From Acidocella aminolytica 101 = DSM 11237 (lineage in GTDB: Bacteria > Pseudomonadota > Alphaproteobacteria > Acetobacterales > Acetobacteraceae): a stretch of DNA of 62,626 bases. The notes beneath the pieces were generated by a model. It had not been told where the DNA came from and did not search any database. It saw only the letters and a list, made by a program, of their open reading frames with translations. The DNA is taken from contig NZ_FQVJ01000024.1 in NCBI RefSeq assembly GCF_900129125.1, forward strand, positions 1 to 62,626. Direction: 5' to 3'. How positions within the stretch are numbered: the stretch's first letter is position 1; each line of letters opens with the position of its first letter. Both the position numbers and the translations under genes were made by a program. Below, in pieces: positions 1-62,626 of this stretch.

Positions 1-80
1 GCGGACGGTGCCCTCACCCTCTGGATGCCGCGCCTGCACGCGGCCGAGGCGGTCGAGGCTCGCACCGCGAGTTTCGTCGC
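1..80. repeat. Terminal overlap, left copy (circularity)
   Basis: These 80 bases are identical to 62547-62626. The right-hand copy lies inside an open frame that continues without interruption into this copy. That is what the overlap of a circular assembly looks like, not a biological terminal repeat. Confidence 0.93.
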
Positions 81-195
81 CGCACGGGACGGTCAGACAG
101 AACCGCCGCTCGGGGTGTTCAACCGCTCGCGGGTAGGCCACTGGCTCAAGGCGATGGATGCACAATTCGCCGGCGTGAAATCGTGGATGCCATGA
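1..195 (+). CDS. TraL-like P-loop ATPase, 3' part (gene begins at 61851)
   Basis: These are the last 64 codons of the gene that begins at 61851 and runs through the circular join. The first base of the window is codon position 1 of an Ala codon in frame with the right end, and the stop is TGA at 193-195. The complete protein would be 296 residues. The stop overlaps the ATG of the next gene (ATGA at 192-195), so the two are translationally coupled. Confidence 0.85.
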   Translation, partial: ADGALTLWMPRLHAAEAVEARTASFVAARDGQTEPPLGVFNRSRVGHWLKAMDAQFAGVKSWMP

Positions 196-896
196 GCGAG
201 GCTGTCGATCAGAGCGAGACAGAGGCCGCGATCCGCGCCGCGCAAGCGGAACTGGATCGGGCCGAACAGCTTGCCCGGCTCGACAATGACCCCACCGCTG
301 ACACGCTCCTCGCGCTCCGGGTGTTCCTGGGCTCGACCGCCGCCATTGCCGCCGATCAACGCCGCGCCATGGCTGAACACCGCTTGCATGTCGATCGGGA
401 TTTCAGCGCCGTGCGCCAGGCGCGGGACGGCTTGGCGCAAACCATCGATCAAGCCTTCAAGGCCGCGAAAGCCCAGGCCGAGGCCGCGCATGCGGATTTG
501 TCGCGCCAGTTCGTGGCTTCCTTTGCCCAAGCGGCAGAACAGCGTCTCAAGGCCATGTCACGGTGGGTATGGTGGCGAACGCTCGCCTCGTGCGCGGCGC
601 TGGCAATCGTGATCCTCGCCCTTGGGTTCGGCCTCGGCTACTGGCGCGGCAACGCGGCCGGGTACAGCCAGGCCGCCGGGACGATTCACGCTACCGGGGC
701 CGTTGAGCAATCCGTTCTTGCCTCGCAAGGCCCGGCTGGCTTGGCGCAATGGCACCAGCTCATGCGCGATAACGCCATCCTCGATACGATGAAATCCGAT
801 TGCACCGGCAAGAACGTGGCGCATCAGGACGGCCGCACGGCTTGCCATCTCTGGCTTTGGACCACGCCGAATGTCGCACCGGCCGCGCACGGGTAG
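192..896 (+). CDS. TraM-like coiled-coil membrane protein of the transfer region
   Basis: The protein has 234 residues. The ATG at 192 overlaps the preceding TGA, which is why it is preferred to the GTG at 183. Residues 1-125 are Ala/Gln/Arg-rich and predicted helical or coiled coil. One hydrophobic segment lies at about 130-150, followed by a presumably extracytoplasmic tail with two Cys. It is third in an oriT-proximal set (TraK-like, TraL-like, this gene) whose order and direction match traK-traL-traM of IncP plasmids. The TraM assignment rests on position rather than visible sequence similarity; the residues alone say only membrane-anchored coiled-coil protein. Confidence 0.6.
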   Translation: MSEAVDQSETEAAIRAAQAELDRAEQLARLDNDPTADTLLALRVFLGSTAAIAADQRRAMAEHRLHVDRDFSAVRQARDGLAQTIDQAFKAAKAQAEAAHADLSRQFVASFAQAAEQRLKAMSRWVWWRTLASCAALAIVILALGFGLGYWRGNAAGYSQAAGTIHATGAVEQSVLASQGPAGLAQWHQLMRDNAILDTMKSDCTGKNVAHQDGRTACHLWLWTTPNVAPAAHG

Positions 897-1279
897 CGGG
901 ATGGGGCGTGATGGACGAAGGCTACTGCTGACGTTCTTCAATCAAAAGTAATTAACGATCCTTTGCCAAAGAGCGCCTCCGAGTGGCCTAACGACAGACC
1001 CAGAAGCCCATGACCCATGGTTTTGTGCGTCAAGGTGTGTCGAAACCATGATGGATACTCGTCAGACCGTGCCGCATCGGCGAGTGATGAAGAGACACAA
1101 GCGCTGATCGATAGAAAACACCGTGCCCGATCTTGAATGGACTGAGCTCGACGGGCCGGTGAATTATGGTGTGATTAGCAGACAGTCCGAAAGTTCGACC
1201 TGGAACCGCTCGCGCGCCGCCAAACTATGCCGGAGCGGTCGGCCTGATCGGTAAGTCTGAATACCCGCACCGCAGCCGT
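897..1279. other. Intergenic region between transfer and sulfur-stress genes
   Basis: This is 383 bases without a convincing gene. The only recognisable content is a decayed multicopper-oxidase fragment at 1141-1220 (separate entry). No strong promoter or terminator was seen. It forms the boundary between the conserved transfer backbone and the accessory cargo. Confidence 0.5.
1141..1220 (-). pseudogene. Decayed fragment of a multicopper oxidase gene
   Basis: On the minus strand this stretch encodes ERFQVEL, and in a shifted frame HTIIH. These are two consecutive blocks of the N-terminal cupredoxin domain of the intact oxidase at 48561-50081. The 19-mer TCGACCTGGAACCGCTCGC (1195-1213) occurs identically at 49858-49876, and the flanking bases show diverged collinear similarity. 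The frame is broken and nothing else of the gene remains. It could be the scar of a lost copper cassette or of recombination between two oxidase copies. Confidence 0.5.
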
Positions 1280-1945
1280 TCAGGTCTCGACGGGCAAACC
1301 CGCCGCCTTCCACTCCGGATAGCCATCCTCCAGTCGGGTGGCCTGCACGCCACGCGCCCGTAACTGCGCCACGGCATCGTACGACAGAACGCAATAAGGT
1401 CCCCGGCAATACGCGACGACCGGGATATTCTCGGTGAAGTCGCCCAGCGCCGCATCCAGCTGATCGAGGGAAATGTTCAGCGCACCCGGCAAATGGCCCC
1501 GGGCGAATTCCTCCGGCGGCCGGACATCGAGAAGTGTCACGCTGCCGTCCCGGAGGCGTTCAAGCAGCGCACTGCGCGATACGGGCTCGAGAGAATCGCG
1601 CGTCCGGAAATAGGACTGCAGCACCTGATCGATTTCCGCGATGTTCCGCTCGCCTACTCGGCCCAGGCTGGCCAGCAACGTCACCACCTCGGTCTCGGAG
1701 ACCAGGCTGTAGAACATGTTCTTGCCCTCTCGCCGCGGCGCCGCGAGGCGGGCGCGGCGTAGCACCTGCAGGTGGCGGGACGTGTTCGAGAGCGACAGGC
1801 CGATCCGTTCGGCCAGATCCTCCACGCTTCGCTCGCCTTGGGCGATCAGTTCGAGAATTTCGATCCTGTGCGGATGCGCAAGCGCTGCGGCAATCTCCGC
1901 GAGATGGCTGAAAATCTGCTGCTTCGGGCCGTTGCTTGACTTCAT
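1280..1945 (-). CDS. ArsR-family repressor fused to a rhodanese domain
   Basis: The protein has 221 residues. An N-terminal winged helix (about 8-95) has the ArsR recognition helix (SLSNTSRHLQVLRRA) but lacks the ELCVCD metal-binding motif of arsenic sensors. A C-terminal rhodanese domain (about 125-218) carries the active-site loop CRGPYC with Cys180. Such fusions typically sense reactive sulfur species through cysteine persulfidation. A GTG directly precedes the ATG chosen here. The gene diverges from the persulfide-dioxygenase-like gene at 2031, and a palindrome at 1954-1975 lies between them, which fits autoregulation and control of the neighbouring pair. Confidence 0.85.
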   Translation of the reverse strand: MKSSNGPKQQIFSHLAEIAAALAHPHRIEILELIAQGERSVEDLAERIGLSLSNTSRHLQVLRRARLAAPRREGKNMFYSLVSETEVVTLLASLGRVGERNIAEIDQVLQSYFRTRDSLEPVSRSALLERLRDGSVTLLDVRPPEEFARGHLPGALNISLDQLDAALGDFTENIPVVAYCRGPYCVLSYDAVAQLRARGVQATRLEDGYPEWKAAGLPVET

Positions 1946-1953
1946 CACCGACT

Positions 1954-1975
1954 CATTCGATCAATATCGAGAATG
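1954..1975. promoter_or_regulatory. Candidate operator for the ArsR-rhodanese repressor
   Basis: The inverted repeat CATTC...GAATG with inner GAT/ATC bases spans 22 bp. It lies in the AT-rich gap between the divergent regulator and hydrolase genes. Arm length and position suit an ArsR-family dimer; binding itself is inferred. Confidence 0.45.
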
Positions 1976-2030
1976 ATAATGTGATAGCGCGTTGGCAACA
2001 AGATTGCCGCGTCAGCCGGGAGCCAAACCC

Positions 2031-2762
2031 ATGATCCTGCGACAGTTCCTACACACCGACCCCACGGCGGCCTCCTATCTGCTCGGCTGTGTCGGCAAGG
2101 GGGCGGGCGTGATCGTCGACCCGCTGTTTCCGATTGAACCTTATTTGCAGGCGGCATCGGCCTCGGCGACGCCGATCCGCCTTGTGATCGACACGCATCT
2201 GCATGCCGATCACCGCTCCGCCGGCCGCGCGCTGGCCGAAGCGGCCGGCGCCGAATACGCCATCCATGAATCCGCCGAAGTCGGTTATGCGTGCCGCCGC
2301 CTCGCGGACGGCGAACGGATCGAACTCGGCAATGTCGTGCTGGAGGTGCTGCACACGCCTGGCCACACGCCGGAGCATCTCTGCCTCACGGTAACCGACC
2401 GAACCCGCGCGGATGAGCCATGGAGCGTAATAGGTGGCCATACGCTCATGGTCGGCGATGTCGGCCGGACCGAGCTTGCGACCGACGCCGCACGCGGCGC
2501 GCGCGACCTGTTTACCAGCCTCGCCCGGCTCAAGGCGTTACCAGACCATATCGAGGTGCTGCCCGGAGCTCTGGCCGGCTCGGTCTGTGGTCGAGGTCTC
2601 TCCGGCAAGCCGGTTTCCACCATCGGCTTCGAGCGGCGGCACAACCCTGCCTTCCGCATCGACGACGCCGACCGCTTCGCCGCCTTCATGCTCGAGAATA
2701 TTCCCCCCGCCCCCGAGGGCGCGGCCGAACTGCGCGCCTGGAATTCGGGCTTCACCGCGTGA
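2031..2762 (+). CDS. MBL-fold hydrolase, persulfide dioxygenase-like
   Basis: The protein has 243 residues. The metallo-beta-lactamase signature THLHADH is at 55-61, with downstream metal ligands in HTPGHTPEH and GDVGRTE. The order of motifs matches the ETHE1/BlhA group, which oxidises glutathione persulfide to sulfite. The ATG at 2031 is chosen because GGGAG sits just upstream; an earlier in-frame start at 1992 would fall close to the operator. Pairing with an ArsR-rhodanese regulator supports a role in clearing persulfides. The C-terminal part could support a different thioester substrate, so the exact reaction is inferred. Confidence 0.8.
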   Translation: MILRQFLHTDPTAASYLLGCVGKGAGVIVDPLFPIEPYLQAASASATPIRLVIDTHLHADHRSAGRALAEAAGAEYAIHESAEVGYACRRLADGERIELGNVVLEVLHTPGHTPEHLCLTVTDRTRADEPWSVIGGHTLMVGDVGRTELATDAARGARDLFTSLARLKALPDHIEVLPGALAGSVCGRGLSGKPVSTIGFERRHNPAFRIDDADRFAAFMLENIPPAPEGAAELRAWNSGFTA

Positions 2763-4003
2763 CCACAGTGGCGAACGCCTCGGTTCATATCCGCGGCATC
2801 ACGGCCAATCGCGGCCAGTTCACCCTGCAGGCGCTGCAGGTCTTCTTCGTCGGTCTTGTCATCGGTATGGAGCGAGCGGTCCTGCCGACCCTCGCGCATG
2901 AGTTCGGCGTTGCTCCCGGTGCCTTTCTTTTCCTCGCGAGCTTCGTTCTCTCCTTCGGCCTGGTGAAGGGCGCGCTCAACCTTGTCGCCGGCGGGCTTGC
3001 CGACCGGTTCGGCCGCAAACCTGTACTCATCGCCGGCTGGATCGCAGCCATTCCCATCCCGCTGCTGATCTGGGCGGCACCCAGCTGGTGGTGGATCGTC
3101 ATCGCCAACATCTTTCTCGGGATCAGCCAGGGTTTCACCTGGACGATGACGGTGACCAGCCAGATCGATCTCGCCGGCAGCCACCAGCGCGGGCTGGCTG
3201 TCGGCATCAACGAGGCCACGGGATATGTGGCCGTCGGCCTCGCTGGCGCCTGCGCTGCCCTGCTTGCCGAGGCGGTCGGCGCGCGCGATGCCTTGCTGGC
3301 TTTCGGCCTGGTCACGATTATTCTGGCCTTCGCCACGATCACCCGCATTCGCGATACGCTCGCCTGGGTCAAGGTTGAACATGCCGAGGCCGGTGCTGAC
3401 GCATCGCAGGATCATACGCTCACGCTCCGCGCGATCTTCGTCCGCATCTCTTTCCGCGATCGGGTCGGCCGGGCGATCTGCCAGGGCGGCATTGTCAACA
3501 AGATTGCCGACACGCTGGTCTGGGTGATGTTCCCGCTATTCTTCAAGGCGCATGGCGCCAGGCTGATCGAAATCGGCTGGCTGACCGGCACCTACGCCAT
3601 GGTGTGGGGCTTTTCGCAGCTCTGGACCGGCCATCTGGGAGATCGGATCGGCAGGCGGACCCCGGTGATCGCAGGGTTCTATCTTCTCGCGGCCGGCATT
3701 GCACTCACCGCCGTAGGGGGCAACGCGGTGCTCTGGCTGCCGGCTGCGGTGATCATGGGCATCGGAATGGCACTGCTCTACCCTAACTTGATCGCCGCGA
3801 TGTCCGACCAGGCGGCGCCATTGATCCGCGGCAAGGCCCTCGGCACCTACCGCTACTGGCGCGACAGCGGCTACGCGCTTGGCGCCCTGTTGCTCGGCCT
3901 CATCGCGCAGTTTTCCCAGGCAACCCTACCGACGCTCTGGATCACAGCGATCCTCGTGGCCGGATCCGGCGTCTGGCTCATGCGCGACCTCCCTCGGAAA
4001 TGA
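2759..4003 (+). CDS. MFS transporter
   Basis: The protein has 414 residues with about 12 hydrophobic segments. It has the MFS motif A-like loop GLADRFGRKP after TM2 and a second copy GHLGDRIGRRTP after TM8. The GTG start at 2759 overlaps the TGA of the hydrolase gene (GTGA), so the two are cotranslated. The substrate cannot be read from the sequence. Linkage to sulfur-stress genes suggests export of a sulfur oxyanion or a related metabolite. Confidence 0.82.
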   Translation: MTTVANASVHIRGITANRGQFTLQALQVFFVGLVIGMERAVLPTLAHEFGVAPGAFLFLASFVLSFGLVKGALNLVAGGLADRFGRKPVLIAGWIAAIPIPLLIWAAPSWWWIVIANIFLGISQGFTWTMTVTSQIDLAGSHQRGLAVGINEATGYVAVGLAGACAALLAEAVGARDALLAFGLVTIILAFATITRIRDTLAWVKVEHAEAGADASQDHTLTLRAIFVRISFRDRVGRAICQGGIVNKIADTLVWVMFPLFFKAHGARLIEIGWLTGTYAMVWGFSQLWTGHLGDRIGRRTPVIAGFYLLAAGIALTAVGGNAVLWLPAAVIMGIGMALLYPNLIAAMSDQAAPLIRGKALGTYRYWRDSGYALGALLLGLIAQFSQATLPTLWITAILVAGSGVWLMRDLPRK

Positions 4004-4140
4004 GCTCTATAAACCTGATTGAACTGGCACCCCATGGCCCCGTCAAATGGCCATGCTCAATGAACTCGATACCATAGATACCGAAAAGCCGACCTGATCA
4101 AGATTGTTAGTTTGACCTCATCACCTCGCCGAATTGAGCC

Positions 4141-5157
4141 TTACGTATCGGACGCGACAATCCATCGATTGCTGGCTACACCCCTGAAGATGTGGATAAT
4201 TTTCCCGCTAGTCAGATTAGTTAGGACGACTTCGTGGCGGTTTTCCACGGTGACCAGAGCGTTCGTGCCGTGGTCGACGATCGCGAGCCCGCTAAGCTGG
4301 TTCATGCCCTTAGCTGGCCGGATCGAAATTTCACCGAGGTATTTCAGGCTTGTGGCCGAGAATTTCAGGATATGTCCAGAAAATCCCGCAGCATAAGCTA
4401 TCTGGCCATTTGGGGATGAGGCAAGCTGCATGAAGCCTGCCGTTGCATGTGGAATCGCTGCGTAAGAGAAATTGGGATCGACTTCCGAAGTTTTGATCCG
4501 CGTGATCTTATCGGTAGCTGGATCGACGACGCTCATCACCCCGGTTTTCATGTCCGCCGAAAAGAGCTTGCCGTCGGCCATGACAAGATCGCCGGAGCGG
4601 GCGACCGGATAGGACTTTATAACTTGGCCGGAAGGAAGAGACACAACCGTGATCTGCTGATCCATGTTGCCTCCGACGTAAAGTTTTGTCTCCTTCGAGT
4701 TGGCGGCAAGCGCGTTGCCGCCGACGGCAATGGTAAAGGCCGGCTTGTGGCTGGCAAGGGAATACGCCGCGAGTGTCTTGGCCGAGAGCACGAGGAGGAG
4801 ATGCTCCTGCGGCAGCACGCGGGCAACGCGCGCTCCTCTTATGGTGGGGAATGCACCCATCCGCCTGCCGGTATTGGCGTTCAGCATGGTGATGCGACCG
4901 ATGGGAGACGGAACGAAGACCGTCTGCGTGGCCGCGTCATATCCAGCATAGAAGCTGTTCCCGCCGGGCGTTCCAGCCTTGGCGAAACTGGCAGCTCTAG
5001 CTGTCCGCGACGAGGGGTTCACCATAAACACCTTTCCAGGTCCCGGACCTTTCGGCGGATTTGCAGACGCACCGAGAACGAGCGGGCCAGTTCCAGCATA
5101 CGCCGCAGGGGCGGCAGTGCAGGCAATGGTAGCCATGAACAATAGCTTCTTGAGCAT
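4141..5157 (-). CDS. Secreted YncE-like beta-propeller protein
   Basis: The protein has 338 residues. A Sec signal peptide (about 1-22, ending AYAG) is followed by repeated beta-blade units with the pattern of YVTN/YncE propellers (for example KLYVGGN, ALVTVENR). It lies on the same strand 95 bases downstream of merR, so it may be cotranscribed from the mercury region. A second, diverged propeller lies in the copper module at 43328. The function is unknown; a periplasmic metal- or protein-binding scaffold is plausible. Confidence 0.7.
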   Translation of the reverse strand: MLKKLLFMATIACTAAPAAYAGTGPLVLGASANPPKGPGPGKVFMVNPSSRTARAASFAKAGTPGGNSFYAGYDAATQTVFVPSPIGRITMLNANTGRRMGAFPTIRGARVARVLPQEHLLLVLSAKTLAAYSLASHKPAFTIAVGGNALAANSKETKLYVGGNMDQQITVVSLPSGQVIKSYPVARSGDLVMADGKLFSADMKTGVMSVVDPATDKITRIKTSEVDPNFSYAAIPHATAGFMQLASSPNGQIAYAAGFSGHILKFSATSLKYLGEISIRPAKGMNQLSGLAIVDHGTNALVTVENRHEVVLTNLTSGKIIHIFRGVASNRWIVASDT

Positions 5158-5252
5158 CGATCAATCCCTTGGTTTGGTTGCCCTATATATTCGTCCTGTC
5201 GCACATAAGGTTACTCACATGCGAAAGCGACAACACGAAAGTGATCGGGCAG

Positions 5253-7475
<2,223 letters not shown>

Positions 7476-7502
7476 TCATCATACAAAACAAGGATAATCC
7501 CC

Positions 7503-8081
7503 ATGGTCAAACGTCTGATGTCAAAACATCTCCTCCCGCATCGAATGACGCTTCTCGCCGGACTTCTAGCACTGCCAGCAATGGCGCTCGGCTCGCCCTC
7601 CGGCGTGATGGGACCGAAGAACGCGCCGAGTCCGGCTGATCAAGCCGCGCCGCCCGCATCGTTCATCAGCAATGGCAAGACCGTGGAACTGGAGGCATTC
7701 AAAGGCCACCCTGTCATGCTCTGGCAGGTTGCAACTTGGTGCGGCAGTTGTCGGGCTGGACTGCGCACCTTCGCTCATGAGAAGGCACTGATCGACAAGT
7801 CGGATATTCGGGTCATCGTCCTGCGCGACTACAAGAATGGCGGCTATCCGGGCATCGGCATCAAGAAATTCGCCGAGCAGACCGCCCCGAGTCTGATGCG
7901 TGATGCCCATTTCGTCTTCGGAGACGATACCAAAGCACTTTATGCGCTCTACAATCCACATCACTATGTCGATGTCTACGATCTGATCGGCACCGACAAC
8001 AAGATCCAGGCCGTCTCGTCCACACCTTCGGCAACGTTCGGCAAGATCAAGGCTTTCATCGCGTCGGAACCAAAATCATGA
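7503..8081 (+). CDS. Exported thioredoxin-like protein of the mer operon
   Basis: The protein has 192 residues. A basic N-terminus and hydrophobic segment (about 14-30) suggest export or membrane anchoring. A thioredoxin-like fold follows with WCGSC at 79-83. It lies 27 bases downstream of merA with its own AAGGAT site, and its stop overlaps the next start (ATGA at 8078-8081). Standard mer operons place merT and merP around here; neither is present. A role in binding or handing over Hg(II) through the CGSC pair, or in repairing Hg-damaged thiols, is inferred. Confidence 0.68.
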   Translation: MVKRLMSKHLLPHRMTLLAGLLALPAMALGSPSGVMGPKNAPSPADQAAPPASFISNGKTVELEAFKGHPVMLWQVATWCGSCRAGLRTFAHEKALIDKSDIRVIVLRDYKNGGYPGIGIKKFAEQTAPSLMRDAHFVFGDDTKALYALYNPHHYVDVYDLIGTDNKIQAVSSTPSATFGKIKAFIASEPKS

Positions 8082-8599
8082 TCGCGACAACGATCCAGAA
8101 TATCATCCAGATGCCGGTCGCGATCCGGCTTGCGCTGGGGGATCGGCGCACGCGGATCTGGGGCGCAGCGACCTTCCTGATCGGCCTTGGCTTCTATCTT
8201 CTGGTGCTGCCCGCAACCGATACCGGTGGAGCGATCGGACTGGTCTCTCTGCGCTTTCTTACCGTGGGTGAGGCTGGCCTGGCACTCATCATGGCGGCCC
8301 TGCTCGGCCTGACCACCGCGCTCGGGATCTACGGGTTGAAACAGGGTGCACACGTTACATCCGGCAAGACGATCCTGGGCGCGATCGTCGCGATCGTGCC
8401 AACACTTCTATGCTGCTCGCCAATTCTGCCTCTTGTAATTGCGACAATCGCCTCCGTACTGCCGGCGGCAGGAACATTGGGCCTGCCGATACAGGGTTTC
8501 ATCGCCACGCATGAAACCTGGCTCTACGCGATCGCAATTATCTTCATGGCCTGGGGGCTTTACGCCAACGCACGCCGCGCACTTTATTGCGCCTGCTGA
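8078..8599 (+). CDS. Membrane protein with intramembrane Cys-Cys pair, possible Hg(II) importer
   Basis: The protein has 173 residues with four predicted membrane segments. The third begins PTLLCCSPILPL, a vicinal Cys pair inside a helix, and the protein ends YCAC. MerT and MerC import Hg(II) through vicinal Cys in their first helices, but the rest of this sequence does not look like MerT, MerC or MerF. It is translationally coupled to the thioredoxin-like gene. It may replace MerT functionally; this is inference from the Cys pattern and location. Confidence 0.6.
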   Translation: MIATTIQNIIQMPVAIRLALGDRRTRIWGAATFLIGLGFYLLVLPATDTGGAIGLVSLRFLTVGEAGLALIMAALLGLTTALGIYGLKQGAHVTSGKTILGAIVAIVPTLLCCSPILPLVIATIASVLPAAGTLGLPIQGFIATHETWLYAIAIIFMAWGLYANARRALYCAC

Positions 8600-8657
8600 A
8601 CCGTTAAGGCCTTCTCTGGGCGACCAAGAGACAACACAAACATGACAGGAAGCCACT

Positions 8658-9251
8658 ATGCCTAGCCGGCGCAACATAATGGCCATCGCCGGCAGTCTCT
8701 TTACCGGCTTTTTGACGCTTCTCGGGTTCGGTCAGAAATCAGCCATCGCTCGGATTGCCGTTGATCCGCCTTCTTCGGAGGGCATGATGAATGGGATGAT
8801 GGGGCAAAGCATGTCCCACATGGACATGCACGGGATGATGTCTCGCGACAACATGATGGGGCCAATGCGGCTCGGTATGGAACTGTTCGAGCGGCATGCG
8901 GAAATCACCCGTGCGACTGATTATCTGCCAAACGGCATCATCGACACCACGGTGTCGAATAACCCGAAAACCGCCAGACTGATCCAAGCCCACGTAATCG
9001 AAATGTATGCTCGCCTCGCAGACAACCGCCCGTTTCCGTATCCGATGAGCAATAGCGTTCCGGCCATGTTTGCCAACAGCGCGCAATACCAGCGTAGCTA
9101 TAAGCTATTGCCGACCGGCATCCAGGTGACAGAAATCTCTGACGATCCCGAGATGGTCAAAGTGATCTATGCGCATGCCCGCGAACTCGACCGCTTCGCG
9201 AAAGAAGGTATGCCAGCGATGATGCGGGGCATGATGCGCAAAACCGGCTGA
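8658..9251 (+). CDS. Exported Met/His-rich protein
   Basis: The protein has 197 residues. An N-terminal hydrophobic segment preceded by RR (about 4-28) suggests export. Residues about 43-70 are rich in methionine and histidine (GMMNGMMGQSMSHMDMHGMM), a composition typical of periplasmic Cu(I)- or Ag(I)-binding proteins. A second short cluster MMRGMMRK closes the chain. It follows the mercury genes in the same direction after 58 bases. I do not recognise the family of the middle part. Confidence 0.65.
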   Translation: MPSRRNIMAIAGSLFTGFLTLLGFGQKSAIARIAVDPPSSEGMMNGMMGQSMSHMDMHGMMSRDNMMGPMRLGMELFERHAEITRATDYLPNGIIDTTVSNNPKTARLIQAHVIEMYARLADNRPFPYPMSNSVPAMFANSAQYQRSYKLLPTGIQVTEISDDPEMVKVIYAHARELDRFAKEGMPAMMRGMMRKTG

Positions 9252-9277
9252 TCGAAGAAAATACAGCCTGCCCACCC

Positions 9278-9394
9278 ATGAACTTCGTCCAATTTCAGCG
9301 GTTTGCAGCTCATTTGCCACATAGGGACGACGGCGTATACGGGTCGTGGGACCATGCCGGCGAGATCATCCCGACGATTATCACGGTACTCTAA
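9278..9394 (+). CDS. Very short open frame, doubtful
   Basis: An ATG opens a 38-codon frame ending [13 protein letters not shown]. No ribosome-binding site is visible, and the frame ends 4 bases into the convergent ATPase gene. It could be the 3' remnant of a longer gene. It is listed because it fills most of the gap 9252-9390, which otherwise shows nothing. Confidence 0.15.
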
Positions 9395-11826
9395 ATCGGC
9401 ATGGCCGGTGCGGCGCCAACTCCACCAACGGCGCCGAGGAAGAGGCTGGCGCGGCCATGCAGGGAGTTGATGAAGATCAGGGTTACGCTGGCAGCCATGG
9501 CGATCATCGCCCAGACCGGGTTGATCAGGCCGGTCGCGGCGAGCGGAATACCGACGCCGTTGAAGCAGAAAGCGAGCGCCACGTTCTGCACCATCTTGCG
9601 GTAACTGCGGACGCTGATCACCCGGGCCTGCGGCAAGAGGGCGAGTTCTGGCCGCATGATCACGATATCGGCGGCTTCGATCGCGATGTCGGTGCCGCTG
9701 CCCATGGCGATGCCGACATCTGCCTGCATCAGCGCCGGGGCGTCGTTGATACCGTCGCCAACCATGGCGACCTTGCCGTTGCGTTGCAGGTCACGGATCG
9801 CCGCTGCCTTGTCCTGCGGCAGAACCTCAGCGATCACCGTTTCGATTCCGGCCGAGGCAGCGATCTTTTTTGCGGCGGATGCATTGTCACCGGTGAGCAT
9901 GATGACGTTCAGACCTGCGGCGCGCAGAGTGTTGATGGCGTCCGCGGCGTCCGGCTTGAGGCGGTCGCCGAGGGCCAGCAGGCCGGTGAGCGTCCCGTTT
10001 TCCGCGGCGACGATGACGGTCCGTCCGGCTTCCTGCTCGGTGCGGATATCGGCCTCGACGGGTGAGAGATCGATCCCGCTCTCGCGGAGGAAGGTTGGGC
10101 TGCCGACCAGCACTTCCGCGCCGTGGTGCCGAGCCGAGATGCCCTTGCCGGGCGTGGCCTGAAACTCCGCAACCGCGGGCAGATCAAGCTCGCGTTCGAA
10201 GGCAGCACCGACGATTGCCCTGGCCAGCGGATGCTCTGAGCCGGCCTCGACCGCTGCCACCAGCCCGAGCAGACTTGCCTCGTCGAGGCGGCCGACGGCC
10301 CGGATCGCCTGGAGAACGGGCTTGCCCTCGGTCAGCGTGCCGGTCTTGTCCAGCACAACGTGGCTGACCTGACGGAAAGTCTGGAACGCCTCGCCGGTAC
10401 GCATCAGGATCCCCCGATCCGCGGCCTCGCCGGCACCACGGACGATCGACAGCGGCGCCGAGATGCCGACCGCGCAAGGATAGCCCATGACCAGCACCGT
10501 GAGCGCGGCGAACACCGCGCGATCGACCAACGGATGGCCGATAACGAGCGTGGGGACGAGGAGCCAGAGGATCAATGCTCCCGTCGCGATCGCGAGCACG
10601 ATGGGCGTGTAGACGCGCAGGAGGCGATCGACGAGATGCAGCACGCCCGGCTTCAGCGCCCGCGCATCCTCGACCTGCCGGATCACCCGGCGCAAAAAGC
10701 TCTCCTCGCCGATCGCCGTGACCCGAACGAGCAACGTGCCGGTGCCGTTGATCGCGCCGCCGACTACCGCGTCACCGACGGCTTTCTCGACGGGCAGGGG
10801 TTCGCCGGTGACCAGAGCCTGATCGATCGCGGAACGCCCATCAATCACCGTTCCATCGACGGGGATCCGCTCGCCGGGGCGGATGCGTGCCAGATCGCCG
10901 ATCACGACATCACTGGCCGGTATCTCGATTTCGGCGCCGTCGCGAACCACGCGGGCAAGTTCCGGTTGCAGGTCGAGCAGCCGCTTGACCGCCTGGGAAC
11001 TGCGGGTCTTCACGATCAGCGACAGCCACTCCGAGAAGATATGATAGGTGCAGACCATGGTCGCGACCGCGAAGAAGGATGCGGTTGGATAGCCGGGTTG
11101 ATTGATCGCCAGCCCGATCGCGCCGCCTGCCAGCCCAGCGAAGGCGCCGATTTCGAGCAGCACATGCTGGTTGAGAATACCGCGCCGAAGCGCCTGGAAC
11201 GCCATGACCTGAATATGCCGGGCGACGGCGAACACCAGGATGATGGCGAACAGGGCCGTGATCCAGGGCGTGATGCTGCCAAGCGCGCCGGTAGCGTGCA
11301 GACCGAACAGGATCATCGTCAGGATACCAAGGCCAGCAGCAACCGCCGAAGCGATCAGGCGCCCGCTGGGGCGGAGCACGATGAAGACGAAGCCGGTCAA
11401 GGTTGCGAACATCAGGGCGGCGAGCGCCAGACCCCAGGCCGAGCCGGTCCTTGCGATCAGAGCCAGTGATGCGAGGCTGAGGCAAACCGCGGCCACAAAG
11501 CGGCGCGCCTCGCGCACGAGATCACGTTCCTCCTCCTCGAAGCTGCGCAGCCTGGTCGGATCAGAAATCGTGTAGCCGATATCTCGCAGCGTCTGGATCA
11601 GGCGCGCTGGATCGGCGCGATCAGGATCGAACTCGACCAGCGCCTGCTCATGGGTAAGGCTGACCGCGACCTTTTCGACCCCCGGCAGTCGGCCGAGCGC
11701 CTGTTCGATCGTGCCGGTACAGAGCGAGCAGTGCAGCCCGCCGATCCGGGTGCGGATTTTTCGCCGGCCGGGCCGGCTGCCGGGTTCCTCGGTCCAGAAA
11801 CGTTCCGTGGATGCTGTGGCGATCAT
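9391..11826 (-). CDS. Heavy-metal P1B-type ATPase with YPC metal site
   Basis: The protein has 811 residues. An N-terminal HMA-like domain has CSLC at about 33-36. The catalytic core has DKTGTLTEG near 494 and GDGINDAP near 687. The intramembrane motif reads MGYPCAVG near 447, so the usual CPC is YPC. Downstream helices also depart from the Cu(I) pattern: FNGVGIP instead of YNVIGIP, and no MxxSS. Metal specificity is therefore likely to differ from CopA. It is last in an operon with a MerR-HMA fusion and a CcdA-like protein, starting a few bases after the latter's stop. Confidence 0.85.
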
Positions 11827-11829
11827 CGC

Positions 11830-12537
11830 TTATCCTTTCATGCCGGCCATCGTCGGCATTGCCATCCCCGGCATCGGTGCGCGGATGGACACAAAGAGGC
11901 CATCCCGGATCGACCAAAGACCAAAGACGATGAGAACCAGCCCGATAATGATCGGCATTCGCCGGGACAGTCGGCCGAGCCAATCGATGACACCGCGGGC
12001 CGGCGTGAAAAGAACCGCCACAATCAGCGGTAGCGACAAGGCGGCGCCAAACAGGACGAGCGAGAAAAATCCCGCCATAACCGTTCCACCGGTCGCACCA
12101 TGCGCCGCGGCTGTCGCGAGAAGAGCCAATACGAGCGGTGCGGCGCAGGCGGGGATATTGAGGCCGAACAATACACCGAGGCCGAGCGAACCGCGCATCC
12201 CGGCAAGCCAGGACAGGCTAGGACCCAGCCGGATCATCAGCGGTGCGATGCCCCCGGTGAGATAAAGTACGCCAAGCCCGCCATAGAGGGCACCGAGCGC
12301 GATCCAGAGAGCCTTCTGAGCGCCGAGAAACAAGGTGCCGAGCTGCGCGGCGAGAGCGCCAAGCAGCCCGATCACCAGGGCGCGCATCAGCATGAAGCCA
12401 AGGGTCTCGGCGAGTTTCCGGGCGGCGCTTTTGTCTTCGAGGAACTTGAGGAAGATCAATGTGCTGCCCAGCGTGCAAGGCTCGATGAAGCCAAGCAGGC
12501 CAAGTTCAATGGGCAGCAGAACCGTCTCGGCGAACAT
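11830..12537 (-). CDS. CcdA/DsbD-like transmembrane thiol-reductant transporter
   Basis: The protein has 235 residues with about six membrane helices. Conserved cysteines occur in EPCTLGS (first helix) and IPACAAP (fourth helix), the paired-Cys arrangement by which CcdA and the DsbD core move electrons across the inner membrane. A Met-rich tail (PMPGMAMPTMAGM) is unusual for CcdA and may bind metal. It lies six bases after the regulator gene and just before the ATPase gene, suggesting that electrons or metals pass between these products. Confidence 0.75.
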   Translation of the reverse strand: MFAETVLLPIELGLLGFIEPCTLGSTLIFLKFLEDKSAARKLAETLGFMLMRALVIGLLGALAAQLGTLFLGAQKALWIALGALYGGLGVLYLTGGIAPLMIRLGPSLSWLAGMRGSLGLGVLFGLNIPACAAPLVLALLATAAAHGATGGTVMAGFFSLVLFGAALSLPLIVAVLFTPARGVIDWLGRLSRRMPIIIGLVLIVFGLWSIRDGLFVSIRAPMPGMAMPTMAGMKG

Positions 12538-12543
12538 CTCGGT

Positions 12544-12759
12544 CTACTTCACCGCAGTCACCCGGTAACCGGGCCGCTCGATCGTCGCTGTGAGACGGTT
12601 CTCATCAATGATCGCGGGATCGAACAGCACCCGTGCGCTACCCGGAGCATGCCCGACCTGGACCGCCTTCACGCCGGCTTCATGCTCGAGAAGTCCGCGC
12701 ACGGTTTCGGCGCAGCCTTCACAGTGCATGCCGTCTATCGCGAAAGTCGTTGTTTTCAT
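12544..12759 (-). CDS. Possible internal product: stand-alone HMA metallochaperone
   Basis: The ATG at 12757-12759 lies in frame inside the MerR-HMA gene. It has GGAAGGAG about nine bases upstream and opens a 71-residue HMA protein with GMHCEGC. That is the size of MerP/CopZ-type chaperones. The strong internal site suggests either dual products or a recent fusion of two adjacent genes. Confidence 0.45.
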   Translation of the reverse strand: MKTTTFAIDGMHCEGCAETVRGLLEHEAGVKAVQVGHAPGSARVLFDPAIIDENRLTATIERPGYRVTAVK

Positions 12760-13227
12760 GGTGGATACTCCTTCCGGTTGGCGTTGCTCAGTCGGATCAG
12801 CTGGCGATGGAGCTGCCTCCCGCGCAATCGGATGTTCGATGGCATCGAGGATCGTGCAGGCGCCGAGCGAGCCCCGGCTGGGGCAAGTAGCGATCAGAGC
12901 GTCGAGCGCCGCGCCGATCCGCTCAAGCCGCGCGATCTTGATCCGCACATCCTCGCGACGGGCGACGGCGCGGCTGCGGACGTCCGCGCAATCGGCCGAC
13001 GGATCTGCGCGAAGGTCGAGCAGTTCGGCAATCTCCGCGAGGGTGAAGCCCAGCGATTGCGCTTCACGGATGAAGCGCAGCCGCGCGATGGTCTCTTCAG
13101 GGTAATGTCGTGGGCCATGTCCGGGACGGGCGGGATGCGCGATCAGCCCGCGTCGTTCATAGAAGCGGATCGTTTCGACATTGACTTCGGCGGCACGGGC
13201 GGCGGCCGCTATAGTGCGGATGCGCAT
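12544..13227 (-). CDS. MerR-family regulator fused to an HMA metal-binding domain
   Basis: The protein has 227 residues. Residues 1-115 form a MerR helix-turn-helix plus dimerisation helix, with Cys at 80, 115 and 124 as in the Hg/Cd/Pb sensors. After a linker, an HMA domain (about 157-227) has GMHCEGC. Codon 157 is an ATG preceded by GGAAGGAG at proper distance (separate entry), so free HMA protein may be made as well. The promoter directly upstream on the same strand has a MerR-type 19-bp spacer, so the regulator would control its own operon with the CcdA-like and ATPase genes. Confidence 0.82.
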   Translation of the reverse strand: MRIRTIAAAARAAEVNVETIRFYERRGLIAHPARPGHGPRHYPEETIARLRFIREAQSLGFTLAEIAELLDLRADPSADCADVRSRAVARREDVRIKIARLERIGAALDALIATCPSRGSLGACTILDAIEHPIAREAAPSPADPTEQRQPEGVSTMKTTTFAIDGMHCEGCAETVRGLLEHEAGVKAVQVGHAPGSARVLFDPAIIDENRLTATIERPGYRVTAVK

Positions 13228-13248
13228 GACAAAACCTTTCGCGAAGAT

Positions 13249-13279
13249 TTATCCGCTCCGTACCATAGTACGGAGTCAA
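13249..13279 (-). promoter_or_regulatory. MerR-type promoter of the YPC-ATPase operon
   Basis: Read on the minus strand: TTGACT (13279-13274), a 19-bp spacer, then GGATAA (13254-13249). The perfect dyad CTCCGTAC-TATG-GTACGGAG overlaps the spacer. This closely resembles mer, pbr and cad promoters. It lies directly upstream of the MerR-HMA gene on the same strand, so the operon is autoregulated. Confidence 0.85.
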
Positions 13280-13575
13280 GAGGGCTCCGGGCTTCACGCT
13301 TTTGTCTGCCCTGCGATGATGCAGCCTGTAGTTATGAAAGCGCATTGAGCCTATCCGGCGCGCATGGTTTTGGGGGCGGGCGGCTTGTAATAAAAGTCCC
13401 AGCCACCGAGGGCTGGCGATAATCCACGTGAATACTTAAACAAACAAAACTATGACATCGGGATCGTGCTTGGCCGATTTTCGTATGTCAACAAGCATCC
13501 GAAAGCCTTCACCATTTGTGCCATTCGGCGACTACAAATCCAAAAATATAGTCATCTCCGCCTGAACTTGATCGT
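13280..13575. other. Intergenic region upstream of the MerR-HMA operon
   Basis: About 296 bases without a credible gene. It contains the terminator-like hairpin at 13391-13416. The rest shows nothing recognisable. It separates the metal operon from the higBA/resolvase segment. Confidence 0.5.
13391..13416 (-). terminator. Candidate rho-independent terminator downstream of higBA
   Basis: On the minus strand a CCAGCC/GGCTGG stem with a six-base loop is followed by GACTTTTATT. It lies about 160 bases beyond the higA stop in the direction of higBA transcription. Confidence 0.45.
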
Positions 13576-13863
13576 TCAGGCCGCATTTTCCTGAAAGCGG
13601 CGCACTGATGGCTGCTTGTGTTGTCGCGCAAGCCAAAGGTCATAGTTTACCTGCATTCCAAGCCATGCCTGCGCAGTGCTCACGCCAGCCTGTTCAAGCC
13701 GGATCGCCAGATCAGGGCTAATGGCCGCCTTGGCGTTCAACACACGCGACAACGCAGCGCGGGACATAGCCAGCCTCTGGGCCGCCTCAGTAACGGAAAG
13801 CCCCAGATCGCTTATGACATCCTCTCTGAGCAGTTCGCCAGGGTGTGGTGGATTGTGCATCAT
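13576..13863 (-). CDS. higA: HigA-family antitoxin
   Basis: The protein has 95 residues. It starts with the family hallmark HPGELLREDV, followed by an XRE helix-turn-helix (VTEAAQRLAMSRAALSRVLN). It lies 11 bases after higB in the same operon, giving the toxin-first order usual for higBA. It should neutralise HigB and repress the promoter upstream of higB. Confidence 0.9.
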   Translation of the reverse strand: MMHNPPHPGELLREDVISDLGLSVTEAAQRLAMSRAALSRVLNAKAAISPDLAIRLEQAGVSTAQAWLGMQVNYDLWLARQHKQPSVRRFQENAA

Positions 13864-13874
13864 TCTGGCTTCTC

Positions 13875-14153
13875 CTAGTGGTAGTCTTGATAATTCACCA
13901 ACTCAACGCCCGCCTCAACGAACCAAAACGTCACTCTCCAATTCCCGTTAACCCAAACGGACCAGTGTCCGGCAAGGTCACCTTTCAGTGGGTGCAGCTT
14001 AAACGCCGGGATGTTCATATCCTGCGGCGTCTGCGCCACATCCAAAAGGCCAAGAATGCGCTTCAACTTGCCAGCCTGTGCGGCTTGAATCCCGCGCATG
14101 GAGCCCGTGCGGTAAAATGCCTCCAGACCCTTATGTCGGAAACTCAAAATCAT
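13875..14153 (-). CDS. higB: HigB/RelE-family toxin
   Basis: The protein has 92 residues with the RelE-superfamily pattern of HigB: FRHKGLEAFYRTG near the N-terminus, a central LHPLKGDLAGHWSVWVNGNW, and the VNYQDYH end with the conserved tyrosine and histidine. These proteins cleave ribosome-bound mRNA. Gene order and spacing with higA are standard. A -10-like TATAGT within TTGTATAGTGAC is centred about 30 bases upstream (14176-14187, reading minus). Confidence 0.9.
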   Translation of the reverse strand: MILSFRHKGLEAFYRTGSMRGIQAAQAGKLKRILGLLDVAQTPQDMNIPAFKLHPLKGDLAGHWSVWVNGNWRVTFWFVEAGVELVNYQDYH

Positions 14154-14175
14154 AACTCAGTGTAGCGCGTCGCGC

Positions 14176-14187
14176 GTCACTATACAA
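14176..14187 (-). promoter_or_regulatory. higBA promoter element with TATACAA half-site
   Basis: On the minus strand the sequence TTGTATAGTGAC lies just upstream of higB and provides a plausible -10 hexamer TATAGT. The same 12-mer occurs at 22083-22094 before the defence operon. The half-site TATACAA also recurs at 26619-26636. Confidence 0.45.
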
Positions 14188-14245
14188 CTTCGATCAACGC
14201 GACCATGACCAAAACTGGTCGGTTTCGGGCATATGAGGCAAGGGG

Positions 14246-14308
14246 TGTCCAAAACCTTGCTTGACGGCTTTCAGGACATGCCCACATAATGGGCATAGGT
14301 TTTGGACA
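14246..14308. repeat. res-like site of the adjacent resolvase
   Basis: TGTCCAAAACCT at 14246-14257 is inverted as AGGTTTTGGACA at 14297-14308. Between them lies a second inverted repeat, ATGCCC...GGGCAT (14277-14295). Nested inverted repeats immediately upstream of a serine recombinase are typical of resolution sites. Recombination here would resolve plasmid multimers or cointegrates. Confidence 0.55.
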
Positions 14309-14319
14309 GTATCAGCCCC

Positions 14320-14886
14320 ATGACGTCGCGCGTTTTCCTATATGCCCGCGTCTCGACGATCGAGCAGACCGCCGAGAATCAGATCACTGAGGTCAGGGCC
14401 GCCGGTTTCGCCATCCGGCCGAATCGGATCATCACGGAAACGATCTCGGGAAGCGTCGCCGCCCGGCAACGGCCCGAGTTTAGCCGCCTTCTCGATCGGC
14501 TCGAAGAAGGAGACGTGCTTGTCGTAACAAAGCTTGATCGCCTTGGCCGAAATGCTCTCGATATCCGCTCGACGGTCGATGCCCTCGCCGGGATCGGGGT
14601 AAAACTCCATTGCCTAGCGCTCGGTGGTGTCGATCTTACCAGCTCGGCCGGCCGGATGACGATGCAGGTGATCGCGGCCGTGGCAGAGTTCGAGCGAGAC
14701 TTGTTGGTCGAACGCACACAAGCCGGGTTAGTCCGGGCCAAAGCAAACGGCAGGTCGATCGGTCGGCCAGCCTCACTGACAGAAGAGCAAAAAGCGGAAA
14801 TCCGCACTGCACGGGACGCGGGCGCCTCGATCTCGTCCCTCGCCCGCACTTACCGCGTCAGCCGACAGACCATCAACCGCGCGTAA
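14320..14886 (+). CDS. Serine recombinase, resolvase/invertase family
   Basis: The protein has 188 residues. The catalytic domain begins FLYARVST with the nucleophilic serine, followed by LDRLGRNALDI. A C-terminal helix-turn-helix ends ASISSLARTYRVSRQTINRA. The ATG at 14320 lies just beyond the res-like repeats. Its 3' end overlaps the convergent GIY-YIG gene by 14 bases. The size matches Tn3-type resolvases, but no transposase is present, so a role in multimer resolution is more likely than transposition. Confidence 0.9.
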   Translation: MTSRVFLYARVSTIEQTAENQITEVRAAGFAIRPNRIITETISGSVAARQRPEFSRLLDRLEEGDVLVVTKLDRLGRNALDIRSTVDALAGIGVKLHCLALGGVDLTSSAGRMTMQVIAAVAEFERDLLVERTQAGLVRAKANGRSIGRPASLTEEQKAEIRTARDAGASISSLARTYRVSRQTINRA

Positions 14887-16096
14887 CCTCCCCTCTACGC
14901 TCCACGAGAGCGGCACTCTTCGGGTCATAGACATAGCCGCTGATAGTGCTGTCCTTGATCTTCTCCACTGCATCGTCGATCACAAACAGCGGCACCAAGA
15001 ACCATTCACGCGGGATAACGGGATTGCCGAACCTGTCCTTGATCTCGATATCGAGCCTGGCCGGATCGAAGATGCGATGGATCAGGCTTTCCAGCTTTGT
15101 GCGACCTAGATTGTAGAGCTTGTAGGTCGCCACAATCTCCACGTCCGCCAATAAGAAGGTCGGGTCCAGCTTGGCGTTGGCGATGCGCTTTGCGACATCG
15201 CCGCCGGTGACGCCGATCTTGTGAACGAGGTTGCGATTGGCGGCGACGATGGGGTTATCCGACTTGCTGCGTAGGACATAAATGGTGCCGCTGCCCAGGT
15301 CGTCTACCTCACTTTCGCTGGCGAACAATGGCCCGGCGCTCGGCTCCGACACGCGGCGGCTCACCTCATCCTTATAGAGGGCACGTTGAAGAGAGCGGAG
15401 CAATAGATTGCTCTCAGTGCCATTGGAATAGATGACACGAAGGCGGGCGTCACTTTCACCATTGGGCGCTTTGAAGGTTTCTCCTACTTCGGCGACGTAG
15501 GCGATCTGACCGCCAAGTATGAAAAACTCCCCGGCCTTGATATCAGTTTTCAGGAAGCCTGCTTCCTTCCGAATGGGCTGGGTGATGCGTATGCCCCTAT
15601 CGAGGTCGCTCTGCACAGCGTTGAAGATCGGCTTAAAGCGATCGAAGTCCTCACACCGTTCTCGGGTAGCGATTTCCTCGGCCGCGCGTTTGTCGGCGGC
15701 AGAACGGACATACCGCAATTCAGTGATGTCCTTCGAGGTGCCAGACTCCACACCTAGCTGGGCCAGCAATTCGTCGTCGCTGATGTCATCGGCCGCGTCA
15801 TCTGGGGCGGGTGTCGCGCTCGCCAAAAGTCCCTGATGGTCAAACGGCGCAAGCAAGGATCGGCAATCCGCTTGCACACGCAGCCGGTCAAGACGTACGG
15901 CATAAAGCCTTTCGAAGATATCGTGCTCCTCGCCGTGCTGCGGTGCGCGGCCATGGGCTGCAACAAAACGCTGAATCTCCTCGAAGCCGGCGATGATCCG
16001 CTCCTCACGCGGCGTCCGGGCGGTGTCTTTCTTAGCCTCCACCTCGACGCCAAGTTCAGTCAGCAACGCATCGTCTTCGTCGGTAAACTTAGACAC
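14873..16096 (-). CDS. GIY-YIG nuclease-domain protein (defence operon, gene 5)
   Basis: The protein has 407 residues. The N-terminal 180 residues are acidic with two similar segments (DDALLTELGVEVE and DDELLAQLGVESG). A C-terminal GIY-YIG-like domain starts TIYVLRSKSDNP near 269 and continues HKIGVTGGDV near 290, followed by KLESLIHRIF. The arrangement resembles the T5orf172/MUG113 branch. It starts eight bases inside the end of the helicase gene. As the only recognisable DNA nuclease in the operon, it is the probable effector; cleavage activity is inferred. Confidence 0.72.
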   Translation of the reverse strand: MSKFTDEDDALLTELGVEVEAKKDTARTPREERIIAGFEEIQRFVAAHGRAPQHGEEHDIFERLYAVRLDRLRVQADCRSLLAPFDHQGLLASATPAPDDAADDISDDELLAQLGVESGTSKDITELRYVRSAADKRAAEEIATRERCEDFDRFKPIFNAVQSDLDRGIRITQPIRKEAGFLKTDIKAGEFFILGGQIAYVAEVGETFKAPNGESDARLRVIYSNGTESNLLLRSLQRALYKDEVSRRVSEPSAGPLFASESEVDDLGSGTIYVLRSKSDNPIVAANRNLVHKIGVTGGDVAKRIANAKLDPTFLLADVEIVATYKLYNLGRTKLESLIHRIFDPARLDIEIKDRFGNPVIPREWFLVPLFVIDDAVEKIKDSTISGYVYDPKSAALVERRGEVTRG

Positions 16097-18152
16097 GCGC
16101 GGCCTCCGCTTTCATGCGGGCGAGGAAGGCGACGCCTTCAGCCATGCGCTTTTCCCAGGCGTCGGGTGATGTGATGGATGGCAGGCGTCCGCGCTCCTGC
16201 TTGAACTTCAACGCCCGCTTCGCCAACTCGCGCGCTTCCTCCGCGGTCAAGTTGACACGCTTGGCCCCAATCACGGCGGCAACCTGCTTCAAGCTATCCT
16301 CGGTCATCGCTTTGGACAGAATGGCGTAGGCTTCGCCGAACGGATTGATGCGGTCGATCAGGTCGATGTCCAGCTCGCGCACGTCCATCGCGAACCTGCG
16401 GACGCCTTCGATAAACGCGGTGTTCGCGCTTTTCTCGCCGTCAATTTCCTCCCCACCCAATGCGGCTTCCTTGGCCTTCTGCGTCAGGTTCAGGGCGGCG
16501 ACGGCGTGCTGGCGCACAGCCTCCTGATCCTCCTCGTCCAGCTCCGGGTATTTGTCCTTGATGATCTTGCCCATACGCAGCTGGGTCAGCTCCTCGGGCA
16601 CAAGCTCCTGGTCGAACAGGCCGCGCTCGATGGTGGTTTTGTCCTGCACGAAAGCGGCGATTACCTCGTTCAAGTCCTGCTGACAGATGCGGGTCGCTTC
16701 CTCGCTCTTGGGTTCGGTCAGCCCCTTTATCTCGATCTGGAAGGTGCCGCGCTCCTCATTGAAGCCGACATTACACCTGTCCGTCTGATAGCCGCCCTCG
16801 CCGTAATCAAAGCCCTCCACTGGCCCGCTAGCCGGGTTCTTGGGCTTAAACTCGAACCGGGGCGCAAGCACCTGCTCCATGAGCAAGCTTGCGGCGATGG
16901 CCTTCAACGTGTCATTCACCGCCTCGGTCACGGCTTCCTCGGAAGCGTCCGGTTCGGCGATCAGGTTGGTGAAGCGGGCGCGGGTCTTGCCCGGGGCGTC
17001 GCGCGTGGCGCGGCCGATGATCTGCACGATTTCAGTCAGGCTGGAACGATAGCCGACGGTCAGCGCATGCTCGCACCAAATCCAGTCGAAGCCTTCTTTC
17101 GCCATGCCGAGCGCGATGATGATGTCCACATGATCGCGGTTGTTCTTCTGCGCCGGGTCTTTCAATGCGGCGGAAACCCGGTCGCGCCTGGCTCCATCGT
17201 CGTCCACAAGGTCGGCGATCCGCAGCACCTTGCCTTCGGGCGTCTTGACCAACTGGAAGCCGGTGGCGTCGTCGGCGCCCTGCCAATCGCCCAGCGCCGA
17301 CAGGATATGCTCCACCTCCCTGATCTTGTCCTTCGTGCTTTCGCGGGAGTTGACGCTGGGAATGTGGATGATGGTCTTCTCGGCGGGGTCCAGAACGCTG
17401 AGAATGTCGTCGGCGTAGGAGCCGGAATAGAAGAAATAGCCGATGTCGAGCTGCTTGAGATACTGATAGCCGTTCAACTGCTCATAATAGGTATAGGTCA
17501 CGGTATCGAACTTGGCCTCGTCCTGCGGGGCCAGCACGGCATCGGCGTCGCCCCGGAAGTAGCTGCCGGTCATGGCGACGATATGCACCTTGTCGCGAGC
17601 GACGAAGGCCCCAAGGTGCAGCCCCAGCTTGTTGTCGGGGTTGACGGAAACGTGGTGGAACTCGTCCACCGCGATCAGGCGGTTGTCGAACGCCTCGACA
17701 CCGAACTTGTCCACGGCGAAGCGGAAGGTGGCATGGGTGCAGACCAGCACCTTGTCATCGCTTTGCAGGAACGCTTCGACCGAATTGACCTTGCCGCCAT
17801 TGTCCGCGCCGGGGGCGTCGCAGAGGTTCCATTTCGGTTCGACATGCCAGTCGGCCCAAAAGCCGAACTGGCTTAACAGCTCGTCATGGAAGCTCGCGCC
17901 GATACTCCTCTCCGGCACGACGATGATCGCCTGTTTCACCCCTTGATTGGCGAGCTTGTCGAGCGCAATGAACATGAGCGCGCGGCTCTTGCCAGATGCG
18001 GGCGGCGATTTGATGAGAAGATATTGTTCGCCACGCTTTTCATAGGCGCGCTCCTGCATCGGGCGCATCCCGAGGGCATTGGCCTTGGTGGAGCTGCCGT
18101 TCCGGGCATAGGAAACGGAGACGGAGGGAACGGATTTGGCTTCTGGCTTCAT
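16089..18152 (-). CDS. Superfamily 2 helicase (defence operon, gene 4)
   Basis: The protein has 687 residues. Walker A PPASGKS lies at 50-56, the DEAD-like box is DEFHH near 159, motif III-like MTGSYFRGD follows, and motif VI is QIIGRATRD near 384. The C-terminal 250 residues have no family I recognise. The ATG at 18152 overlaps the preceding stop (ATGA), so longer upstream starts are rejected. The domain resembles the translocating motor of type I and III restriction systems, which would fit cooperation with the methylase and nuclease encoded on either side. Confidence 0.82.
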   Translation of the reverse strand: MKPEAKSVPSVSVSYARNGSSTKANALGMRPMQERAYEKRGEQYLLIKSPPASGKSRALMFIALDKLANQGVKQAIIVVPERSIGASFHDELLSQFGFWADWHVEPKWNLCDAPGADNGGKVNSVEAFLQSDDKVLVCTHATFRFAVDKFGVEAFDNRLIAVDEFHHVSVNPDNKLGLHLGAFVARDKVHIVAMTGSYFRGDADAVLAPQDEAKFDTVTYTYYEQLNGYQYLKQLDIGYFFYSGSYADDILSVLDPAEKTIIHIPSVNSRESTKDKIREVEHILSALGDWQGADDATGFQLVKTPEGKVLRIADLVDDDGARRDRVSAALKDPAQKNNRDHVDIIIALGMAKEGFDWIWCEHALTVGYRSSLTEIVQIIGRATRDAPGKTRARFTNLIAEPDASEEAVTEAVNDTLKAIAASLLMEQVLAPRFEFKPKNPASGPVEGFDYGEGGYQTDRCNVGFNEERGTFQIEIKGLTEPKSEEATRICQQDLNEVIAAFVQDKTTIERGLFDQELVPEELTQLRMGKIIKDKYPELDEEDQEAVRQHAVAALNLTQKAKEAALGGEEIDGEKSANTAFIEGVRRFAMDVRELDIDLIDRINPFGEAYAILSKAMTEDSLKQVAAVIGAKRVNLTAEEARELAKRALKFKQERGRLPSITSPDAWEKRMAEGVAFLARMKAEAARV

Positions 18153-18982
18153 TTTCTTTCCCCCGCAACGCTGGCAAGCGCCGCCTTTAGCACCTGGAAG
18201 CAGACTTTCGCCGTGTGCTCGTCCGGTGTGAAGCCGGATACCATTTGTTCGTATGGATGGATGTAGTTGCGAAAGTCCCGAAGGCCGTGACTGAACTTCT
18301 TCACGTCCGGCTTCAGCAACCCAGCCTCGCACGCGACATCTATGAATTGCGCGAGGCTCCATTCGTGAAAACGCTTCACGCTGCCGTCAACGGCCTTCGG
18401 ACTGGCCGAAGCCCGATTGAAGTGCGCTGGTTCCTTCTGCGCCGCCCCGAGAAGGACGGCTTCGAGAACGCTGCCGCACAGGAAGATGGTGGAGAGATAC
18501 GCGCCCGCGCCCATCGCCGCCCGCGCTTCGTTTAGGCGGCTCTCGATGATCGGCACGGCCATCGCCTCAATCGGCAGTTTCTGGATGTTGGGAATCGAAA
18601 ATTCGCTATGCAGAAAATCGTCAACGGTCTGGGTCGGTTTTGCAGGCGCGCGCACCCCTGAAAGACGCGCGATGATGCCGCGCGACTTTTCGAGAACGGA
18701 CGCCTCGGTGTCCCGATTGTTCAGGGTGCAGTCGGCCTCATAGGCATCCAGCATCTCCCCCAGCACTTTCCCGACCAGAACATCAGGCTCCTGTTCCCAG
18801 AAAGCCCGCATTTTCTTGGCCTTGGATGTTCCGTAAGTCTGATACTTCTGGCTGTGAATGTTGACCCGGTGGCGATTGAAAAATTCGCCGAAGGCCGCAT
18901 CGGAATAGTCCAGGACATAGCCGCTTTGCATCCCGAGCAATCTCTCAAAATAGCGTTTTTCGATGTCGGTGAGGCTGCTCAT
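18149..18982 (-). CDS. AbiJ-like N-terminal domain plus HEPN-like domain (defence operon, gene 3)
   Basis: The protein has 277 residues. Its first 90 residues (YVLDYSDAAFGEFF, then YGTSKAKKMRAFWEQEPD) resemble the AbiJ N-terminal domains found in abortive-infection proteins. The C-terminal half contains RDFRNYIH near 238, which fits the Rx4-6H motif of HEPN ribonucleases. It overlaps both neighbours by four bases (ATGA at each end). An RNase or sensor subunit that acts when restriction fails is possible; both assignments are from memory of the families. Confidence 0.55.
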   Translation of the reverse strand: MSSLTDIEKRYFERLLGMQSGYVLDYSDAAFGEFFNRHRVNIHSQKYQTYGTSKAKKMRAFWEQEPDVLVGKVLGEMLDAYEADCTLNNRDTEASVLEKSRGIIARLSGVRAPAKPTQTVDDFLHSEFSIPNIQKLPIEAMAVPIIESRLNEARAAMGAGAYLSTIFLCGSVLEAVLLGAAQKEPAHFNRASASPKAVDGSVKRFHEWSLAQFIDVACEAGLLKPDVKKFSHGLRDFRNYIHPYEQMVSGFTPDEHTAKVCFQVLKAALASVAGERK

Positions 18983-21759
18983 GCCGCTCCCACCTTTCGT
19001 TTCTTCGCTGAGCCTGCCCCGGCGGTCATCTTCGTATATAGCTCGAATAGCTTTTCCAGTCGCTCGGTGTCGTTGCGGAAGTGACGGCCGATATAGATGC
19101 GCTCCAACACTTCGTCGTTGCGCTCATGGGCGTCGCGCAGATCGGCGGGCATGTCGTCTGGGTCGTAAAGGTCGGCGATGGTCGCCGGGAAATGCGCCTC
19201 GCGCGCCAACAGGATGTCCTCGGCGCAACGGGTTAGGTCGGCCTTGTTCTTCTCGGTCAGCGTGGGAACGGGAAAGGTGTTCCAGCCAAGCGTGTTGGAA
19301 TAACGGATGCGTGTCTCAAGCTGCCCGCAGACGGTGGTGATCCAAACAAGATGTAGCCGCGAGGCAATCAGCGCGAGATTCCAAAGGGGGGCGTCGTATA
19401 AGGCGAATGCCAGGTTCGTTAGAGTGGTATGCGCATCAACGATTCCAGCGGGCAAATACGGGCGACGCTCGGACGAAACGCTAGGCACGACGATTGCGTG
19501 GGAACTTCCGATGCGCATCAATTTGAGCTGATGGGGACGCTTGGCGAGAATAGTTCGTGCGCCCTTATCAGGGCTTGCCAACCGTAGTGCCCGGACCGCT
19601 TCAATACGCTCATGTAAGGCCGGAATCTGTTGCGCCTCATCAAGATTCTTGTCTTCTATCCAGATGCAAAATCGTAATCCGCCATTGATAAAATCCTGTG
19701 ATCCATAGATACAACGAATAAATCTGTCCCTCTGCGCATTGGTCAAGCCAATCGCATTGAGCTCGTCTCTGCTCAACAACAAGTGGCCGCCATCGCTCGG
19801 CTTGTTGCCAAACTCCATGATACCGAGAGCTGAAATGGGATTGTTACTCTTCTCAACAATTACGCGCGCGCCAACGGTCAAGTAAGGCGTAATTGACGCG
19901 CCTTCGCGCAGAACAACGTGGCCGTCCTCCCGATGTTCATACAGCCGCCGCAGCGCATTTCTTGGGGCACCAATGCCGACCACGGCCACCGTGACACCCG
20001 CGTTGTAGCTGGCCAAGTTCGCCCACTTAAACGAAGTGTAGGCGAAAAGAATGTCGCAGCCCGCGCTGTACAAGATAGGCCATAGGATCGGCACTGACTG
20101 TCCTTGGCAAATGGAGTTGGTACTGACAAAACTCGCGGCACCACCCGCATTGGCTATGTAGTCAGCCGCTTTGATGAACCAGCCTGCTACATAATCCAAA
20201 AAGCCCGCCGAACTGGTACGGCCATTTACCACGCTGCGAATATCGGCCTTCTGCTCGACAGTCTGCCAAGTGTTACCCAAATAAGGTGGATTCCCGCAGA
20301 TATACGTTTCCCCACCCTCATTCTCGAAGTCGATCTGGGGCTGATCGAGCGGGGTGTGAAACAGGTCATCGGCATGGTGCTTCACGCCGGTCCCGGTCGG
20401 CGGACAGATGCTCAGCCAGTCAAGTCGAAGCGCGTTGCCGCAGGTGATCCAGTTTTCTTTGTTGAGCGGCAGGAACTCGGCCAGCGCCAGCTTCTGCCCG
20501 CGATACAGCACGTCCGCTTGGTACTCGGCGATGATGAGCGCCAGCCGCGCGACCTCGGCGGGGAAGTCGCGCAGTTCGATGCCGCGAAAATTGGTCAGCG
20601 GGATCTCGGATGCGCGGTCGGCTTCCCCGCGCCGTTTGTTGATCTCGGCCTCGATAGCCCGCATTTCCTTGTAGGCGATGACGAGGAAATTGCCGCTGCC
20701 GCATGCAGGATCGAACACCCTGATCCGCGCCATGCGCCGCCGCAGGTTCAGCAGCATCCGGCTGTTGTCGCCGGCTTCCTCAAGCCGTGCGCGCAGGTCG
20801 TCGAGGAACAGTGGGTTCAGGACTTTGAGGATGTTTGGAACGCTGGTGTAGTGCATTCCCAGCGCGCCGCGCTCATCATCGTCTGCCACGGCCTGGATCA
20901 TCGAGCCGAAAATGTCGGGGTTGATCTTCCTCCAGTCGAGGCCGCCTATATGGAGAAGGTAGGAGCGCGCGATCCTACTGAAGCGCGGCACAGCTGGGCT
21001 ACCGGAGAACAGGCCGCCGTTCACATAAGGGAACACATCCGCCCAGCGCGGCAGCTTCGCGATCGCCCGCTGGGCGATGGGCGTGTTCATGGCGCGGAAC
21101 AGTTCGCCAATCACCTCATGGGTGTTGGACGAGTCCCGCGCGCTCATCTGCTCGATGGTGGCAGTGAACAGACCCTCACCGTTGAAGATGTCGGTGTCCT
21201 CCGCGAAGAAGCAGAAGATCAGCCGGGCCATGAAATGGTTCATGTCGGGGCGGCGGTCGGCCGTGCCCCAGTCGGGGTTATCCTTCAACAACTCCACATA
21301 CAGTCGGTTCAGGCGGCTGGTGGCGCGAATATCGAACGAGCTTTCGCGCACCTGCTTGACGGTGGTGATCCCGGCCAGCGGCAGGAAGAAGCCGAAACGG
21401 TTGGGGAAGTCGGCATAGGCGCAGGCAACCGTCTCGCCGGACTCCAACTCCTCGGCCTCGAAACCGTCGCCATCGGTGGCGAGGATAAATCTCGGCTTGG
21501 CCTTCGCCGTGGCGGGACTAGTACGAAGCCCGGCAAGGGTCTGCGTTACCGCGCCGTGTGCGGCGACAGCGATATGGATGTTGCTCCGCTGGAGGACGCC
21601 GCCCGGCAGATCGGATGCGTTGGTCGATCCGGTGCGCAGCCGTTTGATCGTAGTGTCCTTGTTCCCGAACGCGGCCAGGAACTGATACGGAAACTCGGCT
21701 GGGTCGAAGGGCCTTTCCGCAAGCTCGCTCACGGCTTCCTCAATCTCAACCGCGTTCAT
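18979..21759 (-). CDS. MmeI-like adenine-specific DNA methyltransferase (defence operon, gene 2)
   Basis: The protein has 926 residues. SAM-binding motif I FDPACGSGNFL lies near 353 and catalytic motif IV GNPPY near 490, so N6-adenine methylation is expected. The C-terminal 350 residues would be the target-recognition region. The N-terminal layout resembles type IIL (MmeI-like) enzymes, but where those carry a D...ExK nuclease site this protein has LPGGVLQRSNIHIAVAAHG, with no acidic pair or lysine. It may therefore methylate only, leaving cleavage to a partner. It overlaps the HTH gene by four bases. Confidence 0.82.
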   Translation of the reverse strand: MNAVEIEEAVSELAERPFDPAEFPYQFLAAFGNKDTTIKRLRTGSTNASDLPGGVLQRSNIHIAVAAHGAVTQTLAGLRTSPATAKAKPRFILATDGDGFEAEELESGETVACAYADFPNRFGFFLPLAGITTVKQVRESSFDIRATSRLNRLYVELLKDNPDWGTADRRPDMNHFMARLIFCFFAEDTDIFNGEGLFTATIEQMSARDSSNTHEVIGELFRAMNTPIAQRAIAKLPRWADVFPYVNGGLFSGSPAVPRFSRIARSYLLHIGGLDWRKINPDIFGSMIQAVADDDERGALGMHYTSVPNILKVLNPLFLDDLRARLEEAGDNSRMLLNLRRRMARIRVFDPACGSGNFLVIAYKEMRAIEAEINKRRGEADRASEIPLTNFRGIELRDFPAEVARLALIIAEYQADVLYRGQKLALAEFLPLNKENWITCGNALRLDWLSICPPTGTGVKHHADDLFHTPLDQPQIDFENEGGETYICGNPPYLGNTWQTVEQKADIRSVVNGRTSSAGFLDYVAGWFIKAADYIANAGGAASFVSTNSICQGQSVPILWPILYSAGCDILFAYTSFKWANLASYNAGVTVAVVGIGAPRNALRRLYEHREDGHVVLREGASITPYLTVGARVIVEKSNNPISALGIMEFGNKPSDGGHLLLSRDELNAIGLTNAQRDRFIRCIYGSQDFINGGLRFCIWIEDKNLDEAQQIPALHERIEAVRALRLASPDKGARTILAKRPHQLKLMRIGSSHAIVVPSVSSERRPYLPAGIVDAHTTLTNLAFALYDAPLWNLALIASRLHLVWITTVCGQLETRIRYSNTLGWNTFPVPTLTEKNKADLTRCAEDILLAREAHFPATIADLYDPDDMPADLRDAHERNDEVLERIYIGRHFRNDTERLEKLFELYTKMTAGAGSAKKRKVGAA

Positions 21760-22049
21760 GACTCGCCGCTCTCTTCACCTGCGACGGCGTGGAAAGGCTC
21801 GACTTCGATCTCGTCCGCTCGCCGCATGACCTCGGCCAGTTCGTGGTCGAGTTGCCGGATCAGCCATTCGCGAGCTGGCGTGCCGAACGCCTTTTCCAGA
21901 CGGACGGCCATCTCGGGCGAAATACCAGACCGGGCGTTCAGCAGATTGCTAAGGGTCTGCCGATCCACACCAAGAATACGGGCGGCGTCAGTGACGCTCA
22001 GCCCGTTCTTTTCAAGGCAATCTTGTCGGACCATCGTTCCTGGGTGCAT
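21756..22049 (-). CDS. HigA-family HTH regulator heading the defence operon
   Basis: The protein has 97 residues. It begins MHPGTMVRQDCLEKNGLSV and contains an XRE helix-turn-helix (VTDAARILGVDRQTLSNLLN). No toxin gene accompanies it; instead its stop overlaps the methylase start. It probably acts as a controller protein that delays expression of the operon, as C-proteins do in restriction-modification systems. A palindrome at 22073-22090, 24 bases upstream, is the likely operator. Confidence 0.75.
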   Translation of the reverse strand: MHPGTMVRQDCLEKNGLSVTDAARILGVDRQTLSNLLNARSGISPEMAVRLEKAFGTPAREWLIRQLDHELAEVMRRADEIEVEPFHAVAGEESGES

Positions 22050-22072
22050 CGCCTTCGTCTTGCATCGAATCT

Positions 22073-22090
22073 CTATTCAAAATTGTATAG
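22073..22090 (-). promoter_or_regulatory. Operator palindrome of the defence operon
   Basis: CTATTCAA-AA-TTGTATAG is an inverted repeat with one mismatch, directly before the HTH gene. It contains the TTGTATAG/TATACAA half-site shared with the promoters of higBA and of the toxin-antitoxin pair at 26645. Confidence 0.5.
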
Positions 22091-22167
22091 TGACAATCGA
22101 CACTCGACAATGGGTTATGGTCGCAAATCGCCCCTTTCCTTACGTCGCGAAATAATATTTTTTATAT

Positions 22168-23229
22168 TTACCGTCCCGCCGTCGCACGTCGTGCCTGCCG
22201 CTCCTGCTCGGGCTGGTCGGCTCGTTCCGCCCGCCGGATTTCCGCGCCGCTCTCGGCCGCACGCTGCCAGTAGCCGCGCGCTTGGTCGCCCGCCTGGCTG
22301 TCAGCCCGGCCGGTGATCTGCCCTGCCTTCTGCTCGGCACGCAGCGCCATCAGATACCCGGAAATCTTCTCGGCATCCGCAGCCGCCCGGAATATCTCGC
22401 GCGGCTCTTGCTGCAAGGCTTTGATCCAGCTTCCGACATACGCCGCATGCTGGCCCGGATCATGGCCGATCCCCAGCTTGTCCGCGATCATCAGCGAGGC
22501 AATCTCCGCCCTTAACTCCTCCCGCGCATAGGCTTCTGATCCGAACGGTGTGCCAAGGTCAGGCCGGTTCAGCCGCGAGGGGTGGCCTGTCGCGTGCCCC
22601 AGCTCATGCAGGGCCGTGCTGTAAAACCGATCCGCCGTCTTGAACTGCTCGCGCTCCGGCATCGTGACCCGATCCTGTGCCACGGTGTAAAAGGCCCGGT
22701 CGCCGGGCCGGTAGATGATTGGCACCCCGGAATGGGTCATGATCTGCTCGGCCGCCGCGTGCCGTTCCCACTCCGCCAAAGCGGGCCGGGCCTCGATCTT
22801 CGGCATGCCAGCGATCTGCTCGGCATTGAACACCACGGCCGAAAACACGCGCGGGCGTTCCAGCTCGACGCTGCGATAAATCTGGTTGCCCTCGGCATCC
22901 TTCACCGGCCGGCCTTGCTCGTCCTTCACCGGCACCCGGTCAAACTTCTTGAAATACTGGATCAGCGTGCCCTTTTCGCCCTTCATCACCTGGGCATCGA
23001 GGCTCTGTGCCTGCTTGTAGGTGGTCCAACGCGGATCGCTGTAGCCCTTCGCCTCAGCCACCGTCATCAGCCAGATTGCGTTGCCGCCCTGGTAATCCTT
23101 GCCGGTGGTCGCGTTGTAGGGAATGAACCGGAGGCCGCTGGGCTCCCACGGTTTCACCCAGGGCGCGGTGCCATCCTCCAACTGCTTGACGATCGAGGCG
23201 GCAACCGTCTGGGCATAATCACCGGCCAT
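22168..23229 (-). CDS. ardC: ArdC-like ssDNA-binding antirestriction protein
   Basis: The protein has 353 residues. The N-terminal ArdC domain (about 1-130) contains PWVKPWEPSG and GKDYQGGNAIWL. A zincin metallopeptidase domain follows with HELGHATGH near 210. The last 60 residues are a low-complexity Ala/Arg/Gln tail that includes YWQRAAESGA. The ATG at 23229 overlaps the small upstream gene by 11 bases. ArdC protects incoming plasmid DNA from host restriction during conjugation. It is clustered with maintenance genes. Confidence 0.88.
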   Translation of the reverse strand: MAGDYAQTVAASIVKQLEDGTAPWVKPWEPSGLRFIPYNATTGKDYQGGNAIWLMTVAEAKGYSDPRWTTYKQAQSLDAQVMKGEKGTLIQYFKKFDRVPVKDEQGRPVKDAEGNQIYRSVELERPRVFSAVVFNAEQIAGMPKIEARPALAEWERHAAAEQIMTHSGVPIIYRPGDRAFYTVAQDRVTMPEREQFKTADRFYSTALHELGHATGHPSRLNRPDLGTPFGSEAYAREELRAEIASLMIADKLGIGHDPGQHAAYVGSWIKALQQEPREIFRAAADAEKISGYLMALRAEQKAGQITGRADSQAGDQARGYWQRAAESGAEIRRAERADQPEQERQARRATAGR

Positions 23230-23407
23230 CGGTCGCCTCGTTCGTGTTCTCCACGTCCGCATTGGACTCCCAGGCGTCGGCTTCATCGAGTGCGGTTTCC
23301 TCGACCAGCCCCAGCCGATCGACATCGGCCGGATCGATCTCGACCATGAAGCCCGGCCGCATCAGATCGGCCAGATCGCGCGAGATGATTGGTTTCTTCG
23401 GTTTCAT
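23219..23407 (-). CDS. Small hypothetical protein upstream of ardC
   Basis: The protein has 62 residues, starting MKPKKPIISRDLADLMRPG and then strongly acidic. The ATG at 23407 follows a purine-rich stretch (GGAGGAGGAGAG). It overlaps ardC by 11 bases, so the two are cotranslated. No known motif is visible. A small acidic protein next to an antirestriction gene could itself be a DNA mimic, which is speculative. Confidence 0.55.
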   Translation of the reverse strand: MKPKKPIISRDLADLMRPGFMVEIDPADVDRLGLVEETALDEADAWESNADVENTNEATDGR

Positions 23408-23492
23408 CGCTCTCCTCCTCCTCAACGTGCTCTGTATCGCCCGGCGCGAAAGGCCGGCCCTTCGCTGGCCCCCTGCCCTTCCCCGGCGTGCC

Positions 23493-23675
23493 CTAGCGCT
23501 CGAATTGCCGGGTCGCGGCCTCGCTCTCGGCCGCGTGCTGCCAATAGGCCCGCGCCAGGGCTACGTGGCTTCGCAAGCCAAATCTGTTGCGAAGAACATC
23601 GATCTGATCGGGATCGTCTGACGTATTCGGATAGGTGTAGCCGTGCGGCTCTCGATCTTCCGCCATGCCCGCCAA
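23493..23675 (-). pseudogene. Truncated Fic/VbhT-type toxin, N-terminal remnant
   Basis: The 60-residue frame contains YTYPNTSDDPDQIDVLRNRF, like the start of Fic/VbhT toxins (YxYPGTxVLxNKLGI). It then breaks off into ARAYWQHAAESEAATRQFER. No HPFxxGNGR Fic motif follows. It sits 14 bases after the VbhA-like antitoxin gene, where vbhT would be expected. Its tail resembles YWQRAAESGA in the ArdC tail, so recombination may have replaced the Fic body. Confidence 0.6.
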
Positions 23676-23689
23676 CCAAACCGGGCGCC

Positions 23690-23893
23690 TTAGCGCCCGG
23701 CCTCGATCGCGGCGATCATCAAGCGATCCAGCTCGGCCATGTCGATCTCGCCCCGGATAAACCGCTCGTTTGCAGCCTCAAGCACTGGATCATGAACATA
23801 GCCCTGGCGGATATTCGCCGCGCGAGCCTGCTCAATCGCATGCCGGCGCCGCGTCATTTCAGCTTCCGAAATCCTGCTGACAAGCTGATCCAT
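23690..23893 (-). CDS. VbhA-like antitoxin
   Basis: The protein has 67 residues. The pattern ISEAEMTRRRHAIEQARAAN followed by a short second helix (PVLEAANERFIRGEIDMAEL) matches the small helical VbhA antitoxins that block the ATP site of Fic toxins. The ATG at 23893 has AAAGGA at a good distance. Its toxin appears truncated, so the antitoxin may survive as protection against Fic toxins of other plasmids. Confidence 0.7.
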   Translation of the reverse strand: MDQLVSRISEAEMTRRRHAIEQARAANIRQGYVHDPVLEAANERFIRGEIDMAELDRLMIAAIEAGR

Positions 23894-23958
23894 CGCGCCG
23901 CGTCCTTTCTCCACCGAAGTTAAGAATTAAGGAAAAATGCAGTAAAATTCAAGAGATT

Positions 23959-24369
23959 TCAACTATTCATCCCGGCTTTGCGAATATCCGTCTTGGTAAA
24001 ATCATCGCCTTTGAACAGCAGCGCCGCGCGGTAGGATTTGGCGGCGCCATAGGCAAAGCAATCGCCCATGTTCAAGGCGGCCGGATGCCGCCCCTTCCCG
24101 AAATCGGCATAAGCCTGGATCGCCAGATCATACTCACGCTCACCGAGAGAAATGACCTCGATGCCGAGGGCACTCATAAAGCTCTTCACCTTTTGCCGGG
24201 CGCCGTCCATCGAAAGCCCGAAGCTGCGGCAGAGCCCGGCTGTGGCCTCCCACATGGCAACCGGTGAGACGAGACGGGTGCGTTCCTGGGCCAGAAGATC
24301 CGCCAACATATCCGCATCCTCCTCGCCGGCGATCATGGCGATCAGGGCAGAGGCATCGATGAAGATCAT
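23959..24369 (-). CDS. vapC: VapC-family PIN-domain toxin
   Basis: The protein has 136 residues. It begins MIFIDASALIAMIAGE with the first catalytic Asp. Further PIN acidic residues lie in MWEATAGL, in NMGDCFAYGAA and in GDDFTKTDI. These toxins cleave tRNA or rRNA. The ATG overlaps the vapB stop by four bases. Confidence 0.92.
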   Translation of the reverse strand: MIFIDASALIAMIAGEEDADMLADLLAQERTRLVSPVAMWEATAGLCRSFGLSMDGARQKVKSFMSALGIEVISLGEREYDLAIQAYADFGKGRHPAALNMGDCFAYGAAKSYRAALLFKGDDFTKTDIRKAGMNS

Positions 24370-24608
24370 TCCCCCTCCCCAGACAGTTCATCGAAAAATG
24401 CCTTGTCTGCCTTCAAGCCTGTAGGCGGCGGCAGCGGATTGGCCTCGCGCCACTCGCGCAGGCGCTCGCGCAAGGGCTTTGCTTCGCGGGTCCGGTCAAG
24501 CTCGGCCTGCACGGCGATCCGCACGGCATCCTGTTTGGTTAGGCCGCGCTCTTTCGCCAGCTTGGCGACAAGCTCGGCGGTCGCATCATCGCGGATGTAA
24601 AGCGGCAT
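24366..24608 (-). CDS. vapB: VapB-family antitoxin
   Basis: The protein has 80 residues. It starts MPLYIRDDATAELVAKLAKE with a ribbon-helix-helix-type DNA-binding region. The C-terminal tail (AFFDELSGEGE) would wrap the toxin. It precedes vapC with a four-base overlap, the standard order. It should autorepress its promoter in the AT-rich stretch just upstream (24609-24665). Confidence 0.9.
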   Translation of the reverse strand: MPLYIRDDATAELVAKLAKERGLTKQDAVRIAVQAELDRTREAKPLRERLREWREANPLPPPTGLKADKAFFDELSGEGE

Positions 24609-24674
24609 GGGCGCCTCTTGATATCCAAATATCTATTTTTGAATATCTTGATATCTTACGAATAGCAAGGTTAT

Positions 24675-25388
24675 TCACAAGAAAATTGCCCGCTCGACCG
24701 CCAGAACAAGAAACACCAGCGCCGCCCCTACGGCCAGAGTCCAAAGCTGGCGTGTGCGGGTTGGCTTCCGTCGCCTCATGCGTCGGCTGTGCGCGGCGGA
24801 CAGGGCTGCCTGCCGCGATTGCCCCCGGAACCTCGCCAGGGTCTCCAACGCCGCCAGGGCGCGGCCAGAGGCCGCCCCTGCCCTCATCATCTCCATGATC
24901 GCACTCGTGAGCGGAATCATGCCCGGCACTGGCCCGCCGGCAAGCCGCACATGCCCGGCCAGGATGACCAGCGGCCGGACGGGCACTTGTGCCACCCGGC
25001 GGATCACGTCGCGGTGGGTCTCGTTCTGCAAAAGCGGGTTATAGACACTCTGCGCGGCGCCATCCGGCTTTTTCAGAGTCCAATGATGGGCATCGGCGTG
25101 CCCCATCAACTCACCGCGCCAGGTCTTTGTTTCGAGGCAATAGAGGCAATCGCCGGCCGCCGCGACATGATCGATCTGATGCGTGCCGCGCTGATCCTGC
25201 AAGGTGATGTCGTGGATCGCGGGCACCCCTGCCCGCTCCAACGCTCGCGCGACACGCTTCTCCCCGGCCGCACCAGCGCGCTGTGCATGGGTCTCTGTGG
25301 CTTCGTCGCCGGGGTGCGTGATGATCGCAGCCGCTGCCGCGCCGGTCGCCACCATGCCACTCACCAGCTCGACCAGAAAAACAATCAT
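24675..25388 (-). CDS. Membrane-anchored NERD nuclease-related protein
   Basis: The protein has 237 residues. Hydrophobic segments lie at both ends (about 3-24 and 212-234). A NERD domain between them has GEKRVARAL, then HQIDH with Asp73 and ETK with Glu86/Lys88, matching the D...ExK arrangement of this nuclease-like fold. NERD proteins often accompany plasmids, but their role is unsettled. It is flanked by vapBC and the par genes. Both membrane anchors suggest a role at the cell envelope, perhaps on incoming DNA. Confidence 0.72.
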   Translation of the reverse strand: MIVFLVELVSGMVATGAAAAAIITHPGDEATETHAQRAGAAGEKRVARALERAGVPAIHDITLQDQRGTHQIDHVAAAGDCLYCLETKTWRGELMGHADAHHWTLKKPDGAAQSVYNPLLQNETHRDVIRRVAQVPVRPLVILAGHVRLAGGPVPGMIPLTSAIMEMMRAGAASGRALAALETLARFRGQSRQAALSAAHSRRMRRRKPTRTRQLWTLAVGAALVFLVLAVERAIFL

Positions 25389-25392
25389 GCTG

Positions 25393-25406
25393 CCATGTTT
25401 ACATGG
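25393..25406. repeat. Palindromic CATGTTTACATG site, copy 1
   Basis: CCATGTTTACATGG lies just upstream of the NERD gene and after the parA partner gene. Related sites occur at 25798, 26423, 26547 and 27304. Candidate parS centromere or repressor site. Confidence 0.45.
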
Positions 25407-25427
25407 TGACGTGTAAGTATGATTGCA

Positions 25428-25769
25428 CTACTCATCACGAACTTGCGGATAATTATATTTCACGAAAAGCAGGTTGAGGGCTTCGGCAACCAATCGCTCC
25501 TGTGGCACGCGCTTGCCCTTCTCGTCGCGCGTCCGAAAGCTGATTTCTTCCAGAGTTTCCCAATAGGCCGGGGGCAAATGGTGGGTCTTCGCGGTCTTAT
25601 TGGCCCGTGATGGCGGCACATAAGCCCCGCTTTGGTGTTCTGCACGCTGTTCCCGAGGGGCCGTAACGGCCGCGGCCTTCGGTTCCGTTGGTGCCTTGCC
25701 CACCGGCACGGTGGTTTCCGGCTCGCTGGTCTTGAGGGCAGATGCAAGAAGTGAGGGCTTCCGACTCAT
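25428..25769 (-). CDS. Small ParA partner, probable DNA-binding adaptor
   Basis: The protein has 113 residues. It starts with a 65-residue disordered Pro/Ala-rich region, followed by a compact end (LPPAYWETLEEISFRTRDEK, then VAEALNLLFVKYN) that could be a ribbon-helix-helix. It overlaps parA by four bases. Small RHH proteins such as ParG replace ParB in many plasmid partition systems. The ParB role is inferred from position. Confidence 0.6.
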   Translation of the reverse strand: MSRKPSLLASALKTSEPETTVPVGKAPTEPKAAAVTAPREQRAEHQSGAYVPPSRANKTAKTHHLPPAYWETLEEISFRTRDEKGKRVPQERLVAEALNLLFVKYNYPQVRDE

Positions 25770-26425
25770 GCTTTCATGCTTTCACGCTTATCTGTAACCA
25801 TGTTTCCTTGAGCTGTAAGGAACTCAAATAATTCGGAAATTTCGCGGGCTGCCCTTCCCTTGGGCTCATATTCTTGGGGTGACTGCCCTAATGCTGGCGC
25901 ATCCTCATAAGCTTTCAGGCGCGACATGTGGACCGGCGCAACTGGCACCTTGAAACGATCGGCAATAGCTGCGGCGTCCTCACTAGCTCGGCCGGCCGCG
26001 TTCGGATGAACTAGATTGAGCACCACAAAAGCCGGCGGACTCCCCGCCATGTCGAGCAAGCGCTTCAACGGCTCTAAGGTATCGATCGCGAAAATCTGGG
26101 CCTGGGTCGGTATCAGCACAATGTCAGCGTGCTTGGCGGCCTCAGTAGAGGCGCTGTCCATTTTCCCTGGCGTATCGATAAACACCCATTCCATCCCAAG
26201 TTTGCGATAGGCGTCGAGGGATCGGCGGATCGCGCCCGGCTGGATCGAGGCCACATCCGGCCCGTCTCCCTCACGGCGATCAAACCAATCGACGGCGTTG
26301 GTCTGCGGGTCGAGGTCCAGCAAGGCAGCCTTTTTCCCGGCCCGATGCGCAGCAACCGCAAGAGCGGTGGCAATCGTCGTTTTTCCGGTGCCGCCCTTTT
26401 GGGTGCAGAAAGCAACTGCAATCAT
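25766..26425 (-). CDS. parA: ParA-type partition ATPase
   Basis: The protein has 219 residues, the short form without an N-terminal HTH. The deviant Walker A CTQKGGTGKTT lies at 7-17, Walker A' is LLDLDPQ, and Walker B is VFIDTPG. It forms an operon with a small downstream partner. The start codon lies inside a CATGTTTACAC site (26423-26433), a position suited to autoregulation. Confidence 0.93.
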   Translation of the reverse strand: MIAVAFCTQKGGTGKTTIATALAVAAHRAGKKAALLDLDPQTNAVDWFDRREGDGPDVASIQPGAIRRSLDAYRKLGMEWVFIDTPGKMDSASTEAAKHADIVLIPTQAQIFAIDTLEPLKRLLDMAGSPPAFVVLNLVHPNAAGRASEDAAAIADRFKVPVAPVHMSRLKAYEDAPALGQSPQEYEPKGRAAREISELFEFLTAQGNMVTDKRESMKA

Positions 26426-26546
26426 GTTTACACCCTTTCATGAAAGCCTGCTTTCACGCTGATATCTAAGCATGCAGGCATTTCTTTATTCCCATACGAT
26501 CACTTGACATGCAAGCATTATTTCATGATGACATGGAATACTATTA

Positions 26547-26560
26547 ACATGTTTACATGT
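26547..26560. repeat. Palindromic CATGTTTACATG site, copy 2
   Basis: ACATGT-TT-ACATGT is a perfect inverted repeat around two bases. It is the best-conserved member of the site family in the par-rep segment. Confidence 0.5.
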
Positions 26561-26618
26561 CATTATGATTTTATGTAAGGCAACGCGGTACACACCGCCA
26601 TTGAGCATGTTGCAGAAA

Positions 26619-26636
26619 TATACAACTTTTTGTATA
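26619..26636 (+). promoter_or_regulatory. Operator of the RelE-like/XRE toxin-antitoxin pair
   Basis: TATACAA-CTTT-TTGTATA is a perfect 18-bp palindrome ending eight bases before the toxin ATG. It is the likely binding site of the downstream XRE antitoxin. The half-site recurs before higBA and the defence operon. Confidence 0.6.
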
Positions 26637-26644
26637 ACTCTCCT

Positions 26645-26986
26645 ATGCCCGAGCGTTCAAAGCTAATCGAGTTCAGGGGCGCCGCCCTCGATGATCTACG
26701 AGACTTTCCGATATCCGCCCGCCGCGAAGCCGGGCACCAACTGGATCAAGTGCAACAAGGTCGTGATCCTGACGACTGGAAGCCAATGCGAACGATCGGG
26801 CAAGGCGTTCGAGAAATTAGGATTCGGGATGAGGCAGGTGCATTCCGTGTGATTTATGTCGCCAAGTTCGCAGACACGATTTACGTCCTGCACTGCTTTC
26901 AAAAGAAAACCCAGGCAACCAGTAAACCGAACTTAGAATTAGCGACAAAGCGATATCGGGATCTAGTGAAGGAGCTAAACTCATGA
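26645..26986 (+). CDS. RelE/HigB-superfamily toxin (Gp49-like)
   Basis: The protein has 113 residues. The sequence MRTIGQGVREIRIRDEAGAF followed by RVIYVAKFADTIYVLHCFQKK is characteristic of the phage Gp49-like branch of RelE toxins. The ATG at 26645 is preferred to a GTG five codons upstream because the operator palindrome ends there. It overlaps the antitoxin gene (ATGA). Confidence 0.88.
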   Translation: MPERSKLIEFRGAALDDLRDFPISARREAGHQLDQVQQGRDPDDWKPMRTIGQGVREIRIRDEAGAFRVIYVAKFADTIYVLHCFQKKTQATSKPNLELATKRYRDLVKELNS

Positions 26987-27264
26987 GCAACGAACGATTT
27001 ACAAGCGTATGGGACGCGATCGAGGACACCCCGGCCGAAGCCGAAAATATGAAGCTTCGTTCAGCGTTGATTATGGCGCTCAAAGAGCGGATCACCCGTG
27101 AAGGATTGAGCCAGAGCCAAGCCGCGAAGCTTTTCGGCGTCACGCAACCTCGAATTTCCGATCTGCTGCGCGGCAAGATTAACCTCTTTGGCCTGGATAC
27201 CTTGGTCAACATGGCGGTCGCAGCTGGTTTGCATGTTGAGTTGCGTGTGATGGAAGCGGCGTGA
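26983..27264 (+). CDS. XRE-family antitoxin
   Basis: The protein has 93 residues with an XRE helix-turn-helix (LSQSQAAKLFGVTQPRISDL). Proteins of this type pair with Gp49-like toxins, bind them, and repress the shared promoter. The start overlaps the toxin stop by four bases. Confidence 0.9.
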   Translation: MSNERFTSVWDAIEDTPAEAENMKLRSALIMALKERITREGLSQSQAAKLFGVTQPRISDLLRGKINLFGLDTLVNMAVAAGLHVELRVMEAA

Positions 27265-27303
27265 GGTGACACACGCTCACAGCCCCAAAACGTAAACACG
27301 ATT

Positions 27304-27317
27304 ACATGTAAACATGC
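27304..27317. repeat. Palindromic CATGTAAACATG site, copy 3
   Basis: ACATGTAAACATGC is the reverse complement form of the site at 26547. A partial copy, ACGTAAACACG, lies at 27290-27300. It is located between the antitoxin gene and the 3' end of repC. Confidence 0.45.
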
Positions 27318-27349
27318 AATTATATACCTATGAAAAATGCTGGAAAAGC

Positions 27350-28648
27350 CTAGTTTTTATGGGCACTGGCGCCACGTAGCCCCCAGATAGTACGATCCAA
27401 ATGTAAGCCGCCGTCGCGGGCACGCTCGACCATCCCATGAAAATATCCGCCAGGACTCGACCTGAAATATCCCTCTGGTTTGGCTGACACCAGGGCAAGA
27501 GCGATAGCCGCTTGTTCTCGGCCCATGGCCAGACACGCCTCGCCCCAAAGGGGCTTAGACACGCCAAGGTCATGCCGCAACCAATCTGCCGCATCCACGA
27601 TTTCCGGCCAGCTAGGGGAGGGCTGTCGCAGATACGGCACCAATCTGGGCGCCAAGCGGACCAACTCGTCTGGGGTCAATTTCAGTGAAGTGCCCCGATC
27701 CTGCCTTTCCGGCCTAGCAGGCGGCTTCGTCTGTGCCGTTCTACCCGGCAGGTCGCCGCGACTACACTCCTTCAATGCGATTACAGTATCCTTATTAGGA
27801 TTAAGGCGTTGGTTTGTAGTTGTAATGTGGGGCACATCAGCGTGCCCCTTGGGGCACATTTCCACAGATTCAGAAATGCTTGTTTGCTCCAGAGAAGCGC
27901 CAGCAAGCGCCGTCTCTAGCGCCCGGCGCGCATCAACCGCGATCGCTTCCAGAGCCTCCACGGCAGGCTTGAGCCTCTGGCTGCTATCCAAAGCTTTGAG
28001 TCCACGGCTTGCGGCCTGAGCGGCCGTTCTGAGGGGCGCGGGCAGATCAATTTCCTGCTCCCGAAATGTCTCCCACGTCTGCCGCAAGCTTGCACGGGCG
28101 ATCGAAGCGCGCCGGCGCAACTTGGCTACAACGGCGCGTTCCTCGCGGCCGGCTTCTGCCAAAGCGCGAAACTCCTCGATACGCTGTGCGATAGGGGAGA
28201 GGTCAAAGCCATACGCCTCGATAATCCGCCCAGACCGATCTCTATGGCCGTAGCGTTTGCCGTTGGGGCTGTCTCGCATAACAATCAATCTGAGCTCCGC
28301 CAAATGGCGGTTGAGGCGCTTTGTCTGCGTCTCAGTGATCCCCAGCTCGGCCGCCATCATCGCCGCACTCGGCCAAACAATGGGCCTTGCACCTGGCTGC
28401 CAATCCTGCGGCTGCGTGAACCGGAAAAGCCAGTCAATCGCCTGAGCGACACGCGGCCCGATTCCGAGAAACGGCGCGGCAGCCTTGAACGCGGCCAGAG
28501 CCTGGCCGGGGGTGATGTCACCCCCAGCAAATCCATCAGCAAGGCGGGCTGTGGGCAGCATGGCGGGGGTTAAACGGCGCAAGCCGGTCGGACGTGAAGG
28601 CAGGGGAGGGGGCACATGTCCCCGCTCTGCCTGGTGGGGCAGTTGCAT
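27350..28648 (-). CDS. repC: Replication initiator RepC
   Basis: The protein has 432 residues. Its layout is that of alphaproteobacterial RepC: an N-terminal winged-helix region (VWPSAAMMAAELGITETQTK, then RLNRHLAELRLIVMRDSPNG), a basic middle part, a variable linker, and a conserved C-terminal domain ending FHGMVERARDGGLHLDRTIW. The ATG at 28648 is chosen for the AGGAG site seven bases upstream; a GTG 54 bases earlier lies before the leader hairpin. There is no repAB partner directly upstream; parA lies beyond a toxin-antitoxin pair. In repABC plasmids the origin lies within repC. Confidence 0.88.
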   Translation of the reverse strand: MQLPHQAERGHVPPPLPSRPTGLRRLTPAMLPTARLADGFAGGDITPGQALAAFKAAAPFLGIGPRVAQAIDWLFRFTQPQDWQPGARPIVWPSAAMMAAELGITETQTKRLNRHLAELRLIVMRDSPNGKRYGHRDRSGRIIEAYGFDLSPIAQRIEEFRALAEAGREERAVVAKLRRRASIARASLRQTWETFREQEIDLPAPLRTAAQAASRGLKALDSSQRLKPAVEALEAIAVDARRALETALAGASLEQTSISESVEMCPKGHADVPHITTTNQRLNPNKDTVIALKECSRGDLPGRTAQTKPPARPERQDRGTSLKLTPDELVRLAPRLVPYLRQPSPSWPEIVDAADWLRHDLGVSKPLWGEACLAMGREQAAIALALVSAKPEGYFRSSPGGYFHGMVERARDGGLHLDRTIWGLRGASAHKN

Positions 28649-28659
28649 GGAAACTCCTA

Positions 28660-28678
28660 CGGGTTTGGGTGAAACCCG
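28660..28678 (-). promoter_or_regulatory. Leader hairpin directly upstream of the repC ribosome-binding site
   Basis: On the repC strand, CGGGTTT-CACCC-AAACCCG forms a perfect seven-base-pair stem. It ends one base before TAGGAG, the ribosome-binding site. Folding here could control RepC translation. A second inverted repeat, TGCAAG...CTTGCA, lies at 28715-28732. Confidence 0.55.
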
Positions 28679-28734
28679 CCCGGTAGGGGCTAAAACCGGC
28701 ACGCGACTCCCCCTTGCAAGCTAGGGCTTGCATT

Positions 28735-28868
28735 TTCGAGGGCTCTGAGGCATTTTGGCTGTGCAGATTGAGTTTTGTGACCACCAGTTTGCCGCTGATG
28801 GACACGGATACAGCCAAAAGCCTATGTCGTTTGCAGGTCCCGTCCTCTTTGGGCGGGATTTTGCTTTT
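28735..28868 (+). ncRNA. Candidate counter-transcribed RNA against the repC leader
   Basis: The plus strand opposite the repC leader has no gene but ends in an intrinsic terminator (28838-28868). RepC plasmids of this group limit copy number with a small antisense RNA encoded opposite the repC leader. The terminator, the leader hairpins and the empty space fit this. The 5' end given here is a guess. Confidence 0.4.
28838..28868 (+). terminator. Rho-independent terminator opposite the repC leader
   Basis: An eight-base-pair stem TCCCGTCC/GGGCGGGA (one G-U pair) with loop TCTTT is followed by TTTTGCTTTT. No protein gene on the plus strand ends here, so it probably closes a small RNA. Confidence 0.7.
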
Positions 28869-29075
28869 CTAGGTGTGTTTCGCGGTCATTCCTCCTGTGT
28901 CAAAGTAGCTCATAGCCTGCGACTCGCGCGGGCTAATCCGGGCACCTGCGATGATGGCCGCCGTGCTTGAATAGAGCAACGTCATCGCGCGGTAAGCTTG
29001 GGTTTCGAGGAAGCGTCCAATGCGATGAGACAAGTTTTCCCACCTTTTTGAATCGCAGGACGTTGGTCGAGTCAT
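28869..29075 (-). CDS. Possible small protein upstream of repC
   Basis: An ATG at 29075 opens a 68-residue frame whose second half (ETQAYRAMTLLYSSTAAIIA, then RESQAMSYFDTGGMTAKHT) reads like real protein and has GC-rich third positions. No clear ribosome-binding site is visible. It lies on the repC strand, 220 bases before it. The family is unknown. Confidence 0.3.
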   Translation of the reverse strand: MTRPTSCDSKRWENLSHRIGRFLETQAYRAMTLLYSSTAAIIAGARISPRESQAMSYFDTGGMTAKHT

Positions 29076-29129
29076 GTGCGCGCATCGGGAAAACCGCTGC
29101 GAACAGCAGGTGTCAGGCATAAGGATCGG

Positions 29130-29540
29130 ATGTGCATGGGCAAGTTGGAGAAGTCGGCAAAGATGCCGATACAGAGCCCCAAAAAGAGAACTGGTGAACT
29201 GTCGGCCGTCGATGGCCGCTTGTTGAAAGCCCCTGAGCGATCCGTGTTCGGAGAAAATGTGAGAGCCGGCCGAAACGCGCTCGGTCTGTCGCTGACCGAT
29301 ATGGCGCGTCTCATCGAGGCGGATCGCGCCTATATCGGCAAAGTTGAACATGGAAAAATCAATGTCTCCATTGATCGCATGTCCTCGATCGCCGCTCTCT
29401 TTAACGTGCATCTCCATGAACTCTTGCAACCCGAATTTGCATCGGGTTATAAAAACATACGATTTGAGGCTTCGCAAACACATACGGCTAATCAGCTTAC
29501 GGCTCCCGCTAAAGGACGGCGACGATCTAAGGACGAATGA
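29130..29540 (+). CDS. XRE-family transcriptional regulator
   Basis: The protein has 136 residues. A 45-residue basic leader precedes an XRE helix-turn-helix (AGRNALGLSLTDMARLIEAD, then RAYIGKVEHGKINVS), followed by FNVHLHELLQPE, the typical end of this domain. The ATG at 29130 has AAGGAT just upstream; a later ATG at 29163 is possible. It stands alone between the rep and transfer regions and might regulate either. Confidence 0.72.
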   Translation: MCMGKLEKSAKMPIQSPKKRTGELSAVDGRLLKAPERSVFGENVRAGRNALGLSLTDMARLIEADRAYIGKVEHGKINVSIDRMSSIAALFNVHLHELLQPEFASGYKNIRFEASQTHTANQLTAPAKGRRRSKDE

Positions 29541-29641
29541 ATTACCCTCCCGGCCATTTTGCGCTGTGTGGCAAAGCCGGGGGAAAATCCAACAAGAAAC
29601 ATGACCAAGATGTAACCGCCTCCTCATTTTTAAAGCGGCTC

Positions 29642-30010
29642 CTATCTCGATGCCCCGCCAGGCCCGGACGCCTGGCCAGGGGATTCCGGCTCATCCTCGG
29701 CGATATTCTCCTTAAGCATTTTGATACGCCGCTGCGCAGCTTGGCGTACTGCCCGCGCGCAAAACTCAGCCAACGATTCATTCGCCGTCAGATACCCGAG
29801 AAGTTCGGGATACACGTCCAACGAACGGATCGCGATCTCAAGCTCGACTGCTTCCCGCAAAAACTCCGATCGATCTTCTCGCTCTCGGAGCAAGTCCGGG
29901 ATAGCCGCCAACGCAACCGTTGGCAGCAAAACATTGATCGCCCGCGCATCCATTTTCCGACGTCCCATACGCCGATTGTAAGTAAGCCGCGCCGATTCCT
30001 GCAAAAACAT
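29642..30010 (-). CDS. Hypothetical, possible ribbon-helix-helix regulator
   Basis: The protein has up to 122 residues. The central section RAINVLLPTVALAAIPDLLR followed by EREDRSEFLREAVELEIAIR has the strand-helix-helix pattern of a small CopG-like DNA-binding protein. The tail is Pro/Gly/Ser-rich. The start is uncertain; ATG codons at 30010, 29968 and 29953 are in frame and none has an ideal ribosome-binding site. It diverges from the virB operon and is a candidate repressor of transfer. Confidence 0.5.
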   Translation of the reverse strand: MFLQESARLTYNRRMGRRKMDARAINVLLPTVALAAIPDLLREREDRSEFLREAVELEIAIRSLDVYPELLGYLTANESLAEFCARAVRQAAQRRIKMLKENIAEDEPESPGQASGPGGASR

Positions 30011-30122
30011 ACCCTTTATACGATATTCAATATGCTTTATTGACTGCTATGGTGCGATTCGGCAATATGCAATTCATGAAAAATTACAGCCTGGTGGCCA
30101 GCCTTAGCGGGAAGGGCGAAAG

Positions 30123-30827
30123 ATGCTGATCGCCCCGGCCCTTTTCCTCGCTCTCGCGAATCGCTGCGCCCCCGAGGTCGCACCGGGCACGCTGGCGGCT
30201 GTTGCCAGCACCGAGTCGGGGTTCAACACTTTGGCGATTCACGACAACACCACGCGCCAGAGCATGCGGCCCCTGGATGCGCCCGGCGCGATTGCCGTTG
30301 CCAAACGGCTGATTGCCGCCGGGCATTCGGTTGATCTCGGCCTCATGCAGATCGATAGCGCGAACCTCACTCGCTTGGGGCTGACGGTCACCACGGCCTT
30401 TGATGCCTGTGCATCGGTGCGGGCAGGCGGCAAGCTGCTGGCGCAGGACTACAAGCGGCCGGACGGGCAGGGGCGTCAGACGGCGCTCCTGGCAGCGCTC
30501 TCGCGCTACAACACGGGTTCAGCCTGGCAGGGATTCCAGAACGGCTACGTCAACCGCGTGGTCTCAACCGCCAAATATGTTGTGCCCGAAATCGACCCCG
30601 CCGATAGCGTGCAAGCCCCCAAGGGCAGCGCCGCCCGTCAGGCCAGCCCGTCATCAGCCTCATCTCCTCCGCGCTCGCCATCCTGGGATGTGTTCCCGAA
30701 CTCGATCGGCCCGGCTGGCTTCGCGGCGGCGCATGCGGTGACGCTTCAAGCGTCCCGCGCTTCTGGCCCCAGCGGCCCGGCTCAACCCTCAAAACAGGAA
30801 ACTCACAGTGAATCAAAGGCTCACTAA
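30123..30827 (+). CDS. virB1: VirB1-like lytic transglycosylase
   Basis: The protein has 234 residues. The SLT domain has the catalytic Glu in ASTESGFNTLAIHDN near 27 and the downstream motif LGLMQIDSANL. It cuts peptidoglycan to make room for the secretion channel. A Pro/Ser-rich C-terminal third resembles the released VirB1* tail. It heads the virB operon, 112 bases after the end of the preceding divergent gene, and overlaps virB2 by 20 bases. Confidence 0.9.
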   Translation: MLIAPALFLALANRCAPEVAPGTLAAVASTESGFNTLAIHDNTTRQSMRPLDAPGAIAVAKRLIAAGHSVDLGLMQIDSANLTRLGLTVTTAFDACASVRAGGKLLAQDYKRPDGQGRQTALLAALSRYNTGSAWQGFQNGYVNRVVSTAKYVVPEIDPADSVQAPKGSAARQASPSSASSPPRSPSWDVFPNSIGPAGFAAAHAVTLQASRASGPSGPAQPSKQETHSESKAH

Positions 30828-31173
30828 GCTGCGCGTTGGCGTGGCAAATTTCGCGGCTGGGACGGCGAGCAAGATGGGCCGGGGCTCATGGTTACAGCCT
30901 GCCGTTATTGTGGCGGCCGGTCTCCTTCTTCCCGCCGTCGCACATGCCCAGGTGGTTTCTGGCGGCACCAGCCCCACAACCATCATCGACAACATCGCGA
31001 CATTCATCCTCGGCCCGTTCGGCGAGGGCGTTGCCGTGCTCGCCGTGGCCGCAGTCGGCTTCATGTGCTGGACCGGCCGCATGGGCTTCCACGCGATCGG
31101 CTGGCTCGCGGCCGGCCTGGTTCTGGTGTTCGGCAGCTCCTACCTCGTGACAACCTTCGTGGGCGGTGGCTGA
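30808..31173 (+). CDS. virB2: VirB2-like pilin
   Basis: The protein has 121 residues. A long signal peptide ends VAHAQ near 47, followed by two hydrophobic helices joined by a short basic loop (WTGRMGFHAIGW), the usual TrbC/VirB2 pilin form. The GTG start at 30808 has AGGAAA upstream. It is the major subunit of the conjugative pilus. Confidence 0.9.
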   Translation: MNQRLTKLRVGVANFAAGTASKMGRGSWLQPAVIVAAGLLLPAVAHAQVVSGGTSPTTIIDNIATFILGPFGEGVAVLAVAAVGFMCWTGRMGFHAIGWLAAGLVLVFGSSYLVTTFVGGG

Positions 31174-31176
31174 GCC

Positions 31177-31509
31177 ATGAGCGAGAGGCAGCGCGATCCT
31201 CTATTTGTCGCCGCGACACGGCCCGCGCTGTTTCTCGGGCTGCCGATCGAGATGGCCGTGGCAATCATCATGATCGGCGCGATGATCGTCATCTTTGGGC
31301 ACAACCCCTTTTATCTGACGCTGGTGCTGCCGCTCTGGTTCGGGGCGCGCTGGCTCGTTCGCTACGACTACAACGCGCCCCGTGTGGCCTGGCTGTGGTT
31401 CCGCACCAAGGCCACCGGCGCCGGAGAAAATCAGGCTTGGGGCGGGGCGTCTCCCGCGCCATTCCCGATGAAGGTCCAGAAGGGCAGGGGGATGCGCGAT
31501 GCCGAGTAA
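31177..31509 (+). CDS. virB3: VirB3-like inner membrane protein
   Basis: The protein has 110 residues with the VirB3 opening RDPLFVAATRPALFLGLPIE and two adjacent membrane helices. It overlaps virB4 by 11 bases; VirB3 and VirB4 act together and are sometimes fused. The tail after residue 75 is basic and cytoplasmic. Confidence 0.9.
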   Translation: MSERQRDPLFVAATRPALFLGLPIEMAVAIIMIGAMIVIFGHNPFYLTLVLPLWFGARWLVRYDYNAPRVAWLWFRTKATGAGENQAWGGASPAPFPMKVQKGRGMRDAE

Positions 31510-33892
31510 TCGAATCAGGGCGGAACGCAGCGCCGAACGCTATTTGCCGTATCTCGGACATGTTCGGCCGCACATCCTGCTCATGGATGACGGCAGCGTT
31601 CTCGCCATGGCCGAAATCCCCGGCGCTCCCTATGAGCTGGCCGCTGATGCGGATCGCGCCGCGAGCCTGGTCACGGTCAATGCGCTCTGCAAGAACGTCG
31701 CCGATGACAATGTGACGCTGCACTCAGCCTTCGTGCGTGGGCCTGGGGCTGGGCAACTCGCACACGCGGTTATGCCCAATGAGTTCGCGGCTTCGCTCGA
31801 TCGCGCCTATCGCGAGCGCGTCCTCACGGGCCGCCTCTACCAAAACACTTGGTATCTGACGGTGATTGTCTCCCCCCGCAATCCGCTGGGAGGCAAGGCA
31901 GGCGGCGCCACCGGCTCCTTGTTCGGTGGCAAACGCGAACGCCAGAAGCCCCACGCAACCGCCGAAGGCATCCGCCAGCTAGAGGAGATTTGGCAAACCA
32001 TCAGCCAAACCCTAGCTCCCTACGATGTTCGTCGGCTGGGCTTGCGGCCTGCCGCCAATGGCCAGTTCTATTTCAGTGAGATCGCCGAGGCGCTGCGCCT
32101 GATCCTGACGGGCACTGCGGCGCCGGTGCCCCTGGTCAGCGGCCCGCTCGGTGCCGCCCTCTATACCGATCGTGCGATCTTCGGCCGCCGCGCCTTTGAG
32201 CTGCGCGGGCCGGGCGTTTCCCGGTTCGGGGCGATCTTTGGCTATCGTGAGTATCCGTCCGAAACCTATGCCGGCATGTATGATGGGGTCTTTTCCCTGC
32301 CGTGCCCGGTGGTGATGGTCCACACCTTCGACTTTCACGCACGACATACCTCTGAAAAGCGGCTCGGCCTGAAATCCGCTCAGATGACGGCCGCGAACGA
32401 CAAAGCCAAATCGCAGATCAATGATCTGGCAGATGCACAAGATCATCTCGCCTCGGGCAAGATCGCCATGGGCGAGCATCACTTCTCGCTGACGGTCTAT
32501 GCGGACACGATCGAGGAGCTGGATCGGCTATCCGGCTTAACCCGCACGGTCATTGCCAATAGTGGCGGCGTCGTCGCGCAAGAGAGCGCCGGGCTGGAAG
32601 CCGCCTATTTCGCGCAACTGCCGGGCAACAGAAAATGGCGCACCCGGCCGGGCACCATCACCACGCGCAATTTCGCGGCCTTCTCCGGCTTCGAGGCTTT
32701 TCCGCGCGGCCAACGTGCTGGCAAGTGGGGGTCGGCCATGGCGCGCTTCCGCACCACGGCGGGCACGGCCTATGATTACGTGCCCCATGTCGAGGATGTC
32801 GGCATGACGGCGATCTTCGGAAAGATCGGCCAGGGCAAAACCACGTTCATGCTGTTCCTGCTGGCGCTGTTCCCGCAATATTTCGCGGCCCGCAACGGTG
32901 CCGTGGTGTTCTTCGATAAGGACCGGGGCGGCGAGCTGCTGTGCCGCGCTGTCGGCGGCCGTTATCTGGTGGTGAGGGCAGGGCGCGATAGCGGCCTGGC
33001 GCCCCTCAAGGCGCTCGACAACACCCCTGAATCGGTCGCCTTCCTCGTTCAGTGGCTAACCGCCCTGATCCAGCAAGACGGGCACGGCCCACTCCCGCCC
33101 GAGGATGACGCCCGCCTGACCCGAGGTGTTCAAGCCCTGCTGCGCCTGGCCCCGGAAATGCGCTCGCTCGCCGGGCTGCGTCAGTTCCTCGACTGGCGCA
33201 ATCCGATGGGGGCAGGCGCACGCCTCGAACGCTGGTGCAAGGGCGGGTCGCTCGGCTGGGCCTTCGATGGCGAACATGATGACGTGTCCCTTGATTCAAC
33301 CACGGTCGGCTTTGACCTGACGGCTATCCTCGACAATGGGACCGTCTGCGCCCCGGCCGCGAATTACCTGCTCTATCGCATCAGCCAGGCCCTCGATGGC
33401 CGCCGCTTTGTCCTGAGCTGCGATGAGTTCAATTTCTATCTTCTGAATCCGTTGTTCGCCAAAATCTGGGCGGATTTCATGCTCACCGTCCGCAAGAGCA
33501 ACGCCGTTGTGCTGCTGGCAACGCAAGAGCCCGCGCCGGTGCTCGATTCACCGCAGGGCGATAGCATCTTGCGGCAGTGCCAAACTCTCGTGTTCTGCCC
33601 GACGCCTGGCGCCGAGGAAAACCTCTACCGCAAGCGCCTCAACTTCACGGCCGGGGAGTTCCGCGCCATCGCCGAGGACATGCTGCCCAACTCCCGACAA
33701 CTGCTCATCAAGCGGCATGGCGGCTCCGCGATCATAGATTTCGACCTTTCCGCTCTGCCTGAGTTCGTCGCGATCCTGTCGAGCCGCAAATCCTCGGTTG
33801 GGTTTGTGGAACGGCTGCGCGCCATCCATGGCGACGATCCAGCGGCCTGGCTGCCGGAGTTCATGACCCGGTTCCACGAGGAAGTTGAATAG
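31499..33892 (+). CDS. virB4: VirB4-like secretion ATPase
   Basis: The protein has 797 residues. The N-terminal CagE/TrbE/VirB domain precedes a RecA-like ATPase with Walker A GKIGQGKTTF near 444, Walker B VLSCDEFNFY near 639, and motif LATQEPAPVLDS after it. It energises pilus assembly and substrate transfer at the inner membrane. Its length is normal for the family. Confidence 0.95.
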   Translation: MPSNRIRAERSAERYLPYLGHVRPHILLMDDGSVLAMAEIPGAPYELAADADRAASLVTVNALCKNVADDNVTLHSAFVRGPGAGQLAHAVMPNEFAASLDRAYRERVLTGRLYQNTWYLTVIVSPRNPLGGKAGGATGSLFGGKRERQKPHATAEGIRQLEEIWQTISQTLAPYDVRRLGLRPAANGQFYFSEIAEALRLILTGTAAPVPLVSGPLGAALYTDRAIFGRRAFELRGPGVSRFGAIFGYREYPSETYAGMYDGVFSLPCPVVMVHTFDFHARHTSEKRLGLKSAQMTAANDKAKSQINDLADAQDHLASGKIAMGEHHFSLTVYADTIEELDRLSGLTRTVIANSGGVVAQESAGLEAAYFAQLPGNRKWRTRPGTITTRNFAAFSGFEAFPRGQRAGKWGSAMARFRTTAGTAYDYVPHVEDVGMTAIFGKIGQGKTTFMLFLLALFPQYFAARNGAVVFFDKDRGGELLCRAVGGRYLVVRAGRDSGLAPLKALDNTPESVAFLVQWLTALIQQDGHGPLPPEDDARLTRGVQALLRLAPEMRSLAGLRQFLDWRNPMGAGARLERWCKGGSLGWAFDGEHDDVSLDSTTVGFDLTAILDNGTVCAPAANYLLYRISQALDGRRFVLSCDEFNFYLLNPLFAKIWADFMLTVRKSNAVVLLATQEPAPVLDSPQGDSILRQCQTLVFCPTPGAEENLYRKRLNFTAGEFRAIAEDMLPNSRQLLIKRHGGSAIIDFDLSALPEFVAILSSRKSSVGFVERLRAIHGDDPAAWLPEFMTRFHEEVE

Positions 33893-33901
33893 GAGGATCA
33901 T

Positions 33902-34660
33902 ATGCTCAAGCCCTCTCGCCGGCTCGGAATGGCCTGCGCGATCGCCACCCTCGGCTTTGCTTCACCCGCCCTGGCGCAAGTGCCGGTGATCGATAGTGCC
34001 TCGTTGGCACAAATGGTGAACCAGCTAAATGAAGCGAAGCAGCAATATTCGGAACTCGTCAGCCAATATGATGAGCTAAAATCGACCTACAACGCGCTCT
34101 CGCAGGACGTGAACCCGAACCAATGGGCGCAACAGCTCGATCAATCGGCCATGCAGGACACGGTGCCCAACACCAGCATCTTGCCGGACATGCTCGACGG
34201 TATCAGCCCGCCCTCCTCGTTGAGCGGCAATGTCGGCTCTCTCGCGCAACAATATTACAACATGAACAAGGTCTATATCCCGACCGGCTCGGATTTCGGT
34301 TCAACGCAGATCCAACAGGGCGCGAATGAGACTGCGAATTTCGAGGCGATCGCCACGCAAAACCTGCAATCTCTGGAAGCCCGCGAGCAAGAACTGCCGC
34401 AGATTCAAAGCCAGCTGAACAGCGCCAAGACGATCCAGCAAGTCGCCTCGATCCAGGCCCGCCTCTCCGCCGAACAGAACTATGTCCAGGCCCAGCAAGC
34501 CCAAGCGCAAAACCTGCAACTATTGGCGTTCGAGGAGAACCGCGCCGGTCAGGAGGCCGCCGCCCAAGAAAACGCAAAAGGCGAAGAACAAACACTCTCA
34601 ACGCTTTGCAGCGACGCTCAAACTCTCGGCGGGGAGCCATCGGCATGTCAGGGACAATGA
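33902..34660 (+). CDS. virB5: VirB5-like pilus-tip protein
   Basis: The protein has 252 residues. A signal peptide ends ALAQ near 26. The mature part is Gln-rich and helical (for example EAKQQYSELVSQYDELKSTY), as in VirB5/TraC. Two Cys lie at the C-terminus. A strong AGGAGGA precedes the ATG. It overlaps the next gene by four bases. Confidence 0.88.
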   Translation: MLKPSRRLGMACAIATLGFASPALAQVPVIDSASLAQMVNQLNEAKQQYSELVSQYDELKSTYNALSQDVNPNQWAQQLDQSAMQDTVPNTSILPDMLDGISPPSSLSGNVGSLAQQYYNMNKVYIPTGSDFGSTQIQQGANETANFEAIATQNLQSLEAREQELPQIQSQLNSAKTIQQVASIQARLSAEQNYVQAQQAQAQNLQLLAFEENRAGQEAAAQENAKGEEQTLSTLCSDAQTLGGEPSACQGQ

Positions 34661-34890
34661 AACTCATCATCGCCGCCTTGATTGGCGCCGGCGTGGTCGC
34701 GGGCGGCGGAGCCTTCTACGTGTACGTCATTGCACCGCCATCGGTGCAGAATAGCCTCGTTCCTCTGCCGAATAGCGGCCGTGAGACAAACGCTCAAATC
34801 GACGCCGGCATCAGGGCCAGTTGTTTGGCTGCGGGCAAAGACGCCGTGCCCGCTTGCAAACCTTATCTCGACGGAAAGACCTCAAACTAA
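34657..34890 (+). CDS. Small membrane protein, candidate entry-exclusion factor
   Basis: The protein has 77 residues. An N-terminal membrane helix (LIIAALIGAGVVAGGGAFYV) is followed by a short domain with two Cys (SCLAAGKDAVPACK). The ATG at 34657 overlaps the virB5 stop; one 12 bases earlier is possible. The slot between virB5 and virB6 holds eex genes in related plasmids such as pKM101. No lipobox is present, unlike EexN. The role is inferred from location. Confidence 0.5.
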   Translation: MKLIIAALIGAGVVAGGGAFYVYVIAPPSVQNSLVPLPNSGRETNAQIDAGIRASCLAAGKDAVPACKPYLDGKTSN

Positions 34891-35777
34891 TGAGCGTCCC
34901 CAACACGACCATCAATCTCTTTGAGTTTATGTATAACCAGTACAGCACGGGGTTCCTGCAATCGCTGAATAGCGATGTCGGCTCTGCACTGTCGGCGGCT
35001 TTACCGCCTCTCTCCGCTGCCCTGGTCATCTGGGTCATCATCCTCGGCTATCTCATGATGACCGGCAGCCTGGATATACGTTACGGCATCTCAAAGGTTT
35101 CAACGATGGCGATCGTGGTGGGCATTATCGCTTCTACGTCGCTTTATGATTCCTACGTCCAGACTCTTTTTATGAAGTCGCTGCCGAGCTTTATCGCCAG
35201 CACCTTTTCATCTGGAAAGACGAGCAACATCCCGCAGAGTCTCGATCACACCTTCAATAATTTTTGGGTTGCCGGCCAAATCATCTACCACAAAGCAAAC
35301 TGCATGACATGCGTGCTCGAACCCTATGTGCTTGGCATTGAAATCGAGCTGGTTCTTGTCGTCTTTTTCATCGCTCTTTCCGTCGTGTTCGCGGTGTATC
35401 TCATCGCGACAACACTGACAGGTCTCCTCGTCGCCATCGGTCCCTTCCTGCTGATCGGATACCTCTTTGAAGCGACGAAGGGGATTCCCGAACGCTGGCT
35501 CGGCAAGCTGATCGGCCTCGCGATCCTGTTGCTCCTGATCACGGCGCTTCTGTCGCTGTTCACCGGCGGCATGACTGATTTTCTGAACACCAAGGTCTCG
35601 GCGAAGTACGCCGCCGATCCGATGCAGACTGAAATCATCATCCTCGGCCAAGTCGCCGCCTATACCGCCATCACGGCCTTCATCACGATCATGCTCCCCG
35701 GCATCGCCGCCTACATCGGCGGCGGTGTGGACTTCAATATTTCCGGGATTGTGAACCCGGCCAACTGGTTCAAATAA
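34890..35777 (+). CDS. virB6: VirB6-like polytopic membrane protein
   Basis: The protein has 295 residues with about six membrane segments. The VirB6/TrbL pattern includes LTGLLVAIGPFLLIGYLFEA, then the conserved Trp in ERWLGKLIGLAI. The start overlaps the preceding TAA (TAATG). It forms part of the inner membrane channel. Coding here is slightly less GC-rich than in its neighbours. Confidence 0.9.
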   Translation: MSVPNTTINLFEFMYNQYSTGFLQSLNSDVGSALSAALPPLSAALVIWVIILGYLMMTGSLDIRYGISKVSTMAIVVGIIASTSLYDSYVQTLFMKSLPSFIASTFSSGKTSNIPQSLDHTFNNFWVAGQIIYHKANCMTCVLEPYVLGIEIELVLVVFFIALSVVFAVYLIATTLTGLLVAIGPFLLIGYLFEATKGIPERWLGKLIGLAILLLLITALLSLFTGGMTDFLNTKVSAKYAADPMQTEIIILGQVAAYTAITAFITIMLPGIAAYIGGGVDFNISGIVNPANWFK

Positions 35778-35959
35778 TGAAGGGCTCCCGCATGTTGTCT
35801 CGACTGATCATCCTCATGTGCGCGGCCGGCCTGCTGGCGGGCTGCGCCGCCAGTGACCCGCTGGCAAAGGCTCACGGGCCGATGTTCGCCCTCAATCCCG
35901 GTCATTGGTCGCCAAGCTCGGCGCAGTTGGCGCAACCGCCGCAGGTGCCACACTCATGA
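35777..35959 (+). CDS. virB7: VirB7-like lipoprotein
   Basis: The protein has 60 residues with signal peptide and lipobox LLAGC; the mature part is about 38 residues. VirB7 lipoproteins anchor the outer-membrane ring with VirB9 and VirB10. It overlaps virB6 (TAATG) and virB8 (ATGA). Confidence 0.85.
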   Translation: MKGSRMLSRLIILMCAAGLLAGCAASDPLAKAHGPMFALNPGHWSPSSAQLAQPPQVPHS

Positions 35960-36657
35960 ATGCGGACATGAAAAGCACGGCGCTGCCGATCGATAACGAA
36001 CGGCTGGCCGCCTATTTCCAAGATGTTGAATCCTTCCAAGCCTCGGAAAAGCGCACCGCCCGCCGCTGGGGCCGTGTGGGCTGGGTGGTGGCCGGCGTGT
36101 CCCTGGCGGTCAACGTCACACTGGCCGGGGCGATCGTGATGATCCTGCCGCTCGAAAAGCTCGTACCTGCGTTCATCACGGTAAAATCTGACGGCACCAC
36201 CAGCACCACAATGAATTTCAACAGCCTTCCCAGCAATGAGAAGGCGGCGATGACCAGGGCGGCGATCTGGCAATATGTCCGCGCACGCGAAAGCTATGAC
36301 TTCGCCGACGCGCAATATCGCTATGATGTTGCCTCTCTTATGTCGAACCCCACGGTGCAAGGCACCTATCAAAGCTGGTTCCTCGACAAAGGGCCTGGCA
36401 GCACCAGCCCGCAGGTGACGGTCGGCAAAAAGGGACAAATCAGCGTCGAGATGGTGAGCCTGTCCATGGTGCGGCCGAACGTCGCACTCGTGCGCTTCCG
36501 CCGTACCGTGACGATGTACGGCTCTGATCCGCAGACTTCGACATGGACCGCGACGGTCGGTTTTGAAAATGTCGCAACGCTGCCGGTTTCCGCCCGCCTT
36601 GCTGATCCCAGCGGGCTCATTGTGACCAACTACCAGGCCCTAAAGGATTCGCCATGA
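35956..36657 (+). CDS. virB8: VirB8-like inner membrane protein
   Basis: The protein has 233 residues. A cytoplasmic start of about 45 residues, a single membrane helix (VGWVVAGVSLAVNVTLAGAI) and a periplasmic NTF2-like domain follow the VirB8 plan. The region SYDFADAQYRYDVASLMSNP matches its conserved core. It is an assembly factor of the secretion channel. Confidence 0.92.
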   Translation: MNADMKSTALPIDNERLAAYFQDVESFQASEKRTARRWGRVGWVVAGVSLAVNVTLAGAIVMILPLEKLVPAFITVKSDGTTSTTMNFNSLPSNEKAAMTRAAIWQYVRARESYDFADAQYRYDVASLMSNPTVQGTYQSWFLDKGPGSTSPQVTVGKKGQISVEMVSLSMVRPNVALVRFRRTVTMYGSDPQTSTWTATVGFENVATLPVSARLADPSGLIVTNYQALKDSP

Positions 36658-37544
36658 AGTGCTCGCGCAAGCTCGCGACGGGCGGGCTCATTTGGCTCGG
36701 CATGATGGGGACGGCCTTTGCTGTGCAGTATCCCCAGCCGGGGCTTGAAGATGCCCGCGTTCGCTACGTGCCCTATCAGTCGGGCAACGTCACTGACATC
36801 TGGACTGCGCCGGGTGCGGCGCTGACGGTCCAGTTTGGAACGGATGAAAAGGTCGTCTCAGTCGCGGAAAGCGATAGCGCCTATCTCAAGGTCGTCCCGG
36901 TCCAGAATTACCTTTTCATCAAGCCAACTGGCATTCTGCCGGCACAGCCGATCGCGGTTCTTTGCAAAACGGCAGACGGCAAGCTCCGGCATTATTTTTT
37001 CCAGTTCGAGACCGTGAACAAGCAGCTCGGCGCCGGCGAGAATGTCGATTACGCCGTGGTGTTCACCTATCCGCACCAGGCTTATGAGCGCCAGCTTGCC
37101 AAGCGAAAGGCGGCCGAGGCAAAGGCCGTCCAGCAAGAAGCCAAAAACCGGCTTGATGAAGCGCGCGCGGTCATGAACGCGGCCACGGTCGATCAATATC
37201 AGGGTCCGCGCAATTACGAGTATATCGCCCGTGGCGATCATCAACTCGCCCCCGCTGAGGTCTGGGACAACGGCGATTCAACCGTGTTCACCTTCCCGGC
37301 CATGCAGCGCATCCCGGCCATTTTCTATGTTCAGCCGGATGGCAAGGAAGCGACGGCCAATTATTCGGTCAACGGGGATACGGTCGTTGTGCCGGGCACC
37401 GCGCCAGAATGGCGGCTGCGCGATGGGCATACGGTCCTCGATATTTACGATCTCAAATACAACCCGACCGGCGCCACGCCAGGCACACACACGATCAGCC
37501 CGGATGTCGAGCGCGAGATGAGGACGTTCAACGATGCCAAATGA
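36654..37544 (+). CDS. virB9: VirB9-like outer-ring protein
   Basis: The protein has 296 residues. A signal peptide ends AFAVQ near 24. N- and C-terminal beta domains are joined by a long charged helix (about 140-175). The C-terminal CagX section has FTFPAMQRIPAIFYVQPDGK, a family hallmark. It forms the outer-membrane ring with VirB7 and VirB10. Confidence 0.93.
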   Translation: MKCSRKLATGGLIWLGMMGTAFAVQYPQPGLEDARVRYVPYQSGNVTDIWTAPGAALTVQFGTDEKVVSVAESDSAYLKVVPVQNYLFIKPTGILPAQPIAVLCKTADGKLRHYFFQFETVNKQLGAGENVDYAVVFTYPHQAYERQLAKRKAAEAKAVQQEAKNRLDEARAVMNAATVDQYQGPRNYEYIARGDHQLAPAEVWDNGDSTVFTFPAMQRIPAIFYVQPDGKEATANYSVNGDTVVVPGTAPEWRLRDGHTVLDIYDLKYNPTGATPGTHTISPDVEREMRTFNDAK

Positions 37545-38670
37545 GGACAAGCGGGACCGCCCTTATGGGCCGATAAGCCACGACAATGCGGCGCCGTCGC
37601 CGGTCGAACAGGAACAATCGGCGGTTGCCAGCCGGCAGCGCCTGACCGGGCGCCAAATCGGCGGCATTGCCCTGGCCTGCGCCCTCGGCGCTGGCGTCGT
37701 GCTCGTGGTGACGCAGTTCACCGCCCATCATGAGCCAAAGCCTGCCAAGCAGGCCGCCGTGACCGGCGGGACCGAAGGCCGGCCGTTCGTCAATAATGCG
37801 AGCGGCGGCACGGCGCCTGCCTCCAAACCTGCCGCGCTGCCCCTGCCGTCCAAGCAGAACACGGGGTTTCACAATCCGTTCCTGAATAATCAGCAGGAAT
37901 CCCCTGCCATGAAGGCGCTCAAGGCACCGATCATGGCGTTCAACCAAACTGGCGGTGGAGCATCCGCGCAACCTGCCAGCAATACCGTGGGCCAGAACGG
38001 CGCTCCCGCCGCTGGGCCTGTGAAACCCACGGCTTTCGCGAGCAAGCTCAACGCGGATCAGTTCAGCGCGGCCGATGCCACGACGATCGCGCATCCGAAT
38101 TTCACGATCGCGGCCGGCACCATCATTCCCTGCACGCTGCAAACCGCGATCAACTCGACCCTGCCGGGCTTCGTCAAATGCGTATTGCCGCAGCCCGTGC
38201 GCTCGATGACCGGCACGGTGACGTTGCTGGACAAGGGAACGCAAGTGCTCGGCGAGGTTCGCGAGGGCCTGGTGCAAGGCCAGGATCGGCTTTTCATCCT
38301 CTGGGACCGCGCGGTGACGCCGCAGAATGTCGCCATTCAACTCGCCTCGCCGGCGGCCGATCCCCTCGGCCGGGCTGGCGTCTCGGGTGCGGTCAACAAC
38401 CATTTCCTCGAACGGTTCGGCGCGGCGATCATGATGACAATCATCGGCGGCTCGATGCAGGTGGCGGCGAACGCCGCCCAGAACAGCGCCGGCAACACGT
38501 ATCTGGAATATATGAACTCAAGCACAAACCAGATCGCCAACACCACGCTGCAACACACGATCGACATTCCGCCCACGCTGACCAAGCACCAGGGCGAGAA
38601 TGTCTCGATCTTCGTGGCCCGCGATCTGAATTTCTCGAAGGTCTATAAGCTGTCGGTTGTCTCGCCATGA
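37534..38670 (+). CDS. virB10: VirB10-like energy-transducing scaffold
   Basis: The protein has 378 residues. A cytoplasmic tail, one membrane helix (IGGIALACALGAGVVLVVTQ) and a Pro/Ala-rich linker precede the TrbI beta-barrel domain with IAAGTIIPCTLQTAINSTLP and a C-terminal NISIFVARDL-like end (NVSIFVARDLNFS). It spans both membranes. Confidence 0.94.
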   Translation: MPNEDKRDRPYGPISHDNAAPSPVEQEQSAVASRQRLTGRQIGGIALACALGAGVVLVVTQFTAHHEPKPAKQAAVTGGTEGRPFVNNASGGTAPASKPAALPLPSKQNTGFHNPFLNNQQESPAMKALKAPIMAFNQTGGGASAQPASNTVGQNGAPAAGPVKPTAFASKLNADQFSAADATTIAHPNFTIAAGTIIPCTLQTAINSTLPGFVKCVLPQPVRSMTGTVTLLDKGTQVLGEVREGLVQGQDRLFILWDRAVTPQNVAIQLASPAADPLGRAGVSGAVNNHFLERFGAAIMMTIIGGSMQVAANAAQNSAGNTYLEYMNSSTNQIANTTLQHTIDIPPTLTKHQGENVSIFVARDLNFSKVYKLSVVSP

Positions 38671-38987
38671 GGGAGAGCTGGCGCACCCGCCTGGACCGCC
38701 TGGCGCAAGCAGGGCAGCGGCTCAACCAGAAGATCGAAAAGGCCGCCGACAAATACATTCAATGGCAAAATCGTCGCCACGCGCACCGGCGGCAGAAATT
38801 TCTCCGGCAAGGCTGGCTCTACAGCACGCTTCTGGGGCTGTGGCTCGTCCTGATCGTCTTGGAACTGCTGGGCCATCAATCGGCCGCGGTCATCCATAGC
38901 TCGGCCGGCCTCGGCCTGATCTTCCTGGCTCTGAAAATCTGGCACACGGCCATGGTCATCAGGGCCAAAAAGCGGGGGGAACCATGA
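38667..38987 (+). CDS. Small membrane protein between virB10 and virB11
   Basis: The protein has 106 residues. A basic amphipathic first half (about 1-50) is followed by two membrane helices (LYSTLLGLWLVLIVLELLG and VIHSSAGLGLIFLALKIWH) and a basic end. It overlaps both neighbours by four bases, so it belongs to the secretion operon, yet virB10 and virB11 are normally adjacent. I do not recognise its family. Confidence 0.65.
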   Translation: MRESWRTRLDRLAQAGQRLNQKIEKAADKYIQWQNRRHAHRRQKFLRQGWLYSTLLGLWLVLIVLELLGHQSAAVIHSSAGLGLIFLALKIWHTAMVIRAKKRGEP

Positions 38988-40051
38988 ACGACACCGAATT
39001 TTCCGATGATCTCGTTGCGGAAAGCCCGGCCGCGCCTCTGCTGCGCTTCCTGCTCGCCCCGCTGCAACCCTGGCTGAACGATGGGGCGACTGAGGAGCTG
39101 TGCATCAACCGGCCGGGCGAGTGCTGGGTGCGCCAGCACGGCGTTTTCGAGCGATACAAGATGCCGCTCGATCGGTCAGCGCTGGAAGATATTGCCGTGC
39201 TCGCCGGCGCGCTGCGCCGTCAGGATGTTGGCCCCACGTCGCCGCTTTGCTCCACCGAACTGCCAGGCGGCGAACGGCTGCAAGTCTGTCTGCCGCCGGC
39301 CGTGCCCACGGGCACGGTCAGCCTGACGATCCGCCGGCCTGGATCGACGGTGGCGCCGCTGTCGTCCGTCACCTCCCGGTATCAGTCGGAAGGGTGGAAC
39401 AGCTGGGCACAAAACCGGGAAACCCGGAATTTCGCGGAAGCCCTGGAATACTACGATTCCGGCGATCTTGAGGGCTTCCTTGCGGCGGCCGTGCGCTGCC
39501 GAATGACCATCCTGCTCTGTGGTGCCACCGGCTCCGGCAAAACCACGATGAGCAAAACGCTGATCTCGGCGATCCCCATGGCGGAGCGGATCATCACGAT
39601 CGAGGACACGGCGGAGCTGGTGATCCCACAGCCGAATCATGTCCGGCTGCTCTACTCGAAAGACGGCCTCTCCACCGCGAAAATCGACGCCGAGGCGCTG
39701 TTGCAGGCCAGCCTCCGCATGCGGCCGGATCGGGTGCTCCTGCAAGAGCTGCGCGACGATGCAGCATGGACCTATGTAAACGAGGTGGTTTCCGGGCATC
39801 CGGGCTCGATCACCACCATTCACGGGGCCAATCCGGCCCAGGCGTTCAAGAAGCTGTTTTCGCTCATCAAGGGCTCCCCCAAGGGGGCTGGCTTTGATGA
39901 CGCCACGCTTTGCGATCTGCTCGCGGCGGCTGTCGATCTCATCATCCCCTTCGAGACTTCCGGCAGCACCTACCGGATCGGCAAGGTCTGGTTTGGCCCT
40001 GACGCGGCCAGGCGCGGTGAAACAGCCGCCGCCCTCTTGCGGGCCGCCTGA
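38984..40051 (+). CDS. virB11: VirB11-like hexameric ATPase
   Basis: The protein has 355 residues. Walker A GATGSGKTTMSK lies near 182, the Asp box is IITIEDTAELV, and the Walker B region is RPDRVLLQELRDDAAW with the His box GHPGSITTIHG. It switches the apparatus between pilus building and DNA transfer. The TGATG overlap with virD4 is tight. Confidence 0.95.
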   Translation: MNDTEFSDDLVAESPAAPLLRFLLAPLQPWLNDGATEELCINRPGECWVRQHGVFERYKMPLDRSALEDIAVLAGALRRQDVGPTSPLCSTELPGGERLQVCLPPAVPTGTVSLTIRRPGSTVAPLSSVTSRYQSEGWNSWAQNRETRNFAEALEYYDSGDLEGFLAAAVRCRMTILLCGATGSGKTTMSKTLISAIPMAERIITIEDTAELVIPQPNHVRLLYSKDGLSTAKIDAEALLQASLRMRPDRVLLQELRDDAAWTYVNEVVSGHPGSITTIHGANPAQAFKKLFSLIKGSPKGAGFDDATLCDLLAAAVDLIIPFETSGSTYRIGKVWFGPDAARRGETAAALLRAA

Positions 40052-41883
40052 TGACCTGGCGCGGCGTGATGCGGCTCCTCGTCGGGTTGGTGCTCGGCCT
40101 GGTGTTCTTCACCGTCCTCGCCACGATGATCTTCCTCATCGGGACCGGGCTTTTCTGGCATTTCCGGCATCCGTTCTGGCAATGGTGGCTCTATCTTTTC
40201 GAGGCCAGTGGAGACCCGATCGTACGTGTCTGGCTGGTCATCAGCGGCGTGCCGGCCTTCGCGATCCCTTTCCTCGCCGGGGTCATTCAGCTTGTGCGCG
40301 GCCGGCGCGTCACCGGCTGGTCACTCCGCCGCGATCACGCCCCGACAAAGCCCGTCGATGCGCCGATCCGTGCCCCTACCGACAACCACGGGCATGCCCG
40401 CTGGATGACGATGGAGGAGGCCCGCGCCCGGTTTCCGGGGCCTGCCCCAGAATATGGCGGGCTTGTCGTGGGCGAGGCGTATGAGGTTCACCGCGATAGC
40501 GTTGCCAGCCTGCCGTTCCGGCCGAAGGATCGTGCAACCTGGGGGCAGGGGGGCAAGGCGCCTCTGCTTATCGATCCATGCGAGATTGGCTCAACACATT
40601 GCATGATGTTCGCCGGATCGGGCGGCTATAAGACGACAACGGCCATTTCCACGCTGCTGACATGGACAGGCGCGGCCATTGTCCTTGACCCCTCGGTGGA
40701 GCTGGGGCCGATGTTGCGCCAGGCGCGCGAGGCCATGGGCCACAAGGTCTATATGCTTGATCCCCGCACGGCCCGCGAAGTCGGATTTAACGTGCTGGAT
40801 TGGATCGATGTGTCCTCCCCACTCGCGGAAATCGACGTGCAGGCCGTGGTTGAGTGGGTTTGCGGCGATACCAAGCAAGGCGGTGACGAAAACGCCTCCT
40901 TCTTCAAGAACAGCGGCAAGGAGCTGGTGACGGCGCTGCTCGCGCACATGCTCTGGGATGAACGCCTGGAACCGCACGAAAAGACCTTGCGCGTTGTCCG
41001 CGCGGCCGTCGTCACCCCTGAAAAAGAGCTGCGGAACGTCCTGGCCCATATTCACAAGAACTCGCAAAGCCGTCTGGCCCGTGATCTGGCCGGCGGCTTG
41101 AAGGACATTGTGGATGAGACCTTTAGCGGCATCTACAAAAACGCCACCCAAGACACGGCCTGGCTTTCAACCGCCGCTTATGCGGATCTCGTCTCCGGCA
41201 ACACGTTCCGGTGCGCTGAGCTGACGCTCGGCAAGGCCACGGTTTTCATCAACATTCCGCTCAAAGCGCTTGATGCTACACCGGCCGTCGCCCGCGTCAT
41301 CACGGGCGCCCTGCTGAACGCGGCCTATGAGGCGGATGGCGCGATCGAAGGCCGCGTGTTGTTCCTGCTCGATGAGGCCGCCCGCCTCGGCCCCATGAAA
41401 ATCCTCGAAACCGCCCGCGACTGCGCCCGCAAATACAAGATCACGCTGTTTCCGTTCTATCAGTCGATAGGCCAGCTTCGTGAGCTGTTCGGCCAGGACG
41501 GCCCGGCCAAGTGGTTTGAATCAGTCAGCTGGTATGGCTTCGCCGGCGTCAAAACCAAGGCCGTCGCCGAGGATCTGGCTGCGGCGATCGGTGAATATGG
41601 CGTGCTGGCCTGGTCGGAAGGCTCGAACACCGGCAACTCGGCAAAGGGCCTGGAAGCGGGCACGCGCTCGACCGGCCAGACCAAAACCTATCATGAGCTG
41701 AAACGCCAACTCATCCGCGCCGAGGAAATCATGCACGACATGCGGGACGATGAGCAGATCATCTTCCCGAAATCCGGCCGGCCGCTGCGCTGCGGCCGGG
41801 CAATCTACTTCCGGCGGCCTGAGATGGCCGCACGGGTGGGCAAGAATCGATTTGCCAGCAAGCCGGTGAAGGCGGCTGAATAG
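40051..41883 (+). CDS. virD4: VirD4/TraG-type coupling ATPase
   Basis: The protein has 610 residues. Two N-terminal membrane helices, Walker A in FAGSGGYKTTTAIST near 188 (GSGGYKTT, a mild variant), and Walker B VLFLLDEAARLG. It brings the relaxase-DNA complex to the channel. It is the last gene of the virB operon, and its start overlaps the virB11 stop. Confidence 0.94.
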   Translation: MTWRGVMRLLVGLVLGLVFFTVLATMIFLIGTGLFWHFRHPFWQWWLYLFEASGDPIVRVWLVISGVPAFAIPFLAGVIQLVRGRRVTGWSLRRDHAPTKPVDAPIRAPTDNHGHARWMTMEEARARFPGPAPEYGGLVVGEAYEVHRDSVASLPFRPKDRATWGQGGKAPLLIDPCEIGSTHCMMFAGSGGYKTTTAISTLLTWTGAAIVLDPSVELGPMLRQAREAMGHKVYMLDPRTAREVGFNVLDWIDVSSPLAEIDVQAVVEWVCGDTKQGGDENASFFKNSGKELVTALLAHMLWDERLEPHEKTLRVVRAAVVTPEKELRNVLAHIHKNSQSRLARDLAGGLKDIVDETFSGIYKNATQDTAWLSTAAYADLVSGNTFRCAELTLGKATVFINIPLKALDATPAVARVITGALLNAAYEADGAIEGRVLFLLDEAARLGPMKILETARDCARKYKITLFPFYQSIGQLRELFGQDGPAKWFESVSWYGFAGVKTKAVAEDLAAAIGEYGVLAWSEGSNTGNSAKGLEAGTRSTGQTKTYHELKRQLIRAEEIMHDMRDDEQIIFPKSGRPLRCGRAIYFRRPEMAARVGKNRFASKPVKAAE

Positions 41884-42134
41884 AGGATGGGGGATTTTCG
41901 ATGCCTTCATCGTCTTCCGTTCCTCCCAGCCTCAGGGAAAATACCCGGAAAACTCCAATTCCAAATGGTCCAGTTTTCGGGAAGCAGATCAGTCCACGCC
42001 GACAACGAGACCACATGCGGTTCACCGACCTTTGAGTCGGGCCGCTCTAGACAGACATGATTGCGCTATGATCATCCAATCATGTGCAGACAGCGGTTGT
42101 CTCGGGCTGAGAGGTTGGCTAAGAAACTGAGATA
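41884..42134. other. Intergenic region after virD4
   Basis: This 251-base gap contains a hairpin (41944-41981). It then has an AT-rich stretch with the inverted pair CATGATTG...CAATCATG (42057-42085) that may hold the promoter for the small exported protein at 42135. No gene is seen. Confidence 0.45.
41944..41981 (+). terminator. Hairpin at the end of the virB operon
   Basis: CCCGGAAAACT and AGTTTTCGGG pair over about ten bases with a 17-base loop. There is no U-run, so termination may be weak or rho-dependent. Confidence 0.4.
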
Positions 42135-42479
42135 ATGCGAAGTTTTGTTCATCTGTTGCTCTCGGCGGTGCTGCTGTTCGGCAGCGTGACAGCGTTCGCC
42201 CATTCAGACATGCATACTTCAGAACGTCTGGTTCAGAACATCTACAGGCAAAGTGCAACACCTCGAGAAACCGGTAATTTTCGTGGAACGACGGCACATA
42301 GTGCCTCACAGTGCCTGAACACAGCTTGCGAAACACAGAATATCGGCCCCGTTTCCGCTCTCTTGCCGTTGCCGTTGGTTAAGTGTCTGGCCTCGGCCTG
42401 GCGTGCGGACGGCACAAAACTGTCCGGTATCACGCCAGATCAAGAGTCACCTCCTCCCAAAATCACCGTCCACGCTTGA
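42135..42479 (+). CDS. Small exported protein of the copper region
   Basis: The protein has 114 residues. A clear signal peptide (LLLSAVLLFGSVTAFAHS) leaves a mature part of about 90 residues with three Cys and several His. The end LSGITPDQESPPPKITVHA resembles the tail of small periplasmic proteins found in metal islands, but I cannot name a family. Probably accessory to copper handling. Confidence 0.5.
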   Translation: MRSFVHLLLSAVLLFGSVTAFAHSDMHTSERLVQNIYRQSATPRETGNFRGTTAHSASQCLNTACETQNIGPVSALLPLPLVKCLASAWRADGTKLSGITPDQESPPPKITVHA

Positions 42480-42559
42480 TCGCGGCTCGAGAGAGCCTCC
42501 GAGCAACGCTGCGCCGGGCGGTAACTTCGTTGGCTACTCCCTCAAGGTAGGAGCTGCCC

Positions 42560-43258
42560 ATGAAGTGCCTGGTGTCTATGAGAAAATTCGTGGTGGTTTC
42601 TTCGTCTGGGAGTTGGTGTGGCGACATGACGCAAAGAGCGTTTCTCTGGATTGTTCCTGTCATTTTTATGACCATTAGCCTGTCCGCGATCAGACAGGCT
42701 ATGGCCCACAGTGTGGCTGGTCGGGCGGCGCGCGCAAGGTCTGCCATCAATCATCGGTATCGACGGATCGCAACCGATTTTGATCGTGTCAGCTACCTCT
42801 GGTGCGTTCCATATGCGCGCAAACTTTCCCACATCGCCCTGCACGGTGACGCGTTCCTCTGGTGGGCCGAAGCCGATGGCCGGTATGCTCGCGGAAATCA
42901 CCCTCGAGTCGGTTCGCTACTCGCGTTCCGGTCCATACCGCGCATGCCACTTGGTCACCTCGCCGTGGTGGTCAAGGTGATCGATAGTCGGGAGGTTCTC
43001 GTCAACGAGGCAAACTGGGTGCCGGATACCGTGACCCGCAACGTGCCGGTGATTGACGTTTCGCCGGACAATACCTGGAGCGAGGTAAGGCAGTCCACCG
43101 GTGGCGACAGTTTTGGTCTAACTTATCCGACCTATGGATTCATTTACGATCGGACACCACAAACGACCATCGCGGGCCGAACACCCGACGCCGAAGTGGC
43201 GGAGGCCCCGGCAACGCCGCGTCTGCGGACCAACGCTCCCAACCGCAATCTTAAGTGA
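42560..43258 (+). CDS. Exported CHAP-domain amidase
   Basis: The protein has 232 residues from the first ATG; a start at 42626 (MTQRAFLWIV) would leave a tidier signal peptide. The CHAP catalytic Cys is in LWCVPYARKLS near 81 and the His in GHLAVVVKV, with the asparagine in VNEANW. Such enzymes cut peptidoglycan peptides. The tail is Pro/Ala-rich. It is an unusual passenger in a copper module and may originate from the host's cell-wall genes. Confidence 0.72.
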   Translation: MKCLVSMRKFVVVSSSGSWCGDMTQRAFLWIVPVIFMTISLSAIRQAMAHSVAGRAARARSAINHRYRRIATDFDRVSYLWCVPYARKLSHIALHGDAFLWWAEADGRYARGNHPRVGSLLAFRSIPRMPLGHLAVVVKVIDSREVLVNEANWVPDTVTRNVPVIDVSPDNTWSEVRQSTGGDSFGLTYPTYGFIYDRTPQTTIAGRTPDAEVAEAPATPRLRTNAPNRNLK

Positions 43259-43327
43259 AATCAGCACGATCATGCGGGTTTTCATGCTACATGACTTCGA
43301 GATGGTAGCTGGCCATCCAGAAGAGGG

Positions 43328-44353
43328 ATGATAAACATGACCGGCCATCACAGTCTGAATCGCCGCGCTTTGTTAACTGCCCCCGCGCTGTTCGCGGCGC
43401 TTCCCCAGTTCGCGCGCGCAACCTCGCAAACGACAGCCATAGATATCCCGATCTGCATCGTGCTGAACTCCGGTGGCGCGACGGTTTCCATCATCGACAT
43501 GGCAACACGGCGCGTCCTGCGCGAGGAACCTACCTTCCGCGAGCCGAGCCACTGGGCACTGACGCCCGACCGCAAGAAGCTCCTGATCGCCGATGCCTCG
43601 GGCAACGCACTGTTCTTCCTCGACCCCGTCACGGGCAAGGAACTCGGCCACAAGCTGATCCCCGACCCCTACCAGCTCTGGTTCAGCCCGGATGGCAAAT
43701 TTCTGACCATCAATTGCCTCCGGCTCAACCATGTGGATATCTACCACGCCGACAAGCTGACGCTGGCGAAGCGCTTCCGCGTTGGCTCGATGCCCAGCCA
43801 TCTCAGCTACACGCCGGATTCCCACACGGTGTTCTGTTCGATGCAGGATTCCGGCACCCTCGTCGCCATCGACCTCGCGACGATGACCGAACGCTGGCAC
43901 GCCAAGGTCGGCAAGACGCCGGCCGGCGTGTTCTGGCATGATGGCGTCGTGCTGGTCGGCATCATGGGTAGCGACAACGTCGCGGTAGTCGACCCCGCCA
44001 ACGGCAGGCTGCTCCGCCGTGTCGTCACCGACAAGGGGGCGCACAATTTATTCCTCACGCCGGATCGCAAGCATATCTACGTCACCAACCGCGTCGCCGG
44101 CTCGCTCTCGGTGCTCGATGCGAAAAGCCTCGGTGTGGTGAAACACATCCAGATGCCGGGCGGGCCGGACGATATCTGCTTCGCGCCCGACGGCAAGCTG
44201 TGGATTTCTCTGCGGTTTTCCTCCCATGTCGGCATATACGATCCCAAGACCGAGCGGATTGACCGCATCTCGGTCGGCCGCTCGCCGCACGGCATCTTCA
44301 TCTCGACGCTGCTGACCGACCAGCCGGCGCGCTCCGCAATGCGGTTGGCGTGA
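43328..44353 (+). CDS. Secreted YncE-like beta-propeller protein (second copy)
   Basis: The protein has 341 residues. A Tat-like signal (NRRALLTAPALFAALPQFARA) precedes YVTN-type blades (HIYVTNRVAGSLSVLDAKSL). It is fused head-to-tail with the next gene by a GTGA overlap. A distant relative lies beside merR at 4141. Linkage to a TlpA thioredoxin suggests a periplasmic role in metal stress. Confidence 0.7.
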   Translation: MINMTGHHSLNRRALLTAPALFAALPQFARATSQTTAIDIPICIVLNSGGATVSIIDMATRRVLREEPTFREPSHWALTPDRKKLLIADASGNALFFLDPVTGKELGHKLIPDPYQLWFSPDGKFLTINCLRLNHVDIYHADKLTLAKRFRVGSMPSHLSYTPDSHTVFCSMQDSGTLVAIDLATMTERWHAKVGKTPAGVFWHDGVVLVGIMGSDNVAVVDPANGRLLRRVVTDKGAHNLFLTPDRKHIYVTNRVAGSLSVLDAKSLGVVKHIQMPGGPDDICFAPDGKLWISLRFSSHVGIYDPKTERIDRISVGRSPHGIFISTLLTDQPARSAMRLA

Positions 44354-44976
44354 ATAGCGGCGATAACCGCGGACGATCAATGAAGACTATATCAAGGCGC
44401 GGTGTGCAGACTGCTATGGTCGCGACGTGCGGTATGTTTCTGTCGCGTAGTCGATTCGCCAGGGCCTCGCTGCTGCCGCCCATCCTCCATAGCAGTGCCG
44501 GACAATACATTCAGCTCCGTCCGGAACCATCTGCTCCCTCACGGCCGATCGAGACCAGGGGCGGCAGCCTGATCGATTTCGCGAGCTACCGGGGTAAGGT
44601 CGTTCTCGTCAATTTCTGGGCGACCTGGTGCGCACCCTGCGTCTATGAAATGCCGTCGCTGGACCGGCTGGCATCGAGCGGTAACACAGATCTGGTCGTG
44701 CTACCTATTGCGGTCGCCGATGGCGGAAGGCCGGTGGTGGAGGCGTTCTATCATCGGCTCGGCCTCACCCATCTCGGCGTCTACGTCGATCCCGACCAGC
44801 AGATCGGTTTCTTCTACGAGAAGAATCCCGGCCACGGAATGTTCCCGCTCTATGCGCTTCCTGTCACCTATTTCATTGACCCGCGCGGACAGATAGCCGG
44901 GTATGTGCCAGGGGTCGCACAATGGAACTCACCGCAGGCTGCGGCGTTGATTCGGTATCTCGCTGCAACGGGATAG
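44350..44976 (+). CDS. TlpA-like periplasmic thioredoxin
   Basis: The protein has 208 residues. An N-terminal twin-arginine-like signal (ISRRGVQTAMVATCGMFLS) leads to a TlpA fold with FWATWCAPC near 94 and the cis-Pro loop LPVTYFID. The GTG at 44350 overlaps the previous stop; an ATG at 44380 is possible. It would reduce periplasmic disulfides, perhaps of copper proteins. Confidence 0.82.
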   Translation: MNSGDNRGRSMKTISRRGVQTAMVATCGMFLSRSRFARASLLPPILHSSAGQYIQLRPEPSAPSRPIETRGGSLIDFASYRGKVVLVNFWATWCAPCVYEMPSLDRLASSGNTDLVVLPIAVADGGRPVVEAFYHRLGLTHLGVYVDPDQQIGFFYEKNPGHGMFPLYALPVTYFIDPRGQIAGYVPGVAQWNSPQAAALIRYLAATG

Positions 44977-44989
44977 CCGAAATCGGCCG

Positions 44990-45871
44990 TCATCGCGTGT
45001 GGATTTTCTGCAAATTCACAGCCAGCGTCGCCGCTGTCAGCTTGCCGACATAGATCGCCTTGATGATGCCACGGCGGCCAACGAAAATCGTGGTTGGAAC
45101 GGCGAAGCCGCCTGTGCGGGCGAAAAGCGCTGTCGATGGCGATTTTGCCTGATTGCCCGCGGCATCGGTGGGATCTACCCAGATGGGGTAGCTGACCGGT
45201 GTCTGCCCGAGAAATGCCTGAACCCGCGATGCGGGCTCGGCGAGATCCACGCCGACCAGCGCGAATTTACCATGTCCTTCGCGGGCGTAAGTGCGGCTGA
45301 GGAGAGGCATTTCCTCGCGACAGGGCAGGCACCAGGTCGCCCAGATATTGATGACCGCCGGGCCGCCCCGCAATTCCGCAAGGTTGACCTGTCGCCCGCC
45401 AACGGTGACGAAACCGGAATGCGGCAAGCGGCTCCCTACCCGGAGCTGATCGGCCGGGCCGAATTGGCCGATCATTGCCAGCGACGCGATGTATAGAGCC
45501 GACAGCGGTACGCCGATGGCGCTGATCAGACGCACCTGCTGCGGCGAAAGCCCACCTCGCCATATCGCCCATCCGAGATAGAGAATCGCGAAGACGAAGC
45601 CGCCCCATATGGTATAGCCAGTCTGCCAGAAATAGAACGCATTGAGAAAATGCGGGCGATAAGCGGAAAAATGCTCGCCGACATAGACGAAGCGGGCGCC
45701 GACGACACCCGCCACGAACATCCGCTCCACCTGCCCGCCGAGTGCAGTATCGCCGCCACCCCAGCGCCGGCCTAAACGGTTAGTCAGCCAGACCATCAGC
45801 ACCGCGAAGACCAGCAGGGCGAGGCGCGGAGTCTGGATCAGCAGGCCTCCGAGGCTTATGACGGGCGGCAT
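44990..45871 (-). CDS. Fusion of an Lgt-like membrane domain with a TlpA thioredoxin
   Basis: The protein has 293 residues. About 1-135 form four membrane helices that resemble prolipoprotein diacylglyceryl transferase (VVGARFVYVGEHF, then YTIWGGFVF) but lack its HGGxxG and GRxxNFxNxE catalytic motifs. A TlpA domain follows with WATWCLPC near 183. The Lgt-like part probably serves as a membrane anchor or electron conduit. It runs in the minus-strand group with the methyltransferase-like and DsbD genes. Confidence 0.75.
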   Translation of the reverse strand: MPPVISLGGLLIQTPRLALLVFAVLMVWLTNRLGRRWGGGDTALGGQVERMFVAGVVGARFVYVGEHFSAYRPHFLNAFYFWQTGYTIWGGFVFAILYLGWAIWRGGLSPQQVRLISAIGVPLSALYIASLAMIGQFGPADQLRVGSRLPHSGFVTVGGRQVNLAELRGGPAVINIWATWCLPCREEMPLLSRTYAREGHGKFALVGVDLAEPASRVQAFLGQTPVSYPIWVDPTDAAGNQAKSPSTALFARTGGFAVPTTIFVGRRGIIKAIYVGKLTAATLAVNLQKIHTR

Positions 45872-45872
45872 G

Positions 45873-46736
45873 CTATTTGTTGCCAGCCTCGGCCGGCTTG
45901 ACGAATTTCAGCGTCATGTCGTCGGCGGGGCCGATCGCCTCGTATTTGGAACGATCCTTGGCGCCTTTCATCAGCATGGGCGGCAAGTTGAAGACAGGAA
46001 TATTACGCGGGTCTTTAGGATTGGCGCTGATCTCCGAGGTGGCCACGAGCCGAAAACCGGCACGTTCGGCCTGCCGGATGACGAATGCCTGCGGCAGCCT
46101 GGCGAGCTTGAAGCTCTGGGTAATCGGCATCGAATTCGGTGCCCGATGCGCGACCACACCGAGAATGCCACCGGGTTTCAACGTCTGAAACGCGTTGCGG
46201 AAGAAGCGGTCAATGATCACATCCGTTACGTCACCATGCACGTTCTCGTACATGAAATCGTGCATGTTAAGGAACGTCAGGATCATATTGGCGGAGTCCG
46301 GTGCGCCAAGCGCCATGTAGGACGGTGGTTCGAAGGGCTCGAGCCTGATGCGGCCGTAGACTGCCGGATCCGACGCCAGCTTCCGCTGGTAGGCGATCGC
46401 TCCCTTCCGCATGAAGGGGTTGGGGCTGCTGGCTGCTGGTGTCGCTTCGATCAGGGTGCCGTGATCGCGCAGGAAGGGGGCGAGGATCTCAGTGTACCAT
46501 CCCGCGCCCGGCAGAACCTCGACCACCCGCATGTCGGGACGGATGCCGAAAAATTCGAGGGTTTTCAAAGGATGGCGATAGCGGTCGCGCTTGACGAAAG
46601 CGGGCGTCCGCTGCGGACCTTGGATCGCCTTCACGAGCGCATCCTGCACCGCGGGGGGCGTCGCTGCCGCTGCCGGTTTCGTGAGGCCGGCCGCCAGCGG
46701 CAACAGGACCGCCAAGGCTAAGAACGATTTTTTCAC
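45873..46736 (-). CDS. Exported methyltransferase-like protein
   Basis: The protein has 287 residues. A Sec signal (about 1-24, ending PAAAA) precedes a Rossmann-type methyltransferase domain with motif I VVEVLPGAGWYTEIL near 73 and TLKPGGILGVVAH. Proteins of this kind (COG4798-like) carry signal peptides although SAM is cytoplasmic, so the reaction is unclear. It lies one base from the Lgt-TlpA gene. Confidence 0.7.
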   Translation of the reverse strand: MKKSFLALAVLLPLAAGLTKPAAAATPPAVQDALVKAIQGPQRTPAFVKRDRYRHPLKTLEFFGIRPDMRVVEVLPGAGWYTEILAPFLRDHGTLIEATPAASSPNPFMRKGAIAYQRKLASDPAVYGRIRLEPFEPPSYMALGAPDSANMILTFLNMHDFMYENVHGDVTDVIIDRFFRNAFQTLKPGGILGVVAHRAPNSMPITQSFKLARLPQAFVIRQAERAGFRLVATSEISANPKDPRNIPVFNLPPMLMKGAKDRSKYEAIGPADDMTLKFVKPAEAGNK

Positions 46737-46767
46737 AGCATACTCCCTGATTTGCCAAAGGAACGAA

Positions 46768-47349
46768 CTAGGAATGATGGGGCAGATTCGATGTCAGCGT
46801 GGCCGGCGGCAGGCAGATGCCCTTGTCGCTGCACGACTGCACCGTTACCGCCAAGATAAGGCGTCCGGCTGCCTTGAACCGATCCTGCGCTTGTCGTGAA
46901 AGCAGCGCTTTCAGGACGGTGCCGTCATCGTAGACGCGGATCGCCGTGCCTTGCAGGACGATATGGCTGTTCCGCCCGCGCGGGTAAGCGATGTCGAGCG
47001 CTACCGGCTTTCCCGCGATCGACACCTTCTCAACGGTTGGGATCAGAAAGGGTAAGGAGGCCGGGTTGGCGTTCACATGCCAGCCTTTCCGGATGTCGAG
47101 GCGAACCATCACGGCAGAAGACGCCGCCTGCCCGCCGGCCGGTTCGATCCGCGCGGTGATGCGGACTTTGTCGGCACTGCTCGGCATGTGAAAGCCACCG
47201 TTCCTGTCGCTGGATTTTGGTGCGGCGCCCACAGCGCCGGGTTGCGTTCGGGCTTCGCCGGAACGCGCACGCGAGGCGTATCTGCCTCCCGCGACGATGG
47301 CGAAGACGGCGACGATCGTCGTAACCAAATACCAATGTTTTCGTGTCAT
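46768..47349 (-). CDS. DsbD N-terminal (alpha) domain protein
   Basis: The protein has 193 residues. A membrane anchor (about 7-22) precedes an immunoglobulin-like domain ending with the redox pair VQSCSDKGICLPP. It corresponds to the periplasmic alpha domain of DsbD, here as a separate gene. It overlaps the transmembrane DsbD gene by four bases, so the two form a split DsbD. Confidence 0.8.
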   Translation of the reverse strand: MTRKHWYLVTTIVAVFAIVAGGRYASRARSGEARTQPGAVGAAPKSSDRNGGFHMPSSADKVRITARIEPAGGQAASSAVMVRLDIRKGWHVNANPASLPFLIPTVEKVSIAGKPVALDIAYPRGRNSHIVLQGTAIRVYDDGTVLKALLSRQAQDRFKAAGRLILAVTVQSCSDKGICLPPATLTSNLPHHS

Positions 47350-48548
47350 CCGCTGATACCCGCGCGATCATGGGTGCTGCGATCGATGGCTCTGACCAAG
47401 GTGGCGGCGGTGAACAGGCCCCGGAATATCCGTGTGATTTTACCTTCCGGATCGCGGATTTCAGCAAATGGCAGGCCGTCGCCGCCATCCTTTACCAGAA
47501 GCCTCTCGAAAGCCTGGTTCGGCCGGGTCAGATCGACCCGCAGAGCGACGAGATGCCGCCGTCGAGCCGCCTGCACCACGGCGGCGTCGACATAGACGGT
47601 TTTTTCCAGGATCTTGCAGTTGATGCACCACGCGGCGGTGAACTCCACCAGCGCGGGGCGATGCGCACGCCGCGCCGCCACAAGCCGCGCTTCCGTGAAG
47701 GGCTGCCAATGCAGCGGGCCGCCTTGCGTCGGCATGAGCAGGCCGCCGGCAAAGGCGGTCGACAAGCCCAGAATCACGGTGCTGACCGCGACAACCCGAA
47801 CCGCCCAGCCGCCGCGCCGCACGATGGCGATTCCCGCCCAGAGTACGAGGCCGAGAGCCCAGGCCCACCATAGCCACAGGGTTATTTCCGGGGAAAGCAG
47901 ACTCTGTGTGAAGAAAACCGCGCCGGCAAGGAGCAGAAACGCGAGGGCCTGACGAAGCCGGCGGGACCATTCGCCGGCTTTGGGCAGGTGGTCGAGCAGA
48001 GATGGGCGCAGAAGAATCACGACATACGGAAAGGCGAGCCCGAGGCCGACGCATAGAAATACCGCGACCAGAACCGCCGGCGCCTGTGTGATGGCGAAGG
48101 CCAGAACCCCGCCGAGAAAGGGGCCGGTGCAAGGCGTGGATAGAATGGCGGCCAAGATTCCGGATATCAGCGGTTCCATATGCCGCCCGCCGCCGAGGCG
48201 ATAGGCGAAGGTCGGAACCGGCATGTCGATATCGAAGAAGATCATCGCCGCGAATCCGGCCATCAGCGCGACGAGGAACGCGATGACCGCCGGCGACTGG
48301 AACAGGGCGCCCCAGGTCCAGTGCATCAGAGCGCTGGCAGAACCGATCGCGAGGAAGAACAGCAAGGTTCCCGAGAGGAAAGCAATAGCCGCTTCCAGCC
48401 GATGCCGGGGCGCAGCGCCGGCATGATGGATGATCGTGCGTATTTTTAACGGAATAACCGGCAGGACGCAGGGCGTTAGATTGAGCAGAGCGCCAGCCAG
48501 AAAGGCCAGCGCGAGTTCACCAGGAAGACCGATGGCTGATGTCGGCAT
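47346..48548 (-). CDS. DsbD-like transmembrane (beta) plus thioredoxin (gamma) protein
   Basis: The protein has 400 residues with about eight membrane helices. Cysteine motifs are NLTPCVLPV near 25 and STPCTGPFLGG. A C-terminal thioredoxin domain has FTAAWCINCK near 309. It passes electrons from cytoplasmic thioredoxin to periplasmic partners, including the alpha domain encoded next. It lies 12 bases after the oxidase gene. Confidence 0.85.
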   Translation of the reverse strand: MPTSAIGLPGELALAFLAGALLNLTPCVLPVIPLKIRTIIHHAGAAPRHRLEAAIAFLSGTLLFFLAIGSASALMHWTWGALFQSPAVIAFLVALMAGFAAMIFFDIDMPVPTFAYRLGGGRHMEPLISGILAAILSTPCTGPFLGGVLAFAITQAPAVLVAVFLCVGLGLAFPYVVILLRPSLLDHLPKAGEWSRRLRQALAFLLLAGAVFFTQSLLSPEITLWLWWAWALGLVLWAGIAIVRRGGWAVRVVAVSTVILGLSTAFAGGLLMPTQGGPLHWQPFTEARLVAARRAHRPALVEFTAAWCINCKILEKTVYVDAAVVQAARRRHLVALRVDLTRPNQAFERLLVKDGGDGLPFAEIRDPEGKITRIFRGLFTAATLVRAIDRSTHDRAGISG

Positions 48549-48560
48549 ATCAGCCTGTTC

Positions 48561-50081
48561 CTAGACCCTGATGCTGTCATAGCGGACCTCGGTCATCATA
48601 CCCGTCATCATGTGGTAGAGATTGTGGCAATGGAGCGGCCAACGTCCAGGGTTGTTGGCATCGAAGGCAATCCGCACGCTGCCCATCATCGGCGTAACCA
48701 GCACGGTGTCTCGCACAGCCCCATGGATCGGCCGACCATTCACCGCGATGACCTGGAACGTGTGACCGTGTAGGTGCATCGGGTGCGCCATCGTCGAATG
48801 GTTGACCATCTCGATTTCCACGCGCTGGCCCTTCTGGAGCATCAACGGCGTGATATGAGGCCAGTATTCCCCATTCAGTGACCAGGAATAGGGCTTCATA
48901 CCGCCCGCAAGGACCATCCGGTGCACAAGATCGGGCTTGCGGGGCGGAAGCGGCGCGCGTGCGATCAACCGCGTCTCCAGAGAATTGTCGATCGGTTGCA
49001 TCTTGTCGAGCCCAGTTTCCTCGATGCGAGGAATCGATGCCCCAGGTGTTGCCAGCACGATTCCGGTGCGCCGCCGTGTACCTTCCAGCCGCGCCAGAAT
49101 CGGGAACGAGCCAGCATTTGGCAGGTCAACCAGGATGTCGAGCCGCTGCGCGATTGCCAGAGGAAAGCGCCGGCCCGCCACCGGGTACACCGGGTGACCG
49201 TCAACCGCCACCACATGACCGGCCAACGCGCCTAAATCGACCCAGAACTGGCTAGATGAAGCCCCATTGATAATTCTGAGCCGGACGCGCCCCGATTTTT
49301 CCACCCGAACAATTTCGGGGTCGCGCAAAGTGCGATCGTTCGCCAGAAAAGCGTCATAGTCGATGTCGTTCAGGTCCATCTTCATGCCACCCATGGATCC
49401 CATCCCGTTTTTCTTCGGCATGGTGCCCATACTCTGCATGCCTTGCATCATGCCCATCGCATTTTCGCCCGATACCTGTGGTGATGAAGATGCGGAGACG
49501 TTTTCGCTCGTAGTGGCCAAAACGTGTATTTGGGAAAGTGTTTGGCCGGTCAGGCCGGCCAGCAGCTCGTCAGGAGCCGTAAAGCTGAAATCATGCAGCA
49601 TGAGCACGATCTCCTGGCGATCCTCGCGGAGTTCGATCGCATCGCGTACGATCAGCGGCGCCGTCATCAGGCTTTGTTCTTGCAGGCCTTGATGTGAATG
49701 CATCCAATAGGTCCCTGGGATTGGCGCGTAGTTGTAAGCGCGTGTAGCCGCCGGGGCGAGCGGTGGAGTCTGTGGCCAGGGAAAGCCGTCCTGGGTCCAT
49801 GGCGGGAGCTGACCGTGCCAATGGATGATCGTGTGATCGGCGGTCTGATTAGCGAGCTCGACCTGGAACCGCTCGCCTGGCGCTAAAGTAAGGCCAGGGC
49901 GCCCAGCCCCATCGGATAAACGAAACACCTTCGCCACGCGACCGTTCACCTCCAGGCTGCGTGTGTCCGCGATCAGCCGGCGCCTAGGCTGGATGGCTGT
50001 AGCGGCATGGGCACCAACCGCGCTAATCGCACCCAGTGTCAGGCCACCAGCGATAAGATCACGACGATAGACTATCGTCAT
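48561..50081 (-). CDS. Multicopper oxidase (periplasmic Cu(I) oxidase)
   Basis: The protein has 506 residues. A Tat-type signal (YRRDLIAGGLTLGAISAVGA) is followed by three cupredoxin domains. Copper ligand motifs are HWHG, YWMHSHQG, HPMHLHGH and LHCHNLYHMM. A Met-rich insertion (about 205-236, GMMQGMQSMG and GMGSMGGMKM) suits Cu(I) capture. It should detoxify copper by oxidising Cu(I). A decayed fragment of a similar gene lies at 1141-1220. Confidence 0.92.
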   Translation of the reverse strand: MTIVYRRDLIAGGLTLGAISAVGAHAATAIQPRRRLIADTRSLEVNGRVAKVFRLSDGAGRPGLTLAPGERFQVELANQTADHTIIHWHGQLPPWTQDGFPWPQTPPLAPAATRAYNYAPIPGTYWMHSHQGLQEQSLMTAPLIVRDAIELREDRQEIVLMLHDFSFTAPDELLAGLTGQTLSQIHVLATTSENVSASSSPQVSGENAMGMMQGMQSMGTMPKKNGMGSMGGMKMDLNDIDYDAFLANDRTLRDPEIVRVEKSGRVRLRIINGASSSQFWVDLGALAGHVVAVDGHPVYPVAGRRFPLAIAQRLDILVDLPNAGSFPILARLEGTRRRTGIVLATPGASIPRIEETGLDKMQPIDNSLETRLIARAPLPPRKPDLVHRMVLAGGMKPYSWSLNGEYWPHITPLMLQKGQRVEIEMVNHSTMAHPMHLHGHTFQVIAVNGRPIHGAVRDTVLVTPMMGSVRIAFDANNPGRWPLHCHNLYHMMTGMMTEVRYDSIRV

Positions 50082-50212
50082 TTTTTCATCCTTGCTCGTA
50101 ATTTACGCAGATTTCTCGATGACAGACATGCCAAAACAGCTTGCATATGGGGCGAACCATACGTTCGGTTCTGCCGCCGCAGAGGCGATCAGCTATCCCT
50201 TAGATCATTCGA

Positions 50213-50413
50213 TCAATGGATTTTGTAACCTTCGTCCTCGATGGCCTTGATCACGGCCTCAGTTGGGATTGTCTCCGTATCGCCACCGATTTTGACAATG
50301 CCCTGATCGAGATCGACCGCGACATTCGCGCCGGGAACAATTTTCTGAACGGCTTGAGTCACGGCCCGGACACAGTGGCCACATGTCATGCCGGCGACTT
50401 TAAATTCGAGCAT
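50213..50413 (-). CDS. copZ: CopZ-like copper chaperone
   Basis: The protein has 66 residues, a single HMA domain with GMTCGHC at about 8-14. The ATG at 50413 has ACGGAG seven bases upstream, better than the ATG six codons earlier. It delivers Cu(I) to the ATPase encoded divergently. Its promoter (50474-50504) shows the CueR signature. Confidence 0.9.
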   Translation of the reverse strand: MLEFKVAGMTCGHCVRAVTQAVQKIVPGANVAVDLDQGIVKIGGDTETIPTEAVIKAIEDEGYKIH

Positions 50414-50473
50414 CACTAAACTCCGTTTCATTCGAGCGTCATGTTCTTAGAAATTGGGTTCACGCACGAGACT

Positions 50474-50504
50474 GAGATAGGCTCTACCACCATGGGAAGG
50501 TCAA
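50474..50504 (-). promoter_or_regulatory. CueR-type promoter of copZ
   Basis: Minus strand: TTGACC (50504-50499), 19-bp spacer beginning TTCCCATGG, then TATCTC (50479-50474). Spacer length and CTTCCC arm match CueR-activated promoters. Confidence 0.75.
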
Positions 50505-50532
50505 TACCCGTATGGTGCTCGCTTAAAACATC

Positions 50533-50563
50533 TTGACCTTACCATCATGGGAATCACCATATC
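50533..50563 (+). promoter_or_regulatory. CueR-type promoter of the copper ATPase operon
   Basis: TTGACC (50533-50538), a 19-bp spacer with ACC...GGG arms, then CATATC (50558-50563). It is a near-copy of the divergent copZ promoter. It rules out the ATG at 50547 as start of the ATPase. Confidence 0.75.
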
Positions 50564-50606
50564 GAAAGAGCTGTTGTTCGGCAGACGCTCGACAAGGGAG
50601 ATTATG

Positions 50607-53129
50607 ATGGATGCTAGAGACCAGATCACCAGGCCGACCTCCAAGACTCCGCCAGTCGATAACTCCATTCGGATCGATCTTGGTATCGAGGGGATGACCT
50701 GCGCGTCCTGTGTCTCGCGGGTCGAGCGGGCAATACAGCACACACCTGGCGTGGCGGCAGTTGCCGTCAATCTCAGCTCCGAACATGCGCAAGTCACGTT
50801 CGCGAGCACCGAAGCCGACATTGACGCTGTCGCTACCGCCGTTGAAAAAGCCGGGTATGCCGTGGCAAGCCGTGAGATTGAACTGGTGATTGAGGGCATG
50901 ACCTGTGCGTCTTGCGTCGGGCGCGTGGAGCGCGCGCTGGGCAAAGTACGCGGAGTTACCTCGGTCGAAGTCAATCTGGCGAATGAAACGGCGCGTGTCA
51001 GCGGAATCGGCTTGGACGATGCGACACTGATTGCTGCGGCGGAGCGCGCTGGCTACGGTGCCCGCCTGGCCGGACAGGGCATCTCGGAAGACGACACAAA
51101 ACAGCGAGAGTCACGCGCAGCGCTGGCTCATGTCGGTATCGCCGCCCTGCTGACCACACCGCTGTTCATCGTCATGATCCTGCATCTTGCCGGCAGCCCG
51201 CTTGAGTTGCCCGGTTGGGCGGAACTCGCCCTCGCCACGCCAGTGCAGTTCTGGCTCGGCGGGCGCTTCTATCGCGCCGGATGGAAGGCGGTACGAGCGG
51301 GCGCCGGCAACATGGACCTGCTTGTCGCCCTTGGCACCTCTGCTGCCTATGGGCTCAGCCTCTGGCTACTCATCCGCGCTTGGGCGACTGGAACAACACC
51401 CGCACCGCTCTATTTCGATTCCTCGACGATCGTGATCACCCTGATCCTGTTCGGAAAATGGCTAGAGGCGCGTGGTAAGCGCCAGACCGGCGAGGCATTG
51501 CGCGCGCTCACGGCACTGCGCCCGGAGCGGGCACGCCTACGTGAAGCCGACGGCAAGGAACGCGAAATCGCGGTCAACCAAGTCTCGGTAGGTGATATCG
51601 TGGTCATCAGGCCTGGCGAGCGCATCCCGGTAGACGGTGTGATCCACGAAGGCGAAAGCGCTGCCGACGAATCCATGCTGACCGGCGAGAGCCTGCCGGT
51701 GCCGAAGACGCCGGGTGACAAGGTGATCGGCGGCGCCATCAACGGCGAAGGACTGCTCGTCGTCGAAACCAGCGCGGTCGGCGCGGAATCGGCGCTCGCG
51801 CGCATCGTGCGCCTGGTCGAGAATGCACAGGCGGCGAAAGCACCAATCCAGAAGCTGGTCGATCGGGTCGCAGCGGTGTTCGTGCCCGTGGTGCTCGGCA
51901 TCGCCGCGGTGACGTTCCTGGCCTGGTGGCTCACGACCGGACATGTCGAGCACGCGATCCTGGCTGCCGTCGCGGTGCTGGTCATCGCCTGCCCGTGCTC
52001 GCTCGGCCTCGCCACGCCAACCGCGGTGATGGCGGGAACCGGCGTCGCGGCAAGATATGGTATTCTGATCAAGGATGCCGAGACCCTGGAAATCGCCCAC
52101 CGGATCGACACCGTGGCCTTCGACAAGACCGGTACACTGACCGAAGGTAATCCGTCGATTGTCGCGATCGACACAACGGATGGCGTCCAGGCCGAGGAAC
52201 TGCTGCGCCTTGCATCTGGAGTACAACAGGCTAGCGAGCACCCACTCGCCAAGGCCGTACGCGAGCGGGCAAAAGCCGATGGTATCCGTCCACCTCAGGC
52301 GACGGATGCACGGACGCTGCCGGGGCGCGGCATGAAAGCAACCGTCGATGGGCATGAACTGGTGATCGGTTCAAGCCGCCTGATCAAGGAAAACGGTCTC
52401 GATGCCGGTGTGCTGGGGGGCCGCGCCACCGCACTCGAGACCGAAGGACGCACCGTGTCCTGGCTGATCGAGACAGGTCCAAATCCGCGGGTTATCGGCT
52501 TGATCGGGTTCGGCGATGCGTTGAAATCCACCGCGCAGCAGGCGGTAGCATCGCTGCACCGTCAAGGGTTGCGGGTAACGATGCTGACCGGTGACAATCC
52601 GGGCAGCGCCGGGGTCGCCGCCCAGGCGCTAGGAATCGACGATGTTCAGGCCGAGATCCTGCCCGCGCACAAGGCCGAAGCGATCAAGGCGCTACGGCAT
52701 GGCGGGCGCATCGTTGCCATGGTCGGCGACGGTGTGAACGACGCGCCGGCGCTTGCCGAGGCCGATCTTGGCATCGCCCTGTCGACCGGGTCCGACGTCG
52801 CCATGCATACTGCTGGGATGACACTGATGCGTGGCGATCCCGCCCTTGTGAGCGACGCGATCGACATCTCCCGCCGCACCTTCGCCAAAATCCGCCAGGG
52901 TTTGTTCTGGGCGTTCATCTATAACGTGGTGGGTATTCCCCTTGCGGCTTTCGGCTATCTCAGCCCGGTGATCGCCGGCGCGGCCATGGCCTTCTCCAGC
53001 GTCAGTGTCGTTTCCAACGCACTGTTGCTGCGCCGCTGGAAGCCGGCAGAACGTGATGTTGCGATCGCTGCGCCAGGACCCCGCGTTCAATATGCGGGAA
53101 CCAGCCCAACAATCCGGAAAGCCGCGTGA
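50607..53129 (+). CDS. copA: Cu(I)-exporting P1B-type ATPase
   Basis: The protein has 840 residues. Two N-terminal HMA domains each have GMTCASC (about 28-34 and 98-104). The membrane motif is [15 protein letters not shown], phosphorylation site DKTGTLTEG, and hinge [15 protein letters not shown] and the [12 protein letters not shown] segment match the Cu(I) type. AAGGGAG precedes the paired ATG codons at 50604/50607. It pumps Cu(I) to the periplasm, where the multicopper oxidase acts. Confidence 0.96.
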
Positions 53130-53163
53130 AATTTTCTGCATTCTCCACAAGAGAGAGGCCATT

Positions 53164-53643
53164 ATGCCGACCATCATCAGCGACGCTGCAAAACGATCAG
53201 GCGTCTCCGCAAAAATGATCCGCTACTATGAGAGCATTGGGCTTTTACCGCAGGTTGACCGTACCGAAAACAACTATCGGACCTATAGTGAAAGCGATAT
53301 TCATACACTGCGTTTCGTCCGACGGGCACGTGACCTCGGTTACTCGATCTCGAATATCAAACACTTACTGTCGCTCTGGCGCGATCAGCATCGCGCCAGT
53401 GCCGATGTGAAGCGCATAGCGCTCGATCACGCCAACTCCCTACGTCACAAAATCACCGAGATGGAGGCGATGCTTCAAGCCGTCGAGCATCTCGCTGAAC
53501 ATTGCCGCGGTGATCACCGGCCGGATTGCCCAATCATGGACGATCTAGCCGTAGGGCTCACGGCGCCAACGCGCGGCCCGGGCATTCGTGCCCACCAGGG
53601 CACACACGGCAGATACGCATCTCAAAAAGGATTGCGCGCGTGA
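53164..53643 (+). CDS. cueR: Copper-responsive regulator CueR
   Basis: The protein has 159 residues. A MerR-type HTH (AKRSGVSAKMIRYYESIGLL) is followed by the dimer helix and the Cu(I)-binding loop CRGDHRPDC, with the Cys spacing of CueR. A basic 25-residue tail is extra. It follows the ATPase gene by 34 bases and should activate both divergent promoters. Confidence 0.92.
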   Translation: MPTIISDAAKRSGVSAKMIRYYESIGLLPQVDRTENNYRTYSESDIHTLRFVRRARDLGYSISNIKHLLSLWRDQHRASADVKRIALDHANSLRHKITEMEAMLQAVEHLAEHCRGDHRPDCPIMDDLAVGLTAPTRGPGIRAHQGTHGRYASQKGLRA

Positions 53644-54338
53644 TACCACTATGGCTTACGATCGTCTCAATACTCTCACTGATCGCCGCGTTTTCATCCG
53701 CGGCGCTGATCATTATTGATCTCCGAAAACGGCCTCAGCCGATGGCCGTGATGAACCCGGTCTGGCCGATTACAGCGCTTTATTTCGGGCCGATCGGCCT
53801 CTGGGCCTATTATGCGCTCGGACGGGCCGCGAAGCCGCAATCAGCCGAAATGTCAGGACATAACGGCCATCACCATCACGATGGATCGGATCAGCCCTTC
53901 TGGATCTCCACTTTCATCGGCTCGACCCATTGCGGCGCCGGTTGCACGCTCGGCGACATCATCGCGGAGTTTCTAGTCTTCTTCACCGGCGCCGCCTTTG
54001 TCGGCTCGACCTTCGGCACCGAACTCGTGCTGGACTATGTCTTTGCCTTCACCCTGGGTGTGGCGTTCCAATATTTTTCAATCGCACCGATGCGCGGTCT
54101 CGGCCTGAAGGATGGCATCATCGCTGCGGTCAAGGCGGATTTTCTGTCGCTTACCGCCTTTGAAGTCGGGTTGTTCGGCTGGATGGCGCTGATGCGTTTC
54201 GTGTTTTTTGGACCACATCTGCACCCCGATAGCCCGGTCTATTGGTTCATGATGCAGATCGGCATGATTATCGGCTTCGCAACCACTTACCCAATGAACT
54301 GGTTTCTCGTCCGCGCAGGAATCAAGGAGGCTATGTAA
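53640..54338 (+). CDS. DUF4396 membrane protein
   Basis: The protein has 232 residues. Several membrane helices, a His-rich loop (SGHNGHHHHDG) and the segment GSTHCGAGCTLGDI with two Cys match DUF4396, a family common in copper islands. The GTG at 53640 overlaps the cueR stop (GTGA). Metal binding is likely from His and Cys content; transport is unproven. Confidence 0.78.
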   Translation: MIPLWLTIVSILSLIAAFSSAALIIIDLRKRPQPMAVMNPVWPITALYFGPIGLWAYYALGRAAKPQSAEMSGHNGHHHHDGSDQPFWISTFIGSTHCGAGCTLGDIIAEFLVFFTGAAFVGSTFGTELVLDYVFAFTLGVAFQYFSIAPMRGLGLKDGIIAAVKADFLSLTAFEVGLFGWMALMRFVFFGPHLHPDSPVYWFMMQIGMIIGFATTYPMNWFLVRAGIKEAM

Positions 54339-54527
54339 CTGCCATGGCTCAAACGTCGCCGTGATGTTCTTTCTTCTCGGTCATGTGATCTCTCTGGGTG
54401 CCCGAGCGCCGTGTCTGGTCGTGGAGCTACCTTGTTAATTTTGACAAACAAAATCTATGCGCGCTTTGAGACTCGAAACAAATCATAGATTTTGCCTACA
54501 ACTTTCTGCTCAAGTGGAGTTCCCATT
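54339..54527. other. Gap before lgt
   Basis: 189 bases, AT-rich near 54430-54490, with possible promoter sequences for the next gene (TTGACA at 54442 on the plus strand). No gene is seen. Confidence 0.35.
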
Positions 54528-55376
54528 TTGGATTTTGTTGTCGTTTGGCCACATTTTAACCCAATCCTCGTTCGGTTCGGGCCGCTGGAAATCCACTACT
54601 ACGCCCTTGCATATATCATAGCTCTGATCATCGGCTGGCGGCTATTACGAAGGCTCGCGCGGGCACATCCCCCGGTGGCGACCGGCGAGCAAATCGACGA
54701 TTTCCTCGCTTGGGCGACGCTCGGAGTCGTCCTTGGTGGCAGGATCGGGTATATCCTCTTCTATCGGCCGATTTTCTATTTTCATCATCCAAACCAGATC
54801 TACGCTGTATGGGATGGCGGGATGAGCTTCCATGGCGGTTTCATTGGCGTCGCCGTCGCGATCCTAATCTTCTGCTATCGCCGCGGCATCGATCCGTGGC
54901 GCTTTGCTGACCGGGTCGCAGTACCGGTGCCGATCGGCCTATTCCTCGGGAGAATTGCGAACTTCATCAACGGTGAACTTTGGGGACGCCCCGCACCTTC
55001 CTGGTTCCCATTCCGGATGATCTACCCGGAGTCAGGTTCCGATGTGCCTCGCTATCCATCTGAACTCTTCGAAGCCTTTCTTGAAGGTGTTGTGCTATTC
55101 GTGGTTCTGCTGGTCGCCTCACGTTCCGAGCGGCTGCGGCGGCAACCAGGCTTTCTAGCTGGTATGTTCGTGATGGGCTATGGCGTCATGCGCTCAATTG
55201 CGGAGAATTTTCGCCAGCCGGACTGGTTTCTCGGCTATTTCGCGTTCGGCCTGACCATGGGCCAAATCCTCTCACTACCGATGATCGTGGTCGGTGCCGC
55301 GATGATGTGGCGCGCCCACCGTGCGGACCAAGCGGACCAAGCGAACCACGCAGTTACAGTCTCCACGCTTGAATAG
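54528..55376 (+). CDS. lgt: Prolipoprotein diacylglyceryl transferase
   Basis: The protein has 282 residues with seven membrane helices. Conserved parts are LAYIIALIIGW, MSFHGGFIGV near 101 with the essential His, and GRIANFINGELWG near 141-153. All key residues are present, so it is probably active. The TTG at 54528 fits GGAG upstream and the usual N-terminus. Plasmid-borne lgt is uncommon; it may help mature metal-resistance or VirB7-like lipoproteins. Confidence 0.88.
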   Translation: MDFVVVWPHFNPILVRFGPLEIHYYALAYIIALIIGWRLLRRLARAHPPVATGEQIDDFLAWATLGVVLGGRIGYILFYRPIFYFHHPNQIYAVWDGGMSFHGGFIGVAVAILIFCYRRGIDPWRFADRVAVPVPIGLFLGRIANFINGELWGRPAPSWFPFRMIYPESGSDVPRYPSELFEAFLEGVVLFVVLLVASRSERLRRQPGFLAGMFVMGYGVMRSIAENFRQPDWFLGYFAFGLTMGQILSLPMIVVGAAMMWRAHRADQADQANHAVTVSTLE

Positions 55377-55565
55377 TCCATCTTCGGAGATTCAGGCAAT
55401 TTTTGATTCCTAGTCAGCCATTGCCTTTCATGCCAGATCTGCTCAAAACTCGCGCACTGCACGCTTGAGGGAAGTCACCCTGACTTTTCAACATCGGCCT
55501 GGACGTCCCCGCGGTCCCGCAAAATGCGCGTCGTCAAGTATCTTCCAGACCGCTACTATAAGTGA
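55377..55565. other. Gap between lgt and the relaxase gene
   Basis: 189 bases between convergent genes. No gene and no convincing terminator hairpin with a U-run were found. Confidence 0.35.
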
Positions 55566-58500
55566 CTAGCCACGTCTCCTGGCTTTAGGGCGCGCCTCGG
55601 TTTGCCGCTGCGCTTGACGCCGGCGATGCCCCTCCAGCGCGCTCTGTAGCCGCGCCCGGGCGCTCCGGTGCGCGGCCTCGATCAACGGCCGCGCCCGTTC
55701 CCAGCCCGCCGCCACGGCTGCCCGCACGGCAGGGGCCGCCCGCTCGATGCGGGCCAGCGCCTGACCCTTATCCTCGGCAGCGCGAGCCATGGTTTCAGTC
55801 AAGCTTCCTTGCGCGCCAGCACGGGCCTGGGTGCGCGCAAAGCGCTGGGACAGGTCAGAGGGCAAGCCGGCGGCCTCGCGTTTCTCATCAGCGGCCAGCC
55901 CTTTGAGGAAGGCGCGGGCGGCATTGCGGCGGGCCTCCTCGCCGATCTTCACCAAATCGAGCGCATTGGTCTTTTCCGGCTGGCGCGCGATGTTCCGCGT
56001 CCAGTTCGTCCAGATATCGTGCTCGCGGATCGGACGCGGATCACCCAACGGCCGCCGCCCCGCGATCTCCTGACGCTCGGCGCCTTCCGAGGTCAGCCAG
56101 TAATCCCGCTCCCGGTGCCTCGACCCGGATACATAGGTCTTGAAGCCGTCCGTGGTCTGCGAGCCGCCCGGTGTCACAAAGATATGCTCGGTCGTGGTGA
56201 TGCCCTGGGCGGTGTTGGTGGTCATGGCATAGCCGTAGGCCAGCCGCATCCGGCCGGTTTCCTTGTCGGCCAGCGTGTCCCATTTCACAAAGCCCTCGCG
56301 GCCATGGTCGTTCCGCAGCACCAGCCCCTCGTCACGGATGCTGGTGATTTCGAGGATCGAGCCGTTATCCCCGATCGCGCCCTTGCCGCCATCCAGCATC
56401 GCGGCGTTGGTTCGGGCGAATAGCCGGATTTTTTCGCCAGTGGCGATCGGCATGGCGTAGTGCTCGCCGGTATTCTTGTCGATCGCCGCCAGCGTCATGC
56501 GGCTCTGCCCCAGCTCGCCAGAGGCCAGCAGCCGTTGCCGGATCGCCTCGCCAATCGCGCGCGCGTCCTGATTGGTCGGTGTGCTGATCGAAAGCGTAAA
56601 GCGCGGCCGGTCAGCGTTCGCGGCCCTACGCTCATCCCAGAGCGCGGCGGCCCGCGCGATCACCTCGCTATGACCGCCGGCGACGATCCCGGCCGTGCCG
56701 TCCTGCCGCTTCATGTCCAGCGCCTTGCCAACGGCTTCGGCGCCGCCTTTGCGCAGCAAGCCCGCGATTTCGCGCGCGCGTTCATTGGTCTGCCGCACGC
56801 TGCTTTCGATTGAGGGCACCTCGCCCAGCCCTTTTTCGAGAAGGCCGATCACCTGGCCCGCCTCGATCGACTGGCATTGCTTCGGATCACCGATCGCCAC
56901 CATGCGGAACCCGTGCCGCTCCTGAAGCCGCAACAGATCGAGCATCTGGCGCGTGCCGATCGTGCCCAGCTCATCGATCACCACGACGCTGCGGCTGGAC
57001 AAATCCAGCCGGCCGCTCTCCACCCGGTTGATGAACACCGACACGGCCGCGATCGTGTCACGCCCGCCGGTCTCGGCCTCGGTCTTCAGCCCGGCCTCGC
57101 GCAACTCGCGCGCCTGGCGCCAGCCGAGGCTGATGCCGTGAATATCCGCGCCCTGGTCACGCCACGCCGCCACCAGCGGCTTCAACAGCGTGGTCTTGCC
57201 AGCCCCGGCCGCACCGATCCCCACCGCGAACCGGCCGCCCATGCCGAGATGGTCGATCATCCGGCGCTGCGCCACGCCATGTTCGCCGGTGAAACTTAAC
57301 CCGCTCGCCGCGATCCCGCGCTTGATCTGGGCCGGGTTGAGCGTGCCGCGCCGGTCCCGGCCCGCCTGTGCCGCCAGCTCGACCAGCGCGCTCTCCTGCT
57401 CGACATGGGTGCGCGTCGTCAGCCTGGTTGTGGTGATCTTCACATCCGGGTTGTCCGGGTCATCCCGCACGGTCTCGACCGCGATGATCTGGGTGCGCGC
57501 GGGCTCACCGTTGCCGCCAGCACCGCCCGTCTCGACAACCCCGCGCGCCCGCAACCGCGCAATCACCCGGTCCACATCGCCGCCATCCTTGATGCCGGCC
57601 GCCACCAGGCCACGCGCTGCGGCAACCCGCTCGTCCTCGTCCTTGATGACCGCCCGCCGGGCAAACTGCTCGCCCAGCACCCGCGAAGCGGCCTCATAGG
57701 CCCGGTCAAGCCGGGCCGCTTCGGTCAGGTTCTCCGCCAGTGCCGCGTCCTGCAGAACGCTCTTATGCTGGTAGCCGCGTTCCTCCGCCTGGCGCCGCCA
57801 GCTCGCGAAGTCGCTCATGTCGTCGGCCTTGGCACTGCGGCTGGCAAAGGCGCCGCCTTTCAGCAGCTTGATCCGTTCGTCGCCGGTCATGCGGTCCCAC
57901 TCCGCACCCACCGAGGCGGCATAGGCTTTCGCGTCGGAAAGGGCATCGCGGGTCCGCTTACTGAACGCCGCCCGGATCTCCTCCGGCACGGCGCTGAGCC
58001 GCGCCGCGCCGGTGGTTCGGTCCAATTCTATACTGGCCCCCGCCCGCCGGAGATTCTGGGCGAGATGAGCCTGGTAGATCGCCCCCCATTCATGAATGCG
58101 GCCGTGCATCTGCATCGTGTTCAGCGACACCACACGGCCGCTCTCGGTGACGATGACATTCGGCACCGCGACATGCGTATGAAGCTGCGGATCACCGGCC
58201 ACCTTCACGGAGACGATCTCGGTTTCCGTGCGGCCGTCCGCTGTCTCGCGGGCGATTTCGATTGTGGGGCGGGCGGTGTAGTGATCAAAGGTGATCCACC
58301 CGATGCGGCCCTGCTCAGTGCCTTCCTTGCCGCCTTTGCCCTTTCGCGCCTGGCCAATGACCTGCTCGATCTCAGCCATGGTCGCGGCCACCGCATCCTT
58401 GTGCGCCTGGGCAAGCTGATTGCGCTCCGCCTCGGTCGGCGCGAAGGCCCACGCCAACGAAATCGTCTTGTCGGCCGAGAAGGTAAAATCAACGTAGCCG

Positions 58501-60650
58501 ATCGGGGTTTTCGAGCGGTTCACCGCGTTCCGCCAATCGGCCGCATCCAGCGCCGCGCCATCCGCCCGCTTGCCATCAAGGATGTTGGCCCGCTCGGTCT
58601 CGGAAAGGCCGTTTCCGTCCTTGGCCCCTAGCGCCTTGTAGAGCCGCACAAGCTCGGGATGGGGGGCAGGCTGGTTCTGTTCGGCCTCTTGGGCTGGCGG
58701 ACCATCCGGCGCCGCGCTGGGAGAGGCGGGCGCCAGCTTCGCCTCGATCCGCGCCCGGTCGGCCGCACTCGACGCCTCGGCCACCGCCAGCGCCTGCCGC
58801 AAACCGGCGGCTCCGCCCGCGCGCAAGGCATCGGCCCAATCGGCGCCCTTTGCTTCGCCCGCGACATCAGCCGGCGGCTCAAGATAGACCGCCTCGCCAC
58901 CATTGGCCTCGATCAAGGCCGCGGCCTTGGCAGCCGCCTTCTGCCCGGCCTCGCCAACATCACGGCCATTATGGAGGCGGGCATTGTCGCGATCGGCCAG
59001 CAGCGCAACCGGCGTCGAGCCGCTGAACTGCCCGGCCCAGGCCACCAGGCCGCCGGCATTGTACCCGACAACACCAGCCTGCCGCGTTGCCTGCACCACA
59101 CTGGCGACGGTCTCGAACCCCTCACCGGCAACGCGCGCCTGCTCATGACCACCAATCGGCACCGCCGCGCCAGCCGGCGGATGCAACAGCCAGGCGCCCG
59201 AGGCCCCCAGCATCCGGCGGCCGATTTTTGCTCCGCCCTCGGTCAGATAAGTGCGCTGCACGCCGGTCAGCCGCACCCGGCCGTCCTCATCCTGGCCAAA
59301 CATCGGCGTCAGCATCACCACCGCCGCCCCGGCCGCCACTTCCGCCGAATCATAGTTCGGATGCGGCCGGACCAGCCGCACATGGCTCATCAGCCAATCA
59401 GCATCGAGGCCGCGCCCGCTGAGATACGCACGGGCTGACGCCCGCATGCCTTCGGCCTCTTCCACGCGCGCCTCATGCGCCGCCCGCTGCCGCAATTTCC
59501 GCCCCACCGACCCGCGCAAATTCGGCTCGCGCAATTCGCCCGCGCCCGGAATCGCCTCATCCCAGAGTTTCCCGGCGATGCTCTTGCGGAGAGCATTACG
59601 CCGCACCTCGGCCGCGCGCGCCGCCCTGGCCGCCTCGGGGTCCAGCTCAACCGCCTCGGCTTTGACCCCCAGCCGCCGCACCAGGCTCTCGAACCGCCCG
59701 CCTTCACTGGCGGCAAAGTCGGTCCATTGGCCGGTGGTGGCGTTGACCGAAACCGTCCAGTTTTCCCCTCCGCGCCAGGTCGCTTGCAGCCGCAACCGGC
59801 CGCCACTTGTCCGGTAGGGCACACCGGCAGCATCAAGCGCCGCCGCAACATCGATCGCGCGCGGTTCCGCTGGCCTCTCCTCGGCCGCCGGGCCACGCGG
59901 CGGCGCCGCAGGTTCACCGCCCCGCGCAACATCCGCCTGCCAGTCGGCCGACAATTCCGCATCGCGATCATCCCCACCCGCTTCTTCCATCGGGGGCGGT
60001 GCAAAATCATCCGGCCAGGGCGGCGGGCCGTCTGGTGCGTGCCCCAGCTCGCCAAGCGCCGCCGCTTCGGCGGCAAGGGCTGCGTCGCGGTCCTCCGCCT
60101 CGACCATCTCGGGCGCCACCGGCGCCGCGTCCTGCGCACGGGTTGAAGGCGGCGCCTCCACGGGCGCGGCCGGCAGATCGGACCCATCAGCCCGTTTGCC
60201 GGCAAGCAGGTTTTCCAGCTCCGCGCGGGTCGGCAACCGCATCGGATCAAGCCCGAACACCTCGGCAAGCGGCGTCACCGCGCGCTGATACTGTTTGCCC
60301 GCGATCTTCTCGCCATCCGCCCGATTGCCCGCCAGCAGCTCGGCAATCTCGTCACGGGTCAGCGGGCGCGAGGTGTCGATCCCCAGCGCGGCAGCAACGG
60401 CCGGGTGCATGTCGCGCCGGGGCTCGGGAATGGTGCCAGGGCGAGCCGCGTCCGTGGCGGTGGCCGCCGCGTTATCTTCCGCCGCCTCGGTGCCCGGCTG
60501 CCAAAGGCCGCCCTCGGCCGTCATGCCGCGCTGATAATACGCCGCCATGTCCTGCTCGAAGCCCGGCAGCGTCATGGTCATCAGGTGGTCCGCCATCTTC
60601 CCGGCGGCACCGGATGAGCTTGAGGCCGCACCGGCGCGGAACGTCAGCAC
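55566..60650 (-). CDS. MOBF-type relaxase-helicase with an inserted primase/TOPRIM-like region
   Basis: The protein has 1694 residues and should nick oriT and unwind the transferred strand. A tyrosine motif MAAYYQRGMTAEG (about 35-47) stands at the N-terminus as in TrwC. The rest of the TrwC domain resumes only at about 680: FTFSADKTISLAWAF (722-736) and the metal-binding HTH in DPQLHTHVAVPN (820-831). Between them lie Pro/Ala linkers and a region like a DUF7146/TOPRIM primase (about 265-620: LRLQATWRGG, ARAYLSGRGL, VAGEGFETVAS, ALLADRDN). An SF1 helicase follows, with Walker A GAAGAGKTT near 1148. The LLxGxRADG motif occurs three times. The GTG start overlaps the upstream gene. Confidence 0.88.
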   Translation of the reverse strand: MLTFRAGAASSSSGAAGKMADHLMTMTLPGFEQDMAAYYQRGMTAEGGLWQPGTEAAEDNAAATATDAARPGTIPEPRRDMHPAVAAALGIDTSRPLTRDEIAELLAGNRADGEKIAGKQYQRAVTPLAEVFGLDPMRLPTRAELENLLAGKRADGSDLPAAPVEAPPSTRAQDAAPVAPEMVEAEDRDAALAAEAAALGELGHAPDGPPPWPDDFAPPPMEEAGGDDRDAELSADWQADVARGGEPAAPPRGPAAEERPAEPRAIDVAAALDAAGVPYRTSGGRLRLQATWRGGENWTVSVNATTGQWTDFAASEGGRFESLVRRLGVKAEAVELDPEAARAARAAEVRRNALRKSIAGKLWDEAIPGAGELREPNLRGSVGRKLRQRAAHEARVEEAEGMRASARAYLSGRGLDADWLMSHVRLVRPHPNYDSAEVAAGAAVVMLTPMFGQDEDGRVRLTGVQRTYLTEGGAKIGRRMLGASGAWLLHPPAGAAVPIGGHEQARVAGEGFETVASVVQATRQAGVVGYNAGGLVAWAGQFSGSTPVALLADRDNARLHNGRDVGEAGQKAAAKAAALIEANGGEAVYLEPPADVAGEAKGADWADALRAGGAAGLRQALAVAEASSAADRARIEAKLAPASPSAAPDGPPAQEAEQNQPAPHPELVRLYKALGAKDGNGLSETERANILDGKRADGAALDAADWRNAVNRSKTPIGYVDFTFSADKTISLAWAFAPTEAERNQLAQAHKDAVAATMAEIEQVIGQARKGKGGKEGTEQGRIGWITFDHYTARPTIEIARETADGRTETEIVSVKVAGDPQLHTHVAVPNVIVTESGRVVSLNTMQMHGRIHEWGAIYQAHLAQNLRRAGASIELDRTTGAARLSAVPEEIRAAFSKRTRDALSDAKAYAASVGAEWDRMTGDERIKLLKGGAFASRSAKADDMSDFASWRRQAEERGYQHKSVLQDAALAENLTEAARLDRAYEAASRVLGEQFARRAVIKDEDERVAAARGLVAAGIKDGGDVDRVIARLRARGVVETGGAGGNGEPARTQIIAVETVRDDPDNPDVKITTTRLTTRTHVEQESALVELAAQAGRDRRGTLNPAQIKRGIAASGLSFTGEHGVAQRRMIDHLGMGGRFAVGIGAAGAGKTTLLKPLVAAWRDQGADIHGISLGWRQARELREAGLKTEAETGGRDTIAAVSVFINRVESGRLDLSSRSVVVIDELGTIGTRQMLDLLRLQERHGFRMVAIGDPKQCQSIEAGQVIGLLEKGLGEVPSIESSVRQTNERAREIAGLLRKGGAEAVGKALDMKRQDGTAGIVAGGHSEVIARAAALWDERRAANADRPRFTLSISTPTNQDARAIGEAIRQRLLASGELGQSRMTLAAIDKNTGEHYAMPIATGEKIRLFARTNAAMLDGGKGAIGDNGSILEITSIRDEGLVLRNDHGREGFVKWDTLADKETGRMRLAYGYAMTTNTAQGITTTEHIFVTPGGSQTTDGFKTYVSGSRHRERDYWLTSEGAERQEIAGRRPLGDPRPIREHDIWTNWTRNIARQPEKTNALDLVKIGEEARRNAARAFLKGLAADEKREAAGLPSDLSQRFARTQARAGAQGSLTETMARAAEDKGQALARIERAAPAVRAAVAAGWERARPLIEAAHRSARARLQSALEGHRRRQAQRQTEARPKARRRG

Positions 60651-60982
60651 GTCTCTCCGCCCGCCTCGGACTGCGATCCGTCGTCGCCTGACTCTAGCGC
60701 CGTGGCCAGGCCGCGCATCACCCCGGCCTCAACCTCGGTCCCCAGCCGGTCCAGCGTCGTGCCGATTTGCAGGAGCGCGGTGGTCTGATCGCGCAGCGCC
60801 CCGGCAATCTCCGCCAGGGATTCCTCAAGCGGGCTTTCCTCCGAAGGGGTCGCCAACTCGATCAACCGCGCCAGCATTTGGCTGTGCGTGTTCTGCGTCT
60901 CGATCATCAGCCGCAGCGCCTGGATGACGGCATCGAGGCGGTCATCTTTCGGGGGCATCGGGGCGGTTTCGGGCTCGGGCAT
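60644..60982 (-). CDS. Small relaxase-accessory protein
   Basis: The protein has 112 residues, acidic and helical (LDAVIQALRLMIETQNTHSQ and ALRDQTTALLQIGTTLDRLG), suggesting a coiled-coil oligomer. Its stop overlaps the relaxase start (GTGCTGA). Being next to the oriT-like region it may be a relaxosome component such as TrwA, but no DNA-binding motif is evident. Confidence 0.55.
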   Translation of the reverse strand: MPEPETAPMPPKDDRLDAVIQALRLMIETQNTHSQMLARLIELATPSEESPLEESLAEIAGALRDQTTALLQIGTTLDRLGTEVEAGVMRGLATALESGDDGSQSEAGGETC

Positions 60983-61250
60983 CGGGCGGAACTCCTGCCC
61001 ACCAACCTAGCGCCATTGCCCCTTGCGTCGCAAGCTCCATAGGTGCAATGGTCTGTAACTCCTTCCTCTCCTGCCACCTGGTGCATTCATGACGGTTCAT
61101 TGGCGGATACATAACGCGAGTCATGACGGAATAATGACGAAATCATAGCGAATTATAGACGCTAATATGTCTGATTATTGTCGAAATATCGTCGCATTTC
61201 ATGCCAGAACATTGACGTTCAATTGGCAGGATCGGTAGAATCGCCTCGTC
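60983..61250. other. oriT-like intergenic region
   Basis: This AT-rich 268-base gap lies between the divergent relaxase and TraK-like operons, where IncP-type plasmids hold oriT. It has TCATGACGG twice (61087-61095 and 61121-61129), a third AATGACG (61133), an inverted repeat TAGCG...CGCTA (61146-61164) and, on the minus strand, GTCTATA (61160-61154) as in the R388 nic region. Promoters for both operons must also lie here. The exact nick site is not identified. Confidence 0.55.
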
Positions 61251-61841
61251 ATGCTCCCGGACATCGACCTTGACGCCCTCGCTCAAGCCGCCTCTACAGG
61301 AGGCCGAACCCGCGCGCCGCTCGTGATCTGGATGTGCGAGCACCACGACGAGTTCGCCGCCCTCCTCGACCGGCAGGGCGTCAATTGGAACCGGATCGCC
61401 GCTTTTTTCTCAGAAAACGGTTATGCCGGTGCCGGCGGGCAACCTCTGACCCCAAGAACCGTGCGGTCCTATTGGGGGCGGGCGCGGAAACTCATCGCCC
61501 AGCGACGAGCCAGGGAACACGATCAACCAGCCACCACAGACGAATGTCAGGCCCTCGGCGGCCCCGCCGCGCCAACAGAGCCGGCGGCACCGGCAGCACC
61601 TAAATTTCAACCATCATGGATGAGAAATGAGGGCCGGGGTGTTTCCGCAGCAGAACGCCAGGCCCTCGGCGATCCCACCGCACCGGCTGATCCAGAGGTC
61701 AAACCAGAACCTAGATTTAAGCCTGTCAGATTACGAAACGGAGGGCGCGGCGTTTCCGCTGCGGAACGCCGCGCCCTCGGCGATCCAACTGCTCCGGCCG
61801 ATCCTGACGATCCGAAATGGAGAGGCGACAAATCCCGATAG
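61251..61841 (+). CDS. TraK-like oriT-proximal protein with tandem C-terminal repeats
   Basis: The protein has 196 residues. The N-terminal 90 residues (VNWNRIAAFFSENGYAGAGG, then LTPRTVRSYWGRARKLIAQR) look like a helix-turn-helix DNA-binding domain, as in oriT-binding TraK. The C-terminal half contains two nearly identical units with GRGVSAAER and ALGDPTAPADP about 38 residues apart, plus a degenerate third. It heads the operon leading away from the oriT region. Confidence 0.6.
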   Translation: MLPDIDLDALAQAASTGGRTRAPLVIWMCEHHDEFAALLDRQGVNWNRIAAFFSENGYAGAGGQPLTPRTVRSYWGRARKLIAQRRAREHDQPATTDECQALGGPAAPTEPAAPAAPKFQPSWMRNEGRGVSAAERQALGDPTAPADPEVKPEPRFKPVRLRNGGRGVSAAERRALGDPTAPADPDDPKWRGDKSR

Positions 61842-61850
61842 GAGAATTTG

Positions 61851-62626
61851 ATGACTGAGGCCCCCTCATCAAAAAAGAAGCCCACCGGCACGCAAAAACC
61901 CGCAACCCCCGTATTCCGCCCCGGTAGCTCGACCGCCGGGCTCAAGCCGGCAGAAATCAAGCCACTGCTGACCAGCGAGCAAACCCGTTCCAAACCCGTG
62001 GCTCAGGGCCTGGATCTTGCCGATCGGCCCAAGATCATCCTGACGGCTGGCCGGGGCAAAACCGGCAAAACCACCTTCCTGCGCTGGATCGTCGAGATGG
62101 CAACTATGGAAAATAAAGCCCCACTTTTGGCCGATATCGATCCAACCAATGCAACCTTCTCGACTTTTTTCGAGGATGTTTCCAGACCAGATACATTCAA
62201 CCAGACCGCTGTCCGCGACTGGCTGCAAGACTTCATGGAATATGCCATCAAGGAAAAGCAAACCGCCGTCATCGATCTGGGGGGTGGAGATACGATCCTG
62301 CGCACCATAGCCGCAGAAATGCCCGGCTTCGATGCAATGATTGAGGAGGCGGGCCTGGCCATGGTGATGTTCTACCTCGCCGGCCCGCATCCCGAGGATT
62401 TAACCCCGGCCGCCACGCTCGGCGCATTGGGCTTCAAGCCTCGCGCTCGCGCGTTCGTGCTCAATGAAGGCGTGACACCGCCGGGGCAATCGCGCGATCA
62501 GGTATTCAGCCGCGTGATCTCCTCCAACGTCTATCGCGATGAAACAGCGGACGGTGCCCTCACCCTCTGGATGCCGCGCCTGCACGCGGCCGAGGCGGTC
62601 GAGGCTCGCACCGCGAGTTTCGTCGC
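61851..62626 (+). CDS. TraL-like P-loop ATPase, 5' part (continues at 1-195)
   Basis: Together with 81-195 this gene encodes 296 residues. A disordered N-terminus (about 1-55) precedes a ParA/MinD-like P-loop with TAGRGKTGKTTFLRW near 65-79 and a Walker B-like TAVIDLGGGDT. IncP TraL carries a similar nucleotide-binding site; the function in transfer is unknown. It lies nine bases after the TraK-like gene, with GGAGAA before the ATG. Confidence 0.8.
   Translation, partial: MTEAPSSKKKPTGTQKPATPVFRPGSSTAGLKPAEIKPLLTSEQTRSKPVAQGLDLADRPKIILTAGRGKTGKTTFLRWIVEMATMENKAPLLADIDPTNATFSTFFEDVSRPDTFNQTAVRDWLQDFMEYAIKEKQTAVIDLGGGDTILRTIAAEMPGFDAMIEEAGLAMVMFYLAGPHPEDLTPAATLGALGFKPRARAFVLNEGVTPPGQSRDQVFSRVISSNVYRDETADGALTLWMPRLHAAEAVEARTASFV
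62547..62626. repeat. Terminal overlap, right copy (circularity)
   Basis: Identical to positions 1-80. Joining the ends here gives a 62,546-bp circle and restores the TraL-like gene that starts at 61851. Confidence 0.93.

Follow-up and report, generated by a model that had tools for sequence, protein, structure and literature searches.

The question raised by the window, as the whole analysed stretch of 62,626 nucleotides from Acidocella aminolytica 101 = DSM 11237 (contig NZ_FQVJ01000024.1) is called here, is what kind of system is encoded by its five overlapping genes, which the initial annotation had read as an undescribed restriction system with a built-in abortive-infection arm. The operon itself was borne out at its place: all five ORFs are open and run on the minus strand from 22049 to 14873, and consecutive genes overlap by 4, 4, 4 and 8 bp (Table 1). 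On the DNA, the junctions HTH/methylase, methylase/277-aa protein and 277-aa protein/helicase each consist of the four bases ATGA, and the 8 bp shared by helicase and GIY-YIG gene include a GTG start. For the helicase, the ATG at 18152 was taken as start and the longest ORF, which begins at 18362, was rejected, as the former gives the 4-bp overlap and relatives match from the first residues of the protein that begins there. As argued below, the operon is probably (at about 0.7) a restriction-modification system of the DnmA-YeeB-YeeC type with an exchangeable effector slot, which in the window holds an embedded HEPN effector.

Table 1. Operon genes, their domains and neighbouring features, in positions of the window
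Feature	Positions	Strand	Basis or remark
HTH regulator, HigA family, 97 aa	21756..22049	-	TIGR02607, HTH_3; 4-bp overlap with methylase
MmeI-like m6A DNA methylase, DnmA/YeeA type, 926 aa, apparently without E-x-K nuclease motif	18979..21759	-	Pfam, PADLOC, phmmer against 5hr4, family alignments
Methylase target recognition domain, residues 631-834	19258..19869	-	PF20466, low conservation in alignment
277-aa protein in methylase/helicase slot, N-terminal helical and predicted C-terminal HEPN-like domain	18149..18982	-	alignment of 17 relatives, model, fold searches, slot survey
Putative HEPN motif R235-D-F-R-N-Y-I-H242 (Rx6H)	18257..18280	-	alignment
SF2 helicase/translocase, YeeB type, 687 aa	16089..18152	-	DEAD, ResIII, conserved motifs
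GIY-YIG (MUG113/T5orf172) protein, YeeC type, 407 aa, probable DNA nuclease	14873..16096	-	PF13455, PF10544 over cut-off, conserved residues
Serine resolvase	14302..14886	+	convergent with operon, 14 bp common to 3' end of GIY-YIG gene
HigBA toxin-antitoxin pair, complete	13576..14153	-	beyond resolvase
MerR regulator fused to heavy-metal-associated (HMA) domain	12544..13227	-	
ArdC-type anti-restriction gene	22168..23325	-	directly upstream of operon
VapBC-like pair, PIN toxin with PSK_trans_fac (Rv0623-like) partner	23959..24608	-	

The core of the operon is the DnmA-YeeB-YeeC (YeeABC) cluster of Bacillus subtilis, a link that is made by the protein families, the gene order and one plasmid annotation. 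As far as the accessible parts of the papers go, DnmA is 38% identical to MmeI, is without its endonuclease motif and places m6A at GACGAG, while dnmA is followed by the conserved genes yeeB (SF2 helicase) and yeeC (T5orf172/GIY-YIG), for which a Type I-like system has been suggested (PMC7261158, PMC9973331). The two clusters have in common the three families, their order and strand and an MmeI-related methylase devoid of the endonuclease motif, whereas only that of the window possesses a HigA-like regulator and, separating methylase from helicase, a HEPN gene. The plasmid annotation concerns a helicase relative of 69.5% identity, designated 'DNA helicase restriction/modification system component YeeB' and located between DNA methyltransferase and GIY-YIG genes. 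The novelty first claimed for the system consequently does not extend to its core, which is of a published, if little-studied, kind and whose methylase is also covered in full by a match to the PADLOC model PDLC03598 ('type IIG').

The methylase displays all five MmeI domains of Pfam (MmeI_N, hel, Mtase, TRD and C) in order and over its whole length, and this constitutes its likeness to the type IIL enzyme MmeI (5hr4), which was matched by phmmer. MmeI, however, cuts alone, while the window methylase appears to be without an N-terminal E-x-K and is followed by genes for a separate helicase and a GIY-YIG protein. The profile match to 5hr4 begins at methylase residue 80, which corresponds to MmeI residue 100 and is thereby located after the nuclease motif, the residues of which we take to be D70, E80 and K82. 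A constant offset, applied to these MmeI numbers and to a stretch that the tool itself leaves unaligned, would put the residues at D50, N60 and H62. All three are invariant in 13 of 13 methylase relatives, although the spacing from D50 differs by at least one residue in most of them; E-x-K is absent from the first 80 residues of the methylase and no conserved one is present in the 13 relatives. Judged by these alignments, a conserved N-x-H appears to occupy the place where the MmeI motif is expected and the PD-ExK nuclease motif seems to be missing across the methylase family. Cutting would then fall to the GIY-YIG protein, and the invariance of D50, N60 and H62 despite the lost motif suggests that the N-terminal domain is kept for another task.

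The helicase and the GIY-YIG protein are conserved in their motifs. The complete SF2 motifs of the former, among them SPPASGKS, DEFHH and QIIGRATRD, are kept in 83 aligned rows, and YVLRS, HKiGVT, one Arg, one Glu and EWF of the latter in 79. This observation, together with the five open genes of the window, makes it quite unlikely that the system is a relic in which, as proposed for B. subtilis, the methylase alone works and the slot genes are passengers. Such a relic would agree with the phenotypes of B. subtilis, in which, according to the parts of the reports available, deletion of dnmA left transformation unchanged and deletion of dnmA, yeeB or yeeC left the sensitivity to three phages unchanged (PMC7261158, PMC9973331), and with a DnmA site that is not under-represented in phage genomes (PMC9973331). 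On the other hand, the same source, as far as accessible, describes that Vibrio crassostreae becomes more sensitive to some phages upon deletion of the dnmA and yeeB homologues and that YeeB and YeeC of B. subtilis are without stretches near the C-terminus (PMC9973331). The null phenotypes of B. subtilis, which count against the reading preferred here, indicate that activity is not general in the family.

With respect to other defence systems, the absence of BREX, DISARM and Dnd, already noted upon first inspection, was confirmed, as no full profile match was obtained. For BREX, the PglX matches of the methylase are partial, reach 22-23 bits against NCBIfam cut-offs of 400-900 and are weak in PADLOC, and PglZ, BrxC and their partners were not found in the operon. 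The DrmMI matches of the methylase are likewise partial and no other Drm model of DISARM was matched, while for Dnd the helicase yielded weak partial matches to dnd_restrict_1 (17.2 bits against 600) and PbeA (E 1e-6 over 75 residues).

The operon begins with an HTH gene the product of which is HigA-like (TIGR02607 with 74.7 bits against a cut-off of 47.7; HTH_3) and probably acts as the operon repressor. Of the proposed HigA-type controller the family assignment stands, but no HigB adjoins the gene, beside which the methylase comes next instead, and this HTH was found beside the methylase in 10 of 87 scored relatives. The HigBA pair beyond the resolvase was rejected as operon controller, since it possesses its own HigA, distinct from the operon HTH. 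The resolvase, suggested to have helped to mobilise the operon, is not a conserved neighbour and was ruled out as a system component on the same ground: a relative with 66% identity is found in one locus, L053, where it lies past the GIY-YIG gene at a distance of about 1.2 kb, and the others do not exceed 42%. Upstream, the stretch with the ArdC-type gene is about 92% identical to Acidiphilium plasmids, so that the restriction operon and the anti-restriction gene that adjoins it may be part of a plasmid or mobile element.

The family is common. The helicase was found in 17 of 385 sampled genomes of the class, the window's own among them, and a scan of the genome_contigs collection recovered at least 573 helicase relatives, the best 80 of which, with 81-97% identity, were kept, so that close relatives are over-represented. 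The titles of these 80 records name Alpha-, Beta-, Gamma- and deltaproteobacteria, Bacillota, Acidobacteriota and others, and such identity across phyla is taken as recent horizontal transfer. The helicase has matches at E 1e-30 in 260 of 72,556 plasmid records, and in 153 of these the match extends over at least 80% of its length. Helicase residues ~633-660 give a weak match, just below cut-off, to a pseudomurein-binding repeat, which may explain the label 'pseudomurein-binding repeat-containing protein' of plasmid relatives, probably a misnomer. In the host genome, methylase and 277-aa protein have one match each, the window's own.

Recurrence of the gene order argues that the arrangement of the five genes is more than chance. 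Within the best 80 of the at least 573 genome_contigs loci, methylase, helicase and GIY-YIG matches occur together in 76, the exceptions being L043 and L097 (no methylase match) and L095 and L098 (no GIY-YIG match). Methylase, HEPN, helicase and GIY-YIG genes are directly adjacent in six of these 80 (L020, L026, L031, L034, L061 and L096), of which L020 and L026 show the full five-gene order including the HigA-like HTH; the genes also occur, with further genes, in L030.

The family varies at the junction between methylase and helicase. In a survey of 98 loci, which comprised 78 genome_contigs loci from the best 80 of at least 573, 18 viral contigs, L120 and L133 (105 loci were given, and seven without methylase dropped), an insert of more than 150 bp extra occupied this junction in 45, with 37 of 78 for genome_contigs alone; as L120 had been added because the HEPN search found it, the figure without this locus is 44 of 97. 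At the helicase/GIY-YIG junction an insert was found in none of 96 loci, the largest gap being 24 bp. In the class sample, for which loci were chosen by lineage rather than score, the slot was occupied in nine and empty in eight of 17 loci apart from the window's own; two of the nine occupied loci (L195 and L198) contain no ORF of 90 aa. Among the 45 gaps of the main survey, five (L040, L058, L093, L180 and L188) hold no convincing gene, and in L035 and L049 a slot gene was seen in the genome_contigs-alone survey only.

The occupants are diverse. The window-type HEPN gene was found in eight of the 98 loci, in addition to the window and the partial contig L147, followed by RhuM (seven), an L041-type helical protein (six), an L064-type protein (five), AlbA_2 (three), DUF1016 (three), a 137-aa family (three), a 208-aa family (two), a PLD-like protein assigned by eye (two) and an L053-type protein (two). 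Single occupants include a DUF262/GmrSD-like protein, BrnT, a CoiA-like protein and a T5orf172-like protein below cut-off. The RhuM proteins of L030, L049 and L086 match the PADLOC candidates PDC-S05, PDC-S02 and, partially, PDC-M55C/HEC-05, respectively, while several slot families, such as the L041-type, the L064-type and the 137-aa family, have no Pfam match. The gene of the HEPN-like protein, initially called a subunit, is no fixed part of the operon but one of many genes that fill one slot.

Turnover of the slot was followed on a FastTree phylogeny of 99 helicases, with 32 of the 95 inner branches open, against 200 label shuffles. The full slot states require 41 changes, the lowest value of the shuffles (41-46, mean 44.8), the occupied/empty state 32, which is close to the value for shuffled labels (25-39, mean 33.1), HEPN seven (6-9, mean 8.7) and RhuM three (5-7), so that RhuM seems mostly inherited and exchange of slot genes frequent, but not free. 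Closely related operons can differ in the insert, as L031/L034 do from L032/L036 in Acetobacteraceae and L055 from L064, and their recognition domains differ too. In eleven close pairs compared at the DNA level, the front part of the methylase, its final ~85-135 codons and the block of helicase and GIY-YIG gene align at 70-97% identity, whereas no alignment is obtained for the slot and mostly none for the recognition domain. The latter is poorly conserved in 69 aligned methylases, hypervariable between close relatives and mostly missing from the blastn matches of close pairs. With a steady frame that aligns and two parts that do not, specificity and effector look like two exchanged cassettes.

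What the window's slot gene encodes is not evident from family searches, as the 277-aa protein has no Pfam, NCBIfam, PADLOC or PHROG match. In the alignment of its relatives, all 17 sequences share N239 and 16 of them R235, R238 and H242, the exception, L118, matching the N-terminal half only, and all four motif residues are invariant in an alignment of 14. The predicted model is all-helical over 277 residues with pTM 0.54, and in fold searches its best solved-structure matches are HEPN proteins, although Foldseek gave no match at E <=0.001. By motif as well as by helical fold the C-terminal domain is predicted to be HEPN-like, and the protein would accordingly be a candidate ribonuclease. It seems improbable that it is a structural or regulatory subunit instead of a nuclease, an explanation which the low model confidence at the motif (pLDDT <50 for residues 239-242) would allow, but which is at odds with the near-invariant Rx6H; moreover, the gene is absent from most relatives and can hence not be a needed subunit. 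The HEPN half of the original AbiJ/HEPN-like label is therewith retained; kinship with AbiJ may exist, although no Pfam family was matched at E 0.1. Compared with HEPN toxins and effectors such as HEPN-MNT, the HEPN domain of AbiA and Csm6, no MNT antitoxin gene was seen next to the window gene and no CARF or polymerase domain in its product, and the N-terminal domain differs. The model of a second slot family did not show a HEPN fold.

Relatives of the 277-aa protein are found within and outside restriction operons. Overlapping samples of 398 and 376 genomes were searched with the HEPN proteins of the window and of L031, respectively, and contexts were counted in ten genomes with matches at E 1e-20 or better; the weaker matches left out of this count (10 of 15 genomes for the window query, six of 12 for the L031 query) have no methylase or helicase nearby in the regions fetched. 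Five of the ten genomes carry the gene within restriction operons. Two of these (G000 and G394) are of the DnmA type and three are type I operons. Of the latter, G507 has the order hsdM-hsdS-HEPN-hsdR. In G097, hsdM-hsdS-HEPN are followed by an IrrE-like gene, an ORF that looks PIN-like by eye and an hsdR that runs into a stretch of N, and G288 shows a HEPN fragment, an IrrE-like gene (by eye) and the start of hsdR. In four genomes (G404 and G497 of the same genus, G084 and G250, whose copy has an internal stop) neither visual inspection of the fetched DNA nor tblastn with the five window proteins revealed restriction genes around the HEPN gene; the tenth, G019, is undecided at a contig edge. 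An IrrE/M78 peptidase gene between HEPN and hsdR or a DnmA-type helicase was observed in three loci, L148 (6317-7474), L152 (1838-3040, by eye) and L120 (9703-10797), and is possibly a regulator that travels with the HEPN gene.

How a HEPN effector would be triggered is where two readings diverge. According to the first, which leaves the core of the proposal as it is, the HEPN protein is an independent abortive-infection module that shares with the restriction genes only promoter and mobility, which we consider to have slightly less than an even chance. Intact relatives outside any seen restriction operon (L122, L123 and L149) imply that the protein does not need the restriction complex. The two halves of the protein also occur apart, as expected for a module with its own sensor: of 83 plasmid records with a match, most of the 40 listed match ~residues 1-107 only, in proteins often annotated 'abortive infection family protein', and the HEPN half is joined to a different N-terminus in viral contigs, several times beside phage genes. 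A precedent is TgvAB, which is independent of the restriction activity of HsdR according to the accessible text. Confinement of the slot to one junction with start-stop overlaps, whereas a passenger might be expected to settle at one as readily as at the other, and recurrence of the same HEPN protein just after hsdS in another restriction type, argue against such independence. As further observations on the HEPN half, a relative directly precedes a caspase-like ORF (named by eye) in L117 (7701-10012) of Prevotella, and in L160, L164 and L165 proteins with a different N-terminus adjoin terminase-like ORFs (by eye) of viral contigs and are possibly a prophage-carried superinfection defence.

The second reading, somewhat more tentative, takes the restriction complex as a guard that silences the HEPN ribonuclease until a phage protein blocks restriction, whereupon the ribonuclease is set free. 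The model for this is PrrC, in which an N-terminal ATPase domain is fused to a nuclease of the HEPN superfamily. In the available part of a review, prrC is embedded in a type I locus and its product is activated by inhibition of EcoprrI (PMC12707154). The window gene resembles prrC as an effector gene embedded in a restriction operon, and its relatives are located just after hsdS in type I operons as well as at a single junction of DnmA-type operons. The published effectors inside type I operons named below likewise speak for control by restriction. It differs in that it resides in another restriction type and in that no ATPase domain was found in the 277-aa protein, which has no Pfam family and an all-helical model; the intact free-standing copies likewise speak against a guard.

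Restriction with a built-in abortive arm, as first proposed, fits an operon that combines a methylase and a translocase with a probable cutter and a HEPN-like protein. Under the preferred reading as a DnmA-YeeB-YeeC system with an embedded HEPN effector, the methylase would, by analogy to its family, mark one asymmetric site on the chromosome. At an unmarked site, methylase and helicase would assemble into a Type I-like complex that translocates, and cutting would be left to the GIY-YIG protein. The recognition domain and the slot would be separately exchanged cassettes, the one for specificity, the other for a second response, and the HEPN ribonuclease, co-made with the complex, would stop the cell once infection passes restriction. 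The trigger could be either loss or inhibition of the restriction complex, as in the PrrC-like guard, or a phage signal perceived via the HEPN N-terminal domain.

Embedded back-up effectors have been published, as has the core. According to the accessible parts of the respective papers, effectors are nested in BREX, Hma and type I systems (HEC/PDC candidates, TgvAB and DarTG2; PMC12839542, PMC11411939, PMC12255303), with prrC (PMC12707154), DarTG2 and TgvAB located inside type I operons. The nesting is alike, but a slot in DnmA-YeeB-YeeC is not mentioned in those parts; the portion of PMC9973331 available mentions an uncharacterised family up- or downstream of dnmA and no slot, and the open-access literature searched yielded no report that describes a variable effector slot for DnmA-YeeB-YeeC. 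The apparent novelty is the variable effector slot at the methylase-helicase junction.

In its widest form, the proposal would be a mobile and widespread chassis for restriction that accepts plug-ins at two sites, for target recognition and for a suicide effector, and in which the methylase-helicase complex restrains or fires diverse slot proteins and the HEPN cassette serves type I systems too; at present this generalisation is rather unlikely to hold. Were it true, an empty slot might help to explain the null phenotype of B. subtilis, where the accessible parts of the papers put yeeB directly after dnmA. Findings in a single species have led to a relic label for a family that is common, with at least 573 relatives. 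Natural close pairs that differ in the slot gene make the effect of each insert testable in one chassis, though their recognition domains differ as well, and the slot yields effector candidates without Pfam match in the L041-type, L064-type and 137-aa families. As one HEPN protein links two restriction types, a shared control of suicide effectors by restriction complexes becomes testable. The variable occupants of the methylase-helicase junction suggest that back-up antiviral weapons plug in at this site.
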